DNA of 64,000 nt from Pectinatus sottacetonis (GTDB taxonomy: Bacteria > Bacillota > Negativicutes > Selenomonadales > Selenomonadaceae). The position numbers and the translations under genes were made by a program. Where the stretch lies: positions 2,118,001-2,182,000 of the forward strand of contig NZ_WIQK01000001.1 of the NCBI RefSeq assembly GCF_015732155.1. The letters are read 5' to 3'. Below the pieces are notes generated by a model. It was not told the DNA's origin. It did not search any database and was given only the letters and a program-made list of their open reading frames with translations. Shown piece after piece: positions 1-64,000 of the stretch. Every line of letters begins with the position of its first letter. Positions within the stretch are counted from its first letter, which is position 1.

Positions 1-2
1 AT

Positions 3-800
3 TCTTATGCTATAGGGTCATTTAATGTATCCAATATGGAAATGGCAATGGGAGCAATAGAAGCTGCTGAATATATGAAAGCACCTATTATGATCCAGAT
101 AGCAGAAGGAAGGCTGCGGTATTCACCGCTTGAATTGTTGGGACCAGTAATGATAGCTGCAGCGAAGCTGTCAAAGGTTCCAATAGCAGTTCATCTTGAT
201 CATGGGTTTTCATTAAAAACGATAAAGCTGGCCTTGGAACTGGGATTTACTTCGGTAATGTTTGATGGGTCTAAATATCCACTAGAGGAAAATATAAGGC
301 TTACTAAAGAAGTAAGGAAACTTGCTGATGAGTACGGTGCGGATGTTGAAGGGGAAATAGGAAAAGTCGGTGGGGCTGAAGGTGACTATAAGGATGTAGA
401 TATAGCTATTACCAGTGTGGCAGAAGCAGAACATTTTGCTGCGGCTACAAAAGTCACGGCAATGGCAGTCGCTATAGGAACGGCACATGGCAATTATAAG
501 GTAGAGCCAAAACTTAGGATTGATCGGCTTAGGGAAATAAATGCAGCAGTAAAATGTCCTTTGGTTTTACACGGTGGTACAGGGTTGACTAAGGAGGATT
601 TTCATAATTGTATTCATAACGGAATCAAGAAAATCAATATTGCTACGGCTTCTTATGATAGTGCTGCTGCCTGCGTGAGAAAAACAATCGAGAATGATAA
701 AACTGCTGGCTATTTTGCGGTCAGTGATGCAATAGTAAAAGGAACAAGGGAAAATATTGTTAAACATATGGAAATCTTTGGATTAAAAAATAAACTTTAA
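3..800 (+). CDS. iolJ: IolJ-like class II aldolase (6-phospho-5-dehydro-2-deoxy-D-gluconate aldolase), 5' partial
   Basis: The reading frame is open to the left edge, encoding SYAIGSFNVSN before the first internal Met at 36, so the true start lies upstream of the window. The protein is a class II (zinc) fructose-bisphosphate-aldolase-fold enzyme. Visible signatures are VHLDHG (zinc/catalytic region), EGEIGKVGG, GTAHGNYK and LHGGTG (phosphate binding). In the inositol pathway IolJ cleaves 6-phospho-5-dehydro-2-deoxygluconate to malonate semialdehyde and dihydroxyacetone phosphate. The iolJ assignment over a generic fba or a tagatose-bisphosphate aldolase rests on the iolC, iolB and iolD genes that follow directly on the same strand. 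Confidence 0.85.
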   Translation, partial: SYAIGSFNVSNMEMAMGAIEAAEYMKAPIMIQIAEGRLRYSPLELLGPVMIAAAKLSKVPIAVHLDHGFSLKTIKLALELGFTSVMFDGSKYPLEENIRLTKEVRKLADEYGADVEGEIGKVGGAEGDYKDVDIAITSVAEAEHFAAATKVTAMAVAIGTAHGNYKVEPKLRIDRLREINAAVKCPLVLHGGTGLTKEDFHNCIHNGIKKINIATASYDSAAACVRKTIENDKTAGYFAVSDAIVKGTRENIVKHMEIFGLKNKL

Positions 801-813
801 GGCAGTGATAAAA

Positions 814-1848
814 ATGGCATTATTGGATTTTGATGAAGGCAAACCTATGGATGTAATACCCATGGGGCGCGCAACAATAGATTTTAATCCTAATGAACTT
901 AACAGAACACTGGATAAAGTCAGAACGTTTACTATGTATCTCGGAGGAAGCCCGGCTAATATTGCGGTTGGATTGGCAAAATTGGGCAAGAAAGTGGGAT
1001 TTATAGGAGCTGTATCAGATGATCAATTTGGAACTTTTGTGGAAAGTTTTTTTCAGGAAAGGGATATTGATACAAAATATATTGTCAGAGTAAAAAATGG
1101 GGCAAAACTGGGACTAACTTTTACTGAAATATCCAGTCCTGTTGACAGCCAGATTCTAATGTACCGTAATATGGCGGCTGATTTGATGATTTCCCCGGAA
1201 GATGTATCAGAAGAATATATCAGCAATAGCAAAATATTATTGATTTCTGGCACAGCTCTGGCTGCCAGGCCATCCCGGGAAGCATGTTTTATGGCAATGC
1301 GCTATGCCAGGGAACATGGCACGAAAATAATTTTTGATATTGATTATCGACCCTATAATTGGGATAGTCTTTCTGAAGTGAGTATATATTATTCACTTGC
1401 CGGGCAGATGAGTGATGTTATCATGGGGTCACGGGAGGAATTTGATTTAACGGAAAATCTGCAATATGGGCATAATAAAGTTGCTGATCACGAAATTGCT
1501 GATAAATATATAAGACTGGGAAATAAAATAGTCATAATAAAACATGGGAAAAAAGGCTCAGTTGCTTATGGTGCTGACAAAAAAGCATATAAGGTGGATT
1601 CATATAAGGTAAAACTTTTGAAGTCTTTCGGTGGAGGCGATGCATATGGATCAGCGTTTATTTATGGCTTATTAGAACACTGGGAATTGCCACAGTGCCT
1701 GCGTTGTGCAACGGCTCATGCTGCTATGGTGGTGGCAAGTCACAGCTGCTCGGAAGCAATGCAAGATATAAAATCCATTTATAAGTTTATTAATGAACGA
1801 AAGGATGAACAGGTTATAATTCCTGTAGATTGGAAGGTTATATTATGA
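814..1848 (+). CDS. iolC: 5-dehydro-2-deoxygluconokinase (IolC), PfkB family
   Basis: PfkB-family sugar kinase of about 344 residues. It phosphorylates 5-dehydro-2-deoxy-D-gluconate, the substrate step before IolJ. The N-terminal PfkB signature GGSPANIAVGLAKLG is near residue 45. The C-terminal ATP/catalytic signature is FGGGDAYGSAF, with the catalytic Asp near residue 275; the usual GAGD is GGGD here. A GTG at 805 is in frame, but the AAGG at 799-802 is spaced for ATG 814, so 814 is preferred. The gene lies 13 bp after iolJ and ends in an ATGA overlap with iolB, which implies translational coupling. Confidence 0.92.
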   Translation: MALLDFDEGKPMDVIPMGRATIDFNPNELNRTLDKVRTFTMYLGGSPANIAVGLAKLGKKVGFIGAVSDDQFGTFVESFFQERDIDTKYIVRVKNGAKLGLTFTEISSPVDSQILMYRNMAADLMISPEDVSEEYISNSKILLISGTALAARPSREACFMAMRYAREHGTKIIFDIDYRPYNWDSLSEVSIYYSLAGQMSDVIMGSREEFDLTENLQYGHNKVADHEIADKYIRLGNKIVIIKHGKKGSVAYGADKKAYKVDSYKVKLLKSFGGGDAYGSAFIYGLLEHWELPQCLRCATAHAAMVVASHSCSEAMQDIKSIYKFINERKDEQVIIPVDWKVIL

Positions 1849-2642
1849 ATGAAAAGAAATTTGGGCGTTTAGGCAGAATTTTAAAACATGGCTATAATAG
1901 AATGGTTACAGTACAGAGTAATGCAATGATGGATATTGGCTATCAGGTAATGAATAAAGGGGAAAAAGTTTCTTTTACTGCTGCGGATAAAGAAATGGCC
2001 TTTGTGATTTTAACTGGTGAGATTACTATAGCATGGGAAAATAATAGTAAAAAGATGAAAAGAATATCGTTATTTGACGAAAACCCATACTGTCTTCATG
2101 TTTGCCGGGGACTAACGGTAACTATTGAAGCACTAAATGATGCTGAAGTCCTGATACAAAAGACAGAAAATGACAAAGACTTTTCTGCTAAATTTTATCG
2201 TCCTGAAGATGTACAATGTGATGTCTTTGGTAAGGGACAATGGGGCGGTTGTGCGGAACGGACTGTGCGGACGATTTTTGATTATGAAAATGCACCGTAT
2301 TCCAATATGGTAAATGGTGAAATAATAAATAAACCAGGACGCTGGACGAGTTATATACCTCATTTTCATCCGCAGCCGGAAGTGTATACTTATAAATTTG
2401 ATAAACCACAAGGGTTCGGTGGATGCTTTATTGGTGATGAAGCTTTTAAAATATCGCATAACAGCTGGTGTTCTGTGCCGGGAGGGCAGACTCATCCTCA
2501 GGTCGCGGCACCTGGCTATGTTATGTGGTATAGCTGGATGATAAGGCATTTACCCGGTAATCCGTGGGTAAAAACACGTACTGACGATAAGGAACATATA
2601 TGGCTTTTAGATAAAAATGTAAAAATATGGCCAGAAAAATAG
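1845..2642 (+). CDS. iolB: 5-deoxy-glucuronate isomerase (IolB)
   Basis: Bicupin-fold isomerase of about 265 residues that converts 5-deoxy-D-glucuronate to 5-dehydro-2-deoxy-D-gluconate, feeding IolC. Likely metal-ligand stretches are HFHPQPEVYTYKF and the downstream SVPGGQTHPQ. The start at ATG 1845 overlaps the iolC stop as ATGA, and AAGG at 1834-1837 can serve as ribosome binding site. An in-frame TTG at 1830 is less convincing. Length and position within iolC-B-D match Bacillus IolB. Confidence 0.92.
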   Translation: MNEKKFGRLGRILKHGYNRMVTVQSNAMMDIGYQVMNKGEKVSFTAADKEMAFVILTGEITIAWENNSKKMKRISLFDENPYCLHVCRGLTVTIEALNDAEVLIQKTENDKDFSAKFYRPEDVQCDVFGKGQWGGCAERTVRTIFDYENAPYSNMVNGEIINKPGRWTSYIPHFHPQPEVYTYKFDKPQGFGGCFIGDEAFKISHNSWCSVPGGQTHPQVAAPGYVMWYSWMIRHLPGNPWVKTRTDDKEHIWLLDKNVKIWPEK

Positions 2643-2672
2643 TTTATATAAGTAATGAGGGGAATGGATAAA

Positions 2673-4619
2673 ATGGCTAAAACGATCCGCCTTACTACGG
2701 CACAGGCACTAGTGAAATTTTTAAATAATCAATATATTGAATTTGATGGCAAAAAAAATAAAATGTTTAAGGGAATATTTACCATTTTTGGTCATGGCAA
2801 TGTAATTGGTCTGGGACAAGCATTGGAGGAAGATCCGGGAGAGCTGATAGTTCACCAGGGACGCAATGAGCAGGGGATGGCACATGCAGCGATGGGATTT
2901 GCCAAGCAGAAGCTGCGAAAACAGATTTATGCCTGTACTTCCTCAGTAGGACCAGGAGCAGCTAATATGGTGACAGCAGCGGCAACAGCAACGGCAAATT
3001 GCATTCCGGTGTTGTTTTTACCAGGCGATGTTTATGCTACACGGCAGCCTGATCCGGTGTTGCAGCAAATTGAACAACCGACAAATCTTTCTATCAGTAC
3101 TAATGACGCATTTAAAGCGGTGAGTAAATATTGGGATAGAATAACAAGACCCGAACAACTTATGACAGCTATGATTAATGCGATGCGGGTGCTTACTGAT
3201 CCGGCCGACACTGGGGCAGTAACGATTGCCTTACCACAGGATGTTGAAGGGGAAGCTTATGGTTATCCGGAATATTTTTTTGCTAAAAAAGTACATAGAA
3301 TTGATCGTAGACCGCCGACTACAGATATGATCAATGATGCTGTAAAGCTTATAAAGGCAAAGAAAAAACCGCTCCTTATATGTGGAGGCGGAGTAAAATA
3401 TTCTGAAGCATGGGATACTTTTAGAAATTTCGCCCATAAATATAACATTCCATTTGGAGAAACTCAGGCAGGACGAGGATTGATAGTCTGGAATGATAAA
3501 ATGAATCTTGGTGGTATAGGTGAAACTGGTGGATTGGCAGCTAATATAATAGCAAAAAAAGCTGACTTAGTAATCGGAGTTGGGACGCGTTATACGGATT
3601 TTACTACTTCGTCCAAATGGTTATTTCAAAATCCACAAGTGAAATTCCTTAATATAAATGTGTCGGAATTTCATGCATATAAACTCGATGGGATGCGGGT
3701 AGTAGCTGATGCTAAGGCAGCATTGGAGGCAATAGACAGTGCTTTAGACAAAGCGGGCGGGTATAAGTCAGCTTATGTTAATGAAATAAGAGAAGCAAAA
3801 GAAAAATATGATACAGAAGTAGACAGGGTATACCATGTAAAATATACTGGAAAAGATTTTGTTCCTGAGGTGAATGATGCGCTTGACCATGAAAAAGTTT
3901 TTGAGGAATTTCATAACATTACTAATTCATATATGACACAGACAAATGCTTTAGGAATATTAAATGAGTTTTTGGATGATAAATATGTGGTAATTGGATC
4001 TTCGGGTTCATTGCCCGGAGATTTGCAAAGAGTATGGAGAGTGAAAGAAAAAAACAGTTATCATGTTGAATATGGTTTTTCCTGTATGGGATATGAGGTC
4101 AATGCAGCTTTGGGTGTAAAAATGGCAGAGCCTGACAAAGAAGTGTATGCTTTTGTAGGTGACGGTTCGTATATGATGCTGCATTCAGAGCTTCCTACTT
4201 CTATTCAAGAACATAAAAAAATAAATATCATTTTATTTGATAACATGGCATTTGGCTGTATTAATAACCTTGAAATAGGACATGGAATGGGAAGCTTTGG
4301 TACTGAATTCAGATTTCGCAATGAAAAAACTAACAAACTTGATGGTGGATTGGTGCCTGTTGATTTTGCTATGAATGCAGCTTCTTATGGTTGTAGAACT
4401 TATAAAGTGACAACAGCCGAAGAGTTGAGGCATGCTTTAGCAGATGCCAAAAAGCAAAGTGTTTCTACACTTATAGATGTAAAAGTGCTGCCAAAAACAA
4501 TGGTGCATGGATATGGAGATTGGTGGCGCGTAGGAGTTGCTGCAGTATCAAAAAATCCACGTATTAATAAGGTATATGAGGAAACCTATAAAAAAATAAA
4601 GCAAGCTAGAGAATATTAA
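2673..4619 (+). CDS. iolD: 3D-(3,5/4)-trihydroxycyclohexane-1,2-dione acylhydrolase (IolD), ThDP-dependent
   Basis: Thiamine-diphosphate enzyme of about 648 residues that opens the ring of trihydroxycyclohexane-1,2-dione to 5-deoxyglucuronate. The N-terminus [18 protein letters not shown] closely follows known IolD proteins. The conserved ThDP-activating Glu is in [13 protein letters not shown]. The C-terminal ThDP/Mg motif starts at [14 protein letters not shown] and ends at ILFDN. In-frame ATGs occur at 2655 and 2664, but the GAGGGG at about 2657-2662 is correctly spaced for ATG 2673. It is the last gene of the iolJCBD run. Confidence 0.95.
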
Positions 4620-4624
4620 TAATA

Positions 4625-4760
4625 CGAAGCTGCCATATCAATAATATTGGTTTTGTAAATTTACAGTCGAGTGCCGCTCTGTAGTTTATCTCCTTTTAAT
4701 GCGGATGAAAAAATGAAATATAGTATATTTACGGGAAAATATATGCATGTAGCAGCTTCG
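4625..4760. other. Long-range inverted repeat closing a 136-nt element after iolD
   Basis: The arm CGAAGCTGC (4625-4633) is exactly complementary to GCAGCTTCG (4752-4760). After one mismatch, four further pairs form (AUAU with AUGU). Inside, GAGTGCCGCTC can form a small hairpin. No T-run follows on either strand, so this is not a simple terminator. It begins 6 nt after the iolD stop and could be a structured 3' UTR or a small RNA. Function unknown; only the pairing is seen. Confidence 0.45.
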
Positions 4761-4904
4761 CAGAAAATAATTATAGCATCATTCATAATAATAATTTATT
4801 TATTAATATATTATTATTATAAAATATATTAATAAACATAATAAGGTATATTGCTTTAAATGCATTAATGTAATATTTTTTATACTGATTGTGAAAAAAT
4901 TGTC

Positions 4905-4937
4905 ATTTACTGTAACCAGAATGGTAAGATAGTAAAT
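4905..4937. repeat. Inverted repeat ATTTACT/AGTAAAT in the iolD-iolT gap
   Basis: A 7-bp perfect inverted repeat at 4905-4911 and 4931-4937, with an inner ACC/GGT pair. It lies in the 508-bp non-coding gap between iolD and iolT. The rest of that gap is very AT-rich and shows no credible gene. It may be a regulator binding site or a weak hairpin; function is not known. Confidence 0.35.
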
Positions 4938-5029
4938 CCACTATTAATTAACAGAATTTTTCCATTTACCTATATTAAATAGAATCTTAAGAACAATATA
5001 AATTATTACTAAATGGTTACTGCATATGA

Positions 5030-5062
5030 AATACAGTTATTATAAAAAATAATAACTGTATT
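5030..5062. promoter_or_regulatory. Perfect 14-bp hairpin/palindrome upstream of iolT
   Basis: AATACAGTTATTAT (5030-5043) pairs perfectly with ATAATAACTGTATT (5049-5062) around a five-A loop. It ends 65 bp before the iolT start. No T-run follows on either strand, so termination is unlikely. An operator (for example for the AraC-type regulator encoded after iolT) or a 5' UTR hairpin are both possible. Confidence 0.45.
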
Positions 5063-5127
5063 CAGAAATGTGATTATCTATAAACTGGATAATAATTGTA
5101 GATGTTTTAAAAATGGGAGGATAAAAT

Positions 5128-6555
5128 ATGGCTACTCAGTTAAATATTAAAGGTAAAAATTTTTTGCGAAAAATAGCATTTTCTGCTACATTTGGGGCAT
5201 TATTATTTGGGTATGATACCGGTGTAATAAATGGAGCATTGCCTTTTATGGCTGCCCCTGATCAGTTGAATCTAACTCCGGCTATGGAAGGAATGGTTGC
5301 CAGCAGTCTTTTGCTGGGAGCTGCTTTGGGAGCTTTTTTTGGTGGCCGCATAGCTGATATTAAAGGCCGACGAAAAATGCTGCTTATTTTATCGGTAGTA
5401 TTCTTTTTTGCTACAATAGGTTGTGCTTTATCACCAAGTTTTGATGTGATTATAGTTTTTCGCTTTATCTTAGGGATTGCAGTGGGCGGTGCTTCGGTAA
5501 CAGTTCCTGCGTATTTGTCAGAAATGTCACCAGTAGAAGGGCGCGGTCGGTTGGTTACCCAGAATGAACTGATGATAGTATCAGGACAGCTGATGGCATT
5601 TGTTATGAATGCTATTCTGGCAGTTTTTTTTGGTGAAGCTGGTCATATATGGCGCTGGATGTTGTCTGTTGCCACAATACCGGCAGTTTGCTTGTTTGTA
5701 AGTATGTATCGTATGCCGGAAAGTCCGCGTTGGCTTGTTAGACAAGGTTTAATTACAGAAGCACTAGGTGTTTTAAAGAAGATACGTAATGAAGAAGAAG
5801 CTGTTGTGGAATTAGAAGAAATTAAGACTAATATTGAACGTGAAAGTTCGGTAAAACAAGTTAAATTGAAAGAATTAGGAACACCGTGGATTCGCCGGAT
5901 TGTTTTTATAGCAATTGGTATTGCCATGTGTAATCAACTTGGCGGAGTTAATTCTGTTATGTATTATGGCACGCAGATTCTCCAAAATGCAGGATTTAGT
6001 ACAAATGCAGCAATTGTTGGTAATATAGCTAATGGCGTCATTTCGGTACTCGCTACATATTATGGTATTTATCTTATGAAGCGCCACGGTGTTCGTAAAC
6101 TTTTGATGCTAGGGTTTGTTACAACAATGGTCTGTCACATTATTATTGGGACATCAAGTCTTTTATTTGCTCATAGAGAATTTTTCCCTTATTTTATATT
6201 ATTGATGACAGTTACCTTTATGATGTGTAATCAAGGCTTAATTGCACCAACTACATGGCTGCTCCTTTCAGAAATATTCCCGATGCGCTTGCGTGGTATG
6301 GGTATGGGGGTGGCAGTTTTATGCATGTGGCTTACAAATTTTGCAATAGGACTAACATTTCCAGTGTTGTTATCTATTGTAGGATTATCAGGAACTTTTT
6401 ATACTTTTGCTTGTATCGGCGTAGTAGCTTTGATTTTTGTAAAGTTCTGGGTCCCTGAAACTAAAGGACGTTCTTTGGAAAAAATTGAAGAAGACTTTAG
6501 AGCCTATGGGGCAAATGATGAAGAAAAAGCAAAACAATATATAGAAAAATTATGA
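5128..6555 (+). CDS. iolT: Major myo-inositol transporter-like MFS sugar:proton symporter (IolT)
   Basis: Major facilitator of the sugar-porter family, 475 residues with 12 predicted membrane segments. Family signatures are GYDTGVINGALPF in helix 1, GGRIADIKGRRKML in the 2-3 loop, RMPESPRW before the central loop, and PETKGRSLEKIEE at the C-terminus. The length and much of the sequence track B. subtilis IolT (473 residues), including ASVTVPAYLSEMSPVEGRGR and NELMIVSGQL. GGGAGG-like ribosome binding site at about 5114-5119. It sits between the iolJCBD run and iolI/iolE, so inositol is the likely substrate. Confidence 0.9.
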   Translation: MATQLNIKGKNFLRKIAFSATFGALLFGYDTGVINGALPFMAAPDQLNLTPAMEGMVASSLLLGAALGAFFGGRIADIKGRRKMLLILSVVFFFATIGCALSPSFDVIIVFRFILGIAVGGASVTVPAYLSEMSPVEGRGRLVTQNELMIVSGQLMAFVMNAILAVFFGEAGHIWRWMLSVATIPAVCLFVSMYRMPESPRWLVRQGLITEALGVLKKIRNEEEAVVELEEIKTNIERESSVKQVKLKELGTPWIRRIVFIAIGIAMCNQLGGVNSVMYYGTQILQNAGFSTNAAIVGNIANGVISVLATYYGIYLMKRHGVRKLLMLGFVTTMVCHIIIGTSSLLFAHREFFPYFILLMTVTFMMCNQGLIAPTTWLLLSEIFPMRLRGMGMGVAVLCMWLTNFAIGLTFPVLLSIVGLSGTFYTFACIGVVALIFVKFWVPETKGRSLEKIEEDFRAYGANDEEKAKQYIEKL

Positions 6556-6597
6556 ATATATTTAAAGAATTAATAATTTAAGTAAGGAGGAAGAAGG

Positions 6598-7491
6598 GTG
6601 ACAGTACAGCATTATTTGAAAAATGGTTTTGAACCGGGGATCGAAAAAGATACACAGCTATTATATGTATCTGAAGCAGACCAAACACAGGCAAATTATC
6701 CATCATTACTGCATCTGCACACTGATAGGCTGGAACTTGTCTATGTATATGATGGTGAAGGAATACATCGTATAGGTAATAATCTATATAGTGTAAAAGC
6801 AGGAAATTTATCAGTTTTTAATTGTAATGTGCTGCATGATGAAATGGCTAGTCCTGATGTGGGAATGAGTTTTTTTAATTGTGCTGTAAGGGGAATAAAA
6901 ATTAAGGGACTGCCGGAAAATCATTTGCTGGCTGATAATATAAATCCAGTATTACAGTGTGGAGATAATAGTGGGTTTATAGAAAATATTTTTCGCCAGA
7001 TGAAGTTTCAGCTGGCAGAGAATAAAAATGGAGCAGAAACGGTATGTCAATATCTGACTGAAGCCTTACTGTGTATCATTACCAGACAGATTCCATTGGA
7101 AGTGATTAATAAGGACAATGGAGAAAATGAATTAATAATACAGGTAAAGGAATATATAGATAAGCATTATTTTGAAAAGCTTACATTCAGCAGGATGTGT
7201 AAAATCATGCACATAAGTGAATCTTTTTTATCACATAAATTTAAAAAAATAACAGGTTTTTCTCCGATACAGTATATAACACGGCGGCGAATAGGAAAGG
7301 CCCAGAGTTCTTTAATAAGTTCTGATGTGAGTATTACTGATATTGGTGCGGAAGTAGGCTACGACAGTACCAGCTATTTTAATATGATTTTTAAGAAGAC
7401 TGTAGAAATGGCACCTTTGGAGTATAGACGTTATTGGATTGGTGGAGAACAATATAGAAAATTGGATGCTTTAAACCATTGCCGAATATGA
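6598..7491 (+). CDS. AraC-family transcriptional regulator of the inositol island
   Basis: 297-residue AraC/XylS protein starting at GTG with AAGGAGG about 9-15 nt upstream. The N-terminal half is cupin-like (LHLHTDRLELVYVYDGEG and a following ALxGNL-type barrel), as in sugar-sensing AraC proteins. The C-terminal 100 residues hold two helix-turn-helix motifs: LTFSRMCKIMHISESFLSHKFK and ITDIGAEVGYDSTSYFNMIFKK, followed by PLEYRR. It follows iolT by 42 bp, so co-transcription is likely. It probably senses inositol or an intermediate and controls the island. This differs from the DeoR-type IolR of Bacillus. Confidence 0.88.
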   Translation: MTVQHYLKNGFEPGIEKDTQLLYVSEADQTQANYPSLLHLHTDRLELVYVYDGEGIHRIGNNLYSVKAGNLSVFNCNVLHDEMASPDVGMSFFNCAVRGIKIKGLPENHLLADNINPVLQCGDNSGFIENIFRQMKFQLAENKNGAETVCQYLTEALLCIITRQIPLEVINKDNGENELIIQVKEYIDKHYFEKLTFSRMCKIMHISESFLSHKFKKITGFSPIQYITRRRIGKAQSSLISSDVSITDIGAEVGYDSTSYFNMIFKKTVEMAPLEYRRYWIGGEQYRKLDALNHCRI

Positions 7492-7558
7492 TATTTGTCA
7501 TCTTCCTAAACCACTGTGCCAGATTTTTACATTTTTGTTTGTGATATAGTAAACTTTT

Positions 7559-7587
7559 TTGAATATTCCAAGTATAAGTTTTATATA
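7559..7587 (+). promoter_or_regulatory. Candidate promoter of iolI
   Basis: TTGAAT (7559-7564), a 17-bp spacer and TATATA (7582-7587) lie about 105 bp upstream of iolI. The fit to the sigma-A consensus is moderate. Confidence 0.4.
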
Positions 7588-7693
7588 AGTATGCAAGATA
7601 CTGTAAGTATTATAAAAGAGAAAATATTATAATATAAGTACAAACAAATATATATATGATTTACTGCGATAATGAAGGGAGAACTATAAAAAA

Positions 7694-8548
7694 ATGAAAT
7701 TAAGTATGAATGAAGCTACTGCTTTAGAAAAATCATCTTTAGTTAAAGATTTGGAACTTTGCGAAAAATATAATTACGATTATATTGAAATTCGCACGAT
7801 GGATTGTCTGCCTGACTATTTGAAAAATCATAGTATTGATGATCTGGCTGAATTTTTCCAAACGCATAAGGTAAAGCCGTTAGCGTTTAACACTTTGTGT
7901 TATTTTAATAATCGCAAGCCTGAAGATTATAAAAAAATACTTGGCGAGTTGAAATATATGTGTGAAGTAGGTAATAAAATAGGCTGTAATACAGTCATAA
8001 CAGTACCTACTGTCGATTTGGAAAAAGTTACTTGTTCACAGATACGTAAATCAGCGGTTGAATGCCTCAGTGAAATGGCGGATTTGGCTGCGAATTACAA
8101 TATGCGTTTATCAGTAGAATTTATCGGACATCAGGCAGCGTCAATAAATACTTTTGGGCAGGCATATTCTATAATTAAAGAAATTGACAAAAAAAATCTG
8201 GGTATTACTCTTGACTGCTTCCATTTTCATGGAATGGCTTCCAGAATTGAAGATTTGGAAAAAGCTGATGGGAATAAAATCTTTATTGTGCATTTGAATG
8301 ATACGGAAGATTTTCGAACCGGAGTACTGTTGGATGAAGACAGGGTATGGCCTGGTGATGGCTGCATTAAGCTGGGAAAAATATTCCATGCCTTGAAAAA
8401 GATTGGCTGGAAAGAAGATATAGTTTCTCTGGAGTTATTCCGCCCAGAATATTATCGAATGGACCTGGATGATGTATATCGTATTGGTAAAGAAAAGTCT
8501 ATTGCGGTTATTGACAAGATAGACATGATAGAAAAAGGGTGGATATAA
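7694..8548 (+). CDS. iolI: Inosose isomerase (IolI), xylose-isomerase-like TIM barrel
   Basis: 284-residue sugar-phosphate isomerase/epimerase-fold protein. The N-terminus MKLSMNEATALEKSSL and the stretch YDYIEIRTMDCLPDYL correspond closely to B. subtilis IolI. Metal-ligand regions visible are SVEFIGH, LDCFHFHGM, IVHLNDTEDF and VSLELFRPEYY (Glu/Asp/His/Glu set). IolI interconverts 2-keto-myo-inositol and 1-keto-D-chiro-inositol, which would let the cell also use D-chiro-inositol. GGGAG lies about 12 nt before the ATG. Separated from araC by about 200 bp. Confidence 0.9.
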   Translation: MKLSMNEATALEKSSLVKDLELCEKYNYDYIEIRTMDCLPDYLKNHSIDDLAEFFQTHKVKPLAFNTLCYFNNRKPEDYKKILGELKYMCEVGNKIGCNTVITVPTVDLEKVTCSQIRKSAVECLSEMADLAANYNMRLSVEFIGHQAASINTFGQAYSIIKEIDKKNLGITLDCFHFHGMASRIEDLEKADGNKIFIVHLNDTEDFRTGVLLDEDRVWPGDGCIKLGKIFHALKKIGWKEDIVSLELFRPEYYRMDLDDVYRIGKEKSIAVIDKIDMIEKGWI

Positions 8549-8626
8549 GCAGTAAATAATATAGTAGATATCAATAAAAATAATCAATTGTGATAATTTT
8601 GAATATAAAAGCTTTGATGGATTTTG

Positions 8627-8654
8627 TTGACAGGTATAATAGATGTGTTATACT
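8627..8654 (+). promoter_or_regulatory. Sigma-A-type promoter of the small membrane-protein gene
   Basis: A perfect TTGACA (8627-8632), a 16-bp spacer and TATACT (8649-8654). The predicted transcript start near 8661 lies about 23 nt before the GTG at 8684. Confidence 0.65.
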
Positions 8655-8683
8655 GATGGCAATAAATTTAGGGGGCTTTTATA

Positions 8684-8905
8684 GTGAAAAGATTATTGGT
8701 GTTGACCACAATGATTACCTTAGCTGGTGGGACAATACTTTCAATAATAGCGGGATCATGGCTTTTACTGGTAGTAGCTGCAATATTCATGGGCGGTAGT
8801 ATCATCATTAGCTATATCGGGGGAATGCTGGCCGTATCTGGTATGGAAAATGATGAACAAAGGCCGAATACTGTTTGTTCACATATATGTACAGAAAAGC
8901 AATGA
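8684..8905 (+). CDS. Small hypothetical membrane protein, 73 residues
   Basis: Not recognised as a known family. Residues 4-52 are almost continuously hydrophobic (LVLTTMITLAGGTILSIIAG, then WLLLVVAAIFMGG and SIIISYIGGMLAVSG), which suggests two membrane helices. A short polar tail follows with two Cys (TVCSHICTEKQ). It starts at GTG with TAGGGGG about 8 nt upstream. A strong promoter and a strong terminator frame exactly this gene, so it is probably a real monocistronic gene inside the inositol island. A different, longer frame at 8590-8799 is rejected because it has no ribosome binding site. Confidence 0.6.
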   Translation: MKRLLVLTTMITLAGGTILSIIAGSWLLLVVAAIFMGGSIIISYIGGMLAVSGMENDEQRPNTVCSHICTEKQ

Positions 8906-8958
8906 TACGGTTAAGAAGAAAATATATTACGAAAGTGTAATTATTATTGATTAAGTAT

Positions 8959-9005
8959 GCACCTGTTGATGGTATTTGTGTTTATCATCAGCGGGTGCTT
9001 TTTTT
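8959..9005 (+). terminator. Rho-independent terminator
   Basis: GCACCTGTTGATG (8959-8971) pairs over 13 bp (with GU wobbles) with CATCAGCGGGTGC (8986-8998), followed by a run of T. It ends the small membrane-protein transcript and insulates iolE. Confidence 0.88.
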
Positions 9006-9170
9006 GCATAAAACATAAGAAGATAAATTATTTTACCATGGATTGGGCTTTTTCGGTATTCTTAAGGATAAATGTAATTTAGGCTGGTTTTTATAGAATA
9101 AAATATTTTAATATTTCGTAGTCGTTGGTACAATGTGAAACAATATAATAATAATTTACAGGAGGAAAAA

Positions 9171-10058
9171 ATGGGAAAAATACAATTGGGAATTTGTCCT
9201 ATCGGCTGGACAAATGATGATATGCCGGACTTGGGGAAGGAAAATACGTTTGAACAATGCATAAGTGAAATGGCACTTGCTGGTTTTACTGGTTGTGAAG
9301 TCGGAGGTAAATTTCCCCGAGATACTAAAGTATTGAAAAAAGCTTTGTCTTTGCGCAAGCTGGTAATTGCCAGTGCTTGGTTCAGTTCTTTTTTAACAAG
9401 TAAGCCATATGATGCAACTGCAAAATCATTTATTGAGCATCGGGATTTTCTTTATGAAATGGGAGCAAGAGTTATTGTTGTAGCAGAACAGGGAAATAGT
9501 ATTCAAGGACAGATTGATACGCCGTTATTTGCTAATAAACCTCATTATACAAAAGAACAGTGGAAAATTGTACCTGAAGGATTGAATAAACTGGGGGTGC
9601 TTGCCAAGAAAAAAGACATGACTTTGGTTTATCATCATCATATGGGTACAGGTGTTCAGACCGAGGAAGAAATTGATAAACTTATGGAACTTACAGATCC
9701 TGATTATGTTTCGTTGTTGTATGATTCTGGTCATTTAGTATGTTCAGGTGAAGATCATCTGCGGATATTAGAAAAATATATTGACCGGATTAAACATGTG
9801 CATTTGAAAGATGTCAGGACGAAGATAGTAAAAAAAGTAAAAGAAGAAAATTTAAGTTTTCTAAAAGGTGTAAGAATGGGAATGTTTACGGTGCCGGGTG
9901 ATGGTGATATAGATTTTAAACCAATTTTTTCTATTTTGAATAAACATAATTATAATGGTTGGGCTTTAGTTGAAGCAGAACAGGACCCTGCAATTGCTAA
10001 TCCGCTAGAATATGCACAAAAGGCACGTGCTTATGTTAAAAAGATAGCAAATTTATGA
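9171..10058 (+). CDS. iolE: Myo-inosose-2 dehydratase (IolE)
   Basis: TIM-barrel dehydratase of about 295 residues that removes water from 2-keto-myo-inositol to give the dione substrate of IolD. Typical stretches are GICPIGWTNDDMPDLG near the N-terminus, VYHHHMGTGVQTEEEIDKL, LLYDSGHL, KHVHLKDVR, MFTVPGDGDIDF and VEAEQDPAIANPLEYA at the C-terminus. The start is ATG 9171 with GGAGG at 9161-9165; the in-frame codons upstream from 9135 lack a ribosome binding site. It stands alone after the terminator at 8959, so it has its own promoter within 9006-9170, which I could not place with confidence. The pil cluster converges on its 3' end. Confidence 0.93.
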   Translation: MGKIQLGICPIGWTNDDMPDLGKENTFEQCISEMALAGFTGCEVGGKFPRDTKVLKKALSLRKLVIASAWFSSFLTSKPYDATAKSFIEHRDFLYEMGARVIVVAEQGNSIQGQIDTPLFANKPHYTKEQWKIVPEGLNKLGVLAKKKDMTLVYHHHMGTGVQTEEEIDKLMELTDPDYVSLLYDSGHLVCSGEDHLRILEKYIDRIKHVHLKDVRTKIVKKVKEENLSFLKGVRMGMFTVPGDGDIDFKPIFSILNKHNYNGWALVEAEQDPAIANPLEYAQKARAYVKKIANL

Positions 10059-10133
10059 TTGTTTTTAGAAAAAATAAATATGGTTTTTATTATGTCAAAA
10101 TGTATTTGTCTATGGTATGGGGCAAATAAAAAT

Positions 10134-10694
10134 TTATTGAATATTGTTGTCAGTAGACGGAGTATCTTTTTGGAGAAAGTATATTTGGAGCAGCAGATCT
10201 GTTTGTAATAAAGCTGTTTGTTTATTTACAGTCATTTTTTTTATGATGTTATAACGTGGCAGCTCATTCAGATCACGCAGAAATAGCAGTAGACTAAAAT
10301 AATCTGCTGCTATTTTTATTTTTATAAGATGGCTGCTGTATGGATCAGAGCTGTTTACGGTGTCAAGTGGTTCGATTGACAGGAGGGATATGTTATCTTT
10401 AGTGGCAGCAGTTTGGATTTCGGTGATAAATTTTGTGTCGTTAGCTGTGTCAGGTAGTTTATCCTGCCAATATTGTTTTTGCTGCTGTAGGCGGACTTGA
10501 AAATCTTCCATATTGTCATGCTGGGCGGCAAAGTTTTGTAAGGCAGTTATCTGCTGTTCATTTTTAAGGAAGTTTGATTTTAGCTGTTCCATGTGACCGC
10601 GGTAAGGAATGTAAATCAGGCAGTAAATAGATAAGGACCAGATAAAAAAAATAATGATGGTAATAATAAGATATTGTTTGTCTTTTCGTTGCAT
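10134..10694 (-). CDS. pilO: PilO-like type IV pilus inner-membrane assembly protein
   Basis: 186 residues: a short cytoplasmic N-terminus, one membrane helix (about residues 8-30, IITIIIFFIWSLSIYCLIYI), a coiled-coil segment rich in Gln/Glu (about 35-80), then a small ferredoxin-like domain. This is the PilO/GspM layout. It is the last gene of the pil operon, directly after the PilM-PilN fusion, which fits the PilM-N-O alignment complex. AAAGG ribosome binding site about 7 nt before the ATG. The assignment is by topology and context; sequence identity to known PilO is low. Confidence 0.75.
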   Translation of the reverse strand: MQRKDKQYLIITIIIFFIWSLSIYCLIYIPYRGHMEQLKSNFLKNEQQITALQNFAAQHDNMEDFQVRLQQQKQYWQDKLPDTANDTKFITEIQTAATKDNISLLSIEPLDTVNSSDPYSSHLIKIKIAADYFSLLLFLRDLNELPRYNIIKKMTVNKQTALLQTDLLLQIYFLQKDTPSTDNNIQ

Positions 10695-10704
10695 AGGATT
10701 ACCT

Positions 10705-11859
10705 TTATTGGACTAATTTGAGGGTGAATTCAAGAGGATAAGCGGTTTCTTTTTTTATTACTGATGATAAGGAAATATGGGGCAGGGAATGATCTTTTAC
10801 GGCGGATATGTATTTGTTTAAAGAATTACTATCATTTGCCCGGCCGCTGATAAAAACAGTGTTTCTTTCATATTTTATGCTGGTAAGATATACAGAACTT
10901 GGGCAGACGAATCCCAGACTGCCCATTATGGAATAACATGAAAAGGTATGGGGATTAAGTTTTATTAAGATTGCCTGACGTCTGGCTATATCCTGGCTAT
11001 ATAATATTGTTTTGTCTTTTTGTCTGGACAGTGTTTCCATGTTATGCAGCTGAATAGTCTGCTCGCTGATGTTTTTATTGGTGGCAATGGTTTTTAATCG
11101 GCAGGTCAGCATGATTGTTATTGTTAAAATCAGCATGATCGTCAGGAACAGCAGTGATAAACGGTGCCAGTTATAAAAGGGAGGTTTTAGTGTATCTGGC
11201 AGAAGGTTATTAGTGTCACTTTTAGCTAATATTGTCTGTGCAGTCTGCAATAAATAGTCGGGAGGAATTTCGGCAGCGGTCAAGGGAAATTTGAAGACAG
11301 CATGGTCATTGTTGTTTTTCAGCATAAAAGTGTTTGTTCCCTGATAGATATATTGATAAGGCTGTATGGGAAATACACCGTATAGTTTAAGACCAGCCTG
11401 GGAGCAAAGCTGGCATATTGTTGAAATATATGTTTTGGTTATGGCATATATAGTGACTATAAATGTTTGGGGAAAATGTTCTACAGAAAAAGCATAAAGG
11501 GCTGCATTATCTAAAGGACTGCTGCCTTTTATTTCCCAATAAACGGCCTTTTTAAGTTCATTATTAGTCATAGGAGGAAATTCATTTTGCCAGGCAGATA
11601 AAAATTTGTCTGATATATTTATAATTATAGGATAGTTTTGACAGCCATTTTTTAAAATAAAGGCTTTTAATTTTTCAAGTGGTAAGACATTACCTGAATT
11701 CAGTCCATCTATGGTATGGTGTTCAATGTTTTTTATATACCATATGTTTTTAGAATTGGTGACTATTGCCAGGTAAATACCGCTGTCAGTTATTGTAAGG
11801 GCAATTGTTTTGCTTTTGCGTTCTACGAAAAGAAAAGCAAATTTATTGATTATATTCAT
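10705..11859 (-). CDS. PilM-PilN fusion (GspL-like) pilus assembly protein
   Basis: 384 residues. The N-terminal 220 or so resemble a shortened PilM/actin-like domain (KTIALTITDSGIYLAIV at the start, then NELKKAVYWEIKGSSPLD). A membrane helix follows at about 235-258 (LLFLTIMLILTITIMLTC). A periplasmic coiled coil and a PilN-like domain come next (GFVCPSSVYLTSIKY followed by VFISGRAND). PilM and PilN are usually separate proteins; here they form one chain, as in GspL of type II secretion. The ATG overlaps the end of the preceding minor pilin gene. Confidence 0.72.
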   Translation of the reverse strand: MNIINKFAFLFVERKSKTIALTITDSGIYLAIVTNSKNIWYIKNIEHHTIDGLNSGNVLPLEKLKAFILKNGCQNYPIIINISDKFLSAWQNEFPPMTNNELKKAVYWEIKGSSPLDNAALYAFSVEHFPQTFIVTIYAITKTYISTICQLCSQAGLKLYGVFPIQPYQYIYQGTNTFMLKNNNDHAVFKFPLTAAEIPPDYLLQTAQTILAKSDTNNLLPDTLKPPFYNWHRLSLLFLTIMLILTITIMLTCRLKTIATNKNISEQTIQLHNMETLSRQKDKTILYSQDIARRQAILIKLNPHTFSCYSIMGSLGFVCPSSVYLTSIKYERNTVFISGRANDSNSLNKYISAVKDHSLPHISLSSVIKKETAYPLEFTLKLVQ

Positions 11860-12301
11860 TATGATAGTCCCATCGTAATATGGAAAATATATGTTTGTCT
11901 TCCTTTATATAAACAGTTACAGATTTTGCTGCGTTATCGAATTTGCTTATGGAAGTCAATGAAAATAAGGAGTTGGTATAATTAAAAAATTGAAAATAAA
12001 CGTCACACACAAGATGATGATTTTTATTATAACTGTCGACGTGCAAAAGGTTTTTCTTGTAAACTGCCGGCTGTTCCCGGGCCGCACTATATATTTGGTC
12101 ATAAAGTGTTGGATTATTACACAGCTGTGCAAAGGTTTTTTCCAAGGAACTTTCAGCAAGATACTGAGCTTTTTCATTGTTGATACTGAGAAGGGATATT
12201 TTTTGTTCATTGGAAAAAATGAGAAAAAAATTGGCTGCCAGGAAAATCATTGGTAATAAAAAACATAAACCTGTTAAGGTAAAAAATCCTTTTTTATCCA
12301 T
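11843..12301 (-). CDS. PilX-like minor pilin/pseudopilin
   Basis: 152 residues with a prepilin-like N-terminus, MDKKG then FFTLTGLCFLLPMIFLAANF. The Glu at position +5 of the mature protein, usual in pilins, is Thr here, as in some GspK/PilX proteins. A QYLAESSLEKTFAQLC stretch after the helix is typical of PilX-type proteins. GAGG lies 5 nt before the ATG. It is part of the tight pil operon and probably sits at the pilus tip. Confidence 0.65.
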   Translation of the reverse strand: MDKKGFFTLTGLCFLLPMIFLAANFFLIFSNEQKISLLSINNEKAQYLAESSLEKTFAQLCNNPTLYDQIYSAAREQPAVYKKNLLHVDSYNKNHHLVCDVYFQFFNYTNSLFSLTSISKFDNAAKSVTVYIKEDKHIFSILRWDYHNEYNQ

Positions 12302-12308
12302 AAATACC

Positions 12309-12845
12309 TCAGTTTAATTTGCGCTTTCCCAGCATAACAACAGCTGTTTTAAGATAAAAGTACTTTGTTGCATGTGTCTGTTCAGATCCTTTTATATCTA
12401 ATAAATAAGTGCAGTTTTCCGATGAAGGGGAAAGAGGTCTGCATGTAAATCTTATATAGGTACTGCAAAATATATTATCACCGGTCAAAGGGTTGTCATT
12501 TTTTAATATACGGGGATAGTAGGCAAGGTCATCCTGGCGATATATTATGTGAGTAAGAGAATGACTGCTGTCATTGGCAGCATGGGTGGTAATGTTTATG
12601 ATATCGTGACCGTCTTTGGTGTAGATATTAATTGAATCAGCATATTTTATGTCTTGTATTATACATTCAGCAGCAAATTTCATTTGGGAGCGCAGCTCAA
12701 GAGCATAAAGATTTTTTAAGTAATTATGCAGCATAGATAAGAAGATTACGGAAAAACTTATCATTATTATAATAAAAATATTTATTGATAATAATGTTTC
12801 TAATAAAATACTGCCGGATGTGTTTTTCAGGAAATTTTTAATCAT
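12309..12845 (-). CDS. PilW/GspJ-like minor pseudopilin
   Basis: About 178 residues. Leader MIKNFLKNTSG then SILLETLLSINIFIIIMISFSV, with the class III cleavage Gly and Glu+5 present. The ATG at 12845 (ATGATTAA) overlaps the stop of the preceding gene, giving an 11-residue leader. An upstream ATG at 12884 would give an implausible longer leader. The C-terminal body is beta-rich and not recognisable by eye. Assigned from the prepilin leader and operon position. Confidence 0.68.
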   Translation of the reverse strand: MIKNFLKNTSGSILLETLLSINIFIIIMISFSVIFLSMLHNYLKNLYALELRSQMKFAAECIIQDIKYADSINIYTKDGHDIINITTHAANDSSHSLTHIIYRQDDLAYYPRILKNDNPLTGDNIFCSTYIRFTCRPLSPSSENCTYLLDIKGSEQTHATKYFYLKTAVVMLGKRKLN

Positions 12846-13212
12846 TTGTATATACCGTTTTTTCCAGTGATAATAATTTTTCATGGGAATTTTCTTTCCA
12901 ATAAATAATTGTTGTAATATGTTTTAAATTATTGTCAGGGATTACAGTTGTTTTTATGGTAAAAATGAAATTATTTAAATTTATTTTTTGATTTGAATTT
13001 ATTTTATAAGTAAAGTTTTTTTCGTGCGATAATAACTGTCCCTCGGTGATCGCGATTTCTTTTTTTGCCAGATATAAGGCTGTTATCTGGGCATTTTCTG
13101 CTGTTTGGGCATCAGCGTAAATATGATATACAGTAAAAACAGTGCCAGCTGTGAGTAAAAGTAAGCTTAATATTAATATTTGTGGCAGCATAATAAATCC
13201 TTTTTGTCCCAT
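12838..13212 (-). CDS. Minor pilin-like protein (PilV/GspI-like position)
   Basis: 124 residues with N-terminus MGQKG then FIMLPQILILSLLLLTAGTV. It has a prepilin-like leader and helix, but Gln replaces the usual Glu+5. AAGGA lies 10 nt upstream. The start overlaps the stop of the GspH-like gene by one base, and the end overlaps the PilW-like gene. Function inferred from position among pseudopilin genes. Confidence 0.6.
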   Translation of the reverse strand: MGQKGFIMLPQILILSLLLLTAGTVFTVYHIYADAQTAENAQITALYLAKKEIAITEGQLLSHEKNFTYKINSNQKINLNNFIFTIKTTVIPDNNLKHITTIIYWKENSHEKLLSLEKTVYTND

Positions 13213-13646
13213 TATTTATCGATCCTTATGCGGCCATAAGCATTTATAATTACTTTTCTGGTGTAATTTTTGTCGCTTATTTTTATGGTAGAGGCAGTGT
13301 TAGTATATTTGCTGCCGCGGTTGAAACGGATTATTCCGCCCTTATTGGCTGACAATAAAATGTCCTTTGGCATAGTAATGATAGTGGGTGGTAAATATAG
13401 CTGATTATGAATTTCGTATGATTGTTTGTTAACTACTATATATGGTCTAAAATAAGGACTTTCAGGCAAGGAGAAACTTTTTTCCTGGATTAACCGTAAG
13501 TTACTGGTTAAGTATTGGGCCTGAAAATCTATTTGCATTTTTTTGGTTACTAATATCTGCGGCATGGCTATACTGAATAGTAGTGATAAAATAAATAATG
13601 CTGTGATTAGCTCGATATTTATGAAACCAGAATGGCTTTTTTTCAT
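13212..13646 (-). CDS. GspH/FimT-like minor pseudopilin
   Basis: About 144 residues. Leader MKKSHSG, then FINIELITALFILSLLFSIA: a canonical seven-residue prepilin leader with Glu+5. The body ends in NKGGIIRFNRGSKYTN and later KVIINAYGRIRI, a pattern common in GspH/FimT proteins (a glycine-rich strand motif near the C-terminus). ATG 13646 overlaps the prepilin peptidase stop as ATGA. A start at 13658 is possible but lacks a better ribosome binding site. Confidence 0.72.
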   Translation of the reverse strand: MKKSHSGFINIELITALFILSLLFSIAMPQILVTKKMQIDFQAQYLTSNLRLIQEKSFSLPESPYFRPYIVVNKQSYEIHNQLYLPPTIITMPKDILLSANKGGIIRFNRGSKYTNTASTIKISDKNYTRKVIINAYGRIRIDK

Positions 13647-14182
13647 AGGAGGGTCCATTTCTCTAATATATTTGCTATATGGTCATGAAATAAGACGGCG
13701 GCAAAAGCTCCCAAGGACAGAAAGGGGGCAAATGGTATAAGTGTGCTGGTATTTTTCTTTAAGTATATTATCAGATAAAGGCTAAATAATATTGCGGTGG
13801 ATACGGTAATTAATACAGCTCCAATTATATCTGGGTAAGACAGCCAGACGGCTATGGTATATGATAGTTTTATATCACCACCGCCAATGGAGGATGATAA
13901 TAGATATACAGGCAGAAAGACTATACTGATAAATAATAAGGCTAGTCCTGTATCGACAACTGAAATAGTGGTGCAGATATATTTTTGATATAAAAGGCCG
14001 CTTATAAAAAGTGGTGCTAAGAGATAATTGGGAATTATATATGTCTGGCAGTCGATATAAGATATTATGAATAAGGTGCTAAATAAGAAAGTCATAGATA
14101 ATGTGTGTAGGGAAATCCCGCAAATGTTTATATACAAAAGGGGAATGAGAACTAGAAATGATTTTATAAATAATTTTTTCAT
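13643..14182 (-). CDS. Short A24-family prepilin peptidase (PilD-like, no N-methyltransferase domain)
   Basis: 179-residue integral membrane aspartic protease. The two catalytic Asp regions are visible: SYIDCQTYIIPN (about residue 43) and GGGDIKL (about residue 100). It lacks the N-terminal cytoplasmic domain with paired CxxC motifs found in PilD/GspO, so pilin N-methylation is either absent or done elsewhere. It lies between the major pilin and the minor pilins it should process. Confidence 0.85.
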   Translation of the reverse strand: MKKLFIKSFLVLIPLLYINICGISLHTLSMTFLFSTLFIISYIDCQTYIIPNYLLAPLFISGLLYQKYICTTISVVDTGLALLFISIVFLPVYLLSSSIGGGDIKLSYTIAVWLSYPDIIGAVLITVSTAILFSLYLIIYLKKNTSTLIPFAPFLSLGAFAAVLFHDHIANILEKWTLL

Positions 14183-14237
14183 TATGGCAGAATCCTTTTA
14201 TACGGTTAGCTATTGCGGTAATTAATACAGCTGTTGT

Positions 14238-14636
14238 TTAATTAGCAGCGTGACCGAATTCTTTTAAGTAATGTCCCTGGCATGTGGCGGCAGTGCCATC
14301 AGGCGCGAGGGTATAGGATTTTGTAGTTATGTCTAATGTTTCACCGCTGCGTAAAAGGCATTTGCCCTGAGGAGGAGCTAGGGAGCTGATATCGTCTACG
14401 TATTCAGCTAGGTCTGTGGTCAAGTCCTGTGGATTTCTTCCATGCTGGATAAGATGCATAGTTATGGCAGTATTTAGCGTCTGCAGGTCTGATTGTATTT
14501 TAGCAGTATTGGCCAGGGCGATGGAGTTGCTGAATTTAGGGATGGCTAGGGCAGCTAATATACCGAGTATTACGATAACGATCATCATTTCCAGCAAGGT
14601 GAATCCCCGCTGGTCTTTTAGTAAAGATTTAGTCAT
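14238..14636 (-). CDS. pilA: Major type IV pilin/ComGC-like prepilin
   Basis: 132 residues. Leader MTKSLLKDQRG, then FTLLEMMIVIVILGILAALA: a canonical class IVa prepilin with Glu+5. The C-terminal globular domain has two Cys (GKCLLRSGE and AATCQGHYLKEFG) that could form the D-region disulfide. No good Shine-Dalgarno precedes the ATG, and the 14645-14652 arm of an inverted repeat lies where one would be expected. The first pilin gene after pilC, and the probable main subunit. Confidence 0.88.
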   Translation of the reverse strand: MTKSLLKDQRGFTLLEMMIVIVILGILAALAIPKFSNSIALANTAKIQSDLQTLNTAITMHLIQHGRNPQDLTTDLAEYVDDISSLAPPQGKCLLRSGETLDITTKSYTLAPDGTAATCQGHYLKEFGHAAN

Positions 14637-14644
14637 TTTCTGCG

Positions 14645-14707
14645 GTAAGGTTATCAGAAGAATAAAAAATAGGAAAAATATGGCGTAATTTTTAGCAAAA
14701 ACCTTAC
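14645..14707 (-). promoter_or_regulatory. Inverted repeat in the pilA 5' leader
   Basis: GTAAGGTT (14645-14652) and AACCTTAC (14700-14707) are exact complements 47 nt apart. In the transcript the downstream arm lies 9-16 nt before the pilA start codon, where it could mask or replace the ribosome binding site. Function inferred only from position. Confidence 0.35.
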
Positions 14708-14744
14708 TGCATACACCTCACTTTCTTGTTATAATAGTTAAATA

Positions 14745-15965
14745 TTACATGGGCAGCTTAGAAGCTGCATCAAACATGGGTAGAGCGATGCCTATTACAA
14801 ATGTTCCTATAAGCAGGGAAAGAACTATAATCATAAATGGTTCAGCAAAGGCAGTAATACGTTTATAAAGAATATCTATATCGTTTTGATAAAATTTTGC
14901 TGATTGTCGCATGGTATAAGATAGGTTACCACTTTTTTCTCCAGTTAGGAGCATTTGCATAAATAGAGGGGGGAATATGTGTTCTTTCAATAATGCTGCT
15001 GACAGAGGAAATCCTTTTTGAATGCTGTTTTGGGCAGTTTGCAATATTCGTTTACAATAAACATTGGTTGTACTGGATAAAATAACATTGATCGCTTTAT
15101 CTATAGTTATACCTGCTGATAGCATAATGTTAAGATTATTACTAAATTGGAAAATTTTTGTTTCTAGAAGAAGGGTATTTAGCACAGGCACTTTTAATAT
15201 TGTTGTAAAGAATAATAACTTATTATGTTCATTATGCCATAATAGTTTAATTATAAAGAAGAGTATGAATAAAGCAATAACTATTGCCGAGTTATATTCA
15301 CGGACAAATTTTCCGGACAAGAGAATTATTTTAGTGATCAATGGCAGTGGAATATGAATATTATGAAGCATAGTAGTAAACATTGGCAAAACAAATGTTA
15401 TCATTATGGCCGCCGTGATAAAAAAAGTGCTGATGAGTATGAGGGGATATATGGCGGCTGTTTTTAATTTTTCTTTGGACAGATAATCACGCTCAAGGTA
15501 AGAGGCTGAGTCATTTAATATGTTATCTAATTTACCGCTGGCTTCTCCTATGGAAATGAGTGAAAGTAAGTTGTGAGGAAAAAATTCTTTGTATATATAC
15601 AAGCTTTCTGATAATGATTTGCCTGTTTTTATTTGTAATGAAATATCATATAAAATATTTTTGAAAAATTTATCAGGACATTGTTCATGTATTGTAAAAA
15701 TTGCATCATCCAGGGAAATACCTGATTTTAATAATATGCTGAGTTGTCGGCAAAAAGTAATAATATTATTTTGTTTGATTTTAGTGTGAGATAAGAGAGA
15801 AATTTTTGTATAGTGAGTTAATATAGGTTTTTTTTCGGTTAAATTGATGATGATATATTTTTGTGAGCGTAATGTTTCTATGGCTTCCCTAGAAGATCCA
15901 GCTTGGATGCTGCCCTGACAGTTTTTTCCTGTGCTGGTTTTTGCTTGATAAAGATATTTTTTCAA
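14745..15965 (-). CDS. pilC: PilC/GspF inner-membrane platform protein
   Basis: 406 residues with the duplicated GspF fold. Each half has a cytoplasmic four-helix bundle followed by membrane segments (FCRQLSILLKSGISLDDA in the first, FSNNLNIMLSAGITIDKA in the second; GEASGKLDNIL and GEKSGNLSYTM as paired motifs). It anchors the assembly ATPases to the pilin pathway. The N-terminus YLYQAKTSTGKNCQGSIQAG is the usual PilC start. Initiation is at TTG, with GAGGAA about 9 nt upstream. Follows pilT by 15 bp. Confidence 0.92.
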   Translation of the reverse strand: MKKYLYQAKTSTGKNCQGSIQAGSSREAIETLRSQKYIIINLTEKKPILTHYTKISLLSHTKIKQNNIITFCRQLSILLKSGISLDDAIFTIHEQCPDKFFKNILYDISLQIKTGKSLSESLYIYKEFFPHNLLSLISIGEASGKLDNILNDSASYLERDYLSKEKLKTAAIYPLILISTFFITAAIMITFVLPMFTTMLHNIHIPLPLITKIILLSGKFVREYNSAIVIALFILFFIIKLLWHNEHNKLLFFTTILKVPVLNTLLLETKIFQFSNNLNIMLSAGITIDKAINVILSSTTNVYCKRILQTAQNSIQKGFPLSAALLKEHIFPPLFMQMLLTGEKSGNLSYTMRQSAKFYQNDIDILYKRITAFAEPFMIIVLSLLIGTFVIGIALPMFDAASKLPM

Positions 15966-15980
15966 GATGAATTTCCTCAG

Positions 15981-16994
15981 TTAATCAATAAAATTTTTTT
16001 GTTTAAGACTGGCTATGGACATGGTCATTGTCTGCATGCCGATTTTTTTATTAGTTTGTATTATTGATGATATTTGCTGTGGTTTACCTGATACTATTAG
16101 GTTGCGTACAGCATCGGTGCTGAGTAGTATTTCCATTGCAGGGATTCTGCCGCCAGTTTTTCTAAGTAATAGTTTTTGGGATATGATGCCTTGCAGCGCT
16201 GTTGACAATTCCTGTCGGATCATATTTTGTTTTTTTTCAGAAAATAGGCTTTCTATTCTTGTAATGGATTCAGGAACATTTGCTGTATGCAGTGTTGATA
16301 GAACCAAGTGCCCTGTCTGGGCAGCAGTCAAGGCAGCCTGCATTGTTGGTTTGTCACGTATTTCGCCGATGAGCAGTATATCAGGATCTTGCCGCAGTGC
16401 ATTTTTCAGTGCTTGGGAAAAGGAAAAAAAATCTCGTCCATATTCACGCTGGTGAATAAGGCTTTTTTGCGAAGTTAACAGATATTCTATGGGATCTTCC
16501 AGTGTTATTATATGGCAGGGAGAATATTCTGCCCTGTATTTTATCATGGAAGCAAGTGTGGTAGATTTGCCAGCACCTGAGGGGCCGGTGATAAGAATTA
16601 GACCGTTGGTTTTTTTTACAAGTATTTTTAGAATATCGGGATAGGCACTATCATTTTCCAGTGAATTTATATTTGGCTTTATAAGGCGCACGGCTAGAGC
16701 CGTTTCGTTATTTTGTTTATATATACTTATGCGTAACCGATGGTTCTTTATAGTAGATGACAAATCTACGGCTCTTTTTTGATAAAGAAGCTGTTTGTTT
16801 TTATTATATAACAGTTTATCTAATAATGCGCATATTTCTTCATTATTAAAGATAACAGGGGGGTGTACAGGGGACAAGGTACCATCAATGCGGTAAAAAC
16901 AATTGTGGTTTGTTGTTATATGAAGATCGGAGCAGTTTTCCCCAGCGGATAAAATAAGTGTTTGGAATTTATCGTAGGCAATGTTAGTAATCAT
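15981..16994 (-). CDS. pilT: PilT-like retraction ATPase
   Basis: 337-residue hexameric ATPase of the GspE/PilT superfamily. N-terminal PAS-like region with SDLHITTNHNCFYRIDG; Walker A GPSGAGKSTT near residue 137; Asp box ITLEDPIEYL; Walker B DPDILLIGEIRD; His box GHLVLSTLHT. There are no tetracysteine zinc motifs, and the C-terminus is short (IGMQTMTMSIASLKQKNFID), matching PilT rather than PilB. A retraction ATPase implies dynamic type IV pili rather than plain type II secretion. Its ATG lies 11 nt inside pilB. Confidence 0.9.
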   Translation of the reverse strand: MITNIAYDKFQTLILSAGENCSDLHITTNHNCFYRIDGTLSPVHPPVIFNNEEICALLDKLLYNKNKQLLYQKRAVDLSSTIKNHRLRISIYKQNNETALAVRLIKPNINSLENDSAYPDILKILVKKTNGLILITGPSGAGKSTTLASMIKYRAEYSPCHIITLEDPIEYLLTSQKSLIHQREYGRDFFSFSQALKNALRQDPDILLIGEIRDKPTMQAALTAAQTGHLVLSTLHTANVPESITRIESLFSEKKQNMIRQELSTALQGIISQKLLLRKTGGRIPAMEILLSTDAVRNLIVSGKPQQISSIIQTNKKIGMQTMTMSIASLKQKNFID

Positions 16995-18255
16995 TCATTA
17001 TCCTTATTATTTCTTCTATAGTAGTTTGTTTTTGTTTGACTTTGTCAATGGCATCGCTTATCAAGGGACGCATGCCATTTTTTACGGCTAACTGTGTTAA
17101 AAGGTCAATATTGGTATTTTCATATATGGCTTGTTTAATGTCCGAGTCAACACTAAAAATTTCCTGCACGGCAATTTGTCCTAAATAACCGCTGTTATTA
17201 CATTTTGGACAACCGCGTCCATGAAAAAGATTATCAGGCGGGATTTTTTGCTTATGCATGAATTTATAAGCAGGGGAATTAGTCGCTGGCAGATATTTTT
17301 CCCGGCAATAGGGACATATACGCCGCAATAATCTTTGTGACAGACAGCCTGATAAAGTGGCTGCCAACAGGTAAGGTTTTATACCCAGGTCAAGCATTCG
17401 TAATACAGCACTGGCGGCATTTTTGGTATGGAGTGTTGACAATATAAGATGCCCTGTCAAGGCTGCTCTTACAGCGGCTTCAGCTGTTTTGCTGTCACGT
17501 ATTTCGCCAATAAGAAGGATATCAGGATCTTGTCGCAGCATGGCGCGCAGTCCCTTTTCAAAGGTCAGGCCTGTTTTTTCGTTTACCTGAACCTGATTGA
17601 TACCATTAAGTTTATATTCAACAGGATCTTCTATTGTTACAATATTTTTTTCTATTGTGTTCAATTCTTTTAGGGCGGCATATAATGTAGTAGTTTTTCC
17701 AGAATTGACAGGCCCGGTGTTTAATATAAGTCCGCTTGATCTGTGGAAAAGGGAATTAAATGCAGCATAATTTAGCGGGGACAAGGCTAATTCTTCTAGG
17801 GAAAGAAGTTTACCGGAAGTGTTTAGCAAGCGCATTACCATTTTTTCTCCATAAATTGTCGGTATAGTGGAAATTCTGATATCTATTGTTTTGTTTTTAT
17901 ATGTATAGGTGATATTGCCATCTTGCGGCTGTCGTTTTTCAACGATGTTTAGTTCTCCCAATATTTTTAGGCGGGAGATAATAAGGGGATGCAGGCTGAT
18001 AGGGAGAGAAGCATATTTATTTAGGACACCATCTATTCGCAGTCTTATGGTAATTAAAGTGGTGGTGGGTTCTATATGAATATCACTGGCATTTTGGAAA
18101 ATTGCGTCATTTATGATTTTATTGACTAGTTCGACTATAGGAGAACTACTTATGTTTATACTGGTGGTATTGGTAGATTTTTGTATTTGGTCAAATGAGC
18201 GAAGCGTTTTGTCGGCCAGCTCATTTAACGATAAATCAGTATTGGAAATAGTCAT
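16984..18255 (-). CDS. pilB: PilB/GspE-like assembly ATPase, short form without the MshEN N-terminal domain
   Basis: 423 residues. Order: short linker, N2 domain (ASDIHIEPTTTLITIRLRID), Walker A GPVNSGKTTT (Val-Asn replace the usual Thr-Gly), VTIEDPVEY, DPDILLIGEIRD, GHLILSTLHT, then a zinc-binding tetracysteine set (RRICPYC and GCPKCNN). Usual PilB/GspE proteins are about 560 residues with an N-terminal MshEN (c-di-GMP/PilZ-partner) domain, which is missing here; ComGA-type ATPases are also short. The ATG overlaps the aroE stop. Confidence 0.9.
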   Translation of the reverse strand: MTISNTDLSLNELADKTLRSFDQIQKSTNTTSINISSSPIVELVNKIINDAIFQNASDIHIEPTTTLITIRLRIDGVLNKYASLPISLHPLIISRLKILGELNIVEKRQPQDGNITYTYKNKTIDIRISTIPTIYGEKMVMRLLNTSGKLLSLEELALSPLNYAAFNSLFHRSSGLILNTGPVNSGKTTTLYAALKELNTIEKNIVTIEDPVEYKLNGINQVQVNEKTGLTFEKGLRAMLRQDPDILLIGEIRDSKTAEAAVRAALTGHLILSTLHTKNAASAVLRMLDLGIKPYLLAATLSGCLSQRLLRRICPYCREKYLPATNSPAYKFMHKQKIPPDNLFHGRGCPKCNNSGYLGQIAVQEIFSVDSDIKQAIYENTNIDLLTQLAVKNGMRPLISDAIDKVKQKQTTIEEIIRIMNDY

Positions 18256-19124
18256 TATATTTTTTCCAGCAAGGCTTTATGCAAAGCAATCCGCATTAAA
18301 TCAATGTCAATATTATGGCTGCCGGTCCATTTCTGCAAGGCAGCGGCACCTTGTCCGGCCAGCATGTATTCTCCATTTAGGATGATATTGTGGTTCTTTT
18401 CTGCTTCCAATAAAAATTTAGTTTTTTCTGGTGTATAAATTATGTCATAGATAACAGTGCGGGAAGCTATCTGGTTAAAATCAACAGGCGGCATTTCTTC
18501 GATGTAAGGATACATACCCAGTGGGGTAGTATTTACCAATAAATCGATTTTCGAAAGAAATTTGGTAAAGTTATTGTCCAGCCAGTTATAAACATGTATT
18601 TCACCTAAAGCAGAAAAATCACAAATAGTTTTTTGTGCTTTTTCTCTGTTACGCACACCAATATATAATTTTTTTACTCCTGCTTTGAGTAAACTGTAAA
18701 TTACAGCTCTGGCTGCACCCCCGGCTCCCAAAACAGCTGCGATTTTGTTTTTTACGGAAAAGTTGATGGTACTGAGAGCATTTATAAAGCCTTCATGATC
18801 AGTATTATAGCCATACATTTTGTTATCTTTTATTACAACAGTATTAACTGCACCAATTAGTTTGGCTGCATCATCAATATAATCCAGATAGGGAATAATA
18901 TTGATTTTGTGTGGAATGGTAACATTAAAACCCGTAAAGTTAAGTGCTTTCAAACCGGTAACAGCATTTCCTAATTGGCCTTTTTTTACGGGCATAGCAA
19001 TATATGCGTAATCGAGATCCATGTTTTGTAATACGGTATTTTGAATAACTGGTGAAAGGGAATGTTGTATAGGATATCCGATAACACCAATATTTTTGGT
19101 TTTTCCTGTATAAATTACAGACAA
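18255..19124 (-). CDS. aroE: Shikimate dehydrogenase (AroE)
   Basis: 289 residues; NADPH-dependent reduction of 3-dehydroshikimate. N-terminal substrate domain: GVIGYPIQHSLSPVIQN, then NVTIPHKINIIPYLD with the catalytic Lys. The nucleotide-binding GAGGAARAVIYSLL follows and then NTTPLGMYPY. Starts at TTG (19122-19124), with AAGGAGG at 19134-19140. First gene directly upstream of pilB with a one-base overlap, so pil genes may be co-transcribed with it. Confidence 0.94.
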   Translation of the reverse strand: MSVIYTGKTKNIGVIGYPIQHSLSPVIQNTVLQNMDLDYAYIAMPVKKGQLGNAVTGLKALNFTGFNVTIPHKINIIPYLDYIDDAAKLIGAVNTVVIKDNKMYGYNTDHEGFINALSTINFSVKNKIAAVLGAGGAARAVIYSLLKAGVKKLYIGVRNREKAQKTICDFSALGEIHVYNWLDNNFTKFLSKIDLLVNTTPLGMYPYIEEMPPVDFNQIASRTVIYDIIYTPEKTKFLLEAEKNHNIILNGEYMLAGQGAAALQKWTGSHNIDIDLMRIALHKALLEKI

Positions 19125-19153
19125 CTTTTATGACCTCCTTAAAAAGTGGATAA

Positions 19154-20683
19154 TTACTTGCTAGTGTTTATGTTATTTTTGAATTGAATAGCCTCAGCAA
19201 TGTGCTTTTCAGAAATGGTTGAGGAGTTGTCCAGATCAGCAATCGTACGGCTGACTTTTATTAATCTGTCATAGGATCGGGCACTTAAAGCCATCTGCTC
19301 AAAGACTATTTTTAGCATATTCTGAGCATTAGTAGTCAAGGGACATAGTTTTTTTATTAAAGCGTGATTCATTTGTGAATTGCAGTGCAGATGATATTTC
19401 ACCAGACGGTCATACTGTATTTGCCGGGCTTTTTCTACTCGTTGGCGTATGGTTGCTGAACTTTCAGCCTTTTTGTCATTTATCATATCAGTATAATCTA
19501 CGCGGGGAACTTGAATATGAATATCTATTCGGTCCAGCAGCGGTCCGGATATTTTTTTGGTGTAGCGCTTTATTTCATTGGGTGTGCAGGTACAATGATG
19601 TAATTTATCGCCTAAAAATCCGCACGGACATGGATTCATACTTGCTATAAGCATGAAGCTGGCTGGAAAAGTATATGAAGCGTTAATACGTGATATGGAA
19701 ATTTCTCTGTCTTCCAGCGGTTGGCGTAAAACTTCAAGAGTAGATTTATTAAATTCAGGTAATTCATCTAAAAAAAGTACACCATTGTGACTGAGGGTTA
19801 CTTCTCCCGGTTTGGGGATTGTGCCACCGCCTACCATTCCTGCATTGGAAATAGTATGATGCGGGCTGCGAAATGGACGCTGGAGTATGATGCCGGAATC
19901 TTTTTTTAATAAGCCGGCGATACTGTAAATTTTAGTTACCTCCAAGGCTTCTTGTTTTGACATGGCTGGTAAAATTGTTGCAGTCCGCCGGGCAAGCATT
20001 GTTTTGCCGGTGCCAGGAGCCCCGCACATTAAGACATTATGGCCGCCAGAAGCAGCAATTTCCAAAGCTCTTTTAGCAGTAAACTGGCCTTGGACATCAG
20101 AAAAATCATCCATGGACTCAATATTACTACCAATTGGAGATTCAGTCGCTTTTTGCGCTGAAGGGAGTGTCGTTTTGTTATTAAAAAAGTCTATTAGTTC
20201 TAGCAGACTGCCCAAGGGATAAACTGTGATGTTGTCTACTAATAGAGCTTCTTGTTCATTACCTTTGGCGAGAAACAAGAAGGGAATGTTATTTTCGTGA
20301 CAGCTGATTGCCATCGGCAGTATACCGTGAATGGGACGCAGGTTACCTTCAAGAGATAATTCTCCGGCAAACATGGCATGCTGACAGCGGGATGGAGGTA
20401 AAAAACCATATGCGTCTAGAAGTGCGACTGCTATAGGTAAATCAAGGCCACAGCCATCTTTTTTTAAGTCGGCTGGTGCCAGATTTATAGTGATTTTACG
20501 GGGAGGCAGCTTTATACCTGAGTTTTTTATAGCAGTACGCACACGCTCTTTAGCTTCTCTTACAGCAGGATCGGGTAGACCAACTATATCAAATGATGGC
20601 AGGCCGTTTGATATATCAGCTTCTACTTCAATAATGATGCCGTTAATTCCGGCTGTAGCTGCACCGATGGTTTTAGCAAACAT
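19154..20683 (-). CDS. comM: ComM/YifB-family Mg-chelatase-like AAA+ ATPase
   Basis: 509 residues. N-terminal Lon-protease-like fold (EVDISNGLPSFDIVGLPD-type region and KITINLAPADLKKDG); AAA+ core with Walker A GAPGTGKTMLARR near residue 220 and Walker B GVLFLDELPEF; C-terminal MgChl segment containing ARSYDRLIKVSRTIADL. ComM is a hexameric branch-migration helicase that promotes integration of donor DNA during natural transformation in Vibrio and Haemophilus. Being upstream of aroE and the pil operon fits a DNA-uptake role, though this family is also present in many non-competent bacteria. Confidence 0.9.
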   Translation of the reverse strand: MFAKTIGAATAGINGIIIEVEADISNGLPSFDIVGLPDPAVREAKERVRTAIKNSGIKLPPRKITINLAPADLKKDGCGLDLPIAVALLDAYGFLPPSRCQHAMFAGELSLEGNLRPIHGILPMAISCHENNIPFLFLAKGNEQEALLVDNITVYPLGSLLELIDFFNNKTTLPSAQKATESPIGSNIESMDDFSDVQGQFTAKRALEIAASGGHNVLMCGAPGTGKTMLARRTATILPAMSKQEALEVTKIYSIAGLLKKDSGIILQRPFRSPHHTISNAGMVGGGTIPKPGEVTLSHNGVLFLDELPEFNKSTLEVLRQPLEDREISISRINASYTFPASFMLIASMNPCPCGFLGDKLHHCTCTPNEIKRYTKKISGPLLDRIDIHIQVPRVDYTDMINDKKAESSATIRQRVEKARQIQYDRLVKYHLHCNSQMNHALIKKLCPLTTNAQNMLKIVFEQMALSARSYDRLIKVSRTIADLDNSSTISEKHIAEAIQFKNNINTSK

Positions 20684-20707
20684 AGAAGGCCTTCTTTATA
20701 TAAAATT

Positions 20708-21295
20708 TTATTCTCCCGTCCAGCGGGTAAATAAATTGTGTTCAATACCGAGTTGGTCACATATTTTACCTACCATGATGTTTATCAGGTCATCCAATTT
20801 CTGTGGTTTATGGTAAAATCCCGGGCAGGCTGGCACGATTCGTACACCAATACGTGATAATTTTAACATATTTTCTAAGTGCAAGGGACTTAATGGCGTT
20901 TCTCTTGGTACCAATATTAATTTTCTGTTTTCTTTTATGGTAACATCAGCGGCTCGGATAAGAAGATTATCGGTAATGCCTGCAGCAATTGAGCCAATAG
21001 TTTTCATGGAGCAGGGAAGAACGACCATGGCATCGCATAAAAATGAGCCGCTGGCTATTGAGGCGCCAATATTGTCAACATCATATATATAATCGGTATA
21101 GTTTTTCATATCATTTGTTGTAAGCTGACACTCATATTGAAGTACATCAATGCCGGAATGGGTTATTACAAGATGCGTTTCTATATTTACTGCCTGTAAA
21201 ACTTCTAATAATTTTACGGCATATATAGAACCGCTTGCTCCTGTTATGCCGATGATGATTCGTTTTTTTCTTTTATTCATATTGTTAGATTTCAA
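20708..21295 (-). CDS. ubiX: UbiX/Pad1 flavin prenyltransferase
   Basis: 195 residues; makes prenylated FMN for UbiD-type decarboxylases. Motifs: GITGASGSIYAVKLLEVL at the N-terminus (FMN binding), CSMKTIGSIAAGITDNLLIRAADV, and LVPRETPLSPLHLENMLKLS with the conserved Arg-Glu. A TTG at 21295 is 4 nt after AAAGGGAG; an ATG at 21280 is the alternative start. No ubiD is in the window. It overlaps the end of yraN by 11 nt. Confidence 0.92.
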   Translation of the reverse strand: MKSNNMNKRKKRIIIGITGASGSIYAVKLLEVLQAVNIETHLVITHSGIDVLQYECQLTTNDMKNYTDYIYDVDNIGASIASGSFLCDAMVVLPCSMKTIGSIAAGITDNLLIRAADVTIKENRKLILVPRETPLSPLHLENMLKLSRIGVRIVPACPGFYHKPQKLDDLINIMVGKICDQLGIEHNLFTRWTGE

Positions 21296-21644
21296 AAGCT
21301 CCCTTTATATGATTTACTTTATAACAAGTAAATTGTTTATAATAAATTTCAATAATATCAAAACGATAATTTACTGGTAAGTTTTGGTGCAGGAGAATAT
21401 AAAATTCTGCTGTATGGATAATTTTTCGTTGTTTTTTTATATCTACAGCTTGAGCTGCAGTGCCAAAAAAAGTATTTTTTCTTGTTTTTACTTCTACAAA
21501 AATTAAAAAAGACCCTTTTTTAGCTATTATGTCTATCTCACCATATTTTGAAAAAAAGTTCATATTTAATATTTTATAACCCTGCTTTTGTAGAAAATCA
21601 GCAGCGCATTTTTCTCCTAAACTGCCTATCTTTTTTTTATCCAT
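21285..21644 (-). CDS. YraN-family (UPF0102) endonuclease-fold protein
   Basis: About 119 residues with the YraN layout: KKIGSLGEKCAADFLQKQGYKIL, YGEIDIIAKKGSFLIFVEVKTRK (the PD-(D/E)xK-like E-x-D and E-V-K positions), then AAQAVDIKKQRKIIHTAEFYI and RFDIIEIY. A predicted nuclease-like fold; its cellular role is not settled. ATG 21644 follows the ylqH stop by 4 nt, so it is probably translationally coupled; the frame extends upstream into ylqH but without support. Confidence 0.85.
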   Translation of the reverse strand: MDKKKIGSLGEKCAADFLQKQGYKILNMNFFSKYGEIDIIAKKGSFLIFVEVKTRKNTFFGTAAQAVDIKKQRKIIHTAEFYILLHQNLPVNYRFDIIEIYYKQFTCYKVNHIKGAFEI

Positions 21645-21648
21645 AATA

Positions 21649-21951
21649 TTATAGTTTCGGTTTAGGTTTTTTATTTTTGTCAATACGATATACATAAGCA
21701 AGAATTTCTGCTACTACTGCATATAGCTCTGGAGGAATTTCTCTATCCAATTCAAGAGCCATTAGCATACTTACAAGAGTTTTATCCTGATATATGGGAA
21801 CAGAGTTCTTTTGTGCTGCCTGTAAGATACTTTCTGCTGTATATCCTCGGCCCTTGGCAACTACCCTGGGGGCTTTTCCTTTTTTTTCCTGATAGCGTAA
21901 GGCAACAGCTTTTTTATCCGGGGGAAAAGTATTGTTGTTGTTTTCTTCCAT
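21649..21951 (-). CDS. ylqH: YlqH-like protein related to the FlhB cytoplasmic switch domain
   Basis: 100 residues matching only the C-terminal cytoplasmic domain of FlhB/EscU: KAVALRYQEKKGKAPRVVAKG, then AAQKNSVPIYQDKTLVSML and ELDREIPPELYAVVAEILAYVYR. The FlhB autocleavage motif NPTH and all membrane helices are absent (PPDKKAVALRY stands where NPTHYAVALRY would be). AGGAG lies 9 nt before the ATG. B. subtilis ylqH occupies the same place after rnhB-ylqG. Function unknown. Confidence 0.85.
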   Translation of the reverse strand: MEENNNNTFPPDKKAVALRYQEKKGKAPRVVAKGRGYTAESILQAAQKNSVPIYQDKTLVSMLMALELDREIPPELYAVVAEILAYVYRIDKNKKPKPKL

Positions 21952-21972
21952 GACGATTAACTCCTGATTTTT

Positions 21973-23796
21973 TTAATCTATAGCACCAATTTTTAATTCA
22001 GTAAGGGTGAGCTTTGATTTGTGAAGATATGCGCGTAAATCAGGCAGATAGTCTTCAAATGATAAAGCGGTATTTTCATTGGAAAAGGCCAGCCGAATGT
22101 TCAGGTTTTGTTTGTTATACAGCCGGAGAATAACTTCTACAGCACCGGCATTTTCTGTTAGGCAGCATACTCGAAGCCATGTTTCATACTGGGTTTCTCC
22201 GTTTGCAGTGTTTTTGTGGCCTTCGTTGTATACATTCACATATGTCGGATAGCTTTTATGTTCGTCAAGAAATACGGGCAGTATAAAGTCAAGAGATTTT
22301 TGTGTGGAGGAAACTGTTGAACTGCTGGAAAAGGAATGATTCATTATTTTAGAAAAATCTTCAATATCCTTTCCTGTTTGCTTTAATGTTTCAGCATGGG
22401 TAGTATTTATTGTACTTATATCACTTAATTGAACAAATGTCCATAGTTTTGGCAGATTGGGGAGTTCCTGCTCATTGGCAGCTTCTGATATGACACCAGG
22501 GATATTTTGTTCAACAACTTGTAGAGCTTTTTGCAGCTGTTTGATGTTTTCTAAAGGAAAATCAGTATTATTTACAAATTGTTTGAGCAATTCGGTGTCC
22601 TGGGGTGTCAGGGTATTGGACTTTAAGACTAGGTTACCCATTTCTTGTAATGTGTGCAGGCTCTGGGGAGTATTATTTATAGTATATGATAAAAGAGGAG
22701 ATTTGCTTTGACCAGTGATATTAGTGCTGGTGTTTTGCTGGGAAACAGCAGCTTTTCCCGTGTTATTAGCTGGCAGCTCTGGGGTTGCTGAGGTTTTTCC
22801 CTTTACAGCAGTGGAGGTGGTATCAGTTTGTTTTTCGGTAGAAATGATATTTTGTTTTTCATTTAGAGGTATACTCCGAGTATTTGTTTGAGTTGGTGTG
22901 GTTTCAATGCCAGCTTGATTTTTACTTATGGTAGTATCTGGAGAGAGTTCTGATAAGACAGAAGTTTTAGGTTTTACGTTATTTTCCAGTGCAGGCTGTT
23001 TATTGTGTATGGCAGGAGAAATAATCTTTTCCGGAAGTACTGTGTGGGTAGTGGCAGAAGCAGCAGAAGCCCCCGTGGAAATAGACGATGAATTTTGTTT
23101 AGCACTGTTGTCACTGCCAGAATTAGCTGCTGTAACAGTTGTGTGAGGATTTTGTTTAAATAATGTTTCCAATAAGTTTTTTAATGTCTGCATGTTTTTA
23201 TTAAGTGGACTGCTTAGCTCCTGATTGTCAGATGGAGTAGAAGATAAGAGATTTTTCAAGGCTGGAGGCAGGTCTTTGACAGTTTTGCCGTTAAGTAGAT
23301 TAAAAGAAGTTTTTAATAAATCCACTGTATTTGGCATTTGAGGATCTTCGCTAATTAAGGAACGAAAATTGCTTAGTAAAGTTTTTATATCTGCTGGCAG
23401 ACCATTGAAATTATTATTTTCTATGAGATCACCAAGCTGGGTGAGAAATTTTCCCAATAAAGCTAGTTCATCAAAGGCATATCGTTTGGCCTGGATGGTA
23501 TCGCTGAGTCCCTGGGATAAAGTTTTGTCCAAAGAAAAAGAGTTTTGCAGAATATCCTGAATTAGTTTTTGGATTTCTGGCGGCAGGTCCTCAATATTAT
23601 TATTTTGTGTACTGGTTATTTCTGACAGGATTTTTGATAGATCAGTAATAGCACTGCGTATTGATACATCTGTTTGTGGACGAAAACCAGAAGATGTATC
23701 AATGGTCTCTTGGGTGGAATTACTTTTATCAACGGGTTCTGATGTTGTAGGCTTTTGTGTAGGATTAGCCGCATTTATTTGTGGTTGTATAGGCAT
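21973..23796 (-). CDS. ylqG: YlqG-like protein with a FliK (hook-length control)-type C-terminus
   Basis: 607 residues. The first 40 are Pro/Thr/Gln-rich, about 50-190 form a helical region, about 200-365 are low-complexity Ser/Thr/Asn/Lys, and the C-terminal 150 resemble the FliK Flg_hook domain (ETWLRVCCLTENAGAVEVIL and RLAFSNENTALSFEDYLPDL). This ruler-like organisation next to an FlhB-switch-like protein mirrors FliK-FlhB. It is unlikely to be the genuine flagellar FliK, since no flagellar genes surround it. AAGGAG ribosome binding site. Confidence 0.75.
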   Translation of the reverse strand: MPIQPQINAANPTQKPTTSEPVDKSNSTQETIDTSSGFRPQTDVSIRSAITDLSKILSEITSTQNNNIEDLPPEIQKLIQDILQNSFSLDKTLSQGLSDTIQAKRYAFDELALLGKFLTQLGDLIENNNFNGLPADIKTLLSNFRSLISEDPQMPNTVDLLKTSFNLLNGKTVKDLPPALKNLLSSTPSDNQELSSPLNKNMQTLKNLLETLFKQNPHTTVTAANSGSDNSAKQNSSSISTGASAASATTHTVLPEKIISPAIHNKQPALENNVKPKTSVLSELSPDTTISKNQAGIETTPTQTNTRSIPLNEKQNIISTEKQTDTTSTAVKGKTSATPELPANNTGKAAVSQQNTSTNITGQSKSPLLSYTINNTPQSLHTLQEMGNLVLKSNTLTPQDTELLKQFVNNTDFPLENIKQLQKALQVVEQNIPGVISEAANEQELPNLPKLWTFVQLSDISTINTTHAETLKQTGKDIEDFSKIMNHSFSSSSTVSSTQKSLDFILPVFLDEHKSYPTYVNVYNEGHKNTANGETQYETWLRVCCLTENAGAVEVILRLYNKQNLNIRLAFSNENTALSFEDYLPDLRAYLHKSKLTLTELKIGAID

Positions 23797-23814
23797 AGCA
23801 GTTCTCCTTATTTA

Positions 23815-24573
23815 TTACATTGACTTTATTGGTTCGAAGGAACGGCGATGTATAGGACACGGTCCGTATTTTTGTAATGCCTCAATATGATTTTTGGTTC
23901 CATAACCTTTATGACGGGAAAATCCATACTGGGGGTATTTTTTATCATATTCATTCATTAAATGGTCACGTTCTACTTTAGCTATAATAGACGCAGCGGC
24001 TATAGATGCACTTTTGGAATCACCTTTTATTATGGAGAGATGGGGGATTTCCAGTAAGTTTAACGGTGTTGCATCTATGAGTACCTGCTCAGGAGTAATT
24101 CCAAGACCGTATATAGCATTATACATGGCATTCATTGAAGCCTGATAAATATTTATGCGGTCAATGGTTTTTTCATCTATGATAGAACGGCTTATAGATA
24201 AAGCTTTTTCGGTTATTAAAGTATAAATTTTTTCCCGCATAGCAGGTGCAAGTTTTTTAGAATCATTTAATTTAGGAATAAAACAACCTATAGGTAGAAT
24301 AACGGCAGCAGCTATTACTGGTCCGGCAAGGGGACCGCGCCCGGCTTCATCAACTCCTGCAATATAGTTTATGCCTTGTTCTTTAAATTGATATTCATAT
24401 TTATATAAATTATGCAGACGGGATTTTTCTTTTTGTTCGTTAGTATAGTGTTTAAGAAGCTGCTGGACAGATTTTCTTTTATCTGTATGCAGCATAGAGA
24501 TAATGTCATCATTGATATTATCTTTTTCAAGAATAGAGGCAATCTCTCTCGTTGACATATTCTTTAAGTTCAT
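23815..24573 (-). CDS. rnhB: Ribonuclease HII (RnhB)
   Basis: About 252 residues; removes RNA from RNA-DNA hybrids and misincorporated ribonucleotides. Catalytic acidic residues: GVDEAGRGPLAGPVIAAAV (Asp-Glu), VLIDATPL (Asp) and later KVERDHLM (Asp). GFSRHKGYGTKNHIEALQKYGPCPIHR is the usual C-terminus. An N-terminal extension of about 70 residues is like Firmicute RnhB. The start is ambiguous: ATG 24573 is chosen; 24606 and 24558 are alternatives. Confidence 0.93.
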   Translation of the reverse strand: MNLKNMSTREIASILEKDNINDDIISMLHTDKRKSVQQLLKHYTNEQKEKSRLHNLYKYEYQFKEQGINYIAGVDEAGRGPLAGPVIAAAVILPIGCFIPKLNDSKKLAPAMREKIYTLITEKALSISRSIIDEKTIDRINIYQASMNAMYNAIYGLGITPEQVLIDATPLNLLEIPHLSIIKGDSKSASIAAASIIAKVERDHLMNEYDKKYPQYGFSRHKGYGTKNHIEALQKYGPCPIHRRSFEPIKSM

Positions 24574-24671
24574 ATATTTACCTATAAAAATACACCATAT
24601 TACCAATTCGGTATATGATGCATTTTTTCCTTGTTGTATTGATATTTTTTGGTTAACCTTATAACTAATAT

Positions 24672-25544
24672 TTAAAGCGAAGGTGATTCTAATGAAATCC
24701 GGCCCAACCGGCCGCTGCGAAAGTCAGTGAAAATAACCGTTATGACTTTTTCGGCATCAATGTTGCCGCCTTTTATCAGACAGCCGCGTTTTTGACCGAT
24801 TATGTGGAACAGTTCTTCACAAGTGTCAGGCAGATTGGTAAGGTTGAATCGTGATAGTAAGGCTGGGCCGTAATGTTCTTTTAGAAAATCCAGCAAAAGC
24901 ATGGCTACCTTTTCTTTGTCATAGATATCATCCTTTACAGCACCACTGAAAGCAAGATTTAAGCCAACTATAGGATCGTCAAATTTTGGCCATAGAAGAC
25001 CGGGCATATCAAGAAGATCGATATTCTTATTTATACGTATCCATTGTTTTGTTCTAGTGACACCTGGGCGGTTTTCAGTTTTAGCAGCGGATGATTTTGC
25101 CAGACGGTTTATGAGAGAGGATTTTCCTACGTTGGGAATACCTACAATCATAGCTCTGGCACTTCTGGGGTTAGCACCGTGGGAAGCAAATTTTTCCGTT
25201 TGTTTTTTCGTTAAAGCTGTGATAGCAGACATAAGTGTTTTTAGGTTTTTACCCTTTACAGAATCAATAGATATGGCTGTTTTACCCATTAATTTATAAA
25301 ATCTAATCCATTCATCTGTTATAACTGGATCAGCAAGGTCTGCTTTATTTAAAACAATAATATGAGGTTTACTGCCAATCATGCTTTTTATTATAGGATT
25401 AGAACTTGATAGTGGAATACGTGAATCGAGAAGTTCAATTACGATGTCGACTAATTTCAAATTTTCTTCAATTAAGCGGCGGGCCTTTGTCATGTGTCCT
25501 GGAAACCATTGGACTAAAGGTATATTAATATTCTGTTCGTTCAT
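24672..25544 (-). CDS. rbgA: Ribosome biogenesis GTPase A (RbgA/YlqF)
   Basis: About 290 residues; circularly permuted GTPase that acts late in 50S assembly. G-motif order: G4 VLNKADLAD first, then G1 GIPNVGKSSLINRLA and G3 DMPGLLWPKF. The N-terminus WFPGHMTKARRLIEEN is diagnostic. GGAG spaced 6 nt from ATG 25544 favours that start over 25556. Sits in the usual rplS-rbgA-rnhB order except that lepB intervenes. Confidence 0.95.
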   Translation of the reverse strand: MNEQNINIPLVQWFPGHMTKARRLIEENLKLVDIVIELLDSRIPLSSSNPIIKSMIGSKPHIIVLNKADLADPVITDEWIRFYKLMGKTAISIDSVKGKNLKTLMSAITALTKKQTEKFASHGANPRSARAMIVGIPNVGKSSLINRLAKSSAAKTENRPGVTRTKQWIRINKNIDLLDMPGLLWPKFDDPIVGLNLAFSGAVKDDIYDKEKVAMLLLDFLKEHYGPALLSRFNLTNLPDTCEELFHIIGQKRGCLIKGGNIDAEKVITVIFTDFRSGRLGRISLESPSL

Positions 25545-25564
25545 TTTTATCTCCATTTAGTTAG

Positions 25565-25592
25565 AAAAAACGCCGGTATAACCGACGTTTTT
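25565..25592 (-). terminator. Rho-independent terminator or attenuator after lepB
   Basis: In the - strand transcript, AACGTCGGT pairs with ACCGGCGTT and is followed by six U. It lies between lepB and rbgA, both on the - strand, so it may partly separate them. Confidence 0.75.
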
Positions 25593-25619
25593 ATTATCTT
25601 ATATGAAACATCTAAAAAG

Positions 25620-26144
25620 TCAAGGCAGAGAATGGATTTCATTTAATGGCCAAAAGACTAATACAGCTTTTCCCCTTATCAAATTAAATGGAACAAAACC
25701 AACATCAGGGAAACGACTGTCTTCGGAATTGTTACGATTATCTCCCATGACAAATATATGTCCTGCTGGAATAGTGGTCAAAGGATAATCACCCTTGGTC
25801 TGGCTGAGAATATAAGGTTCATTTTGTAATTTCCCATTGACAAAAACATGTCCATTTTTTATTTCTATAGTATCCCCTGGTAGAGCAATGACTCTTTTTA
25901 TAAAATCACGGCTGGGATCTTTTGGATACTGAAAAATAAGAACTTCGCCTTTTTTTGGTTCACGGAAACGGTAGACGAATTTGTTAACTACCAGGCGTTC
26001 ATGATTCTCTAATGTAGGTTCCATGGAAGGACCATCAACGAGATATAGTTCAACAATAAAATGACGTATGAATAAAGCAAGAACTACCGCAATAACAATT
26101 GATATAATCCAGTCTTTAATTTCTGCGCCTAATGATTTGTTCAT
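25620..26144 (-). CDS. lepB: Type I signal peptidase (LepB/SipS)
   Basis: 174 residues: one N-terminal membrane helix (about 10-30) and an external catalytic domain. The catalytic Ser is in VDGPSMEPTL (about residue 41), and the catalytic Lys in FIKRVIALPGD (about residue 83). GDNRNNSEDSR is the conserved box E. This is the short, single-helix Firmicute type. It is inserted between rplS and rbgA and is flanked by a hairpin terminator on each side. Confidence 0.94.
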   Translation of the reverse strand: MNKSLGAEIKDWIISIVIAVVLALFIRHFIVELYLVDGPSMEPTLENHERLVVNKFVYRFREPKKGEVLIFQYPKDPSRDFIKRVIALPGDTIEIKNGHVFVNGKLQNEPYILSQTKGDYPLTTIPAGHIFVMGDNRNNSEDSRFPDVGFVPFNLIRGKAVLVFWPLNEIHSLP

Positions 26145-26189
26145 ATTCAGCCTCCAGCGGATAAGTTTTATTTGTAGGAAATTATTTTA

Positions 26190-26228
26190 AAACAAAAGAA
26201 AAGAGGACTGCCTTAAAGGCGCAGCCCC
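26190..26228 (-). terminator. Terminator after rplS
   Basis: In the - strand transcript GGGCUGC pairs with GCAGUCC (26221-26227 and 26204-26210, one GU pair) around a 10-nt spacing, then a U-rich tail (CUCUUUUCUUUUG). Confidence 0.65.
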
Positions 26229-26241
26229 CAACAACAAATTA

Positions 26242-26583
26242 TCAGCGTCTTTCTTTTATACGGGCAGCTTTACCAGTAAGATTGCGTAAGTAGTAAAGTT
26301 TTGCTCTGCGTACAACGCCTTTGCGTATAACATCAATTTTTGCTAAACGCGGAGAATGAACAAGAAAAGTACGTTCAACACCAATACCATATGACATACG
26401 TCTTACGGTAAACATTTCTCGTACACCACTACCCTGGCGAGCTATTACAACACCTTCAAACATCTGAATACGTTCATGAGTTCCTTCAACAACTTTTACA
26501 TGCACGCGTACGGTGTCACCTGGTTGGAACTGAGGAATATCTGTTCTTAATTGTTCCTGTTCCAATACTTGGATGATATTCAT
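26242..26583 (-). CDS. rplS: 50S ribosomal protein L19
   Basis: 113 residues, the full L19 length. Recognisable stretches: [55 protein letters not shown] and [27 protein letters not shown] ribosome binding site about 8 nt before the ATG. It has its own promoter within the end of trmD, a leader RNA resembling the L19 leader, and a terminator after it. Confidence 0.97.
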
Positions 26584-26602
26584 TATTTTTCCTCCTTAAC
26601 AT

Positions 26603-26641
26603 CAATCGTTCATGGAATTTATATTACCAGCGGACCGATTG
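26603..26641 (-). ncRNA. L19 (rplS) leader-like RNA structure
   Basis: In the rplS 5' UTR, CAATCG (26636-26641, - strand) pairs with CGATTG (26603-26608) to close a 39-nt element. An inner TGG/CCA pair and the strand AATTCCATGAACG follow. Size, position about 20 nt before rplS, and the UUCC-UGAAC stretch match what I recall of the Firmicute L19 leader, thought to mediate autogenous control. This is recognition from memory, not an alignment. Confidence 0.55.
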
Positions 26642-26653
26642 CAATACTTTCTA

Positions 26654-26682
26654 ATTCTATCATAATTTAATTTTGTGTGCAA
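26654..26682 (-). promoter_or_regulatory. Internal promoter for rplS inside the trmD 3' end
   Basis: On the - strand TTGCAC (26677-26682), a 17-bp spacer and TAGAAT (26654-26659). The predicted start lies a few bases before the leader structure. Confidence 0.5.
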
Positions 26683-27416
26683 TCATTTTCTATTTTTTTT
26701 AGCATTTCATGTTCTTCGGCAGATAAAGTCGTTTTATTGAGCAGATCAGGACGGTTTTTATAAGTTATTTCCAAAGCTTTTTTTTTGCGCCAGTTATCGA
26801 TTCTGCCATGGTCACCTGATAATAATATTTCCGGTACGGATAAATTTTTATATTCTCGTGGCCGGGTGTACTGCGGGTATTCCAATATGCCATTATAAAA
26901 AGAGTCAGTTACAGCTGACTCTTTTGATCCCAATACGTCAGGCAGCATGCGGGAAACAGCATCAATAATTACCATACAGGCAAGTTCACCACCGGTAAGG
27001 ACGTAATCCCCAATGGAAATTACTTCATCAGCAAGATTATCCACAATCCGGTTGTCAAAACCTTCGTAGTGTCCGCAAAGAAAAATTAGGGAGTCATATT
27101 TTGCTAATTGTTTGGCTTTTTCTTGTGAAAATGTTTTGCCGCTGGGAGATAATAAAATTGTCCGTGAAGTTGTTTCGACGGACAGGTTTATTTTTACATC
27201 GGCTACAGCACGAAAAAACGGTTCAGGTTTCAGCACCATGCCGGCACCGCCGCCGAATGGTACATCATCTACCTGATGGTGTTTATCATAAGTATAATCA
27301 CGTGGATTAGTAAATTTTAGTTCAAGGATATTTTTTTCTATAGCACGGTTTATTATACTGTGGTTAAAGGGTCCGTTAAACATTTCTGGAAATAAGGAAA
27401 TTATATTTATTTTCAT
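26667..27416 (-). CDS. trmD: tRNA (guanine37-N1)-methyltransferase (TrmD)
   Basis: 249 residues; SPOUT methyltransferase making m1G37. Visible: INIISLFPEMFNGPFNHSII at the N-terminus, PFGGGAGMVLKPEP, FLCGHYEGFDNRI, ISIGDYVLTGGELA (trefoil knot, SAM binding) and a C-terminal tRNA-binding helix domain. Starts 5 nt after the rimM stop, as in the standard rimM-trmD operon. Confidence 0.97.
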   Translation of the reverse strand: MKINIISLFPEMFNGPFNHSIINRAIEKNILELKFTNPRDYTYDKHHQVDDVPFGGGAGMVLKPEPFFRAVADVKINLSVETTSRTILLSPSGKTFSQEKAKQLAKYDSLIFLCGHYEGFDNRIVDNLADEVISIGDYVLTGGELACMVIIDAVSRMLPDVLGSKESAVTDSFYNGILEYPQYTRPREYKNLSVPEILLSGDHGRIDNWRKKKALEITYKNRPDLLNKTTLSAEEHEMLKKIENDCTQN

Positions 27417-27421
27417 TTTAG

Positions 27422-27943
27422 TTAGGCTTCATCTGGCATAATAACATCTATGCGCTTATTTTTTATATCTATTTTTGTGACGACTTTTTTTAAGGCAGGG
27501 ATAAGTATTTGCTGTTTAGTTACGGGATTTTCTGTGATGTAGACATCATTACTACCAGTTTTTATAATATCAGTGATGATTCCTAGAAAATTACCATTCT
27601 CGTTATATACGTCAAGTCCTATTATATCGAAAGCATAGTATTCTCCTGGATTGAGAGGTGCAACATTACAGCGGGCTATTTTTAACATTTTTCCTGTAAC
27701 TGCAGCTGCTTTTTCCCGGTTGTCAAACGATTCTGCCTTAATAATGATGAAGTCATTGCTATAACGGGCAGAAATAATATTTATGGTAGTATTGTCTATA
27801 TATGCTTCATGAAGATTCGTAAATCTTTCGGGAAAATCAGTTAAAGGATAAACCCGCAATTCTCCTTTAACTCCATGGGGTTTACCTATTTTCCCAATAG
27901 TTATAAGTTTTTCTTCAGTCGCGCATTTCGATAATTTTTCCAT
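27422..27943 (-). CDS. rimM: 16S rRNA processing protein RimM
   Basis: 173 residues; assists 30S head maturation and binds S19. The N-terminal RimM domain begins ITIGKIGKPHGVKGELRVYPLTD; the PRC-barrel follows from about residue 100 (GEYYAFDIIGLDVYNENG and DVYITENP). The 5' end overlaps ylqD by 29 nt. No strong Shine-Dalgarno is seen, so translation is probably coupled. Confidence 0.94.
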   Translation of the reverse strand: MEKLSKCATEEKLITIGKIGKPHGVKGELRVYPLTDFPERFTNLHEAYIDNTTINIISARYSNDFIIIKAESFDNREKAAAVTGKMLKIARCNVAPLNPGEYYAFDIIGLDVYNENGNFLGIITDIIKTGSNDVYITENPVTKQQILIPALKKVVTKIDIKNKRIDVIMPDEA

Positions 27944-28322
27944 CTTCTACCAATAATTCTGTATTCATTATTTCGGGCATGGTATCGCCTACTTTTACTT
28001 CGACAAGACGCTGTAGTGTGCCTTGAATTACTTCAGCGCCAAGTTCCAAATCTTCAGTTGCGGAAATTTTTCTTTTTAGATCTTCTTTATATGACGCACG
28101 TTTTTGTTTTTCTTCTTCCATGCGCTGCAGCAATATGGAAACACGCTGTACATCATCGGTGCTTTGTTCAGAAAGAACTTTTTTCATATCCTTTTCTATG
28201 CGGGAAACTTCGGCATCGGTTTTTTCGATTTCACGTGTTAAATTATGAAGCATATTAGTTTTAAATTTTTCAGTTACTTTAGCTTTTATGGTTATGGGAC
28301 ATTGTAACGTTATGGATTCCAT
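27915..28322 (-). CDS. ylqD: YlqD-family protein
   Basis: About 135 residues. YlqD is a conserved Firmicute protein of unknown function encoded between khpA and rimM. Visible: SITLQCPITIKAKVTEKFKT at the N-terminus, a central Glu/Lys-rich coiled coil (about 35-90) and a C-terminal beta-rich part (VKVGDTMPEIMNTELLVEDG). ATG 28322 has GGAGG 12 nt upstream; the frame extends to 28385 but without support. Confidence 0.82.
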   Translation of the reverse strand: MESITLQCPITIKAKVTEKFKTNMLHNLTREIEKTDAEVSRIEKDMKKVLSEQSTDDVQRVSILLQRMEEEKQKRASYKEDLKRKISATEDLELGAEVIQGTLQRLVEVKVGDTMPEIMNTELLVEDGKIIEMRD

Positions 28323-28360
28323 TATATTTATGAACCTCCAGCATATAATTTTATATAGTG

Positions 28361-28403
28361 TAACAGCGGCAAGGTCTTTTTGCAAAAAACGCTGCCGCTG
28401 TTA
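28361..28403 (-). other. Intercistronic hairpin between khpA and ylqD
   Basis: TAACAGCGGCA (28361-28371) and TGCCGCTGTTA (28393-28403) are perfect 11-bp arms, with an inner U-run facing an A-run. No T-run follows in the direction of transcription, so termination is unlikely. It may be a processing or stabilising element that sets different expression of khpA and ylqD. Confidence 0.5.
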
Positions 28404-28404
28404 A

Positions 28405-28632
28405 TTAAATGATATCAACTATGACTTTTTTACATTCACGGGCTGCCGCGGCTTTTACGACAGTACGCATTGCCTTAGCAATACGGCCTTGTTTACCAAT
28501 TACTTTTCCCATATCGTTATCTGCAACGGAAAGTTCGTAAATAATTGTTTTGCCGTCATCTTTTTCGTTAACAACAACCATATCAGGATTATCTACTAAA
28601 GATTTTGCTATAAGCTCAATAAGCTGTTTCAT
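28405..28632 (-). CDS. khpA: KH-domain RNA-binding protein KhpA (YlqC)
   Basis: 75 residues, a single KH domain with the GxxG loop in GKVIGKQGRIAKAMRTVVKAA. KhpA proteins bind RNA with KhpB/Jag and affect cell division in Gram-positives. Lies 15 nt after rpsP as in most Firmicutes. Confidence 0.94.
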   Translation of the reverse strand: MKQLIELIAKSLVDNPDMVVVNEKDDGKTIIYELSVADNDMGKVIGKQGRIAKAMRTVVKAAAARECKKVIVDII

Positions 28633-28647
28633 ATCATAGCCTCTTTC

Positions 28648-28923
28648 TTACTTTTTCGCTTTTTTTGTTTCAGCGAATTTAGCCATTATACCTTTTTTAG
28701 CAAATAATGATTTTACAGTATCGGTTGGTTGAGCACCTTTGTTCATCCAATCGATAACTTTATCTTCTTCTACGTTTACGATAGCTGGATCTTTAGTCGC
28801 ATCGTAGTTTCCTACTATTTCAATAAAACGACCGTCACGTGGAGCACGGGAATCAGCTACAACAATGCGATAAAATGGATTCTTTTTTGCACCCATACGG
28901 TTTAAACGAATTTTTACTGCCAT
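28648..28923 (-). CDS. rpsP: 30S ribosomal protein S16
   Basis: 91 residues, full S16 length. [39 protein letters not shown] and a Lys-rich tail are diagnostic. AAGGAGG precedes the ATG. Located between ffh and khpA as expected. Confidence 0.97.
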
Positions 28924-28937
28924 TTAATATCACCTCC

Positions 28938-30308
28938 TTAAAAGGGAAATTTCATATTGCCTAAATTTTTGGAAAGATTATTCATACCTTTTTTCCCTTT
29001 TTGTTTAGTCATTTTTTTCATCATTTTTTTCATTTCGGCAAATTGCTTTAATAATTTATTAACATCCTGTACACGTGTACCACTGCCCGTAGCAATACGT
29101 TTCCGGCGACTGCCATTTATTATATTGGTGTTGTCCCTTTCAGCTGGTGTCATAGCGCGGATGATGGCTTCAATATGGGCAATGTCCTTATTATTTTTGA
29201 GATCCATGTCGACATTACCAAGTTTTTTCTTTAAACTGCCCATGCCCGGCAGCATCCCTAAAATTTTATCAAGAGAACCTAGTTTTTTTACTTGTTGCAT
29301 CTGACTTAGAAAATCGTCAAGAGTAAATTGATTTTTGCGCAGAGCCTTTTCCATTTTTTTTGTTTCATTAGCATCAAATGATTCCTGCGCTTTTTCAATG
29401 AGAGATAAAATATCGCCCATATCAAGGATACGTGAAGCCATACGATCAGGATAAAATGGTTCTAAGGCTTCTAGTTTTTCGCCTGTGCCGACAAATTTTA
29501 TAGGGCAGCCCGTTACGGCTTTAACTGATAAAGCGGCACCACCTCTGGCATCACCGTCCATTTTTGTGAGTACGACACCATCAAGACCGAGATCTTTATT
29601 GAAACTTTCAGCAACATTCACGGCATCCTGTCCGGTCATAGCATCAACTACAAGCAGAATTTCATGGGGATGCACATTTTGTTTTATGTGTTTTAATTCT
29701 TCCATTAATTCTTCATTAATATGAAGTCGTCCGGCTGTATCAATAATTATCACATCATTGGCATGTGAAGCGGCATGAGTAAGTGACTCTTTGGCTATTT
29801 TTACCGGGTCCGTACCTTCGGGCAGCGAAAAAACAGGAATATCCAGCTGCTGGCCAATAACCTGCAGTTGTTTAACAGCGGCGGGCCGATAAATATCGGC
29901 AGCAACAAATAAGGGTTGTTTGCCTTGTTTTTTGAACATTGTACCAAGTTTGCCTACAGAAGTAGTTTTACCTGCGCCCTGAAGACCAACCATCATTATT
30001 ATTGTTGGTGGATTAGGGGCAATATTTATGCGGCTTATAGAGCCGCCCATTAAGTCAGTAAGTTCCTCATTAACTATTTTTATTACTGCCTGGGCTGGAG
30101 TAAGACTTTCAAGGATATTAGAACCAATAGCACGTTCTTTAACTTTGGCAACAAATTGTTTTACTACCTTGAAGTTGACATCAGCTTCCAATAGAGCCAT
30201 TCTTATATCGCGCATAGCTGTATTTACATCATCTTCGGAAAGACGTCCATGGCCGCGCAGCTTTTTGAAGGTGTCCTGCAATTTTTCGGCTAATGATTCA
30301 AAAATCAA
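28938..30308 (-). CDS. ffh: Signal recognition particle protein Ffh
   Basis: About 456 residues. N domain; G domain with GLQGAGKTTSVGKL, VAADIYRPAAVKQL, IIDTAGRLHI, TKMDGDARGGAALS; then a Met-rich M domain (FLSQMQQVKKLGSLDKILGMLPGMG and MKKMMKKMTKQK) that binds signal sequences and 4.5S RNA. Start is the TTG at 30308 (MIFESLAEKLQ), 9 nt after AAGGAGA; an in-frame TTG at 30317 is too close. The preceding ylxM is typical. Confidence 0.96.
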   Translation of the reverse strand: MIFESLAEKLQDTFKKLRGHGRLSEDDVNTAMRDIRMALLEADVNFKVVKQFVAKVKERAIGSNILESLTPAQAVIKIVNEELTDLMGGSISRINIAPNPPTIIMMVGLQGAGKTTSVGKLGTMFKKQGKQPLFVAADIYRPAAVKQLQVIGQQLDIPVFSLPEGTDPVKIAKESLTHAASHANDVIIIDTAGRLHINEELMEELKHIKQNVHPHEILLVVDAMTGQDAVNVAESFNKDLGLDGVVLTKMDGDARGGAALSVKAVTGCPIKFVGTGEKLEALEPFYPDRMASRILDMGDILSLIEKAQESFDANETKKMEKALRKNQFTLDDFLSQMQQVKKLGSLDKILGMLPGMGSLKKKLGNVDMDLKNNKDIAHIEAIIRAMTPAERDNTNIINGSRRKRIATGSGTRVQDVNKLLKQFAEMKKMMKKMTKQKGKKGMNNLSKNLGNMKFPF

Positions 30309-30324
30309 TACGATCAATCTCCTT

Positions 30325-30678
30325 TCAAATAATTTGGGAATTTAATAATTTTCGCACGTCTTTTTTTATGTTATTAAATTCTTTTATATGAACATCATGT
30401 TTTAAATTGTTAATTTGTAGTAGAATATTATTTAATAGAATTTGTGCTGTTTTATGTTTTTCAATAAGTTTCAATTTCATTTCGTATTTTTCTAAAGTTT
30501 TTTCACAGCGGTGAATCATATCGTAAGCTGATTGCCTGGATATTCCATAAAAATCAGCTATTTCGGATAAAGACCAGTCATCATATAAATGCATTTTTAA
30601 ACATTCCTGCTGTTTTTTTGTCAATAAAACACCATAAAAGTCAAAAAGTATGCCTAATCGAAAAAAACTGTCTGACAT
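30325..30678 (-). CDS. ylxM: YlxM-family helix-turn-helix SRP-associated protein
   Basis: 117 residues. N-terminus RLGILFDFYGVLLTKKQQEC, then a sigma-70 region-4-like HTH, WSLSEIADFYGISRQSAYDMIHRCEKTL. YlxM is encoded with ffh in Firmicutes and modulates SRP/FtsY activity in some species. GAGGTG lies 7 nt before the ATG. First gene of the long - strand housekeeping operon. Confidence 0.93.
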   Translation of the reverse strand: MSDSFFRLGILFDFYGVLLTKKQQECLKMHLYDDWSLSEIADFYGISRQSAYDMIHRCEKTLEKYEMKLKLIEKHKTAQILLNNILLQINNLKHDVHIKEFNNIKKDVRKLLNSQII

Positions 30679-30714
30679 TTATGTCACCTCAATAATTATG
30701 ATACTCTGGGAAAT

Positions 30715-30743
30715 ATTATAAGCAATGATAAAAATAATGTCAA
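30715..30743 (-). promoter_or_regulatory. Consensus sigma-A promoter of the ylxM-ffh operon
   Basis: On the - strand a perfect TTGACA (30738-30743), exactly 17 bp, and a perfect TATAAT (30715-30720), about 37 nt upstream of the ylxM start. An ACAAGT/ACTTGA repeat overlaps the -35. Confidence 0.85.
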
Positions 30744-30970
30744 GTGTTTTTACTTGTCATAAAAAGTTTATATAATTTTTATTTTCATAATAATAAGTTT
30801 CTGATTTTAATCATTTGTCTAAATATAGCAGATAATATGAGGCTGATTGATTTAAAACATTGGTTTTACTTGATATTTACCTAATACGTTATTGGAAAAC
30901 AATTTATAGCTTTGTTACAATGTTATAAATAATATAAATAATATACTGTAGAATTATAAGATACATATAT

Positions 30971-30999
30971 TTGACAATAATCATTAATTATATTATAAA
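30971..30999 (+). promoter_or_regulatory. Promoter of the nuo operon
   Basis: TTGACA (30971-30976), a 17-bp spacer and TATAAA (30994-30999), about 86 nt before the nuoA start. The 412-bp ylxM-nuoA gap (30679-31091) otherwise holds only AT-rich sequence and the divergent ylxM promoter. Confidence 0.75.
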
Positions 31000-31091
31000 T
31001 GAGATACTTTTAAAATCAGCAAAGAATAATTTTTTATAGAATATTTTTTGTTAATATAATAATTCTTATACTTTTAAGTGGAGGCGATAAC

Positions 31092-31445
31092 ATGTCAATA
31101 TTAATGAAAATGGTTATTTTTTTAGTCATAGCATGTATTTTTCCTGTGTTAGCGATGATTGTACCTTTACTGGTTGAACCGAGACGTCCTAATCCAGAGA
31201 AAAATTCCCAATATGAATGCGGGGTTGATACCGTTGGACGCAATGTTCCACGATATCGTATAAGTTATTTTTTGTATGCAATTATTTTCGTTGTATTTGA
31301 TGTAGAAACTGTTTTCTTATTTCCGTGGGCAGTAGAATTTAGTAAGCTGGGTTTATTTGCCTTGATAGAAATGTTTATTTTTGCGGGAATATTGGTTGTT
31401 GGGCTGGCTTACGCCTGGAAGAAAGGGGCTTTAACATGGAAATAG
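31092..31445 (+). CDS. nuoA: Complex I subunit NuoA
   Basis: 117 residues with three membrane helices. [15 protein letters not shown] carries the conserved Glu/Cys loop, and [24 protein letters not shown] is the family hallmark. GGAGG lies 7 nt before the ATG. First gene of an 11-gene operon; it overlaps nuoB. Confidence 0.95.
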
Positions 31446-31936
31446 CGGAAAGAGTGCCGGAAGTATTGCGGAATAATGTTATGATTACGACAATAGATGG
31501 ACTTTTTAGATGGGCAAGAAGTAATTCTTTATGGCCGTTTTCTTCTGGATTAGCCTGCTGCGCTATTGAAATGATGTGTGCAGCAGCAGCACGCTTTGAT
31601 TTGGCTAGATTTGGCTATGAAGTTTTTCGTACATCGCCGCGACAGGCTGATTTGTTTATTGTGGCAGGGACTCTTACCTGGAAAATGGCACCGCCGTTAA
31701 AACGTTTATATGAGCAAATGCCGGAACCTAAATATGTTATTGCAATGGGAAGCTGCGCGAATGCGGGTGGACCTTTTGCTGATGCTTATTCTGTAGTGCC
31801 AGGAGTTGATAAAATAATTCCCGTTGATGTGTATGTTCCTGGATGTCCTCCCCGGCCAGAAGCACTTATAGAAGGTATGTTGAAGCTGAGGGAAAAAATT
31901 CGTCATCCACAGGTTGCAGAAAAGGCGATAAAATGA
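31436..31936 (+). CDS. nuoB: Complex I subunit NuoB (N2 cluster)
   Basis: 166 residues, bearing the terminal N2 4Fe-4S cluster that passes electrons to quinone. Ligand Cys residues appear in [21 protein letters not shown] and [14 protein letters not shown]. Its end overlaps the nuoC start (ATGA). Confidence 0.96.
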
Positions 31937-32397
31937 AAAGAAAGTATATAGAAAAAGAAAATTTGGTAAATATTAAAAATATACAGGCTTATGAGATAGA
32001 ATACGATAATACATTAGAAAATCCGCCTATTATATTGAAAAAGGGTAATTTTTTGTCATTTATGAAAATGCTAAAAAAAGATTATAAATTTGATATGCTG
32101 TCTAATGTTATGGCGGTTGATTATCCAGATTTTTTTGAAATGGTATATGATTGCACAAATAGAAGTGAATATAAAGAAATTATGGTAAAAGTCCGTTTGG
32201 ACAAAAATGAGCCTAGAATAGATTCACTGGTATCGCTTTGGCCAGAGGCTGATTTTCAAGAACGGGAGCAATACGATTTAATGGGAATATATTTCGTTGG
32301 GCATCCAAATTTGAAAAGAATATTGCTGCCGGATGATTTTGTTGGCTATCCGTTGCGCAAAGATTTCAAGCCAGTCAGTAATGAAGGGGAGAGATAA
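31933..32397 (+). CDS. nuoC: Complex I subunit NuoC
   Basis: About 154 residues, 30-kDa subunit. The family signature is [36 protein letters not shown], split here as [17 protein letters not shown] and [23 protein letters not shown] 31933 overlaps the nuoB stop; the longer frame back to 31843 lies inside nuoB. NuoC is separate from NuoD. Confidence 0.93.
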
Positions 32398-32399
32398 AT

Positions 32400-33497
32400 A
32401 TGATAAAAACAGAACCCTATCAGTTATCAATGGGACCGGTTCATCCAAGCACACATGGTGTTTTACAGGTTTTACTGACGCTTGACGGGGAAAGAATATT
32501 GAAAGCTGTTCCCTGCATGGGATATTTGCATCGCGGTATTGAAAAGTTGATGGAATCACGAACCTATTTTCAGTGTCTGCCATATACTGACAGACTGGAT
32601 TATGTTTCTGGAATGAATAATAATCTTTCATATTGCAGTGCCGTAGAAAAACTGGCGCAAATAGAAGTGCCGAAACGGGCCCAATATATAAGGGTTATAA
32701 TGGCGGAACTTAATCGTATAGCCAGTCATATGATTTTTGTTGGTTCCTTGGCTGTAGATATTGGAGCTACTACAGGAATGATCTATCCTTTTCGTGACCG
32801 GGAACGTATCCTTGATATATTTAATGAAATTTGTGGGGCCAGAATGACATTTACATATATAAGGATTGGTGGAGTGAGAAATGATCTGTCACCAAGAATT
32901 GTTTCTATGATTAGTGATTTTCTGACTAAACTTCCGGGAATGATAGATGAATATAATGATCTCCTATCTGGCAATGAAATATTGCAGCACCGCTTAAAAA
33001 ACACATCAATATTGACTGCCGAACAGGCATTGAGCCTGGGAATAACAGGACCAATGCTCAGAGCCAGTGGTATAAATTATGATTTGCGCAAGGATAACAC
33101 ATATAGTTCTTATGATGACTTTGATTTTTCTATTCCTTTAGGAAAAATTGGTGATAATTGGGATCGCTATATAGTAAGAGTAAAAGAAATGACACAAAGT
33201 GCAAAGATAATAAAGCAGGCAATTGCTGGACTTCCTACGGGTGAATTTATAGCCAAAGTGCCTAAAGTTCTGCGACCGCCAAAAGGTGAAGTTTATGATA
33301 CTACAGAAGGGCCGCGCGGAGAAGTGGGGTATCATATAGTGAGTGATGGGTCAGTTAAACCGTATCGTATACATATCAGAAGACCTTCTTTCGTTAATCT
33401 TCAGGCACTAGATATAATGTGCAAGGGATATCTTGTCGGTGATGTGGTATCTGCAATGGCTACTATGGATCCTATTTTGGGAGAAGTTGACTGCTAA
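32400..33497 (+). CDS. nuoD: Complex I subunit NuoD (49-kDa)
   Basis: 365 residues. MGPVHPSTHGVLQVLLTLDGE at the N-terminus with the quinone-site His, then CMGYLHRGIEKL, NRIASHMIF, and the C-terminal VNLQALDIMCKGYLVGDVVSAM followed by DPILGEVDC. Related to the large subunit of NiFe hydrogenases, but the NiFe-binding CxxC pairs are lacking. GGGGAGAG ribosome binding site. Confidence 0.96.
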   Translation: MIKTEPYQLSMGPVHPSTHGVLQVLLTLDGERILKAVPCMGYLHRGIEKLMESRTYFQCLPYTDRLDYVSGMNNNLSYCSAVEKLAQIEVPKRAQYIRVIMAELNRIASHMIFVGSLAVDIGATTGMIYPFRDRERILDIFNEICGARMTFTYIRIGGVRNDLSPRIVSMISDFLTKLPGMIDEYNDLLSGNEILQHRLKNTSILTAEQALSLGITGPMLRASGINYDLRKDNTYSSYDDFDFSIPLGKIGDNWDRYIVRVKEMTQSAKIIKQAIAGLPTGEFIAKVPKVLRPPKGEVYDTTEGPRGEVGYHIVSDGSVKPYRIHIRRPSFVNLQALDIMCKGYLVGDVVSAMATMDPILGEVDC

Positions 33498-33517
33498 AAA
33501 TAGAGGAGGGCGAGATA

Positions 33518-34555
33518 ATGCATTATGGTTTATTAATGTCAATAGCAAATATGTTGTCTAATGGAATAAATTCAATTGTAAACAGCCGTATAGGTACACA
33601 GATTATAATGGCATTGATTGAAATTATAGCAATATTTGCGGTTATTTCTGTTGCCGTAATTATACTAGTTTATATGGAACGACGTGTATGCGGTTTTATT
33701 CAGGATAGATTGGGTCCAAACAGAGTAGGCCCATTTGGAATTTTACAAACAGTAGCTGATATGATAAAACTAATGACGAAAGAGGATATAATACCGAAAA
33801 AAGCCCATAAAATACTATGGGGTATAACGCCAATGCTGCTATTTGTTCCGGCAGCACTTGTTTATGCAGTATATCCTTTTGGTGACGGAGCTATTTTTGC
33901 TGATGTCAATATAGGAATATTTTTTGTCATGGCAGTAATGTCGCAGTCTGTTCTAATGTTTTTGCTAGGTGGTTTTGCATCAGAAAATAAATATTCATTT
34001 ATAGGGTCTATGAGGGCTGTGGCTCAGATGCTCAGTAGTGAAATTCCCATGGCTTTTTCTATATTGGCAGTAGTTATGATCACTGGTTCTTTGAAAATGA
34101 GTGATATAGTTTCAGCTCAGTCGAATGCGTGGTTTGTAGTATTGCAGCCATTAGCATTCATTATTTTTATTATATCAATGATAATGGAAACCAATCGTAC
34201 TCCGTTTAACCTTGTTGAAGGGGAATCTGAAATTATAGCCGGTCCGTTTACTGAATACAGTGGCATGCGCTGGGCATTATTCTTTTTGTCAGAATATGCC
34301 AATCTTTTAAGCGCAGCAATATTAACTGTGACTTTGTTTTTAGGCGGCTGGCATGGTCCATTATTGCCTGGCGTGTTTTGGTTTATCATAAAAGTGTTTA
34401 TAGTTATTTTCATATTTATGTGGATAAGTTGGACCTATCCTCGTACCAGGATAGATCAGATGATGTCGCTGAGCTGGAAGATTTTACTGCCACTGGCACT
34501 TCTTAATATTGTAGTGACTGGAATAGGCGTTTACATTTATAAATGGATGTACTGA
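33518..34555 (+). CDS. nuoH: Complex I subunit NuoH
   Basis: 345 residues with about eight membrane helices, linking the quinone site to the proton channels. YMERRVCGFIQDRLGPNRVGPFG and RTPFNLVEGESEIIAGP with ETNR are diagnostic. GGAGGG ribosome binding site 7 nt before the ATG. Confidence 0.96.
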   Translation: MHYGLLMSIANMLSNGINSIVNSRIGTQIIMALIEIIAIFAVISVAVIILVYMERRVCGFIQDRLGPNRVGPFGILQTVADMIKLMTKEDIIPKKAHKILWGITPMLLFVPAALVYAVYPFGDGAIFADVNIGIFFVMAVMSQSVLMFLLGGFASENKYSFIGSMRAVAQMLSSEIPMAFSILAVVMITGSLKMSDIVSAQSNAWFVVLQPLAFIIFIISMIMETNRTPFNLVEGESEIIAGPFTEYSGMRWALFFLSEYANLLSAAILTVTLFLGGWHGPLLPGVFWFIIKVFIVIFIFMWISWTYPRTRIDQMMSLSWKILLPLALLNIVVTGIGVYIYKWMY

Positions 34556-34560
34556 GGTGA

Positions 34561-34971
34561 TTGAATATGCAGGGAAAAGGATTATTAGTCGGCCTAGGAA
34601 TTACAATAAAACATTTTTTTCGTAAAAAGGAGACTGTGCAGTATCCAGAAGAAAAGCTGCCAATGCCGGAAACATTTCGTGGTGGTAAGCTGGTTTTGGA
34701 TGAAAAAAAGTGTATCGCTTGTAAAATGTGTTCAATGGCCTGTCCTAATAAGGCATTGGATTTAACTGTGGAAATAGATGAAAACAAAAAAAGACATATG
34801 AAGAAATATATTCATAAATCAGGACGCTGCCTTTATTGTGATTTTTGCGTAGAAGCATGCCCAACAAAAGCTATTAGCTGGAATCGGGATTATGAGATAT
34901 CTTGCTATCATAAAGATGAATTAACTTATGATGCAGTAGAAAATAATAGAAAGGATGATACTCATGAATAA
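34561..34971 (+). CDS. nuoI: Complex I subunit NuoI (two 4Fe-4S clusters)
   Basis: 136-residue ferredoxin-like subunit. Two CxxCxxCxxxCP motifs: CIACKMCSMACPNKAL and CLYCDFCVEACPTKAI (N6a and N6b). With nuoEFG absent, this is the likely entry point for electrons from a soluble donor. Its 3' end overlaps nuoJ. Confidence 0.95.
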   Translation: MNMQGKGLLVGLGITIKHFFRKKETVQYPEEKLPMPETFRGGKLVLDEKKCIACKMCSMACPNKALDLTVEIDENKKRHMKKYIHKSGRCLYCDFCVEACPTKAISWNRDYEISCYHKDELTYDAVENNRKDDTHE

Positions 34972-35473
34972 TGCAATGGATACAGTTTTATTTTATGTAT
35001 TAGCATTAATTGTCATTATTGCAGCATGTGGAATAGTTTATTGTAAAAATCTGGTCCATTCAGCATTGTTTATGACATTATGCTTTATATCAATTGCAGG
35101 TCTTTATGTGTTGCTCAATGCTGATTTTCTAGCTGCAGTACAGCTTATGGTATATGCAGGAACAGTTGTTATTTTGATTGCACTAGGCATAATGATGACT
35201 AGGCGTATTTCTATGGATCGCAGTAATATGGCAGAAAGAAAATACACTGGCTGGGTAAAATGTATTTCAGTAGTATTATTTATATGTTTAAGCTATATAT
35301 TTATAAATTTTCCAGTCCCATTGGCAAAAGTAAATACTGTACAGGATACAGTGGCAGCTTTGGCGCAGTTGTTATTAGGACATTATGTTCTAGCATTTGA
35401 AATTGCTGCAGTATTGCTTTTGGCTGCGATGATTGGTGCTGTTGTTCTTGCAAAGGGAGCTGATGATAAATGA
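34964..35473 (+). CDS. nuoJ: Complex I subunit NuoJ
   Basis: About 169 residues, five membrane helices. VIIAACGIVYCKNLVHSALF, then VQLMVYAGTVVILIALGIMM, the pi-bulge helix typical of NuoJ. ATG 34964 has AAAGG 9 nt upstream, better than the in-frame ATG 34955. It overlaps nuoK (ATGA). Confidence 0.94.
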   Translation: MNNAMDTVLFYVLALIVIIAACGIVYCKNLVHSALFMTLCFISIAGLYVLLNADFLAAVQLMVYAGTVVILIALGIMMTRRISMDRSNMAERKYTGWVKCISVVLFICLSYIFINFPVPLAKVNTVQDTVAALAQLLLGHYVLAFEIAAVLLLAAMIGAVVLAKGADDK

Positions 35474-35781
35474 ATATAGGATTAACACAATTTCTTGTTT
35501 TAAGTGCAGCACTTTTTTGTATTGGCTTGTATGGTATACTAGTAAAAAGAAATTTATTTTCCATACTTATGTGTATAGAGTTAATGCTGAATGGTGTAAA
35601 TATAAGTTTAGCCGCATTTAATTATTTTCTACCGATGCCGGATCTTTCAGGGCAGGTTATGATGATATTTTCTATTACTGTAGCTGCTGCTGAAGTGGCA
35701 ATCGGATTAGCCCTTATTTTTAGAATATATCATGATTTTAACACAGTGAATATTGATAAAATAAATAATATGAAAGGTTAA
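35470..35781 (+). CDS. nuoK: Complex I subunit NuoK
   Basis: 103 residues, three membrane helices, MrpC-like. FSILMCIELMLNGVNISLAAF contains the conserved intramembrane Glu, and VAAAEVAIGLALIFRIYH the second. Start overlaps the nuoJ stop. Confidence 0.95.
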   Translation: MNIGLTQFLVLSAALFCIGLYGILVKRNLFSILMCIELMLNGVNISLAAFNYFLPMPDLSGQVMMIFSITVAAAEVAIGLALIFRIYHDFNTVNIDKINNMKG

Positions 35782-35795
35782 GGGAGGGAAGAAAT

Positions 35796-37703
35796 ATGGG
35801 GCAGTTTGTACTTACACATGCTTGGCTCATCCCTTTGGTACCGGCATTAGCTTTTGCGATAATAGGATTATTTACTAGAAGCTTACATAAATTATCAGCA
35901 ATTATATCGGTAGGGGCTATTTTTTTTAGTTTTATAATGTCTCTGGGAATAGTTTATATGGTGCTTAGCCTGGGAATAAGCGTTGACATGCCATTTATAC
36001 AAAGAGTTGAATGGATAAAAATAGCCGGACTGCATTTTGATATGGGGGTCATAATTGACCCCTTATCAGCAATAATGTTGCTTGTTGTTTCATTGGTTTC
36101 CCTGTTAGTGCAAATTTATTCTGTCGGATATATGAAGGGCGACAAGGGTTATGGTAGGTTTTTTTCTTATATTTCCTTATTTTGTGCATCAATGCTTGGA
36201 TTGAATATATCAATAAATTTTATTCAAATGTATGTTTTTTGGGAATTAGTCGGGCTGTGTTCATATCTGTTGATAGGCTTTTATTATTACCATATACCGG
36301 CAAGGGAAGCGGCAAAGAAAGCTTTTATAACTACTCGAATTGGTGATTTTGGACTGTTAATAGGAATTTTAGCTTTGCAGACTTTATTTGGAACAGTTGA
36401 TTTTATTCAGCTCAGACAGATAATTCCCGTATATATTACAGCCAGTGGAACGGGCGTTTTAACAATTATCGGTATTTTGTTATTTATGGGACCAATAGGT
36501 AAATCGGGGCAGTTCCCGTTACATGTCTGGCTGCCTGATGCTATGGAAGGACCAGCACCAGTTTCGGCTTTAATTCATGCAGCAACGATGGTGGTTGCTG
36601 GTGTTTATCTAGTAGCAAGAGCATATTTCTTATTTTCTTCACTGCCTGTTTTAATGAATATAATAGCGTGGGTGGGTGGTTTTACTGCTTTCTTCGGAGC
36701 TAGTATTGCTTTTTCACAGCGTGCCATAAAGCGAATACTGGCTTATTCTACAATAAGTCAGCTGGGGTATATGATGCTGGCATTGGGTGTAGGGTCGCTC
36801 ACTGCTTCTATGTTTCATCTTATGACGCATGCCTTTTTTAAATCATTATTATTTCTGTGTGCAGGCGCAGTTATGCATGCAATAAATGATGAAGCGGATA
36901 TTTTTAAAATGGGTGGCTTACGTAAAAAAATGCCATTGGTATTTGTGACAATGACTATTGGTGTCCTGGCAATTTCAGGATTGCCACCATTTTCTGGATT
37001 CTTTTCTAAAGATGCTATTTTAGCAGCGACAGCTAAAGTTAGTATGCCGCTGTATATAATAGGGGTAATAACCGCTTTTATGACAGCTTTTTATATGGCG
37101 AGGTTATTATTTGTCGTATTTTTTGGTGAATGTAAACAGAAAAATATACATACAATATCTAATTTCATGCAGGTTCCGCTTGTGATCTTAGCAGCTTTGG
37201 CTGCTGTAGCAGGATTTGCCGGATATATATGTAATTTTGGTGATTGGGTGAGGTTTGGCCCGCCTGTGAAAGAACATATGGATATAATGCTGGCATCACT
37301 TTCAACTGTGTTATCATTGGCAGCTTTTGTGTTTGCTTGGAATCTATATGGCAGTAAAAGATGGTCAGTTGATGCTATAACGAAAAAATTGGGAATAATA
37401 TATACTATCAGTTTTAATAAATACTATATTGATGAATTTTATGCTTTTTTATGCAGAATATTTATTGATGGAATAGGAAAAATAATGTATTTTATAGATT
37501 TATATATTATTGACGGAATAGTTAATGCTGCTTCCAGTTTGGTATTGTTTTTCAGTAGTGTTTTATCAAAATTTCAAACCGGTCAGGTACAGCGGTATGC
37601 AGCTGTATTCTTCTGCGGTGTTATCATACTGTTGATGTGCAGTATCGTGTATTTCGATAAAATAAGCGGATTAATAGCAATAGCTGGGGGAGGTGCTTTC
37701 TAA
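35796..37703 (+). CDS. nuoL: Complex I proton-pumping subunit NuoL
   Basis: 635 residues, antiporter-like with about 16 membrane helices. FWELVGLCSYLLIGFYY, GKSGQFPLHVWLPDAMEGP, PVSALIHAATMVVAGVYLVAR and FSQRAIKRILAYSTISQLGYM are diagnostic. The C-terminus continues into the lateral helix and a final membrane anchor. GGGAGG ribosome binding site. Confidence 0.96.
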   Translation: MGQFVLTHAWLIPLVPALAFAIIGLFTRSLHKLSAIISVGAIFFSFIMSLGIVYMVLSLGISVDMPFIQRVEWIKIAGLHFDMGVIIDPLSAIMLLVVSLVSLLVQIYSVGYMKGDKGYGRFFSYISLFCASMLGLNISINFIQMYVFWELVGLCSYLLIGFYYYHIPAREAAKKAFITTRIGDFGLLIGILALQTLFGTVDFIQLRQIIPVYITASGTGVLTIIGILLFMGPIGKSGQFPLHVWLPDAMEGPAPVSALIHAATMVVAGVYLVARAYFLFSSLPVLMNIIAWVGGFTAFFGASIAFSQRAIKRILAYSTISQLGYMMLALGVGSLTASMFHLMTHAFFKSLLFLCAGAVMHAINDEADIFKMGGLRKKMPLVFVTMTIGVLAISGLPPFSGFFSKDAILAATAKVSMPLYIIGVITAFMTAFYMARLLFVVFFGECKQKNIHTISNFMQVPLVILAALAAVAGFAGYICNFGDWVRFGPPVKEHMDIMLASLSTVLSLAAFVFAWNLYGSKRWSVDAITKKLGIIYTISFNKYYIDEFYAFLCRIFIDGIGKIMYFIDLYIIDGIVNAASSLVLFFSSVLSKFQTGQVQRYAAVFFCGVIILLMCSIVYFDKISGLIAIAGGGAF

Positions 37704-37705
37704 TT

Positions 37706-39244
37706 ATGGATTTTCCTTTATTATCGACGATTTTACTTACGCCGATTTTTGCGGTCATTCTTTTAATGTTCATATCACCATCTTCATTTAAGGCAATAAA
37801 AATAATTACAGCTGTAGCTATGCTCATAAGCTTTGCTTTAACAATTTATGTCTATATTATGTATGACAGCTCAGTAGGCGGCATGCAGTTTACACAAAGC
37901 ATACCATGGATAAGTGATCTGGGCGTTTCCTATGCAGTGGGGGTTGATGGGATATCCCTGCCGATGTTGTTTTTAACTAATATAATAGGCTTGGCGGCTG
38001 TTTTTAGTTCATGGAATATAAATACGCGGCCCAAAGAATTTTTTATATTACTACTTATATTGATTGCGGGAGTAATGGGAACATTTATTGCCTGTGATTT
38101 ATTTATATTTTTGCTTTGCTATGAACTTGTGGTTATTCCTATTTATATTATGGTAATAATATGGGGATCAACTAAAAGAGTCAGTAAGGAATATGCCGGG
38201 ATGAAACTGACGATATATTTGCTGATTGGATCAGCATTTATGTTAGTGGGAATAGTAGCCTTGTATTTGCAGGCTTTTCCAGCCGGAATGCGTACTTTTA
38301 ATATAGCGGTATTATCAAATGCTCATTTGCTAGGAACTCTAAGTCAGAATTTCCAAATTGTGGTATTTTTTCTGTTGTTGCTGGGATTTGGTACACTGCT
38401 CTCAATGTTTCCTTTTCATACATGGTCACCAGACGGATATGCAGGAGCTCCAACAGCTGTTTCTATGATTCATGCTGGTGTCTTAAAAAAGATAGGCGGC
38501 TATGGATTGATCAGGCTGGGACTTTTAATATTACCGGCAGGGGCCAAGTTCTGGGCACCGCTCATAATAATTTTTGGCTTAGTAAATGTAATATATGCTG
38601 CTTATATAGCAATTGTGCAAAAAGATTTAAAATATGTAATCGGGTATTCTTCGGTTTCCCATATGGGCTATGTGTTACTGGGGTTTGCTGCTTTGAATAC
38701 AATAAGTTTGACCGGAGCGGTAGCTAATATGGTTGCCCATGGTATTATGAGTGCCTTATTTTTTGCCATGATCGGTTATGTATATGAAAAAACACATATG
38801 CGCAGTGTTGACGAACTGCATGGCATTGCTCATCAAATGCCTCGTGTGGCAACAGGATTTATGCTTGCCGGGATGTCTTCTGTAGGATTGCCGGGACTGA
38901 TAGGTTTCATTCCTGAATATACTATTTTCCTGGGGTTGTTCAAGGAATATCCTATTTTAGCAATTGTAGCTATTTCCGGTATAGTGTTCACCGCAATTTA
39001 TATTCTTCGTATATTGCAAAAAGTGTTATTTGGTCCCAGAGACAGAGGTTTTGATAAATTTGCTGATGCTAAAGGGCCTGAATTGGTACCATTATTGCTT
39101 TTAGGGACAGTACTTGTTCTGTTTGGTTTATTCCCACAGCTTATGATGGGAATGATAAATAGTGGAATAGCACCGTTGAATCCATTATTGCATGAATTGA
39201 ATAGTGCCCCCTCTTTATTCGTAACGTTAGGGGGAATATGGTAA
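37706..39244 (+). CDS. nuoM: Complex I proton-pumping subunit NuoM
   Basis: 512 residues, antiporter-like. The sequence LLCYELVVIPIYIMVIIWG, FPFHTWSPDGYAGAPTAVSM, GVLKKIGGYGLIRLG and GYSSVSHMGYVLLG fixes the assignment. Starts 3 nt after the nuoL stop. Confidence 0.96.
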   Translation: MDFPLLSTILLTPIFAVILLMFISPSSFKAIKIITAVAMLISFALTIYVYIMYDSSVGGMQFTQSIPWISDLGVSYAVGVDGISLPMLFLTNIIGLAAVFSSWNINTRPKEFFILLLILIAGVMGTFIACDLFIFLLCYELVVIPIYIMVIIWGSTKRVSKEYAGMKLTIYLLIGSAFMLVGIVALYLQAFPAGMRTFNIAVLSNAHLLGTLSQNFQIVVFFLLLLGFGTLLSMFPFHTWSPDGYAGAPTAVSMIHAGVLKKIGGYGLIRLGLLILPAGAKFWAPLIIIFGLVNVIYAAYIAIVQKDLKYVIGYSSVSHMGYVLLGFAALNTISLTGAVANMVAHGIMSALFFAMIGYVYEKTHMRSVDELHGIAHQMPRVATGFMLAGMSSVGLPGLIGFIPEYTIFLGLFKEYPILAIVAISGIVFTAIYILRILQKVLFGPRDRGFDKFADAKGPELVPLLLLGTVLVLFGLFPQLMMGMINSGIAPLNPLLHELNSAPSLFVTLGGIW

Positions 39245-40665
39245 TGAATTTATATGTTATATATCCGGAAATTACAGTTTTATTGTTAGCACTGATGATT
39301 ACAATAATTGATTTGATATTGCCAGCTGCTGAAACAAGACGCAGCCTGGGGTATATTTCGATTATGGTATTAGGTGGTTTATTCATTAGTTTGTTTTATC
39401 AATACCATATAGAAAGTTCAGCATATTTTTATAACCATTTATTTTATTTTGATAACTATGCGATATTTTTTAAACAGTTATTTTTACTAGCAGTAATATT
39501 GACTATATTATTTTCACTTGATTATGCAGAAAAACTGCGGTACAGCGGCGAATTTTATGCGATGATATTATTTGCGCTTATTGGCATGATGGTTTTAGCT
39601 TCTGCCAATGATTTTTTAACTATGTTTATAGGTTTGGAATTAATGACAGTATGCTTTTATGCGCTTACAGGGTTTAAGTTGGATGACAAAAAATCATCAG
39701 AAGCTGGTATAAAGTATCTTATAATAGGGTCTTCTTCTACAGCAGTAACATTATATGGGATAAGCTTGATTTATGGAACTGCACACAGTCTGAGTTTTTC
39801 TGACATAACATTGGGGCTTTCAACTTTTTCCTTAATGGGAATGGCTGGCATGACAATGGTAGTAATTGGATTGTTTTTCAAAATGTCCATAATTCCTTTT
39901 CATATGTGGGCACCAGATGTTTATGAGGGAGCACCTACACCTGTTACCGGCTTGCTGGCAATGGGATCTAAAGCAGCGGCTATTGCTGTATTTATTCGTA
40001 TCTTATTTGTGGCATTTTTGCATGCAGCAAATTATTTTCTGCCGGTTCTGGCTGTTTTTTCGGCAATATGCATGATCGGAGGAAATATTGCCGCAATAAA
40101 ACAAAAAAATATAAAACGGATGCTTGCTTATTCCTCTATTGCGCAGGCTGGTTATATGATGGTTGGAATCTGTGCGGGCAGTCATCAGGGAATGAAAGCG
40201 GTTATGTTTTATGCTTTTCTATATGTTCTGGCTAATGTGGGAGCATTTGCTGTTTTATCTGTAGTTGATAAACAAAATAAAGGAACAGATTATGAGCATT
40301 TGTCAGGGTTGTCGCAAAGTGCACCGGTATTGGCAATGGTCATGGCAATATCGTTATTATCAATGGCAGGTATACCACCTACAGCAGGATTTGCCGGAAA
40401 GCTGTATTTGTTTACAGCAGTTGTCGAACAGGGATATTTATGGCTGGCTTTTGTCGGGTTTATTATGTCAATGATATCGGTTTATTATTATTTAAAGGTA
40501 GTAAAAGTAATGTATATGGGTAAACCGAGAGAAAAGAAGATTATTATATCCGGGTCAATTAGAGCAGTCGTTCTTATAAGTGCTGTTGCAACTATCCTAT
40601 TTGGGATCTGGCCGCAGTATTTATCTATGGTGACAAATTTTGCATCAATAACGTTTATAAGATAA
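39244..40665 (+). CDS. nuoN: Complex I proton-pumping subunit NuoN
   Basis: About 473 residues, antiporter-like with 14 membrane helices. IGLELMTVCFYALTGFK, PFHMWAPDVYEGAPTPVTG, and IKRMLAYSSIAQAGYMMVG are typical. Two in-frame ATGs occur, at 39238 and 39244; TAGGGGG at 39228-39234 is better spaced for 39244, which overlaps the nuoM stop by one base. Last gene of the operon. Confidence 0.95.
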   Translation: MNLYVIYPEITVLLLALMITIIDLILPAAETRRSLGYISIMVLGGLFISLFYQYHIESSAYFYNHLFYFDNYAIFFKQLFLLAVILTILFSLDYAEKLRYSGEFYAMILFALIGMMVLASANDFLTMFIGLELMTVCFYALTGFKLDDKKSSEAGIKYLIIGSSSTAVTLYGISLIYGTAHSLSFSDITLGLSTFSLMGMAGMTMVVIGLFFKMSIIPFHMWAPDVYEGAPTPVTGLLAMGSKAAAIAVFIRILFVAFLHAANYFLPVLAVFSAICMIGGNIAAIKQKNIKRMLAYSSIAQAGYMMVGICAGSHQGMKAVMFYAFLYVLANVGAFAVLSVVDKQNKGTDYEHLSGLSQSAPVLAMVMAISLLSMAGIPPTAGFAGKLYLFTAVVEQGYLWLAFVGFIMSMISVYYYLKVVKVMYMGKPREKKIIISGSIRAVVLISAVATILFGIWPQYLSMVTNFASITFIR

Positions 40666-40750
40666 AAATTTTTTATAAAATGATATTTATCAATGTGTTA
40701 ATATACTAACAAAATATGAATTGTATTAGAAAAATTAATATGATTAAAAT

Positions 40751-40801
40751 AAAAAGACAAAGAAGCGAGAAGATAATTTCTCAGATTTCTTTGTCTTTTT
40801 T
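40751..40801 (+). terminator. Terminator of the nuo operon
   Basis: AAAAAGACAAAGAA (40751-40764) pairs with TTCTTTGTCTTTTT (40787-40800), with an inner GAGAA/TTCTC stem. The T-run follows; on the - strand an A-to-T-rich flank would allow bidirectional use. Confidence 0.88.
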
Positions 40802-41017
40802 GGGTAAAATGATATAAATTTTACATATTTACAAGATAAAATATATTATTTTTATCTATGGCAATCCGTGGGTTGGGTAATAATAGTTTTTTGGTAACAA
40901 TATTTAGAAGTTAAAATTTTTAATTATTATTTTTAAGTTGTATTTATACAATTTTAATATCTTTGATGATATTTCTAACACTATTTTTATTGTATATATA
41001 TTATTATATTCACAAAA

Positions 41018-41026
41018 GGGGGGGGG
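41018..41026 (+). promoter_or_regulatory. Nine-G homopolymer serving as the kdpF ribosome binding site
   Basis: A run of G9 preceded by AAAA and followed by AAGAT, ending 5 nt before the kdpF ATG. Homopolymers of this length can slip during replication, which would alter Shine-Dalgarno spacing. The 230-bp stretch before it (40802-41031) is AT-rich and contains a small TTGTAT/ATACAA repeat; I could not place a promoter with confidence. Confidence 0.6.
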
Positions 41027-41031
41027 AAGAT

Positions 41032-41121
41032 ATGAAAATAATGACTATCTTGAGTGGTATGACAGGTGTTGGTCTGCTTATATATTATTTCTATCTTTTA
41101 ATAAAAGGAGATAAACAATGA
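41032..41121 (+). CDS. kdpF: KdpF, small stabilising subunit of the Kdp K+ pump
   Basis: 29 codons: MKIMTILSGMTGVGLLIYYF then YLLIKGDKQ. One membrane helix (about residues 4-24) and the YLL-GD end are KdpF-like. It overlaps the kdpA start as ATGA and contains kdpA's AAAAGGAG ribosome binding site. KdpF stabilises the KdpABC complex lipid interface in E. coli. Too short for most gene callers, but position and topology are clear. Confidence 0.85.
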   Translation: MKIMTILSGMTGVGLLIYYFYLLIKGDKQ

Positions 41122-42935
41122 ATAACATTATGCAATATGTTTTTTTTATAATTATTTTAATAGTATTGGCAATTCCCTTAGGACAATATATTAAAAAAGT
41201 AATGAATGGCGAACAAGTTTTTCTTACTAAATTGCTATTGCCGGGAGAAAAAATATTTTATAAATTATTGGGAATAAATAGTACAGAATCTATGACAGGT
41301 AAGGAATATTTTAAGAGCGTATTATGGTTTTCTGTCCTAAGCTTCATGGTACTTTTTGTCATGGGATGTTTGCAAAATAATTTGCCATTTAATCCGCAGC
41401 ATATGAGAAATTTGAACTGGGACTTGTCTTTTAATACAGCAGTAAGTTTTATTACTAACACCAACTGGCAGGCATATAATGGTGAACTACAGCTTAGTTA
41501 TTTAGTTCAGTTTATGGGATTGACTACACAGAATTTTGTTTCGCCGGCAGCAGGGATAGCAGTGCTTTTCGCATTTATTCGCGGATTTGTAAAAAAAAGC
41601 AGTGACGGTATAGGAAATTTTTGGGTAGATATTATAAGAAGTATATTATATATTTTATTACCATTATCTTTTGTATTTGCGGTAATATTGTCTTCTCAGG
41701 GCGTCATCCAAAATTTTAGACCTGGAGAAACGGTAAGACTGCTTGAACCAGTTGCGGCAGATAGTAATGGAAATATATTGAAAAATGCAGTTATAAATGA
41801 AAAAACTGGGTTAGTGTATGTTAATGGGAAAATTATTGATGACGCAGAAATCATCGAACAGGAATTTGTTCCTATGGGGCCAGGGGCCAGCCAGATTGCT
41901 ATAAAGCAATTAGGAACGAATGGTGGAGGCTTTATGGGAACAAATTCAGCGCATCCTTTGGAAAATCCTAATACCATGACTAACATACTAGAAATAATAG
42001 CAATACTTTTAATACCGGCAGCACTTTGTTTCTCTTTGGGCTATTTTGTCAAAGATGTTCGTCAGGGACGGTCTGTGTTTATGGCAATGCTGTTAATGCT
42101 TTTAATTTTTTTGTGCGTGATTGCTGTTAATGAACAAAATGCTACGCCGCAGCTGGCCCAAAATGGAGCAGTCGATATAGCTGCAACAAATGCTCAGGCT
42201 GGTGGGAATATGGAAGGTAAAGAAGCCAGGTTTGGCATAGCAGGATCAACGATATGGACTTCATTTACAACGGCTGCTTCTAATGGATCAGTTAATTCTA
42301 TGCTGGATAGCTATACACCGCTTGGCGGATTAGTTGCTATGCTGCAAATGCAGCTGGGTGAAGTCATTTTTGGTGGAGTTGGCAGTGGATTATATGGGAT
42401 GATGGCTTTTATAATCTTAACAGTGTTTATTGCTGGGCTTATGGTGGGACGGACACCAGAATATTTAGGTAAAAAAATTGAACCATATGAAATGAAATGG
42501 GCGGTATTTATTTGTTTAGCCACTCCTATAGCTATTTTGATATTTTCCGGTATAGCAGCATGTGTGCCAGAAGTAATTAATAGTTTAAATAATCATGGGC
42601 CGCATGGACTTTCGGAAATATTATATACATATTCTTCGACGGGAGCGAATAATGGTTCAGCATTTGCCGGATTCAATGCTAATATTCCTTTTGTAAATAT
42701 CACAACAGGAATTTGTATGTTGTTTGCAAGATTTTTACCAATAGCTGGAGCATTAGCAATTGCGGATAATCTGATTAAAAAGAAAAAAATTGCTGTTACA
42801 GCGGGAACTTTGTCCACAAGTAATGCAATGTTTGTATTTTTACTGATATTTGTAGTGCTATTGATCGGTGCTTTAAGTTTTCTTCCGGCACTATCATTGG
42901 GGCCTATTGCAGAGTATATAAAGATGGTTTCCTGA
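41118..42935 (+). CDS. kdpA: Potassium-transporting ATPase subunit KdpA
   Basis: 605 residues, the K+ channel-like subunit. Selectivity-filter regions: SFITNTNWQAYNGE, KQLGTNGGGFMGTNSAHP, FTTAASNGSVN and YSSTGANNGSAFAG. Usual KdpA is about 560 residues. The extra length includes a roughly 35-residue insertion (about residues 205-245, SNGNILKNAVINEKTGLVYV and onward) before the second filter loop. Confidence 0.96.
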   Translation: MNNIMQYVFFIIILIVLAIPLGQYIKKVMNGEQVFLTKLLLPGEKIFYKLLGINSTESMTGKEYFKSVLWFSVLSFMVLFVMGCLQNNLPFNPQHMRNLNWDLSFNTAVSFITNTNWQAYNGELQLSYLVQFMGLTTQNFVSPAAGIAVLFAFIRGFVKKSSDGIGNFWVDIIRSILYILLPLSFVFAVILSSQGVIQNFRPGETVRLLEPVAADSNGNILKNAVINEKTGLVYVNGKIIDDAEIIEQEFVPMGPGASQIAIKQLGTNGGGFMGTNSAHPLENPNTMTNILEIIAILLIPAALCFSLGYFVKDVRQGRSVFMAMLLMLLIFLCVIAVNEQNATPQLAQNGAVDIAATNAQAGGNMEGKEARFGIAGSTIWTSFTTAASNGSVNSMLDSYTPLGGLVAMLQMQLGEVIFGGVGSGLYGMMAFIILTVFIAGLMVGRTPEYLGKKIEPYEMKWAVFICLATPIAILIFSGIAACVPEVINSLNNHGPHGLSEILYTYSSTGANNGSAFAGFNANIPFVNITTGICMLFARFLPIAGALAIADNLIKKKKIAVTAGTLSTSNAMFVFLLIFVVLLIGALSFLPALSLGPIAEYIKMVS

Positions 42936-42961
42936 AAAATTGAAAAGAGGAGAACCTTATT

Positions 42962-45025
42962 ATGTCCAAAAATCAAGTTAATATTATTGACAAAAATATA
43001 ATAATAAAAGCAATAAAAGATTCTTTTATTAAACTCAATCCTAAAGTACAGGTTAAAAATCCGGTTATGCTGTTAGTTTATATATCGGCAATATTAACAA
43101 GTATATTTTGGTTAATATCATTAAAAGAAAGCAAAAATATTTCTTCTGGTTATATTATAGCTATTGCAGTAATATTGTGGTTTACATCATTGTTTGGTAA
43201 TTTTGCTGAGGCTATTGCTGAAGGACGTGGTAAAGCTCAGGCCGATTCCTTACGAGCTTCGAAAAAAGATGTTGATGCACATAAAATAAAGTCTATTGCA
43301 GAAAAAAATGTTTTTACCACAATATCATCGGCATTGTTAAAAAGAAATGATATTGTTATTGTAAAAGCAGGTGAACAAATTCCTGCTGATGGAGAAGTTG
43401 TTGAAGGAGCTGCTTCTGTTGACGAATCGGCTATTACGGGAGAATCAGCTCCGGTAATAAGGGAAAGCGGAGGTGACAGGAGCGCCGTGACTGGCGGTAC
43501 AACAGTTATTTCTGATTGGCTGGTGATTAAAGTCACAAGTGAAAATGGTAAAAGTTTTCTTGATAAGATGATAGCAATGGTCGAAGGCGCAGCACGCAAA
43601 AAAACACCTAATGAAATGGCATTGCAGATATTTCTTGTAGCATTGTCAGTAATTTTTATTTTGGTAACAATGTCACTGTATGCCTATTCTGCTTTTAGTG
43701 CCGGACAAGCTGGCATGGAAAATCCTTCATCAGCAGCAACACTTATTGCGTTGCTTGTCTGTTTGGCCCCGACAACTATCGGAGCACTTTTATCGGCTAT
43801 TGGTATAGCAGGTATGAGTCGTCTTAATCAGGCTAATGTTCTGGCAATGAGCGGCAGAGCTATTGAAGCAGCGGGTGATGTTGATATATTGATGCTTGAT
43901 AAAACAGGAACGATTACCCTGGGAAACAGGCAGGCTAGTGAATTTATTGCTGTCGATGGCAATGATAAAAAGGCTTTGGCAGATGCAGCGCAGCTTGCCT
44001 CGCTGGCAGATGAAACACCTGAAGGCCGCAGTATAGTTATTTTGGCAAAAAAATTGTTTGCCATTCGTGGACGTCATATTGGAAATAATATGGTTTTTCA
44101 ATCATTCAGTGCAAAAACGCGCATGAGCGGTGTTGATATAGACGGGGAAAAAATACGTAAAGGAGCAGCAGATGCAATACGACAATATGTTATTGCACAA
44201 GGAGGAATTTATTCTGATGAATGTGCCAATGCAGTAAAAAAAGCGGCAGAACAGGGAAGTACTCCTTTAGTAGTGGCAAGAAATGAAAAAATACTGGGAG
44301 TTATTGTTTTAAAAGACATAATAAAACAAGGGGTTGCAGAGAAATTCTCTGATCTTCGTAAAATGGGAATAAAAACTATTATGATTACCGGGGATAATCC
44401 TTTAACAGCTGCTGCTATAGCTGCCGAAGCTGGTGTAGATGATTTTTTGGCAGAGGCAACACCAGAAGGAAAACTTAAAATGATCCGCGATTTTCAAAAG
44501 AAGGGGCATCTTGTAGCGATGACAGGGGATGGAACTAATGATGCACCAGCTTTAGCACAGGCCGATGTGGCCGTGGCGATGAATACAGGAACACAAGCAG
44601 CTAAAGAAGCAGGGAATATGGTAGATCTTGATTCTTCGCCCACAAAGTTGATTGATATTGTGCGGATAGGAAAGCAGCTGTTGATGACGCGTGGGAGTTT
44701 GACTACATTTAGTATTGCCAATGATCTAGCCAAATACTTTGCAATAATACCGCCGTTGTTTGTCAGTATTTATCCAGGGCTGTCAGTTTTAAATATAATG
44801 GGGTTGCATACACCACAGAGCGCTATACTTTCGGCTGTTATTTATAATGCACTTATAATAGTTGCACTTATTCCTCTGGCACTGAAGGGCGTTAAATACC
44901 GTGAAGTATCAGCAGGAAAACTATTGTCAAGAAATCTTTTGCTCTATGGTGTAGGTGGGATAATAGTTCCTTTTATTGCAATAAAAATAATAGATGTGAT
45001 TCTTACTGCACTAAATTTGGCGTAA
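42962..45025 (+). CDS. kdpB: Potassium-transporting P-type ATPase subunit KdpB
   Basis: 687 residues, catalytic P-type ATPase subunit. [13 protein letters not shown] in the actuator domain; phosphorylation site [16 protein letters not shown] near residue 310; nucleotide domain with [10 protein letters not shown]; hinge [21 protein letters not shown]. Matches KdpB throughout. Confidence 0.97.
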
Positions 45026-45038
45026 AGGAGAAGTGAAT

Positions 45039-45629
45039 ATGGCGATAGTAAAAAAAGCTTTTTTGTCAGTGATATTTTTTACGATTTTATGTGGTTTTGT
45101 ATATACCATGGTTGTTACAGGAATATCACAGGCATTATTTGCAAAAGAAACAAATGGTAGAATTATTGAAGTTAACGGTATTAAATATGGCAGTGAACTT
45201 ATGGCACAGCAATTTACCGGCAATAAATATATGTGGGGACGTATAATGAAACTGAACATTGTTACAGTTAATGATAAGAGTGGAGCGAAATTGATGTATG
45301 CAGCACCATCAAATTTATCACCTGCTAGCAATGAATATAAAGAAATAGTTGCTCGCCGTGTAGCAAAAATCAAAGCAGCTGATCCGCAACAGGGAGATAA
45401 ACCGATTCCCGTAGATCTAGTAACTAATTCTGGCAGTGGATTGGATCCTGATATTTCTCTGGCCGCAGCACAGTATCAGATACCGCGCATTGCAAAATAT
45501 AATAATATGAGTTTCGAAGAAGTACAAAGAATAATAGATAAGTGTACTAGTCATAAGATATGGGGGTTTTTAGGGGAAGAAACAGTAAATGTTTTAAAAG
45601 TTAATCTGATGCTGGAGCATATTTTATAG
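45039..45629 (+). CDS. kdpC: Potassium-transporting ATPase subunit KdpC
   Basis: About 196 residues: one N-terminal membrane helix and an external domain. PSNLSPASNEY, PVDLVTNSGSGLDPDISLAAAQYQIPRIAK are the family motifs (read as two pieces, VTNSGSGLDPDISLAAA and QIPRIAK). ATG 45039 is 8 nt after AAGGAG; an upstream in-frame GTG at 45033 is too close. Last gene of kdpFABC before a terminator. Confidence 0.95.
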   Translation: MAIVKKAFLSVIFFTILCGFVYTMVVTGISQALFAKETNGRIIEVNGIKYGSELMAQQFTGNKYMWGRIMKLNIVTVNDKSGAKLMYAAPSNLSPASNEYKEIVARRVAKIKAADPQQGDKPIPVDLVTNSGSGLDPDISLAAAQYQIPRIAKYNNMSFEEVQRIIDKCTSHKIWGFLGEETVNVLKVNLMLEHIL

Positions 45630-45640
45630 TAAATATAGCA

Positions 45641-45680
45641 AAACCGTATCAAGCAGAAATAAATGTTTGATACGGTTTTT
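45641..45680 (+). terminator. Terminator of kdpFABC
   Basis: AAACCGTATCAA (45641-45652) pairs perfectly with TTGATACGGTTT (45667-45678), followed by T residues. The kdpDE promoter begins directly after. Confidence 0.88.
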
Positions 45681-45681
45681 A

Positions 45682-45710
45682 TTGGTTATTATAAAAAAAG
45701 AATATATAAT
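45682..45710 (+). promoter_or_regulatory. Promoter of kdpDE
   Basis: TTGGTT (45682-45687), 17-bp spacer and a perfect TATAAT (45705-45710). It abuts the kdpFABC terminator, giving the sensor genes their own transcript. Confidence 0.6.
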
Positions 45711-45775
45711 GTGTATAGATTATTACCAGAGGTAAAATTAGTGGCCGCTGTGATAAGTACTATAGGAGTATAATT

Positions 45776-48472
45776 ATGACAGAAACTCATAAATCACCTG
45801 ATGAAATATTGCAGTTGATAGAAAAAGAAGAAAAAAAAGCAAAATATGGACAGTTGAAAATATTTTTCGGTTATGCGGCAGGCGTTGGCAAGACATATGC
45901 AATGCTTAAAGCGGCTCATAGGGAAAAAGATCAAGGAACAGATGTCGTTGCCGGATACATTGAACCACATGCCAGACCTCAGACAACAAAACTTTTGGCC
46001 GGGCTGGAGCAGCTGCCGCCGCGTATTGTCATCCATGGTGATATTTCACTTAAAGAATTTGATATAGACAGGGCTTTAATGCGTAAGCCGCAGCTTATTC
46101 TTGTTGACGAATTGGCCCACACCAATGCGGATGAATGCCGTCATAAAAAGCGCTATAAAGATATAGAAGAATTATTGAAAGCCGGTATTAATGTATATAC
46201 TACAGTCAATGTACAGCATATTGAAAGTCTTAATGATATAGTAGCATCAATAACGGGGATAATTGTTCAGGAAAGAATACCAGACTTTGTTTTCGATAAT
46301 GCAGATCAGGTGGAACTAGTTGATATAGAACCGGATGACCTTATAAAACGTCTTAATGAAGGGGCAATATATAAGACAGTACGAGTGCAGACAGCATTAA
46401 AAAATTTTTTTACTGTTGAAAATCTTATTGCTTTGCGGGAACTGGCTTTGCGTCGTACAGCCGATCGTGTGAATAAAATATCACAAAAAGCCCGTAGTGA
46501 GTCAAAAGGTGAATATTATACAGACGAGCATGTTCTTGTCTGCTTATCATCATCACCCTCAAATCCCAGGATAATAAGGACGGCAGCACGACTTTCCCGA
46601 GCTTTTAATGGCAAGTTTACGGCTCTTTTTGTTCGTACAGGTGATTTTGGAAATTATTCTGCTGCTAATAAACTGCGGTTGCGGGAAAATACTCGTCTGG
46701 CAGAACAGATGGGGGCGGGAATTGAAATGGTAACTGGTGATGATATTGCCTATCAGATCGCGGAATTTGCCAAATATGCCGGAGTGTCGAAAATAGTTAT
46801 TGGCAGAAGTACAACTAAGTCAAAAATAGGTTTTATTCGTCAGGGATTTTTGGATAAGCTTATAAATTTGGCATCTAATCTGGATATTTATGTCATTCCT
46901 GATAAAGCCACACCTATTTATAAGAAAAAAATGAAATCAATATTCAGTAGAGGGGTTAATAAAGCTGATTTATATAAAATAGTTGTCATGTGGTTGGTGA
47001 CAACCTTAATAGCATTTTTGTTTAGTATTATAAATCTTGGACAGGCTGATATAGCAACAATATATATATTAAGTGTACTAATAACAGGAGTTATAACATC
47101 AGATCGGTTTTATAGTATACTGTTATCTTTTTTTAATGTGCTTACCTTTGATTATTTGTTTGTTTCTCCCAAATATACATTTTCTTATTCAGACTATAAA
47201 TATACAGGGACATTTTTGATAATGTTTATCGCAGCTTTTATCACGGCCAGTCTGGCTAGTAAAATAAAAAGGCAGTCAGAGCAGTCAGTTCAAACAGCTT
47301 ATAGAACTAAAATATTACTTGATACCAATCAGCTGCTGCAAAAAGCAAAAGATATAAATGAAATAGCGCAAATTACTGCAGGCCAGCTTTTAAAATTAAT
47401 CGGCAGGACGATTATCTATTATGGGTGTAATGAGGACAAATTGCTGGCACCTGTCATCAGGGCATCAGATAAAGACAAAGACCTTAATACATATATATCT
47501 GTTAATGAAAAAGCTGTTGCCCAGTGGGTTTTTAAAAATAATAAGCATGCCGGGGCATCTACCAATACATTAGGAAGTGCAAAGTGTCTGTATATGGCAA
47601 TACGGACAGAGGATCGTGTTCATGGAGTTATTGGCATTGCACTTGCAGACAGTCGATTGGATCCTTTTGAAAGCAGTATTGTTTTATCTATCTTAGGAGA
47701 ATGTTCACTGGCTATGGAAAAAGAATTGTATAATCAGAAACGCCGTCAGGCTGCGGTCCAGGTACAAAACGAAAAACTGCGCAGTAATTTTCTTCGATCC
47801 ATTTCCCATGATTTGCGTACACCTCTGACCAGTATATCTGGCAATGCTGATTTTTTACTTAATAATGGGGAAAATATAGGTGCTGATAAACGAAAAAAAA
47901 TTTATACAGCTGTTTATGATGATGCCAAATGGCTTATAAATCTTGTGGAGAATATTTTATCTATCACGCGCATAGAAAATGGCAATATGAAAATAAATCG
48001 ACAAGTCGAGCTGATCAATGATGTAATAAATGAAGCTGTTTCCCATATAGCTGACTCACAGAAAGCAGGACATGTTATAAAGTTTATCGAACCAGCCAAT
48101 ATGTATTTTTCCAAGTTTGATGCAAAATTAATAATGCAGGTTGTTATTAACATAATTGACAATGCTTTGAAATATACGCCTGATGGTTCAATTATAGAAA
48201 TAAAGGTGAAAAAACAGGGAAAATATATTGCTATATCTATTGCCGACGATGGTGACGGAATTGCCGATGACAAAAAAGAAAAAGTATTTGATATGTTTTA
48301 CACAGGTGATAATAAATCTGCTGACAGCAGAAGAGGTATGGGGATTGGTCTAGCCTTATGCAAAAGTATAATAGAAGCTCATGGTGGGACAATAGAAATA
48401 AAGGATAATAAACCTAAGGGAACCATATTTGTATTCACATTGCTGGTGGAGGAGGTAAATATAAATGAATAA
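45776..48472 (+). CDS. kdpD: Sensor histidine kinase KdpD
   Basis: 898 residues, full-length KdpD. Order: N-terminal KdpD domain with Walker A GYAAGVGKTYAML and LVDELAHTNADECRHKKRY; universal-stress-like domain (about 245-370); four membrane helices (about 400-500, DUF4118); GAF domain; HisKA with SISHDLRTPLTSISG (His near residue 678); HATPase with NIIDNALKYTPDGS and GMGIGLALCKSII. It senses low K+/osmotic status and phosphorylates KdpE. Overlaps kdpE by 8 nt. Confidence 0.96.
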   Translation: MTETHKSPDEILQLIEKEEKKAKYGQLKIFFGYAAGVGKTYAMLKAAHREKDQGTDVVAGYIEPHARPQTTKLLAGLEQLPPRIVIHGDISLKEFDIDRALMRKPQLILVDELAHTNADECRHKKRYKDIEELLKAGINVYTTVNVQHIESLNDIVASITGIIVQERIPDFVFDNADQVELVDIEPDDLIKRLNEGAIYKTVRVQTALKNFFTVENLIALRELALRRTADRVNKISQKARSESKGEYYTDEHVLVCLSSSPSNPRIIRTAARLSRAFNGKFTALFVRTGDFGNYSAANKLRLRENTRLAEQMGAGIEMVTGDDIAYQIAEFAKYAGVSKIVIGRSTTKSKIGFIRQGFLDKLINLASNLDIYVIPDKATPIYKKKMKSIFSRGVNKADLYKIVVMWLVTTLIAFLFSIINLGQADIATIYILSVLITGVITSDRFYSILLSFFNVLTFDYLFVSPKYTFSYSDYKYTGTFLIMFIAAFITASLASKIKRQSEQSVQTAYRTKILLDTNQLLQKAKDINEIAQITAGQLLKLIGRTIIYYGCNEDKLLAPVIRASDKDKDLNTYISVNEKAVAQWVFKNNKHAGASTNTLGSAKCLYMAIRTEDRVHGVIGIALADSRLDPFESSIVLSILGECSLAMEKELYNQKRRQAAVQVQNEKLRSNFLRSISHDLRTPLTSISGNADFLLNNGENIGADKRKKIYTAVYDDAKWLINLVENILSITRIENGNMKINRQVELINDVINEAVSHIADSQKAGHVIKFIEPANMYFSKFDAKLIMQVVINIIDNALKYTPDGSIIEIKVKKQGKYIAISIADDGDGIADDKKEKVFDMFYTGDNKSADSRRGMGIGLALCKSIIEAHGGTIEIKDNKPKGTIFVFTLLVEEVNINE

Positions 48473-49163
48473 ACCATTGTTGCTTGTAGTTGAAGATGAT
48501 GCGGCAGTGCGCAGTCTTATAAGTATTACTCTGAAAATTGAAGATTATAAATTCCATACAGCAGAAACTGGACAACAGGCTGTTATTGAAGCCGTGTCAC
48601 AAAAACCAGATATAATGATTCTGGATTTGGGACTGCCGGATATAGACGGAATAGAAATAATAAAAAAGATAAGGTCATGGTCTAAAATGCCGATAATAGT
48701 TGTCAGTGCTCGCAGTGATGATAAAGATAAAATAGAAGCACTGGATAATGGTGCTGATGATTATATCACAAAGCCTTTTTCAGTAGAAGAACTTTTAGCC
48801 AGAATACGTGCAGCACTTAGGCGGGCTACTTATATGATGTCAGAAAAAAATAAGGGTGCTGTGTTTATAAATGGCGGATTAAAAATTGATTATGCAGCCG
48901 GTTGTGTTTATATAGATGGTTTGGAAGTTCATTTGATGCCTATGGAATATAAGCTGTTATGTCTGTTAGCCAATAACCTGGGAAAAGTATTGACTTATAA
49001 GTATATAACAAGATCCATATGGGGAAATGCCTGGGATAACAATGTGGCGTCGTTAAGAGTATATATGGCAACTCTGCGGAAAAAAATAGAGAAAGATGCG
49101 GCTGTTCCCGAATATATTCAGACACATATTGGTATAGGCTATAGGATGTTGAAATTAGATTAA
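48465..49163 (+). CDS. kdpE: Response regulator KdpE
   Basis: 232 residues, OmpR/PhoB family. Receiver domain: VVEDDAAVRSLI, phospho-acceptor Asp in MILDLGLPDIDG (about residue 52) and DYITKPFSVEEL. The C-terminal winged helix has LMPMEYKLLCLLANNLGKVLT and VASLRVYMATLRKKIEKDA. GGAGG precedes the ATG. Activates kdpFABC in the standard scheme. Confidence 0.96.
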   Translation: MNKPLLLVVEDDAAVRSLISITLKIEDYKFHTAETGQQAVIEAVSQKPDIMILDLGLPDIDGIEIIKKIRSWSKMPIIVVSARSDDKDKIEALDNGADDYITKPFSVEELLARIRAALRRATYMMSEKNKGAVFINGGLKIDYAAGCVYIDGLEVHLMPMEYKLLCLLANNLGKVLTYKYITRSIWGNAWDNNVASLRVYMATLRKKIEKDAAVPEYIQTHIGIGYRMLKLD

Positions 49164-49253
49164 CAGAGATTCTATTCTTGAAAAAAGCATTAAATTAATT
49201 TAATATTAATATAGTATATTAATTAATAATATAAACATAATAAGGAGCAATAT

Positions 49254-50192
49254 ATGCCACCGGTAAGTAAGAGAATTTTGAGAAAAGTTGCCCATATGTA
49301 TTATGAAGCTGATATGAAACAGAGCGATATTGCGAAGAGATTAGGACTCGACCGCACTACCGTCAGTAAATATTTAAAACGGGCCAAAGAGCAGGGAATC
49401 GTTAAAATAACCTTGGAATATGATTCGTATAGTGATTTAGAAAATATGCTGGAAGAAAAATTTAATTTAAAAGAAGTTTATGTTGTGCCGTCAGCAGGCA
49501 GCCAGTCAGAAACGCTTTCACTTGTGGGAAAGGCAGCACTGCATCTATTATCACGGTTGATAAAAAATAGGATGGTAATTGGTTTTAACTGGGGCAGATC
49601 CATGGGGGCAATAGCTAATGAGGCGACCAGAGAAAGCTTTGCAGCAGTAAATGCGGATTTCGTCCCGTTGGTAGGTGGGTCAGAGAGTCTTGATAGTGAA
49701 CTGCTCGTAAATACGATATGCTATAAAGTGGCTAATGCTTTTAATGCTAACACGCATTATTTATATGCACCGGCGATTACCCGCACAGCAGATATAAAGG
49801 ATGCTATAATAAGGGATGTCAATTATTTGAAAATACAGGATTTTTGGAACAGGTTGGACATAGCTTTTGTAGGAATAGGTTCGCCATATTCCGCATCTAA
49901 TGTGATCTGGACGGATGGTTTGAAATCTGATTATATACAAACTAATTTCAAGGGAAGTATAGCCGGGGAGCTTTGTACGCGCTTTTATGATAAAAATGGT
50001 AATGAAGTACCTACTGAAGTTGTAGAAAGGACAATAGCAATTCCTTTTGAGAAACTGCGAAAGGTAAATTATTCCATCGGGGTGGCGGCTGCTGGTGAGA
50101 AGGTTCCGGCTATTTATGCTGCTTTTCGGGGAAAATTAATCAATGTACTTATTACGGATAAATCTACAGCAGAAAAACTTTTGGCATATTAA
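49254..50192 (+). CDS. SorC/DeoR-family transcriptional regulator, probable sorbitol regulator
   Basis: 312 residues. N-terminal HTH MYYEADMKQSDIAKRLGLDR then TTVSKYLKRAKEQGIVKI; C-terminal SorC sugar-phosphate-binding domain (VIGFNWGRSMGAIANE, FVPLVGGSES, VGIGSPYSAS, INVLITDKSTAEKLL). AAGGAG ribosome binding site. It converges with srlD; by location it probably responds to glucitol-6-phosphate and acts at the gutM promoter palindrome. A candidate promoter, TTGAAA-17-TAATAT, lies upstream. Confidence 0.87.
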   Translation: MPPVSKRILRKVAHMYYEADMKQSDIAKRLGLDRTTVSKYLKRAKEQGIVKITLEYDSYSDLENMLEEKFNLKEVYVVPSAGSQSETLSLVGKAALHLLSRLIKNRMVIGFNWGRSMGAIANEATRESFAAVNADFVPLVGGSESLDSELLVNTICYKVANAFNANTHYLYAPAITRTADIKDAIIRDVNYLKIQDFWNRLDIAFVGIGSPYSASNVIWTDGLKSDYIQTNFKGSIAGELCTRFYDKNGNEVPTEVVERTIAIPFEKLRKVNYSIGVAAAGEKVPAIYAAFRGKLINVLITDKSTAEKLLAY

Positions 50193-50224
50193 AAGGCACT
50201 CTGTGTAATAGAGTGCCTTTTAAT
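50191..50224 (+). terminator. Terminator of the SorC-type regulator gene
   Basis: AAAAGGCACTCT (50191-50202) and AGAGTGCCTTTT (50210-50221) form a perfect 12-bp stem; the left arm overlaps the stop codon. U-rich on both strands, so it may work in both directions. Confidence 0.85.
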
Positions 50225-50241
50225 ATATTTTGAGAGATTTA

Positions 50242-50270
50242 TTGACAGAATTAATATAATATTTTATTAT
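50242..50270 (+). promoter_or_regulatory. Promoter of the candidate small RNA
   Basis: A perfect TTGACA (50242-50247), 17-bp spacer and TATTAT (50265-50270). No open reading frame follows before the terminator at 50311. Confidence 0.65.
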
Positions 50271-50276
50271 TGAAAT

Positions 50277-50344
50277 AGACTTAGTTACTCGGGAAAAGTA
50301 TAAAGTCTGGGATCACTGCAGCTTCGTTCTGCGGTGGTCTTTTT
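50277..50344 (+). ncRNA. Candidate small RNA between the sorC-type gene and srlD
   Basis: The predicted transcript of about 68 nt starts after the promoter at 50242-50270. It can form a 5' stem (GACTT/AAGTC with inner TACT/AGTA) and a 3' terminator hairpin, GATCACTGCAG (50311-50321) with CTGCGGTGGTC (50329-50339), followed by five T. There is no start codon with a ribosome binding site. It is antisense to whatever the - strand srlD transcript carries past its stop at 50367. No known family recognised. Confidence 0.5.
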
Positions 50345-50366
50345 ATTATATATATTTGTCATAAAA

Positions 50367-51179
50367 TCATCCTCTTGTTTTTCCGCCGGCAACATTAATT
50401 GTTATGCCATGCACATAGGAAGCACGTTTACTGCTGAGAAACATTACCATATCAGCAACTTCACTCAATTTACCTTCGCGCCCGAGTGGAATAGTTTTTG
50501 TGTTAGTATAGCCTTCTCGCAGCTGTTTGACGGTTATACCGCGTGTATAAGAAAGTGCTTCTTCATAGGCTTGTGTCCTAAGACCGGTAGCTTCCATGAT
50601 ACCAGGAGCTACTCCGACAATGCGTATATTATGGCGTCCTAATTCCTTGGCCCAGGATCGGGTAAAAGAATTAACAGCATTTTTAGTCGCGGCGTAGATG
50701 CTTTGTCCTTCGGAACCTTCCAGTCCACTTTCTGAAGACATGTTGATTATTATACCGCTGCCGTTATTTATAAATTCATGGCCAATGATCTGAGCACATA
50801 GAAATACTCCTTTTAAATTTACAGCAGAAACTTTATTGAAGACGGCTTCATCTAATTCATACTCACTATAAGGCTTTTTAGTATCAACTAGTAGACGGGG
50901 AATGTTGATTCCAGCGTTATTTACAAGAATATCAATATGAGGAAATTGTTTTTTTGCTGTTGCCAGCATATTTTTGATGCTGGCTGATTTTGTTACATCG
51001 GTTACTACATATAAATAACTACCGCCATTTTCAGTATTCAACTTTACACCGTTAGGGTTCATATCACACACTATAACATTAGCACCGTTATCGAGAAATG
51101 ATTGTGCTATAGTTTTTCCTATTCCAGATGCACCACCTGTTACTATAGCCGTTTTTCCTTCAATATCTAACCATGACAT
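50367..51179 (-). CDS. srlD: Sorbitol-6-phosphate 2-dehydrogenase (SDR family)
   Basis: 270 residues, short-chain dehydrogenase. NAD-binding TGGASGIGKTIA, DILVNNAGINIP, catalytic Ser in NMSSESGLEGSEG, and YAATKNAV (Tyr-Lys). Oxidises glucitol-6-phosphate to fructose-6-phosphate. It is of the longer SorD/GutF type with the insertion VDTKKPYSEYELDEAVFNKV. Last gene of the gutM-srlAEB-D operon; GGAGTG ribosome binding site. Confidence 0.9.
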   Translation of the reverse strand: MSWLDIEGKTAIVTGGASGIGKTIAQSFLDNGANVIVCDMNPNGVKLNTENGGSYLYVVTDVTKSASIKNMLATAKKQFPHIDILVNNAGINIPRLLVDTKKPYSEYELDEAVFNKVSAVNLKGVFLCAQIIGHEFINNGSGIIINMSSESGLEGSEGQSIYAATKNAVNSFTRSWAKELGRHNIRIVGVAPGIMEATGLRTQAYEEALSYTRGITVKQLREGYTNTKTIPLGREGKLSEVADMVMFLSSKRASYVHGITINVAGGKTRG

Positions 51180-51185
51180 TATATA

Positions 51186-51560
51186 TCACTCCGTTTTTAT
51201 AATTTTTATTTTATTACCCGGTGATGGGCAGAAAATCGGCTTGTTTTCTAAATAAATACTGCCTTCCAGGGATTCTTTGTCAGCATTGTTATTAAATTTC
51301 AAGGAAATATGACCAAGATCCTGGAGATTTTTTTGAACCTGTCCGCCTACATAGACGATTTTGTAGGTATTATTTTCAATTTTTAAAATGTCTCCTGATT
51401 CGATAATATCACTTAAATTATTACCTTCATGTAACACACAGAATTCGGCTAATTCCGGAGGAGCATTCTTATTGAAAAGAATAATTAAATTTTCGGTTAT
51501 AAAATCTTTAACTAGAGGACCTAAGCTGCTGACAGTAGTAGAATAAATTTCTCTCAACAT
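51186..51560 (-). CDS. srlB: PTS glucitol/sorbitol-specific EIIA component
   Basis: About 124 residues. IYSTTVSSLGPLVKDFITEN at the N-terminus, LIILFNKNAPPELAEFCVLH with the likely phosphorylated His near residue 65, and SPGNKIKI at the C-terminus match the GutA/SrlB family. ATG 51560 is 5 nt after AAAGGAGG; an in-frame GTG at 51566 is closer and less likely. Phosphoryl carrier from HPr to SrlE. Confidence 0.9.
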   Translation of the reverse strand: MLREIYSTTVSSLGPLVKDFITENLIILFNKNAPPELAEFCVLHEGNNLSDIIESGDILKIENNTYKIVYVGGQVQKNLQDLGHISLKFNNNADKESLEGSIYLENKPIFCPSPGNKIKIIKTE

Positions 51561-51589
51561 AAACACCTCCTTTTGATATATAAATGTTT

Positions 51590-52585
51590 TTAATGAGTAT
51601 AGAGTCCAAAGCTGGCCAGCCAGGCTAATATGACACTTAAAGGTCCTGTGATAAATCTGCCATAAAGAACAGAAGGTACGCCTACTTCAACTGTTTCAGG
51701 TTCAGCTTCAGCTAAGCCTAAACCAACAGGAATAAAGTCGCATGCAGCCTGAGCATTTATGGCGAATAAAGCAGGAAGAGCGAGCTGAGGTGGAATTGCT
51801 CCTTTGCCAATTTCTACGCCGATCAATACACCGATTACCTGTGCGATTATGGCACCAGGGCCGAGAAATGGTGAAAAGAAAGGGAAAGAACATATTAAAG
51901 ATAGGATAATTAATCCCATTAAAGAACCAGCCAGAGGTGTTAATACATGGGCGATAATATCGCCTATGCCGCTATAAAGAACAACACCTATAAGCATGGA
52001 AACAAAGGCCATAAAAGGGAGAATAGTTTTTATTATAGTATCAATAGTATCACGTCCTGATTGATACAAAGTGGCAGTTACAAATCCCATGAATTTGCCG
52101 ACTCTGGCCATAAAACCAGCTTGTTGTTCGGATATTTTTTTTGAAGTATCATATTTCTTTTCTGCGTTTTGCAGCGGTTTTTCAACCGGGGCAGCTGTAC
52201 CGGAGTTTATGTCAGCAGCGGGTAAGATGCAATCTTCGGTTACGGCAGAAACGTATATATCTTCGGTAATAAATTTAGCCATGGGCCCGCTGGCACCAGT
52301 AGGATTTAAATTTATCGTATAGATATTTTTTTTAGGATAAATCCCACAGCGTAATGTACCACCGCAGTCGATTACAACGCAAAGTATCTGGTCATCAGGA
52401 ACACTGGTCTTAAATCCATCAATTAATTCACAACCAGTCATTTCAGCAATTTTACGGGAAACAGGTGAAATAACGCCACCGGTAATATTGACAATTTTAT
52501 TTTTTTGCGATGTTGGTTTCAAAATGAGTGGGCCGCCAAAACCAGATGAACCGGCTTTAACAAGGACGTTATTATAATTAGTCAT
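51590..52585 (-). CDS. srlE: PTS glucitol/sorbitol-specific EIIB component (SrlE)
   Basis: 331 residues. IIB domain with the conserved Cys motif [16 protein letters not shown] (about residue 72) and [14 protein letters not shown] linker of about 35 residues follows, then membrane helices (IIC2-like) with [34 protein letters not shown] and [25 protein letters not shown] ribosome binding site. Works with SrlA to import and phosphorylate sorbitol. Confidence 0.93.
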
Positions 52586-52601
52586 AATGAATTCTCCTTA
52601 A

Positions 52602-53153
52602 TTAACGTAATGATTTCAATTCAGAGCTGAGTTTTATATTTTGCTGCCGTGATACATAGATTGTTGTCAGGTCAGTTACTACACCACGAATAAAGTTGAT
52701 CAGGATACCAATAAGAAAATAGCGTAGTGCTAAATCGACAGTTGATAAGCCCAAGCTGGTAACACCATGTGCAATGCCGAGAAATACGAATAACTCACTG
52801 GGATCTACATGGGGAAATAATCCATTTAAAGTGTGACATGAATAAGATGCTGCAGCATAGTAAGAAGGTTTATATTTTTCCGGTAAAAATTTGCCGAGTG
52901 ATAGAGTCATTGGATTACAGAAGAAAAATGTTCCAATAACAGGTAAAAGTATATAACGTGAAAAAACATTGCCAGCGCATAAATGAGCAAACTTTTCTAC
53001 TTTTTCTGTTCCGACAAAGCGAATTATAGCATTCATAGCAACTAGTAAACAGATCAAAGTAGGTACGATACCTGAAACTAAACTGACAAAAGTCTGCCCT
53101 CCTTTATTGAACATACCGATGAATCCCTGGGCCAGCCATACTAAAGTGTCCAT
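52602..53153 (-). CDS. srlA: PTS glucitol/sorbitol-specific EIIC component (SrlA)
   Basis: About 183 residues, membrane subunit. [62 protein letters not shown] then NPSELF-like [12 protein letters not shown], which is SrlA/GutC throughout. ATG 53153 is 7 nt after AAAAGGAG; the frame extends to 53183 without a ribosome binding site. A 242-bp gap to gutM (53154-53395) shows no gene or terminator, only a short AGCTG/CAGCT repeat. Confidence 0.93.
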
Positions 53154-53395
53154 AAAATTACTCCTTTTCATAAATTTGGTCAATGATAGATAGGTGGAAG
53201 AATTAATTTGGGTAAAAGCAGCAGATTTTGGAGATGTTTTGTTGGGAATGAAGTTTTATTTACAGCTGTATAACAGGAAAAGGCATACATTTTAATAAAT
53301 AATTATAGGATATTTAGAAATAATGATCTTTTGTATTATTAATAAAATATATCAGCTGATTTCACAGCTTCAACCAGTATATACCACTACAATAG

Positions 53396-53803
53396 TTATA
53401 CCTGAGTATCAGTGCAGAGTCCTTTTTCTGAAACATTTGTCATATATTGATTATAATCATTGACAGCCGATAAAACTGCATGGGAAGTTTGTTTGTTGAA
53501 TCTGGCACAATAGTTTTTATCTATGTCAGTCAAAATCAAATTATTCAACAGATTAAAGTCCCTGAAGTGAGCAAACACAGTCAGCCCTTCTAATTTTCTT
53601 CCGCAGATTATTCGGCAATTATCATCAATACACAGTAGTATAAAAATGCCAGCATGAAATTTTCCTTTGCTCCTGCCAATGGCAACACGGCTGATCCGCC
53701 GCATTTTTTTTAATTCCCGGTAAAAGGTTTTCATTTGGTAAATATTAAAAACTGCCTGCAATGCCCATGCTAAGATACCTGCTATTATTAAAATTAATAA
53801 CAT
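53396..53803 (-). CDS. gutM: Glucitol operon activator GutM
   Basis: 135 residues. One N-terminal membrane helix (LILIIAGILAWALQAVFNIY), then FYRELKKMRRISRVAIGRSKGKF and a cytoplasmic domain with GRKLEGLTVFAHFRDFNLL, the GutM family pattern. GutM activates the srl/gut operon in enterobacteria by a mechanism that is not well defined. AAAGGAG ribosome binding site. First gene of the operon. Confidence 0.9.
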   Translation of the reverse strand: MLLILIIAGILAWALQAVFNIYQMKTFYRELKKMRRISRVAIGRSKGKFHAGIFILLCIDDNCRIICGRKLEGLTVFAHFRDFNLLNNLILTDIDKNYCARFNKQTSHAVLSAVNDYNQYMTNVSEKGLCTDTQV

Positions 53804-53822
53804 AATTCTTCTCCTTTATTAT

Positions 53823-53848
53823 TTAACAATCACATATGTGATTGTTAA
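53823..53848. promoter_or_regulatory. 26-bp perfect palindrome downstream of the gutM promoter (probable operator)
   Basis: TTAACAATCACAT (53823-53835) followed by its exact complement. It lies between the -10 and the gutM ribosome binding site, where a bound repressor would block transcription. A partial copy (ACATATGAT, 53867-53875) overlaps the -10. The TCACA-TGTGA order is opposite to a CRP site. SorC-type binding is the favoured guess. Confidence 0.65.
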
Positions 53849-53870
53849 TATCATTTGTTACGATGTACAT

Positions 53871-53899
53871 ATGATAAGATAATTTTTATTAAAAGTCAA
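53871..53899 (-). promoter_or_regulatory. Promoter of the gutM-srl operon
   Basis: On the - strand TTGACT (53894-53899), 17-bp spacer and TATCAT (53871-53876), about 68 nt before the gutM start. Confidence 0.7.
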
Positions 53900-53977
53900 T
53901 AGATAAAATTAAAAAATATTAAATAGTTTACATTTTTTATAATTTTATAATAAATTAAGTTGTAAAATAAATATGTC

Positions 53978-54006
53978 TTTACAATATTACACATTACTGT
54001 TATAAT
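53978..54006 (+). promoter_or_regulatory. Promoter of the dehydrogenase gene
   Basis: TTTACA (53978-53983), 17-bp spacer and a perfect TATAAT (54001-54006), divergent from the gutM promoter. Confidence 0.7.
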
Positions 54007-54081
54007 GATTAACTAAACGCAAGTGATAAATATAGATGTTAAGGAGATGAAAGATAGGCTTCAATAGAAGTTTATCCATTT

Positions 54082-55188
54082 ATGAGAGAAAATTATTCAG
54101 TTTACCTTCCACAATATAGTGTGGGTCCGGAATGCTATGACGAAATAGGACAAATTATGAAGTATTTTGGCAGAAAAGTTACAATAATAGGAGGGAAAAC
54201 TGCACTTCAAAAAGCTGAACCTGATTTACTGTCAGCAATACAGAAAGCAGGATTAATACATTTAGCTACTGTATGGTATGGCGGCAATTCTACAGAAACT
54301 AATGTGCAGAGAATGATTGACAATGAGCATGTAAAAAAAGCTGATATTATATTTGGCGTAGGTGGAGGAAGGGCTATTGATACGGCAAAAGCAGCTGCAG
54401 ATACACTAAATAAAGCATATTTTTCTTTTCCTACAGTAGCTTCCAACTGTGCACCTACATCAGCTATTTCAGTTTTATATAATGATGATGGTTCTTTATC
54501 ACGATATTATTTTCCTAAACAGTGTCCACTCCATGTGTTTATAAATACAAAAATTATTGCAGATTCACCTAAAGAATTGCTATGGGCTGGTATAGGTGAT
54601 GCTCTTTCTAAAGAATGTGAAGTGGAACTGGCTGTCAGAAACAAAAATATCTTTCACACACCTTTAATTGGCTATAAAGCAGCTACTGCTTGTACCAGAC
54701 CACTTCTGGAGTATGGTCAAGCAGCTCTTGAAGCTATAAGTAAAAAACAGCCGTCCTACGAATTTACGCAGGTAGTGCTGGATATTATAATTAGTACAGG
54801 GATTGCTTCAAATCTCACCTGTTCAGCGGTTAATAATAAAATAGAGTATTATTATAATTCTTCGCTGGCACATTGTTTTTATAATTCATATATGGTATTA
54901 CCGCAGGGACATGATTATCGCCACGGTGCTGTAGTAGCATATGGTGTTCTGGTTTTACTTACTTATGATGGACAGACAGACTTGCGGAATAAAATAGCGG
55001 CATTCAATAAAAAGCTTGCTTTGCCGGTAACTTTGGCTGAAGTTGGGATAAAAGACAAAACTGAAGTTGATACGATAGTAGATAAGGCACCGGAAATAAA
55101 TGAATGGAATTATGTCCCTTATGAAATGAATAAGAATAAATATAAACAAGCAATTTTGGCTGTAGACGAATATGGAAAAACTTTATAA
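54082..55188 (+). CDS. Iron-containing alcohol dehydrogenase family protein (GldA/HcxA-like)
   Basis: 368 residues. NAD-binding VGGGRAIDTAKAAAD near residue 95; metal-binding Asp/His in AGIGDALSKECE, SLAHCFYNSYMVLPQ and YRHGAVVAYGVLV, as in GldA and hydroxycarboxylate dehydrogenase HcxA. Substrate unknown; the divergent sorbitol operon suggests polyol or hydroxyacid metabolism. The ATG at 54082 has no ribosome binding site, and the seven codons before it (ASIEVYPF from 54058) look like part of the usual N-terminus; see findings. Ends in a strong bidirectional terminator. Confidence 0.85.
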   Translation: MRENYSVYLPQYSVGPECYDEIGQIMKYFGRKVTIIGGKTALQKAEPDLLSAIQKAGLIHLATVWYGGNSTETNVQRMIDNEHVKKADIIFGVGGGRAIDTAKAAADTLNKAYFSFPTVASNCAPTSAISVLYNDDGSLSRYYFPKQCPLHVFINTKIIADSPKELLWAGIGDALSKECEVELAVRNKNIFHTPLIGYKAATACTRPLLEYGQAALEAISKKQPSYEFTQVVLDIIISTGIASNLTCSAVNNKIEYYYNSSLAHCFYNSYMVLPQGHDYRHGAVVAYGVLVLLTYDGQTDLRNKIAAFNKKLALPVTLAEVGIKDKTEVDTIVDKAPEINEWNYVPYEMNKNKYKQAILAVDEYGKTL

Positions 55189-55236
55189 TAAATAAGGGGG
55201 AACACGTTGGGTGTCCCCCCCTATTTATTATAAAGT
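55185..55236. terminator. Bidirectional terminator between converging genes
   Basis: TAATAAATAAGGGGG (from 55187) pairs with CCCCCC-TATTTATTA (to about 55232), with AACAC/GTGT extending the stem; one base is bulged. It lies between the dehydrogenase gene (+) and the glycosyltransferase gene (-). Confidence 0.85.
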
Positions 55237-55251
55237 TTTTATTATTTACAG

Positions 55252-56301
55252 CTAAATTTTATCCAGCATTTTTTTTACAATATTCACCATTGTAAAATTA
55301 TCATGGACTTGATTATAGCCATTTGATGCTATTGCATTTCTTTCAGTTTCATGTTCTAAGTAATAGGATATTTTGTCGATTATATCATTTTCATCATAAT
55401 ACACTGCAAGGTCTTTTCCGGGAGTAACCAATCCACAGTATGAATCGCGATTATCCATGATTTCAAAGGAATTTGTTGCTAAAATTTCAAATGTACGGGG
55501 ATTTAGCGCCAGAGAATCAGTACGATTGATATTTAATACTATTTTGCTTTTTTGATATACTTCAGCCACCTTATCCGGAGTGATATTGGTAATATTGGCA
55601 ATGTATTTACTTAAATAAGGATATTTTACTAAAAATTTATGTTTTTCATGGGTCCTTTTCCAAAAATGTCTGGCATTGTCTTCAAAACTGATACCATATA
55701 TTATCATTGTCAGGTTATTTTTATAAACATATGTAGCAATTTTTTCTAGGATATTTAATCTGTGATTACTTCGCACGCCTACAAAAACAATGTCGATGTC
55801 ACGTTGTTGAGCAGCATCCTTTTTATAAAACCGGTCATCAAATCCTACCGGACAGAACAATATTTTAGTGGTTAAATTATTTTTTAGAAAAACAGTATCA
55901 TCCTCTTCATAGGTGCATATAACATCAAAAGAATTTAACTTTCCATGTATTTTATTATAAAAAGCTTCTTCTTTAAGAGTGCAAATAAGCCACATGACTA
56001 CTTTGCTAGTTATCCCCATATGTTTAATAATTGTATCTGAGATACTATAAGTGTCAAATACAATAACTATATCAGGGTTATATTGGTCATAATGGGATTT
56101 AATATTTATGCTCTCTTTTTTGATAAAATGATTAAAAATTTCGTTGTCCCAGCCCCAAAAATATTTTTTTCGCTGTATCCATGATACCTTATCGGTAAAA
56201 TTATTTATCAGATAAAAAGAAACGTCATGCTGCAATTTTTTTAGTGCATATATAAGAGAATGTGTGTAATATGATTTTCCGCCTATGACCAGTATTTTCA
56301 T
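55252..56301 (-). CDS. CgeB-family (DUF3880-like) glycosyltransferase
   Basis: 349 residues, GT-B fold. N-terminal ILVIGGKSYYTHSLIYALKK; middle IDIVFVGVRSNHRLNILEKI; C-terminal KVAEVYQKSKIVLNINRTDS, then LNPRTFEILATNSFEI and YYDENDIIDKISYYLEHETE. This is the spore-maturation CgeB-type layout, seen in enzymes that modify surface glycans or glycosylate flagellin. Acceptor and sugar unknown. Its ATG overlaps the cca stop (ATGA). Confidence 0.82.
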   Translation of the reverse strand: MKILVIGGKSYYTHSLIYALKKLQHDVSFYLINNFTDKVSWIQRKKYFWGWDNEIFNHFIKKESINIKSHYDQYNPDIVIVFDTYSISDTIIKHMGITSKVVMWLICTLKEEAFYNKIHGKLNSFDVICTYEEDDTVFLKNNLTTKILFCPVGFDDRFYKKDAAQQRDIDIVFVGVRSNHRLNILEKIATYVYKNNLTMIIYGISFEDNARHFWKRTHEKHKFLVKYPYLSKYIANITNITPDKVAEVYQKSKIVLNINRTDSLALNPRTFEILATNSFEIMDNRDSYCGLVTPGKDLAVYYDENDIIDKISYYLEHETERNAIASNGYNQVHDNFTMVNIVKKMLDKI

Positions 56302-57554
56302 TTATCTTCTCCAGTTTTTAGTTGCAAATTATAGTTTATGAATCGTTTTAGTATTTCAATCTGCTGATTTCTGAGCCATATAGCAATCTGCGCACCGCAT
56401 ATATGGTCAGGACGTTTATTAATATCCACAGAATGAAATAAAGCTAAGAGTTCATGGATGTTTTCTAAATAATAGGGTAATTCCTTATTATCTATTTTTA
56501 TTATTTGGCAGAAGTCATCAATGCCCAGGGGATTTTTTTCTATGGAATTTACTAAGTCAACAATTTTTCCTGGTTTACTCAGACGCGCAGCCCGCATGTG
56601 TTCTTTTATAACAAATGCAGCACTTTTTATCCATTGCTTAGGCAGAGTGGTTCTTTTTTGCCAGGCTTTTAGAACGGCCAAACCTGTTATTTCATGTCCA
56701 TAATGGTGTGGCAGCAGATTGGCAGGTGTTAGGCCTTTTCCTAAATCATGGCAAAGAGCAGCAAATCTAGCGGCAGTATGGGAAGTAACTGCTGCTGTTT
56801 GATCCAGTACAAGCATTGTATGTTCAAAGCTGTCACCTTCAGGATGACAGTAAGCAGGCTGGATTTGTCCACGCAAGGCAAAAATTTCCGGGAAAATAAT
56901 ATGTAATAAATGAGATTTTTGCAGATAACGGAAAAAAATAGATGGCATTGGTGTGTTTAGAGCTTTTGTCAGCTCAATTATAATGCGTTCTCCCGGTTCA
57001 TCTTTTAATTCCAAAGCACATTTTTCCATTTGTTGCAATGTATAATTATCAATAGTAAATAAAAACTGGGCAGCTTGACGTGCTGCCCGCAAGGCGCGTA
57101 CTGGATCTTCGCCAAAATGATATGAAGTAGCATGGATAAGTTTGTTTTTTATATCGGTACATCCGCTGAAAGGATCGATTAATGTTTTTTCTGGAAGTTT
57201 TAAGGCAATACTGTTTAAACGTGTATCGCGACGAAATAAATCTTCCTCAATGCTAATTTTTTCGTTATATATAGGAATAAAACCTTTATAACCGGAGCCG
57301 ACTTTTTTTTCTTTACGGGCAAAAGCTATTTCACAGTTTTTGCCATCAATATGTAATAAAAAAACAGGAAAAGATTTTCCTATTTTTTTTGCCTGGGGAA
57401 AGAGCTGGGAGAATAATGATTCGTTCATTTTGCATATTACATAGTCTTTATCATGAGGAATCCTGCCGGCAATCATATCTCTGACCCAGCCGCCTGTAAT
57501 ATATAGTTCACCATTATTTTCTATAATTGTTTTTACAAATGTATCTTCTGTCAA
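56298..57554 (-). CDS. cca: CCA tRNA nucleotidyltransferase/poly(A) polymerase family protein with HD domain
   Basis: About 418 residues. Head domain LYITGGWVRDMIAGRIPHDKD (GG and DxD-like region), RDTRLNSIALKLPEKTLIDPFSG, ALRAARQAAQFLFTID; then an HD phosphohydrolase domain (EHTMLVLDQTAAVTSHTAAR, ALCHDLGKGL). Adds CCA to tRNA 3' ends, or acts as a poly(A) polymerase; sequence alone does not separate the two. The start is the TTG at 57554, 6 nt after AAAGGAG; the ATGs at 57596 and 57575 lack such a site. Confidence 0.88.
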   Translation of the reverse strand: MTEDTFVKTIIENNGELYITGGWVRDMIAGRIPHDKDYVICKMNESLFSQLFPQAKKIGKSFPVFLLHIDGKNCEIAFARKEKKVGSGYKGFIPIYNEKISIEEDLFRRDTRLNSIALKLPEKTLIDPFSGCTDIKNKLIHATSYHFGEDPVRALRAARQAAQFLFTIDNYTLQQMEKCALELKDEPGERIIIELTKALNTPMPSIFFRYLQKSHLLHIIFPEIFALRGQIQPAYCHPEGDSFEHTMLVLDQTAAVTSHTAARFAALCHDLGKGLTPANLLPHHYGHEITGLAVLKAWQKRTTLPKQWIKSAAFVIKEHMRAARLSKPGKIVDLVNSIEKNPLGIDDFCQIIKIDNKELPYYLENIHELLALFHSVDINKRPDHICGAQIAIWLRNQQIEILKRFINYNLQLKTGEDK

Positions 57555-57582
57555 TATTATCTCCTTTAGAATCATTGCTTTT

Positions 57583-57618
57583 TTATTGAGGGGCATTATA
57601 TATAATGCCCCTCAATAA
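57583..57618. repeat. 36-bp perfect palindrome between thrB and cca
   Basis: TTATTGAGGGGCATTATA (57583-57600) followed by its exact complement. A strong hairpin in RNA, but not followed by a T-run on either strand in the direction of flanking - strand genes (AAAAAGC follows). It ends about 29 nt before the cca TTG. Confidence 0.7.
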
Positions 57619-57702
57619 TGTCAGGTTTGTGCTAAAAAAGATTTAACCATCTTAATATGCGGAGAATAATAAACATTATTGGTTTGGAAGATGTGAGGTT
57701 GT

Positions 57703-58614
57703 TTAAATGCGACAGGCTCCTTTTTTATCTATGTCTAGTATTAAGTAATGGGAATCAATTTTATGCTTAGCAAAAGTATCTACCATAGCCTGTCCTATGG
57801 TAGTTTCATTTTCTATGGTAAAAGCAATAAGTGATGGACCGGCACCACTTATTGCAGCACCTAATGCGCCAGCATGTTTGGCGGCAGCAAAAACATCATA
57901 CATTCCAGGAATGAGATCAGCTCTATAAGGTTGATGCAATTTGTCCTCAAAGGCGTATGTCAAAACTTCAGTGTTTCCCATGCACATAGCAGCAACAAGG
58001 CTGGAAACATGGCCAATGTTGAAAGCAGCATCTTTCACTGAAATATTGACTGGCAATACTTCCCGGGCTTTTTTTGTTGCTAAAAAGAACTCAGGAACGG
58101 CTACAACCATTTTTAAAGGAATTTTGGGGATAAAGGAAAAAGTTTTGACTTTATCTTTATAGGTCAGGCTGGTAGTCATTCCGCCAAAAATGACTGGAGC
58201 AACATTATCAGGGTGTCCTTCTATTTCTGCCGCCAGCTCAAATATTTCTTGTTTACCGAATGGTTCACCAAGGGCATAATTGACAGCAAGTATACCAGCT
58301 GAAATAGCAGCGGCACTGCTTCCCAGACCGCGTGATAAAGGAATATTATTATGCATTTTGATAATAGCACCTTTATAGGGAGCTTTCGTCAATTCCAAAA
58401 GCTTTTTAATGACTTTCCATATGAGATTTTTCTCATTTACGGGAAGATAAGAAGTTCCTTCACCAGAAATCGTTATATCTAGTGTTTCATCTTTTAGGAG
58501 AATTAGTTCTAGTTCATTATAGATATTACAAGCTATTCCTAATGTGTCAAAACCGGGACCGCAGTTAGCAGTTGTAGCCGGGACTCTCACTCGTATGGGT
58601 TCACTTTTGTCCAA
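57703..58614 (-). CDS. thrB: Homoserine kinase (ThrB)
   Basis: 303 residues, GHMP kinase. VRVPATTANCGPGFDTLGIA at the N-terminus, ATP loop PLSRGLGSSAAAISAGILA near residue 90, EGHPDNVAPVIFGGMT, and C-terminal GALGAAISGAGPSLIAF. Makes O-phosphohomoserine for threonine. Starts at TTG, 8 nt after AGGAGG; 3 nt after hom. No thrC is in the window. Confidence 0.95.
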   Translation of the reverse strand: MDKSEPIRVRVPATTANCGPGFDTLGIACNIYNELELILLKDETLDITISGEGTSYLPVNEKNLIWKVIKKLLELTKAPYKGAIIKMHNNIPLSRGLGSSAAAISAGILAVNYALGEPFGKQEIFELAAEIEGHPDNVAPVIFGGMTTSLTYKDKVKTFSFIPKIPLKMVVAVPEFFLATKKAREVLPVNISVKDAAFNIGHVSSLVAAMCMGNTEVLTYAFEDKLHQPYRADLIPGMYDVFAAAKHAGALGAAISGAGPSLIAFTIENETTIGQAMVDTFAKHKIDSHYLILDIDKKGACRI

Positions 58615-58617
58615 CTA

Positions 58618-59922
58618 TTATTCCTCCTGAGCTGCTTCTTTTTCTACACGGATGACATTGCAGATTTTATCTACAGCTGGCAGCTTATTTAAAATAGCTT
58701 CTGCTTTGTGAATTTTTTCTTCTTCTACTATATGAGTAATAGCAACAATCTCAGCATTTTGATTTACTTTACGCTTTTGGATTACGGAGCGTAAGCTGAC
58801 ACCTGTCTGGCCAAAGGCCATTGCAATGGCACCTAATACTCCTGGCTGGTCGTCGACTAGTAAACGTACATAATAAGATGACACAGTTTTTTCAATGGGG
58901 CAGAATTTTTTATGTTCATAACAGGTACAGCGTATACGCCCAAAACGGTTTTTTACTATATCACGGGCTACATCAATAACATCAGCTATTACTGCTGAGG
59001 CCGTTGGCAGCTGACCGGCACCTTTACCGTAAAACATGGTTTCACCGATAGCATTGCCGCGGACGAATATGGCATTAAATTCATTGCGTACAAAGGCCAG
59101 CGGATGGGATTGAGGTAAGAGTGAAGGATGCACTCGCACATCTATACCCTTTTCATCATCATGACAGATAGAAAGAAGTTTTATAGTATAGCCTAATTCT
59201 CTGGCATAAGCTATATCTTCGAGGGTTATATTAGTTATTCCCTCGACTGACACGTGGTCTAAACTGACACGACTGTTAAAAGCAATTGAAGCTAATATAG
59301 CCGTTTTTCTTGCGGCATCAAGACCTCCTACATCAGCTGTAGGATCAGCTTCAGCATAGCCTTTTTTTTGGGCATCTTTTAATACATCTTCATAGCTGGC
59401 GTTTTCCTCACTCATTTTTGTAAGCATATAATTAGTAGTGCCATTAACAATACCGATAACTTCTGAAATTTTATTAGCAGTAAGACATTGTTTTAGTGGA
59501 GTAATAATAGGTATACCACCACCGACACTGGCTTCAAACATAAAATCAACATCATATTTTTCTGCTGTATCAAACATATCTTTGCCGAATTGTGCGACAA
59601 CATCTTTATTAGCAGTTACAACATTTTTTCCGGCTTTCATTGCTTTCAGCATATATTCACGGGCAGGATGTATACCGCCAAGTAACTCAACTACAATTTT
59701 TATTTCTGGATCGTTGATGATATCATTTAAATTGTTAGTTAACTTAATATCGTCAGTAATAAAATCTCGTTTTTTTTCAAGGTTGCGAACGAGAATATGC
59801 GAAACAACAATTCGCGCGCCTACTCTGGGGGTTATTTCAGACATATTTTTGGCTAAAACTTTGAGGACACCGGTGCCAACAGTACCACACCCTAAAATAC
59901 CGATTTTTATAACATTACTCAT
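58618..59922 (-). CDS. hom: Homoserine dehydrogenase (Hom), with ACT domain
   Basis: 434 residues. NAD(P)-binding KIGILGCGTVGTGVLKVLAK; catalytic domain GGGIPIITPLKQCLTANKI, GIVNGTTNYML, KKGYAEADPTADVGGLDAARK; C-terminal ACT regulatory domain (VRLLVDDQPGVLGAIAMAFG) probably for feedback by threonine. Reduces aspartate semialdehyde to homoserine. Confidence 0.96.
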   Translation of the reverse strand: MSNVIKIGILGCGTVGTGVLKVLAKNMSEITPRVGARIVVSHILVRNLEKKRDFITDDIKLTNNLNDIINDPEIKIVVELLGGIHPAREYMLKAMKAGKNVVTANKDVVAQFGKDMFDTAEKYDVDFMFEASVGGGIPIITPLKQCLTANKISEVIGIVNGTTNYMLTKMSEENASYEDVLKDAQKKGYAEADPTADVGGLDAARKTAILASIAFNSRVSLDHVSVEGITNITLEDIAYARELGYTIKLLSICHDDEKGIDVRVHPSLLPQSHPLAFVRNEFNAIFVRGNAIGETMFYGKGAGQLPTASAVIADVIDVARDIVKNRFGRIRCTCYEHKKFCPIEKTVSSYYVRLLVDDQPGVLGAIAMAFGQTGVSLRSVIQKRKVNQNAEIVAITHIVEEEKIHKAEAILNKLPAVDKICNVIRVEKEAAQEE

Positions 59923-59948
59923 TTAAGATATCCTTTCAGCTTTATTTA

Positions 59949-60416
59949 TTAAGCCTGACCCACTATTTCAAGGCGACGGACACCTTCAACGACACGTAGT
60001 TTGTCAAGAAGTGCTTCTAAGTCTATAGACATATTTTCTGTTTCAATGGATAAGGTGACATTGGCCATTCCCTGAAGCGGCAGTCCCTGGTTGATGGTCA
60101 GAATATTGGCTGAATCAGAAGAGATGATGTTTAAGACTTTAGATAATATGCCTTTTTTATGATCAAGCATAAAAGATACAGACACGATTTTGTTAAGACT
60201 CGCTTCATAAAAGGGGAATACGGAGTCCTTGTATTTATAATAAGCGCTGCGTGATAGCCCGGTGGAAGCTATAGCTTCATTAATAGTAGTTGCATCGCCG
60301 CGTTTGAGCATTTCATTGACTTTTATTGTTTTTTTTATGGCAGTAGGTAAAATATCTTCCTTTACAAGGAAAAATCCGGTATTTTTATTATTGATTATTT
60401 GTTTTCTTTTTCTCAA
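59949..60416 (-). CDS. ACT-domain protein (UPF0735/PheB-like)
   Basis: About 155 residues. A helical N-terminus with FFLVKEDILPTAIKKTIKVN, then TINEAIASTGLSRSAYYKYKD, resembling a helix-turn-helix; then an ACT domain (FMLDHKKGILSKVLNIISSD). This family is encoded before hom in many Clostridia/Negativicutes, which suggests amino-acid-responsive regulation. Start is TTG 60416, 7 nt after GGAGG; the frame upstream (ATG 60440) contains the ribosome binding site itself. Confidence 0.85.
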   Translation of the reverse strand: MRKRKQIINNKNTGFFLVKEDILPTAIKKTIKVNEMLKRGDATTINEAIASTGLSRSAYYKYKDSVFPFYEASLNKIVSVSFMLDHKKGILSKVLNIISSDSANILTINQGLPLQGMANVTLSIETENMSIDLEALLDKLRVVEGVRRLEIVGQA

Positions 60417-60603
60417 TTTAAGTCCTCCGTATTTATACAATGGATAATTTTATTCTGTGAGAGGAATCTCACTGTGATATTATAACGTGTTTTGAATATT
60501 TTTTCTAGTCCTGAAATGATATAATCTTACTATTTTTTTTTATAAAATATAAATAAATAGTATAAAATTTATATTTTATATCTAAAAATGCACTCATAAT
60601 GGA

Positions 60604-60650
60604 TAAAAAAATACTTTACTTCAATATTATAACATTAAAGTAAAGTATTG
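60604..60650 (-). terminator. Terminator of cheV
   Basis: On the - strand AATACTTTACTT pairs over 12 bp with AAGTAAAGTATT, followed by seven T. It lies 17 nt after the cheV stop. The ACT-gene side of this gap (60441-60603) is AT-rich without a clear gene. Confidence 0.82.
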
Positions 60651-60666
60651 GAAAATTTATTTGTAA

Positions 60667-61614
60667 TTATTTTTTATTATTAAAAATGATGTTGTCCATC
60701 AATGATATCAATTGTCCGATTTCCGGTTTGGAAATTTGCGCAGTTGCCCCCAATCGTTCACCCTTTTGACGCATTTCATCGTTTATTAGTGAGGAAAACA
60801 GTATGACAGGAACTTTGTTTAAAACTTTATCAGCTCGTACGAGTTTTAACAAACGATGACCATCCATTTGAGGCATTTCAATGTCAGAGATGATGATATT
60901 CAAATGATCATCTATAGAACCAGTAGCATTTTTTAAGCTCATAAGGTAGTCAAAGGCAGCTTTACCATTACCAAAGTCACGTACAAATTCGTAGCCTGAT
61001 TCATGCAGTGTATTGACTAATAAGTCACGCAGCATTTTTGAATCTTCAGCAATAACAATGTGTTTATTTCTTCTTTCTGATTCCACAGAGCTGTTAACTT
61101 TTTCAACAGTAGTTAATTTTTGATTGATTTCGCTGTTGATTTCAGCGATTATTTTTTCAAAATCGAGCAGCAATACTATTTTGTCAGTCATTTTTATAAC
61201 ACCAACGATCATTGATTCATTGCCAACTTCGGGGGAAGGTTCCATATTTTTCCATGAGATACGATGAATACGGGATACACTGTCCACTAAAAAGCCAATA
61301 TTATAATTATTTATTTCTGTTACAATTATATTTTTAGGGTCATCAGATCCCTTAGTATTTATTGCTCTGGCTAAATTCACTAGGGGCATAGCTCGTCCAC
61401 GAAGTGTAAACAAACCATCTACAAACGGATGTGCGGATGGCATCGCAGTAACGGGTACACGAGTAATTACTTCTCGTACCTTAGCCACATTAATACCGTA
61501 ATATACATCTCCTATATTAAATTCAACGATTTCAAATTCATTAGTACCGCTTTCTAAAAGAATCCCCTTTTTATTTTTGTTGCTGTCCAATACATCCGCT
61601 TCTAATTTCTGCAT
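60667..61614 (-). CDS. cheV: Chemotaxis protein CheV (CheW-receiver fusion)
   Basis: About 315 residues. N-terminal CheW domain (EIVEFNIGDVYYGINVAKV, DGLFTLRGRAMPLVNLA, NIGFLVDSVSRI) couples receptors to CheA; C-terminal receiver domain with HIVIAEDSKMLRDLL, phospho-acceptor Asp in IIISDIEMPQMDGH and ISKPEI. The ATG at 61614 is 7 nt after GGAGG; ATG 61620 is only 1 nt away. Implies a motile, chemotactic organism. Confidence 0.94.
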   Translation of the reverse strand: MQKLEADVLDSNKNKKGILLESGTNEFEIVEFNIGDVYYGINVAKVREVITRVPVTAMPSAHPFVDGLFTLRGRAMPLVNLARAINTKGSDDPKNIIVTEINNYNIGFLVDSVSRIHRISWKNMEPSPEVGNESMIVGVIKMTDKIVLLLDFEKIIAEINSEINQKLTTVEKVNSSVESERRNKHIVIAEDSKMLRDLLVNTLHESGYEFVRDFGNGKAAFDYLMSLKNATGSIDDHLNIIISDIEMPQMDGHRLLKLVRADKVLNKVPVILFSSLINDEMRQKGERLGATAQISKPEIGQLISLMDNIIFNNKK

Positions 61615-61725
61615 GGTCATACCTCCGATTTATAAGTCATATGATTAATGAAAGTTTTCAATAATGCATCGCATGATATAAAATATTCTTTACCTGATAA
61701 TTCGGTAATTTTATGACAAATCCTT

Positions 61726-61753
61726 CTGAAAAATAATTATAATTATTTTTCAG
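61726..61753. repeat. 28-bp perfect palindrome across the cvfB stop codon
   Basis: CTGAAAAATAATTA (61726-61739) followed by its exact complement, covering the cvfB stop at 61743. No T-run follows on the - strand, so it is a poor terminator; an mRNA-end stabiliser is possible. Confidence 0.5.
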
Positions 61754-62633
61754 GTAGTTTGTTTAATATGAGCCAACCATCTTTTTCTATAATTTCATTT
61801 GTTTTTAATAAATGACCTACAGCCCTTTTAAAAGCTGATTTACTTATATGAAAACGTTCTTTTATTATTTCAGGTGGTGTTTTGTCGCTATAAGGCATTT
61901 TTCCTTGGTGGAGCTGAATTTCTTTTAATATGGAGGCTGCATCAAGAAAAAGAGCTTTTTCTTTTATAGGACGCAGTGAAGCATTAAGACGACCATCGCT
62001 GCGGATATAAGTAACTCGGGCAGAAACTTCTTCTCCTACATGAGGATGCTGTGGCATTTCTTTTTCGGCAATGAAAGCAATATTTCTGTCTGTTGTAAAG
62101 ATAAAAGCTCCCTCTTCAGTTATATTATAGACCGATCCATCAATGGTACTGCCTATTTTTATGGATGCGGCTGCTGGTTTAGAAGCACGTCTCATTTCAT
62201 CTTCGACTTTCATAGTTACAGCTAGACGCCCTGATTTATCGGTATATAATTTTGCCCAGACATAGTCACCAATTTTTAGATTGCCACGCATTCCTGCATA
62301 AGGCATAAAAATACCGCGTTCAGCTCCTACATCAAGAAAAGCGCCATCTTTGGAGATGTTAATAACTTTTAAACGGGCAATTTGGCCTTCCTTCATTTTA
62401 GGAACACGCATACTGGCAGTGAGACGTCCCTTAGGGTCCTTGTAGAGAAAGACTTTTACTGTGTCATTAACATCTACAGGTGAAGTTTGCTGTGATTTAT
62501 GTAATAAAATGTCATCGGAAGTATTACCTGTCTGAGCATCCAAAAATACACCCATTTCATTTTTACGTACAGCTTTTAATGTTGCAACAGTACTGGCTTT
62601 AAATGTTTTTTCTGAAAAATTATTCGTCTTCAT
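61743..62633 (-). CDS. cvfB: CvfB/YitL-family S1 RNA-binding protein
   Basis: About 296 residues with several S1-like OB folds (KAVRKNEMGVFLDAQTGNTS, LKVINISKDGAFLDVGAERG, YNITEEGAFIFTTDRNIAF) and a C-terminal winged helix (IIKERFHISKSAFKRAVGHLLK). CvfB in Staphylococcus and Streptococcus affects virulence gene expression through RNA. ATG 62633 overlaps the rsfS end by 14 nt; the longer frame to 62684 lies inside rsfS. Confidence 0.88.
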   Translation of the reverse strand: MKTNNFSEKTFKASTVATLKAVRKNEMGVFLDAQTGNTSDDILLHKSQQTSPVDVNDTVKVFLYKDPKGRLTASMRVPKMKEGQIARLKVINISKDGAFLDVGAERGIFMPYAGMRGNLKIGDYVWAKLYTDKSGRLAVTMKVEDEMRRASKPAAASIKIGSTIDGSVYNITEEGAFIFTTDRNIAFIAEKEMPQHPHVGEEVSARVTYIRSDGRLNASLRPIKEKALFLDAASILKEIQLHQGKMPYSDKTPPEIIKERFHISKSAFKRAVGHLLKTNEIIEKDGWLILNKLPEK

Positions 62634-63003
62634 ATTTTGTAATTTCCGCATCGCCCCAGAGGGTTTCCAATCCATAAAATTCACGACTTTCTTCCGTAAA
62701 AATGTGAGCTACACAATCACCATAATCAAGTAATATCCATTCACCTGTTTTATATCCTTCTTTGTGAATAAAATGTTCACCAGCGATGTTGAGCTCATCA
62801 TCAATATTATCAGCAATTGCCCTTGCCTGTGTAGTTGAACCGGCACTGCAGACAATAAAATAATCGGTTGAAGTTGTTAATGTATGCATATCCATTATGC
62901 AGATCTGCCGGCCTTTTTTATCATATGCGGCTTTGCTAATCAGTTTGCCTTTTTCAATAGAAGTTCTTTTGTTTTTTGTTTTGGGATTAATTATAAAAAT
63001 CAT
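62620..63003 (-). CDS. rsfS: Ribosome silencing factor RsfS
   Basis: 127 residues. ICIMDMHTLTTSTDYFIVCS, STTQARAIADNIDDEL, GEWILLDYGDCVAHIFTEES and REFYGLETLWGDA are the RsfS/Iojap signatures. It binds L14 and blocks subunit joining. The ATG at 63003 follows AAAGGA with almost no spacing, so the exact start is uncertain; the N-terminal 20 residues are atypical. Confidence 0.93.
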   Translation of the reverse strand: MIFIINPKTKNKRTSIEKGKLISKAAYDKKGRQICIMDMHTLTTSTDYFIVCSAGSTTQARAIADNIDDELNIAGEHFIHKEGYKTGEWILLDYGDCVAHIFTEESREFYGLETLWGDAEITKYEDE

Positions 63004-63024
63004 TCCTTTCTATGGTAAAATTTT

Positions 63025-64000
63025 TTATAAAAACATTTTTTTGGTAAGGCTGTCTATTAAAATGTTATCCGGCAGCCAATATTTTCCATCGGGAGAAAAA
63101 TGTCCTGGCAGTGTCTGTATAATAAAAGTATTCTTATATACAGCCCGCAGATAAGTGCATATATTTGTAAAGCTTAATAAAGCAGTATTGGTTATAAGTG
63201 ATTTGTTTATGATACTGGCGACAGAAAAAACTTTGGGCAGAGAAGAAAAAGTTAATATATCAGTAAAGAAATTTTTCATGAATTCCTTCTGACGGTGTGC
63301 TTTTCCAATATCTCCCAGGTCGTCACTGCGATATTGGAAATATTCCAGAGCTTTTTGCCCATCAATATGCTGATAACCTTGCTGTAAATGAATGGAAACA
63401 TGAGCTGATTTATCATCATAGTTCATATTGGTACCGATGTACATATTTATGTTGTTAAATATATCAATGAAACGGACAAAAGTATTTTTATCCATGATGA
63501 CATATTGGTTTATCCTAATGTCTAAAAGGCGCGATAGCGTATCCAGAGTTTTCTGGGTACCTTGCTGCTGGACAGAAGCAGCTGTTATATAAGAGGTATT
63601 ATTTTGGGCAATTACAGTATTAGATGGAATAATTAATACTGATACAATCCCAGTGGTATGGTTTATGCTAAAAAGCATTAAGCTATCAGCGGAACTGTTA
63701 AGATTTTTGTAGTTATCTATACCAATAAATAAAACATTTGTTATTTCGTTATACTGAATAGGGACAGTAACCGGCATAATATTTTTTTCTTTTAATTGTT
63801 TGGCAGTTTTATATTGGGTATAAGATGTTTCCAAATAATTATAAGTGATTATACTAACTTTATATATATACTGAACACCACGCATGATACCAAATAAAAT
63901 AAAGCCTAATAATATTAAAAACAGGATTATCCGCAGAAATTTAGGATGTCTTCTTTTTCTAACAATTCTTGTGCGCTTTTTTTGTGGGAAAGAAGTATTT
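63025..64000 (-). CDS. LytR-CpsA-Psr (LCP) family protein, N-terminus beyond the window
   Basis: The frame is open to the right edge. Before the first internal Met (63885) it encodes a basic segment (KKRTRIVRKRRHPK) and a membrane helix (FLRIILFLILLGFILFG), so the true start is outside. LCP domain: NVLFIGIDNYKNLNSSADSL, SVLIIPSNTVI, and YFQYRSDDLGDIGKAHRQKEF with the conserved Arg/Asp residues. LCP enzymes attach glycopolymers to peptidoglycan; here the acceptor is unknown. Precedes rsfS, a common pairing in Firmicutes. Confidence 0.88.
   Translation of the reverse strand, partial: NTSFPQKKRTRIVRKRRHPKFLRIILFLILLGFILFGIMRGVQYIYKVSIITYNYLETSYTQYKTAKQLKEKNIMPVTVPIQYNEITNVLFIGIDNYKNLNSSADSLMLFSINHTTGIVSVLIIPSNTVIAQNNTSYITAASVQQQGTQKTLDTLSRLLDIRINQYVIMDKNTFVRFIDIFNNINMYIGTNMNYDDKSAHVSIHLQQGYQHIDGQKALEYFQYRSDDLGDIGKAHRQKEFMKNFFTDILTFSSLPKVFSVASIINKSLITNTALLSFTNICTYLRAVYKNTFIIQTLPGHFSPDGKYWLPDNILIDSLTKKMFL

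Follow-up and report, generated by a model that had tools for sequence, protein, structure and literature searches.

Cis-encoded antisense small RNAs are short RNAs that are made from the opposite strand and have a promoter and a terminator of their own. The unit described here, behind srlD of Pectinatus sottacetonis, resembles them in lying on the opposite strand, where it would cover the presumed 3' UTR or an intergenic stretch in the mRNA of a glucitol-type PTS operon, but it differs in a two-hairpin fold that is kept and covaries across operons of two kinds. Another small RNA tied to the expression of a sorbitol PTS is Spot 42 of E. coli, which is described as a trans-acting RNA repressing srlA (PMC9037510). 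Whereas Spot 42 is trans-encoded and acts at the srlA start, the unit in the window (the whole stretch of 64,000 nucleotides that was analyzed) has no match to it at the gathering score.

No match to Rfam (release 15) at the gathering score was obtained in the window or in the loci L194, L197, L198 and L199, and a search down to E 1 in L078 and L079 gave a single weak match, to VrrA, located away from the unit. Two weak Rfam matches of the window unit, JA04 and Ref1C, are likewise short RNAs with a final hairpin and a U-run, but the scores of 20.8 and 20.5 bits compare with cut-offs of 81 and 90, respectively. A literature search covering the accessible parts of PMC9037510 and PMC4304618, among others, found no account of such an RNA, and a narrow search returned no small-RNA paper for this bacterial group. 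Judged from the sequence comparisons described below, the unit is probably a previously unnamed regulatory RNA, representing a new family outside Rfam, at glucitol-type PTS operons.

The sorbitol locus and the predicted small RNA unit

The genes of the operon are arranged in the order gutM-srlA-srlE-srlB-srlD, and the 174-nt gap between sorR and srlD holds a two-way terminator, a promoter-like site and a + strand hairpin with a T-rich tail (Table 1). The two-way terminator, with stabilities of -24.1 and -21.9 kcal/mol on its two strands, lies on the far side of the small RNA as viewed from srlD. With its hairpin ending 24 nt from the stop codon, the small RNA stays clear of the coding sequence of srlD. 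At the other end of the operon, a perfect 26-bp palindrome directly before gutM (53823-53848) is a candidate operator for a SorC-type regulator; it does not recur in the sorR-srlD gap.

Table 1. Features of the sorbitol locus in the window and positions of the four units found in other genomes
Feature	Position	Strand	Basis or remark
sorR, SorC/DeoR-like regulator	49254..50192	+	Pfam Sugar-bind; convergent with the srl operon
Two-way terminator of sorR (+) and probably the srl operon (-)	50190..50222	both	13-bp perfect inverted repeat
Small RNA promoter, TTGACAG, 17-nt spacer, TATTAT	50242..50270	+	Score 11/12; common to five units (TATNNT)
Predicted small RNA, ~70 nt	50277..50345	+	Both ends inferred; fold z -3.85; top R2 match in window
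5' hairpin, outer stem AGACTT/AAGTCT	50277..50308	+	z -1.67 alone; hand alignment of five
Intrinsic terminator hairpin	50309..50341	+	13 pairs, 7-nt loop, z -4.87
Terminator T-rich tail; hairpin followed by TTTATTAT	50342..50349	+	Sequence
srlD, sorbitol-6-phosphate dehydrogenase, last operon gene, faces small RNA	50367..51179	-	NCBIfam NF004817 above cut-off, Pfam adh_short
srlB, srlE, srlA, gutM of glucitol-type PTS operon	51186..53803	-	Pfam/NCBIfam
G010 unit	L078:1349-1457	opposite srlD	TTGACA-17-TATNNT, gap 38 nt
G061 unit	L079:1341-1448	opposite srlD	TTGACA-17-TATNNT, gap 35 nt
G002 unit	L194:8908-8801	-	Behind DRL oxidoreductase gene; model, then architecture scan
G004 unit	L199:3929-3820	-	Behind DRL oxidoreductase gene; architecture scan without RNA model

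The initial annotation had described the promoter with the correct letters and coordinates, followed about 40 nt later by an 11-bp hairpin with a T-run and with no open reading frame in between. The terminator begins 38 nt past the -10 element, and the stem counts 13 pairs instead of 11, four of them G-U as read by eye. No + strand ORF of at least 20 aa was found between promoter and terminator. A + strand GTG ORF begins within the hairpin and continues opposite srlD; neither Pfam nor NCBIfam gave a match for it. A 36-aa ORF on the - strand overlaps the unit. The 5' stem that had also been proposed is not significant in this one sequence, since 15 of 200 shuffled sequences were equally stable; its support comes only from the comparison across units, in which it was kept.

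We then asked how often such elements occur by chance. Within 48000-52500, 18 sites look like promoters, no more than the shuffled mean of 18.3, and the small RNA promoter scores highest among them. Sites scoring 11/12 are, as a class, present eight times in the window, whereas 20 shuffles averaged 4.75. Genome-wide, the exact motif was counted 15 times, and it was never seen in the reversed control. Twelve of the other 14 sites sit 35-222 nt before a co-directional ORF, one leads into a cobalamin riboswitch, and the last is separated from the next ORF by 523 nt. When the promoter (at least 11/12) was counted together with a hairpin of at least 8 bp and 5 G-C within 150 nt, the window had one pair, 300 shuffles had two, and 400 kb sampled from the same genome also had two; at 10/12 or better the sample held eight pairs, one of which is a tRNA gene and three of which lie between convergent gene ends. 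These counts indicate that promoter-terminator pairs are uncommon yet existing. The earlier argument that RNA production is the only purpose such a pair can have claimed too much as a matter of logic; its conclusion stands by way of the comparison with other genomes.

Two further sites in the same genome were observed in the course of this count. A promoter (11/12)-terminator pair at L159:13073-13191 (-) lies behind a gene end and faces a convergent gene. The cobalamin riboswitch that follows an exact promoter motif (L150:3653-4110, G000:C1:1093651 onward, also L064) is succeeded by two hairpins that look like terminators by eye, and the first large gene after it is encoded on the other strand and ends at L150:4200; this element is possibly a riboswitch-controlled RNA or small ORF.

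Units of the same architecture in other genomes

Searches based on sequence gave no relatives. In DNA searches, no second copy of the unit was among the matches in its own genome; at least 43 of 60 relatives had some match at E<=1, those listed being short and none a homologue; and in 380 genomes of the class, the own genome aside, just two matches were obtained at E<=0.01, of 21 and 26 nt, one at an ORF end and the other resembling the hairpin stem. Plasmids and phages gave only short weak matches, and GTDB contigs searched via the regulator gave a single locus with 31% identity. A covariance model from the sequence of the window unit alone found no relative, and the match of model R1 at L108 is not a member but terminates an ORF. 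The view that the unit has no relatives rested on these DNA searches, the one-sequence model and a by-eye look at the srlD flanks.

A scan for the architecture gave a different result. In 35 flanks 3' of srlD, we looked on the strand opposite the gene for a hairpin preceded by a promoter (at least 10/12), with at least 330 nt covered in 28 of the first 30 srlD loci. A unit was found in three flanks, those of the window, G010 and G061, the last of which was recovered at a slightly lower limit on hairpin G-C, while 32 of 35 had none at 10/12 or better. Given the units at L078 and L079, we reject the reading of an ordinary orphan pair without relatives. In a same-genus genome, G003 (L123), 9/12 promoter-like sites precede a 19-bp hairpin with 11 G-C opposite srlD; this site, which is possibly a distant or an unrelated unit, was not counted.

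Two more units came from operons of another kind. The G002 operon is of glucitol type with the order SorC-GutM-GutA-oxidoreductase (DRL_cat)-aldolase-EIIC-EIIBC, and the unit lies opposite it between the oxidoreductase and aldolase genes; in G004 an EIIC gene comes after the unit, with no aldolase found in between. A second scan covered 20 further SorC loci of the family and located the unit in one of them, that of G004; nine other gut-type loci among the 20, from other genera and some only partly covered, were without a unit. At G002, a second 10/12 promoter with a hairpin opposite the operon was seen in the aldolase-EIIC gap (L194:9921-9825, -) and was not counted.

The five units share a defined geometry. 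All have TTGACAG, a 17-nt spacer and TATNNT, a six-pair 5' stem that begins 5-7 nt past the -10 element and closes a loop of 15-20 nt, and a terminator of 13-14 bp located 35-40 nt after the -10 element. The promoter ends like TATCGTATNCT in four units and has drifted in that of the window. Each unit lies on the strand opposite the operon, behind the oxidoreductase gene, with 24-60 nt from the hairpin end to the stop codon of the facing gene. In all five the RNA strand is more stable than its complement (-23 to -26 vs -16 to -20 kcal/mol). Among 244 loci (1.36 Mb, redundant), the exact promoter and hairpin geometry was found in the five units and otherwise only in L071 and L241.

The units are distributed over two genera of one family, with the window, G002 and G004 in one and G010 and G061 in the other. 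The closest srlD genes found are those of G010 (77%) and G061 (76%), whose sorR genes are likewise the closest (73 and 72%), and the srl genes of the window resemble those of the other genus more closely than they do the srlD-type genes within its own genus. Beyond the unit, the neighbours in G010 and G061 differ from the window and from each other. In G003, the kdpE end is followed directly by a gldA-like gene, whose window counterpart is at 53978, and the rest of kdpE, as well as gldA with its promoter, align on both sides. Because the sorbitol genes are absent from this junction, 49164-53977 is either an insertion in the window or a loss in G003. In L029-L032 the two genes share a strand, with sorR upstream of gutM; sorR therefore moved or was turned in the window, while the small RNA stayed behind srlD.

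Covariation and covariance-model searches

In the MAFFT alignment of the five units, the terminator stem was paired in 61 of 61 cells with double changes in seven of 13 pairs; none of 500 shuffles reached as high, and slid versions were at most 63% paired. The 5' stem, hand-aligned on its outer pair in these five sequences, was paired in 30 of 30 cells with four of six pairs doubly changed, and when the 3' arms were reassigned, 4 of 120 arrangements reached 30 cells. For the whole structure, the model-fitted alignment, which leans to its model, was 96.7% paired, with 13 of 19 pairs changed on both sides. Because any set of terminators must pair and hence covary, the informative part is the 5' stem, and the set of five sequences is small. 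The promoter letters are less variable across the units than the RNA letters.

We built a covariance model, R2, only from the G010 and G061 units with the promoter excluded. Over the 64-kb window without filters, R2 placed the window unit first (27.5 bits, E 0.0011) and a runner-up at 15.2 bits (E 0.68), while with strict filters it missed the unit in the own genome. It scored G002 at 44.3 bits in the 380 class genomes, 52 of which had a match at E<=1, and G004 at 29.7 bits. Because non-members reach up to 41.4 bits, in that case a plain terminator, R2 bit scores are insufficient for membership. The training pair aside, 28 fetched loci were checked for a promoter, and TTGACA-17-TATNNT was in place only at G002 (L166). 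The match at L171 is a gene terminator, and L174, with TTATCA-17-TATAAT, was not counted as a member.

With a model trained on all five units (R3), these ranked 1 to 5 over the 380 genomes (89.8 to 59.1 bits), with the next at 49.4 bits, among the matches listed; at least 174 genomes had a match at E<=1. None of 24 other R3 loci fetched has gut-type genes nearby. TTGACA is present at three of them (L226, L229 and L235), of which L235 is within a transposase-like ORF and L226 is one of at least ten copies in its genome.

The check that the initial annotation had proposed, whether promoter and stems are conserved and show compensatory changes, thus gave a positive outcome in four other genomes. 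Given the elements, their shared geometry, the covariation, and the strand and position, all observed directly in five genomes, the unit is very probably a real small RNA gene.

Cis, trans and other readings of the unit

We infer that transcription from the unit's own promoter would yield an RNA of ~70 nt with two hairpins from the strand opposite the operon. The operon mRNA, for its part, probably extends through the unit to the hairpin beyond. An operon-strand hairpin, the predicted end of the mRNA, lies directly past the unit in the window, G010, G061 and G004, and no operon-strand terminator was found after the unit in G002. Because the first clear operon-strand terminator lies past the unit in four of five cases, the operon mRNA would contain, behind the oxidoreductase gene, a stretch exactly complementary to the RNA. 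If the two pair in the cell, this could alter the stability or decay of the mRNA, where it ends, or how far transcription reads through into the genes that follow. Action on the srlD mRNA, one of two suggestions made earlier, fits the constant position opposite the operon, and we give the predicted RNA roughly an even chance of being cis-antisense to the mRNA of its own operon behind the oxidoreductase gene.

The other suggestion was action in trans on sugar genes. A reading of this kind, in which the same RNA binds other mRNAs or a protein and owes its place to co-inheritance or co-regulation, is less probable but is the main rival in view of the conserved fold. Antisense action in cis does not depend on such a fold, so a structure that has survived letter changes in both hairpins also fits a trans role, as do the promoter and terminator of its own. 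The genome has an Hfq gene (G000:C1:2617371-2617556 and C2:2484-2669, with identical scores, so that C2 may repeat part of C1 or hold a second copy), and Spot 42 acting on srlA in E. coli is a precedent (PMC9037510). On the other hand, the unit always lies opposite a glucitol-type operon and behind its oxidoreductase gene, and predicted pairing gave a trans role little support. In a crude duplex test, which used mononucleotide-shuffled RNAs and ignored target folding, 50 to 198 of 200 shuffled RNAs equaled the pairing at six srl/gut start regions; for two possible starts of srlA the numbers were 50 and 157 of 200. The one start to stand out among 16 regions was that of thrB (0 of 200, and 2 of 500 in a second shuffle set), which is weak after 16 tests.

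Two readings dispense with a function of the RNA. The unit could be a transcriptional device in which polymerase that starts opposite the operon end collides with operon transcription or blocks it, with the terminator stopping antisense transcription from entering the coding sequence and the RNA as a by-product. The convergent geometry, with 24-60 nt to the stop codon, and promoter letters steadier than those of the RNA agree with it, yet it gives no role to the 5' stem, which is kept via double changes, and we consider it improbable. Still further down the scale, the hairpin could be a tandem sorR terminator that shields srlD from antisense read-through, preceded by a chance promoter in AT-rich DNA. 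Although sorR ends 117 nt upstream and three of the eight pairs in the 400-kb sample lie between convergent gene ends, sorR already has a strong terminator in the two-way repeat, and promoter and spacing are kept in G010, G061, G002 and G004 without a preceding sorR. The conserved promoter largely refutes this reading.

As a whole, the locus is best explained by an RNA gene of a new family that most likely acts in cis on the operon mRNA, to which we assign a probability of about 0.5. That one antisense family serves two biochemical kinds of glucitol-type PTS operon in this lineage, as a built-in brake or as a 3'-end controller, is a more tentative proposal, which we regard as rather unlikely. 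In that case each RNA, with promoter and fold kept while the letters drift, would be tuned to its own operon, and this regulatory part would be inherited and transferred together with the operon.

For the search of short RNAs, these results indicate that an architecture scan at the same genomic place can find members missed by sequence searches and single-sequence covariance models. The units would form a new RNA family linked to polyol uptake, and they offer a case, open to experiment, in which a structured antisense RNA is encoded behind a metabolic gene by the very operon it faces.
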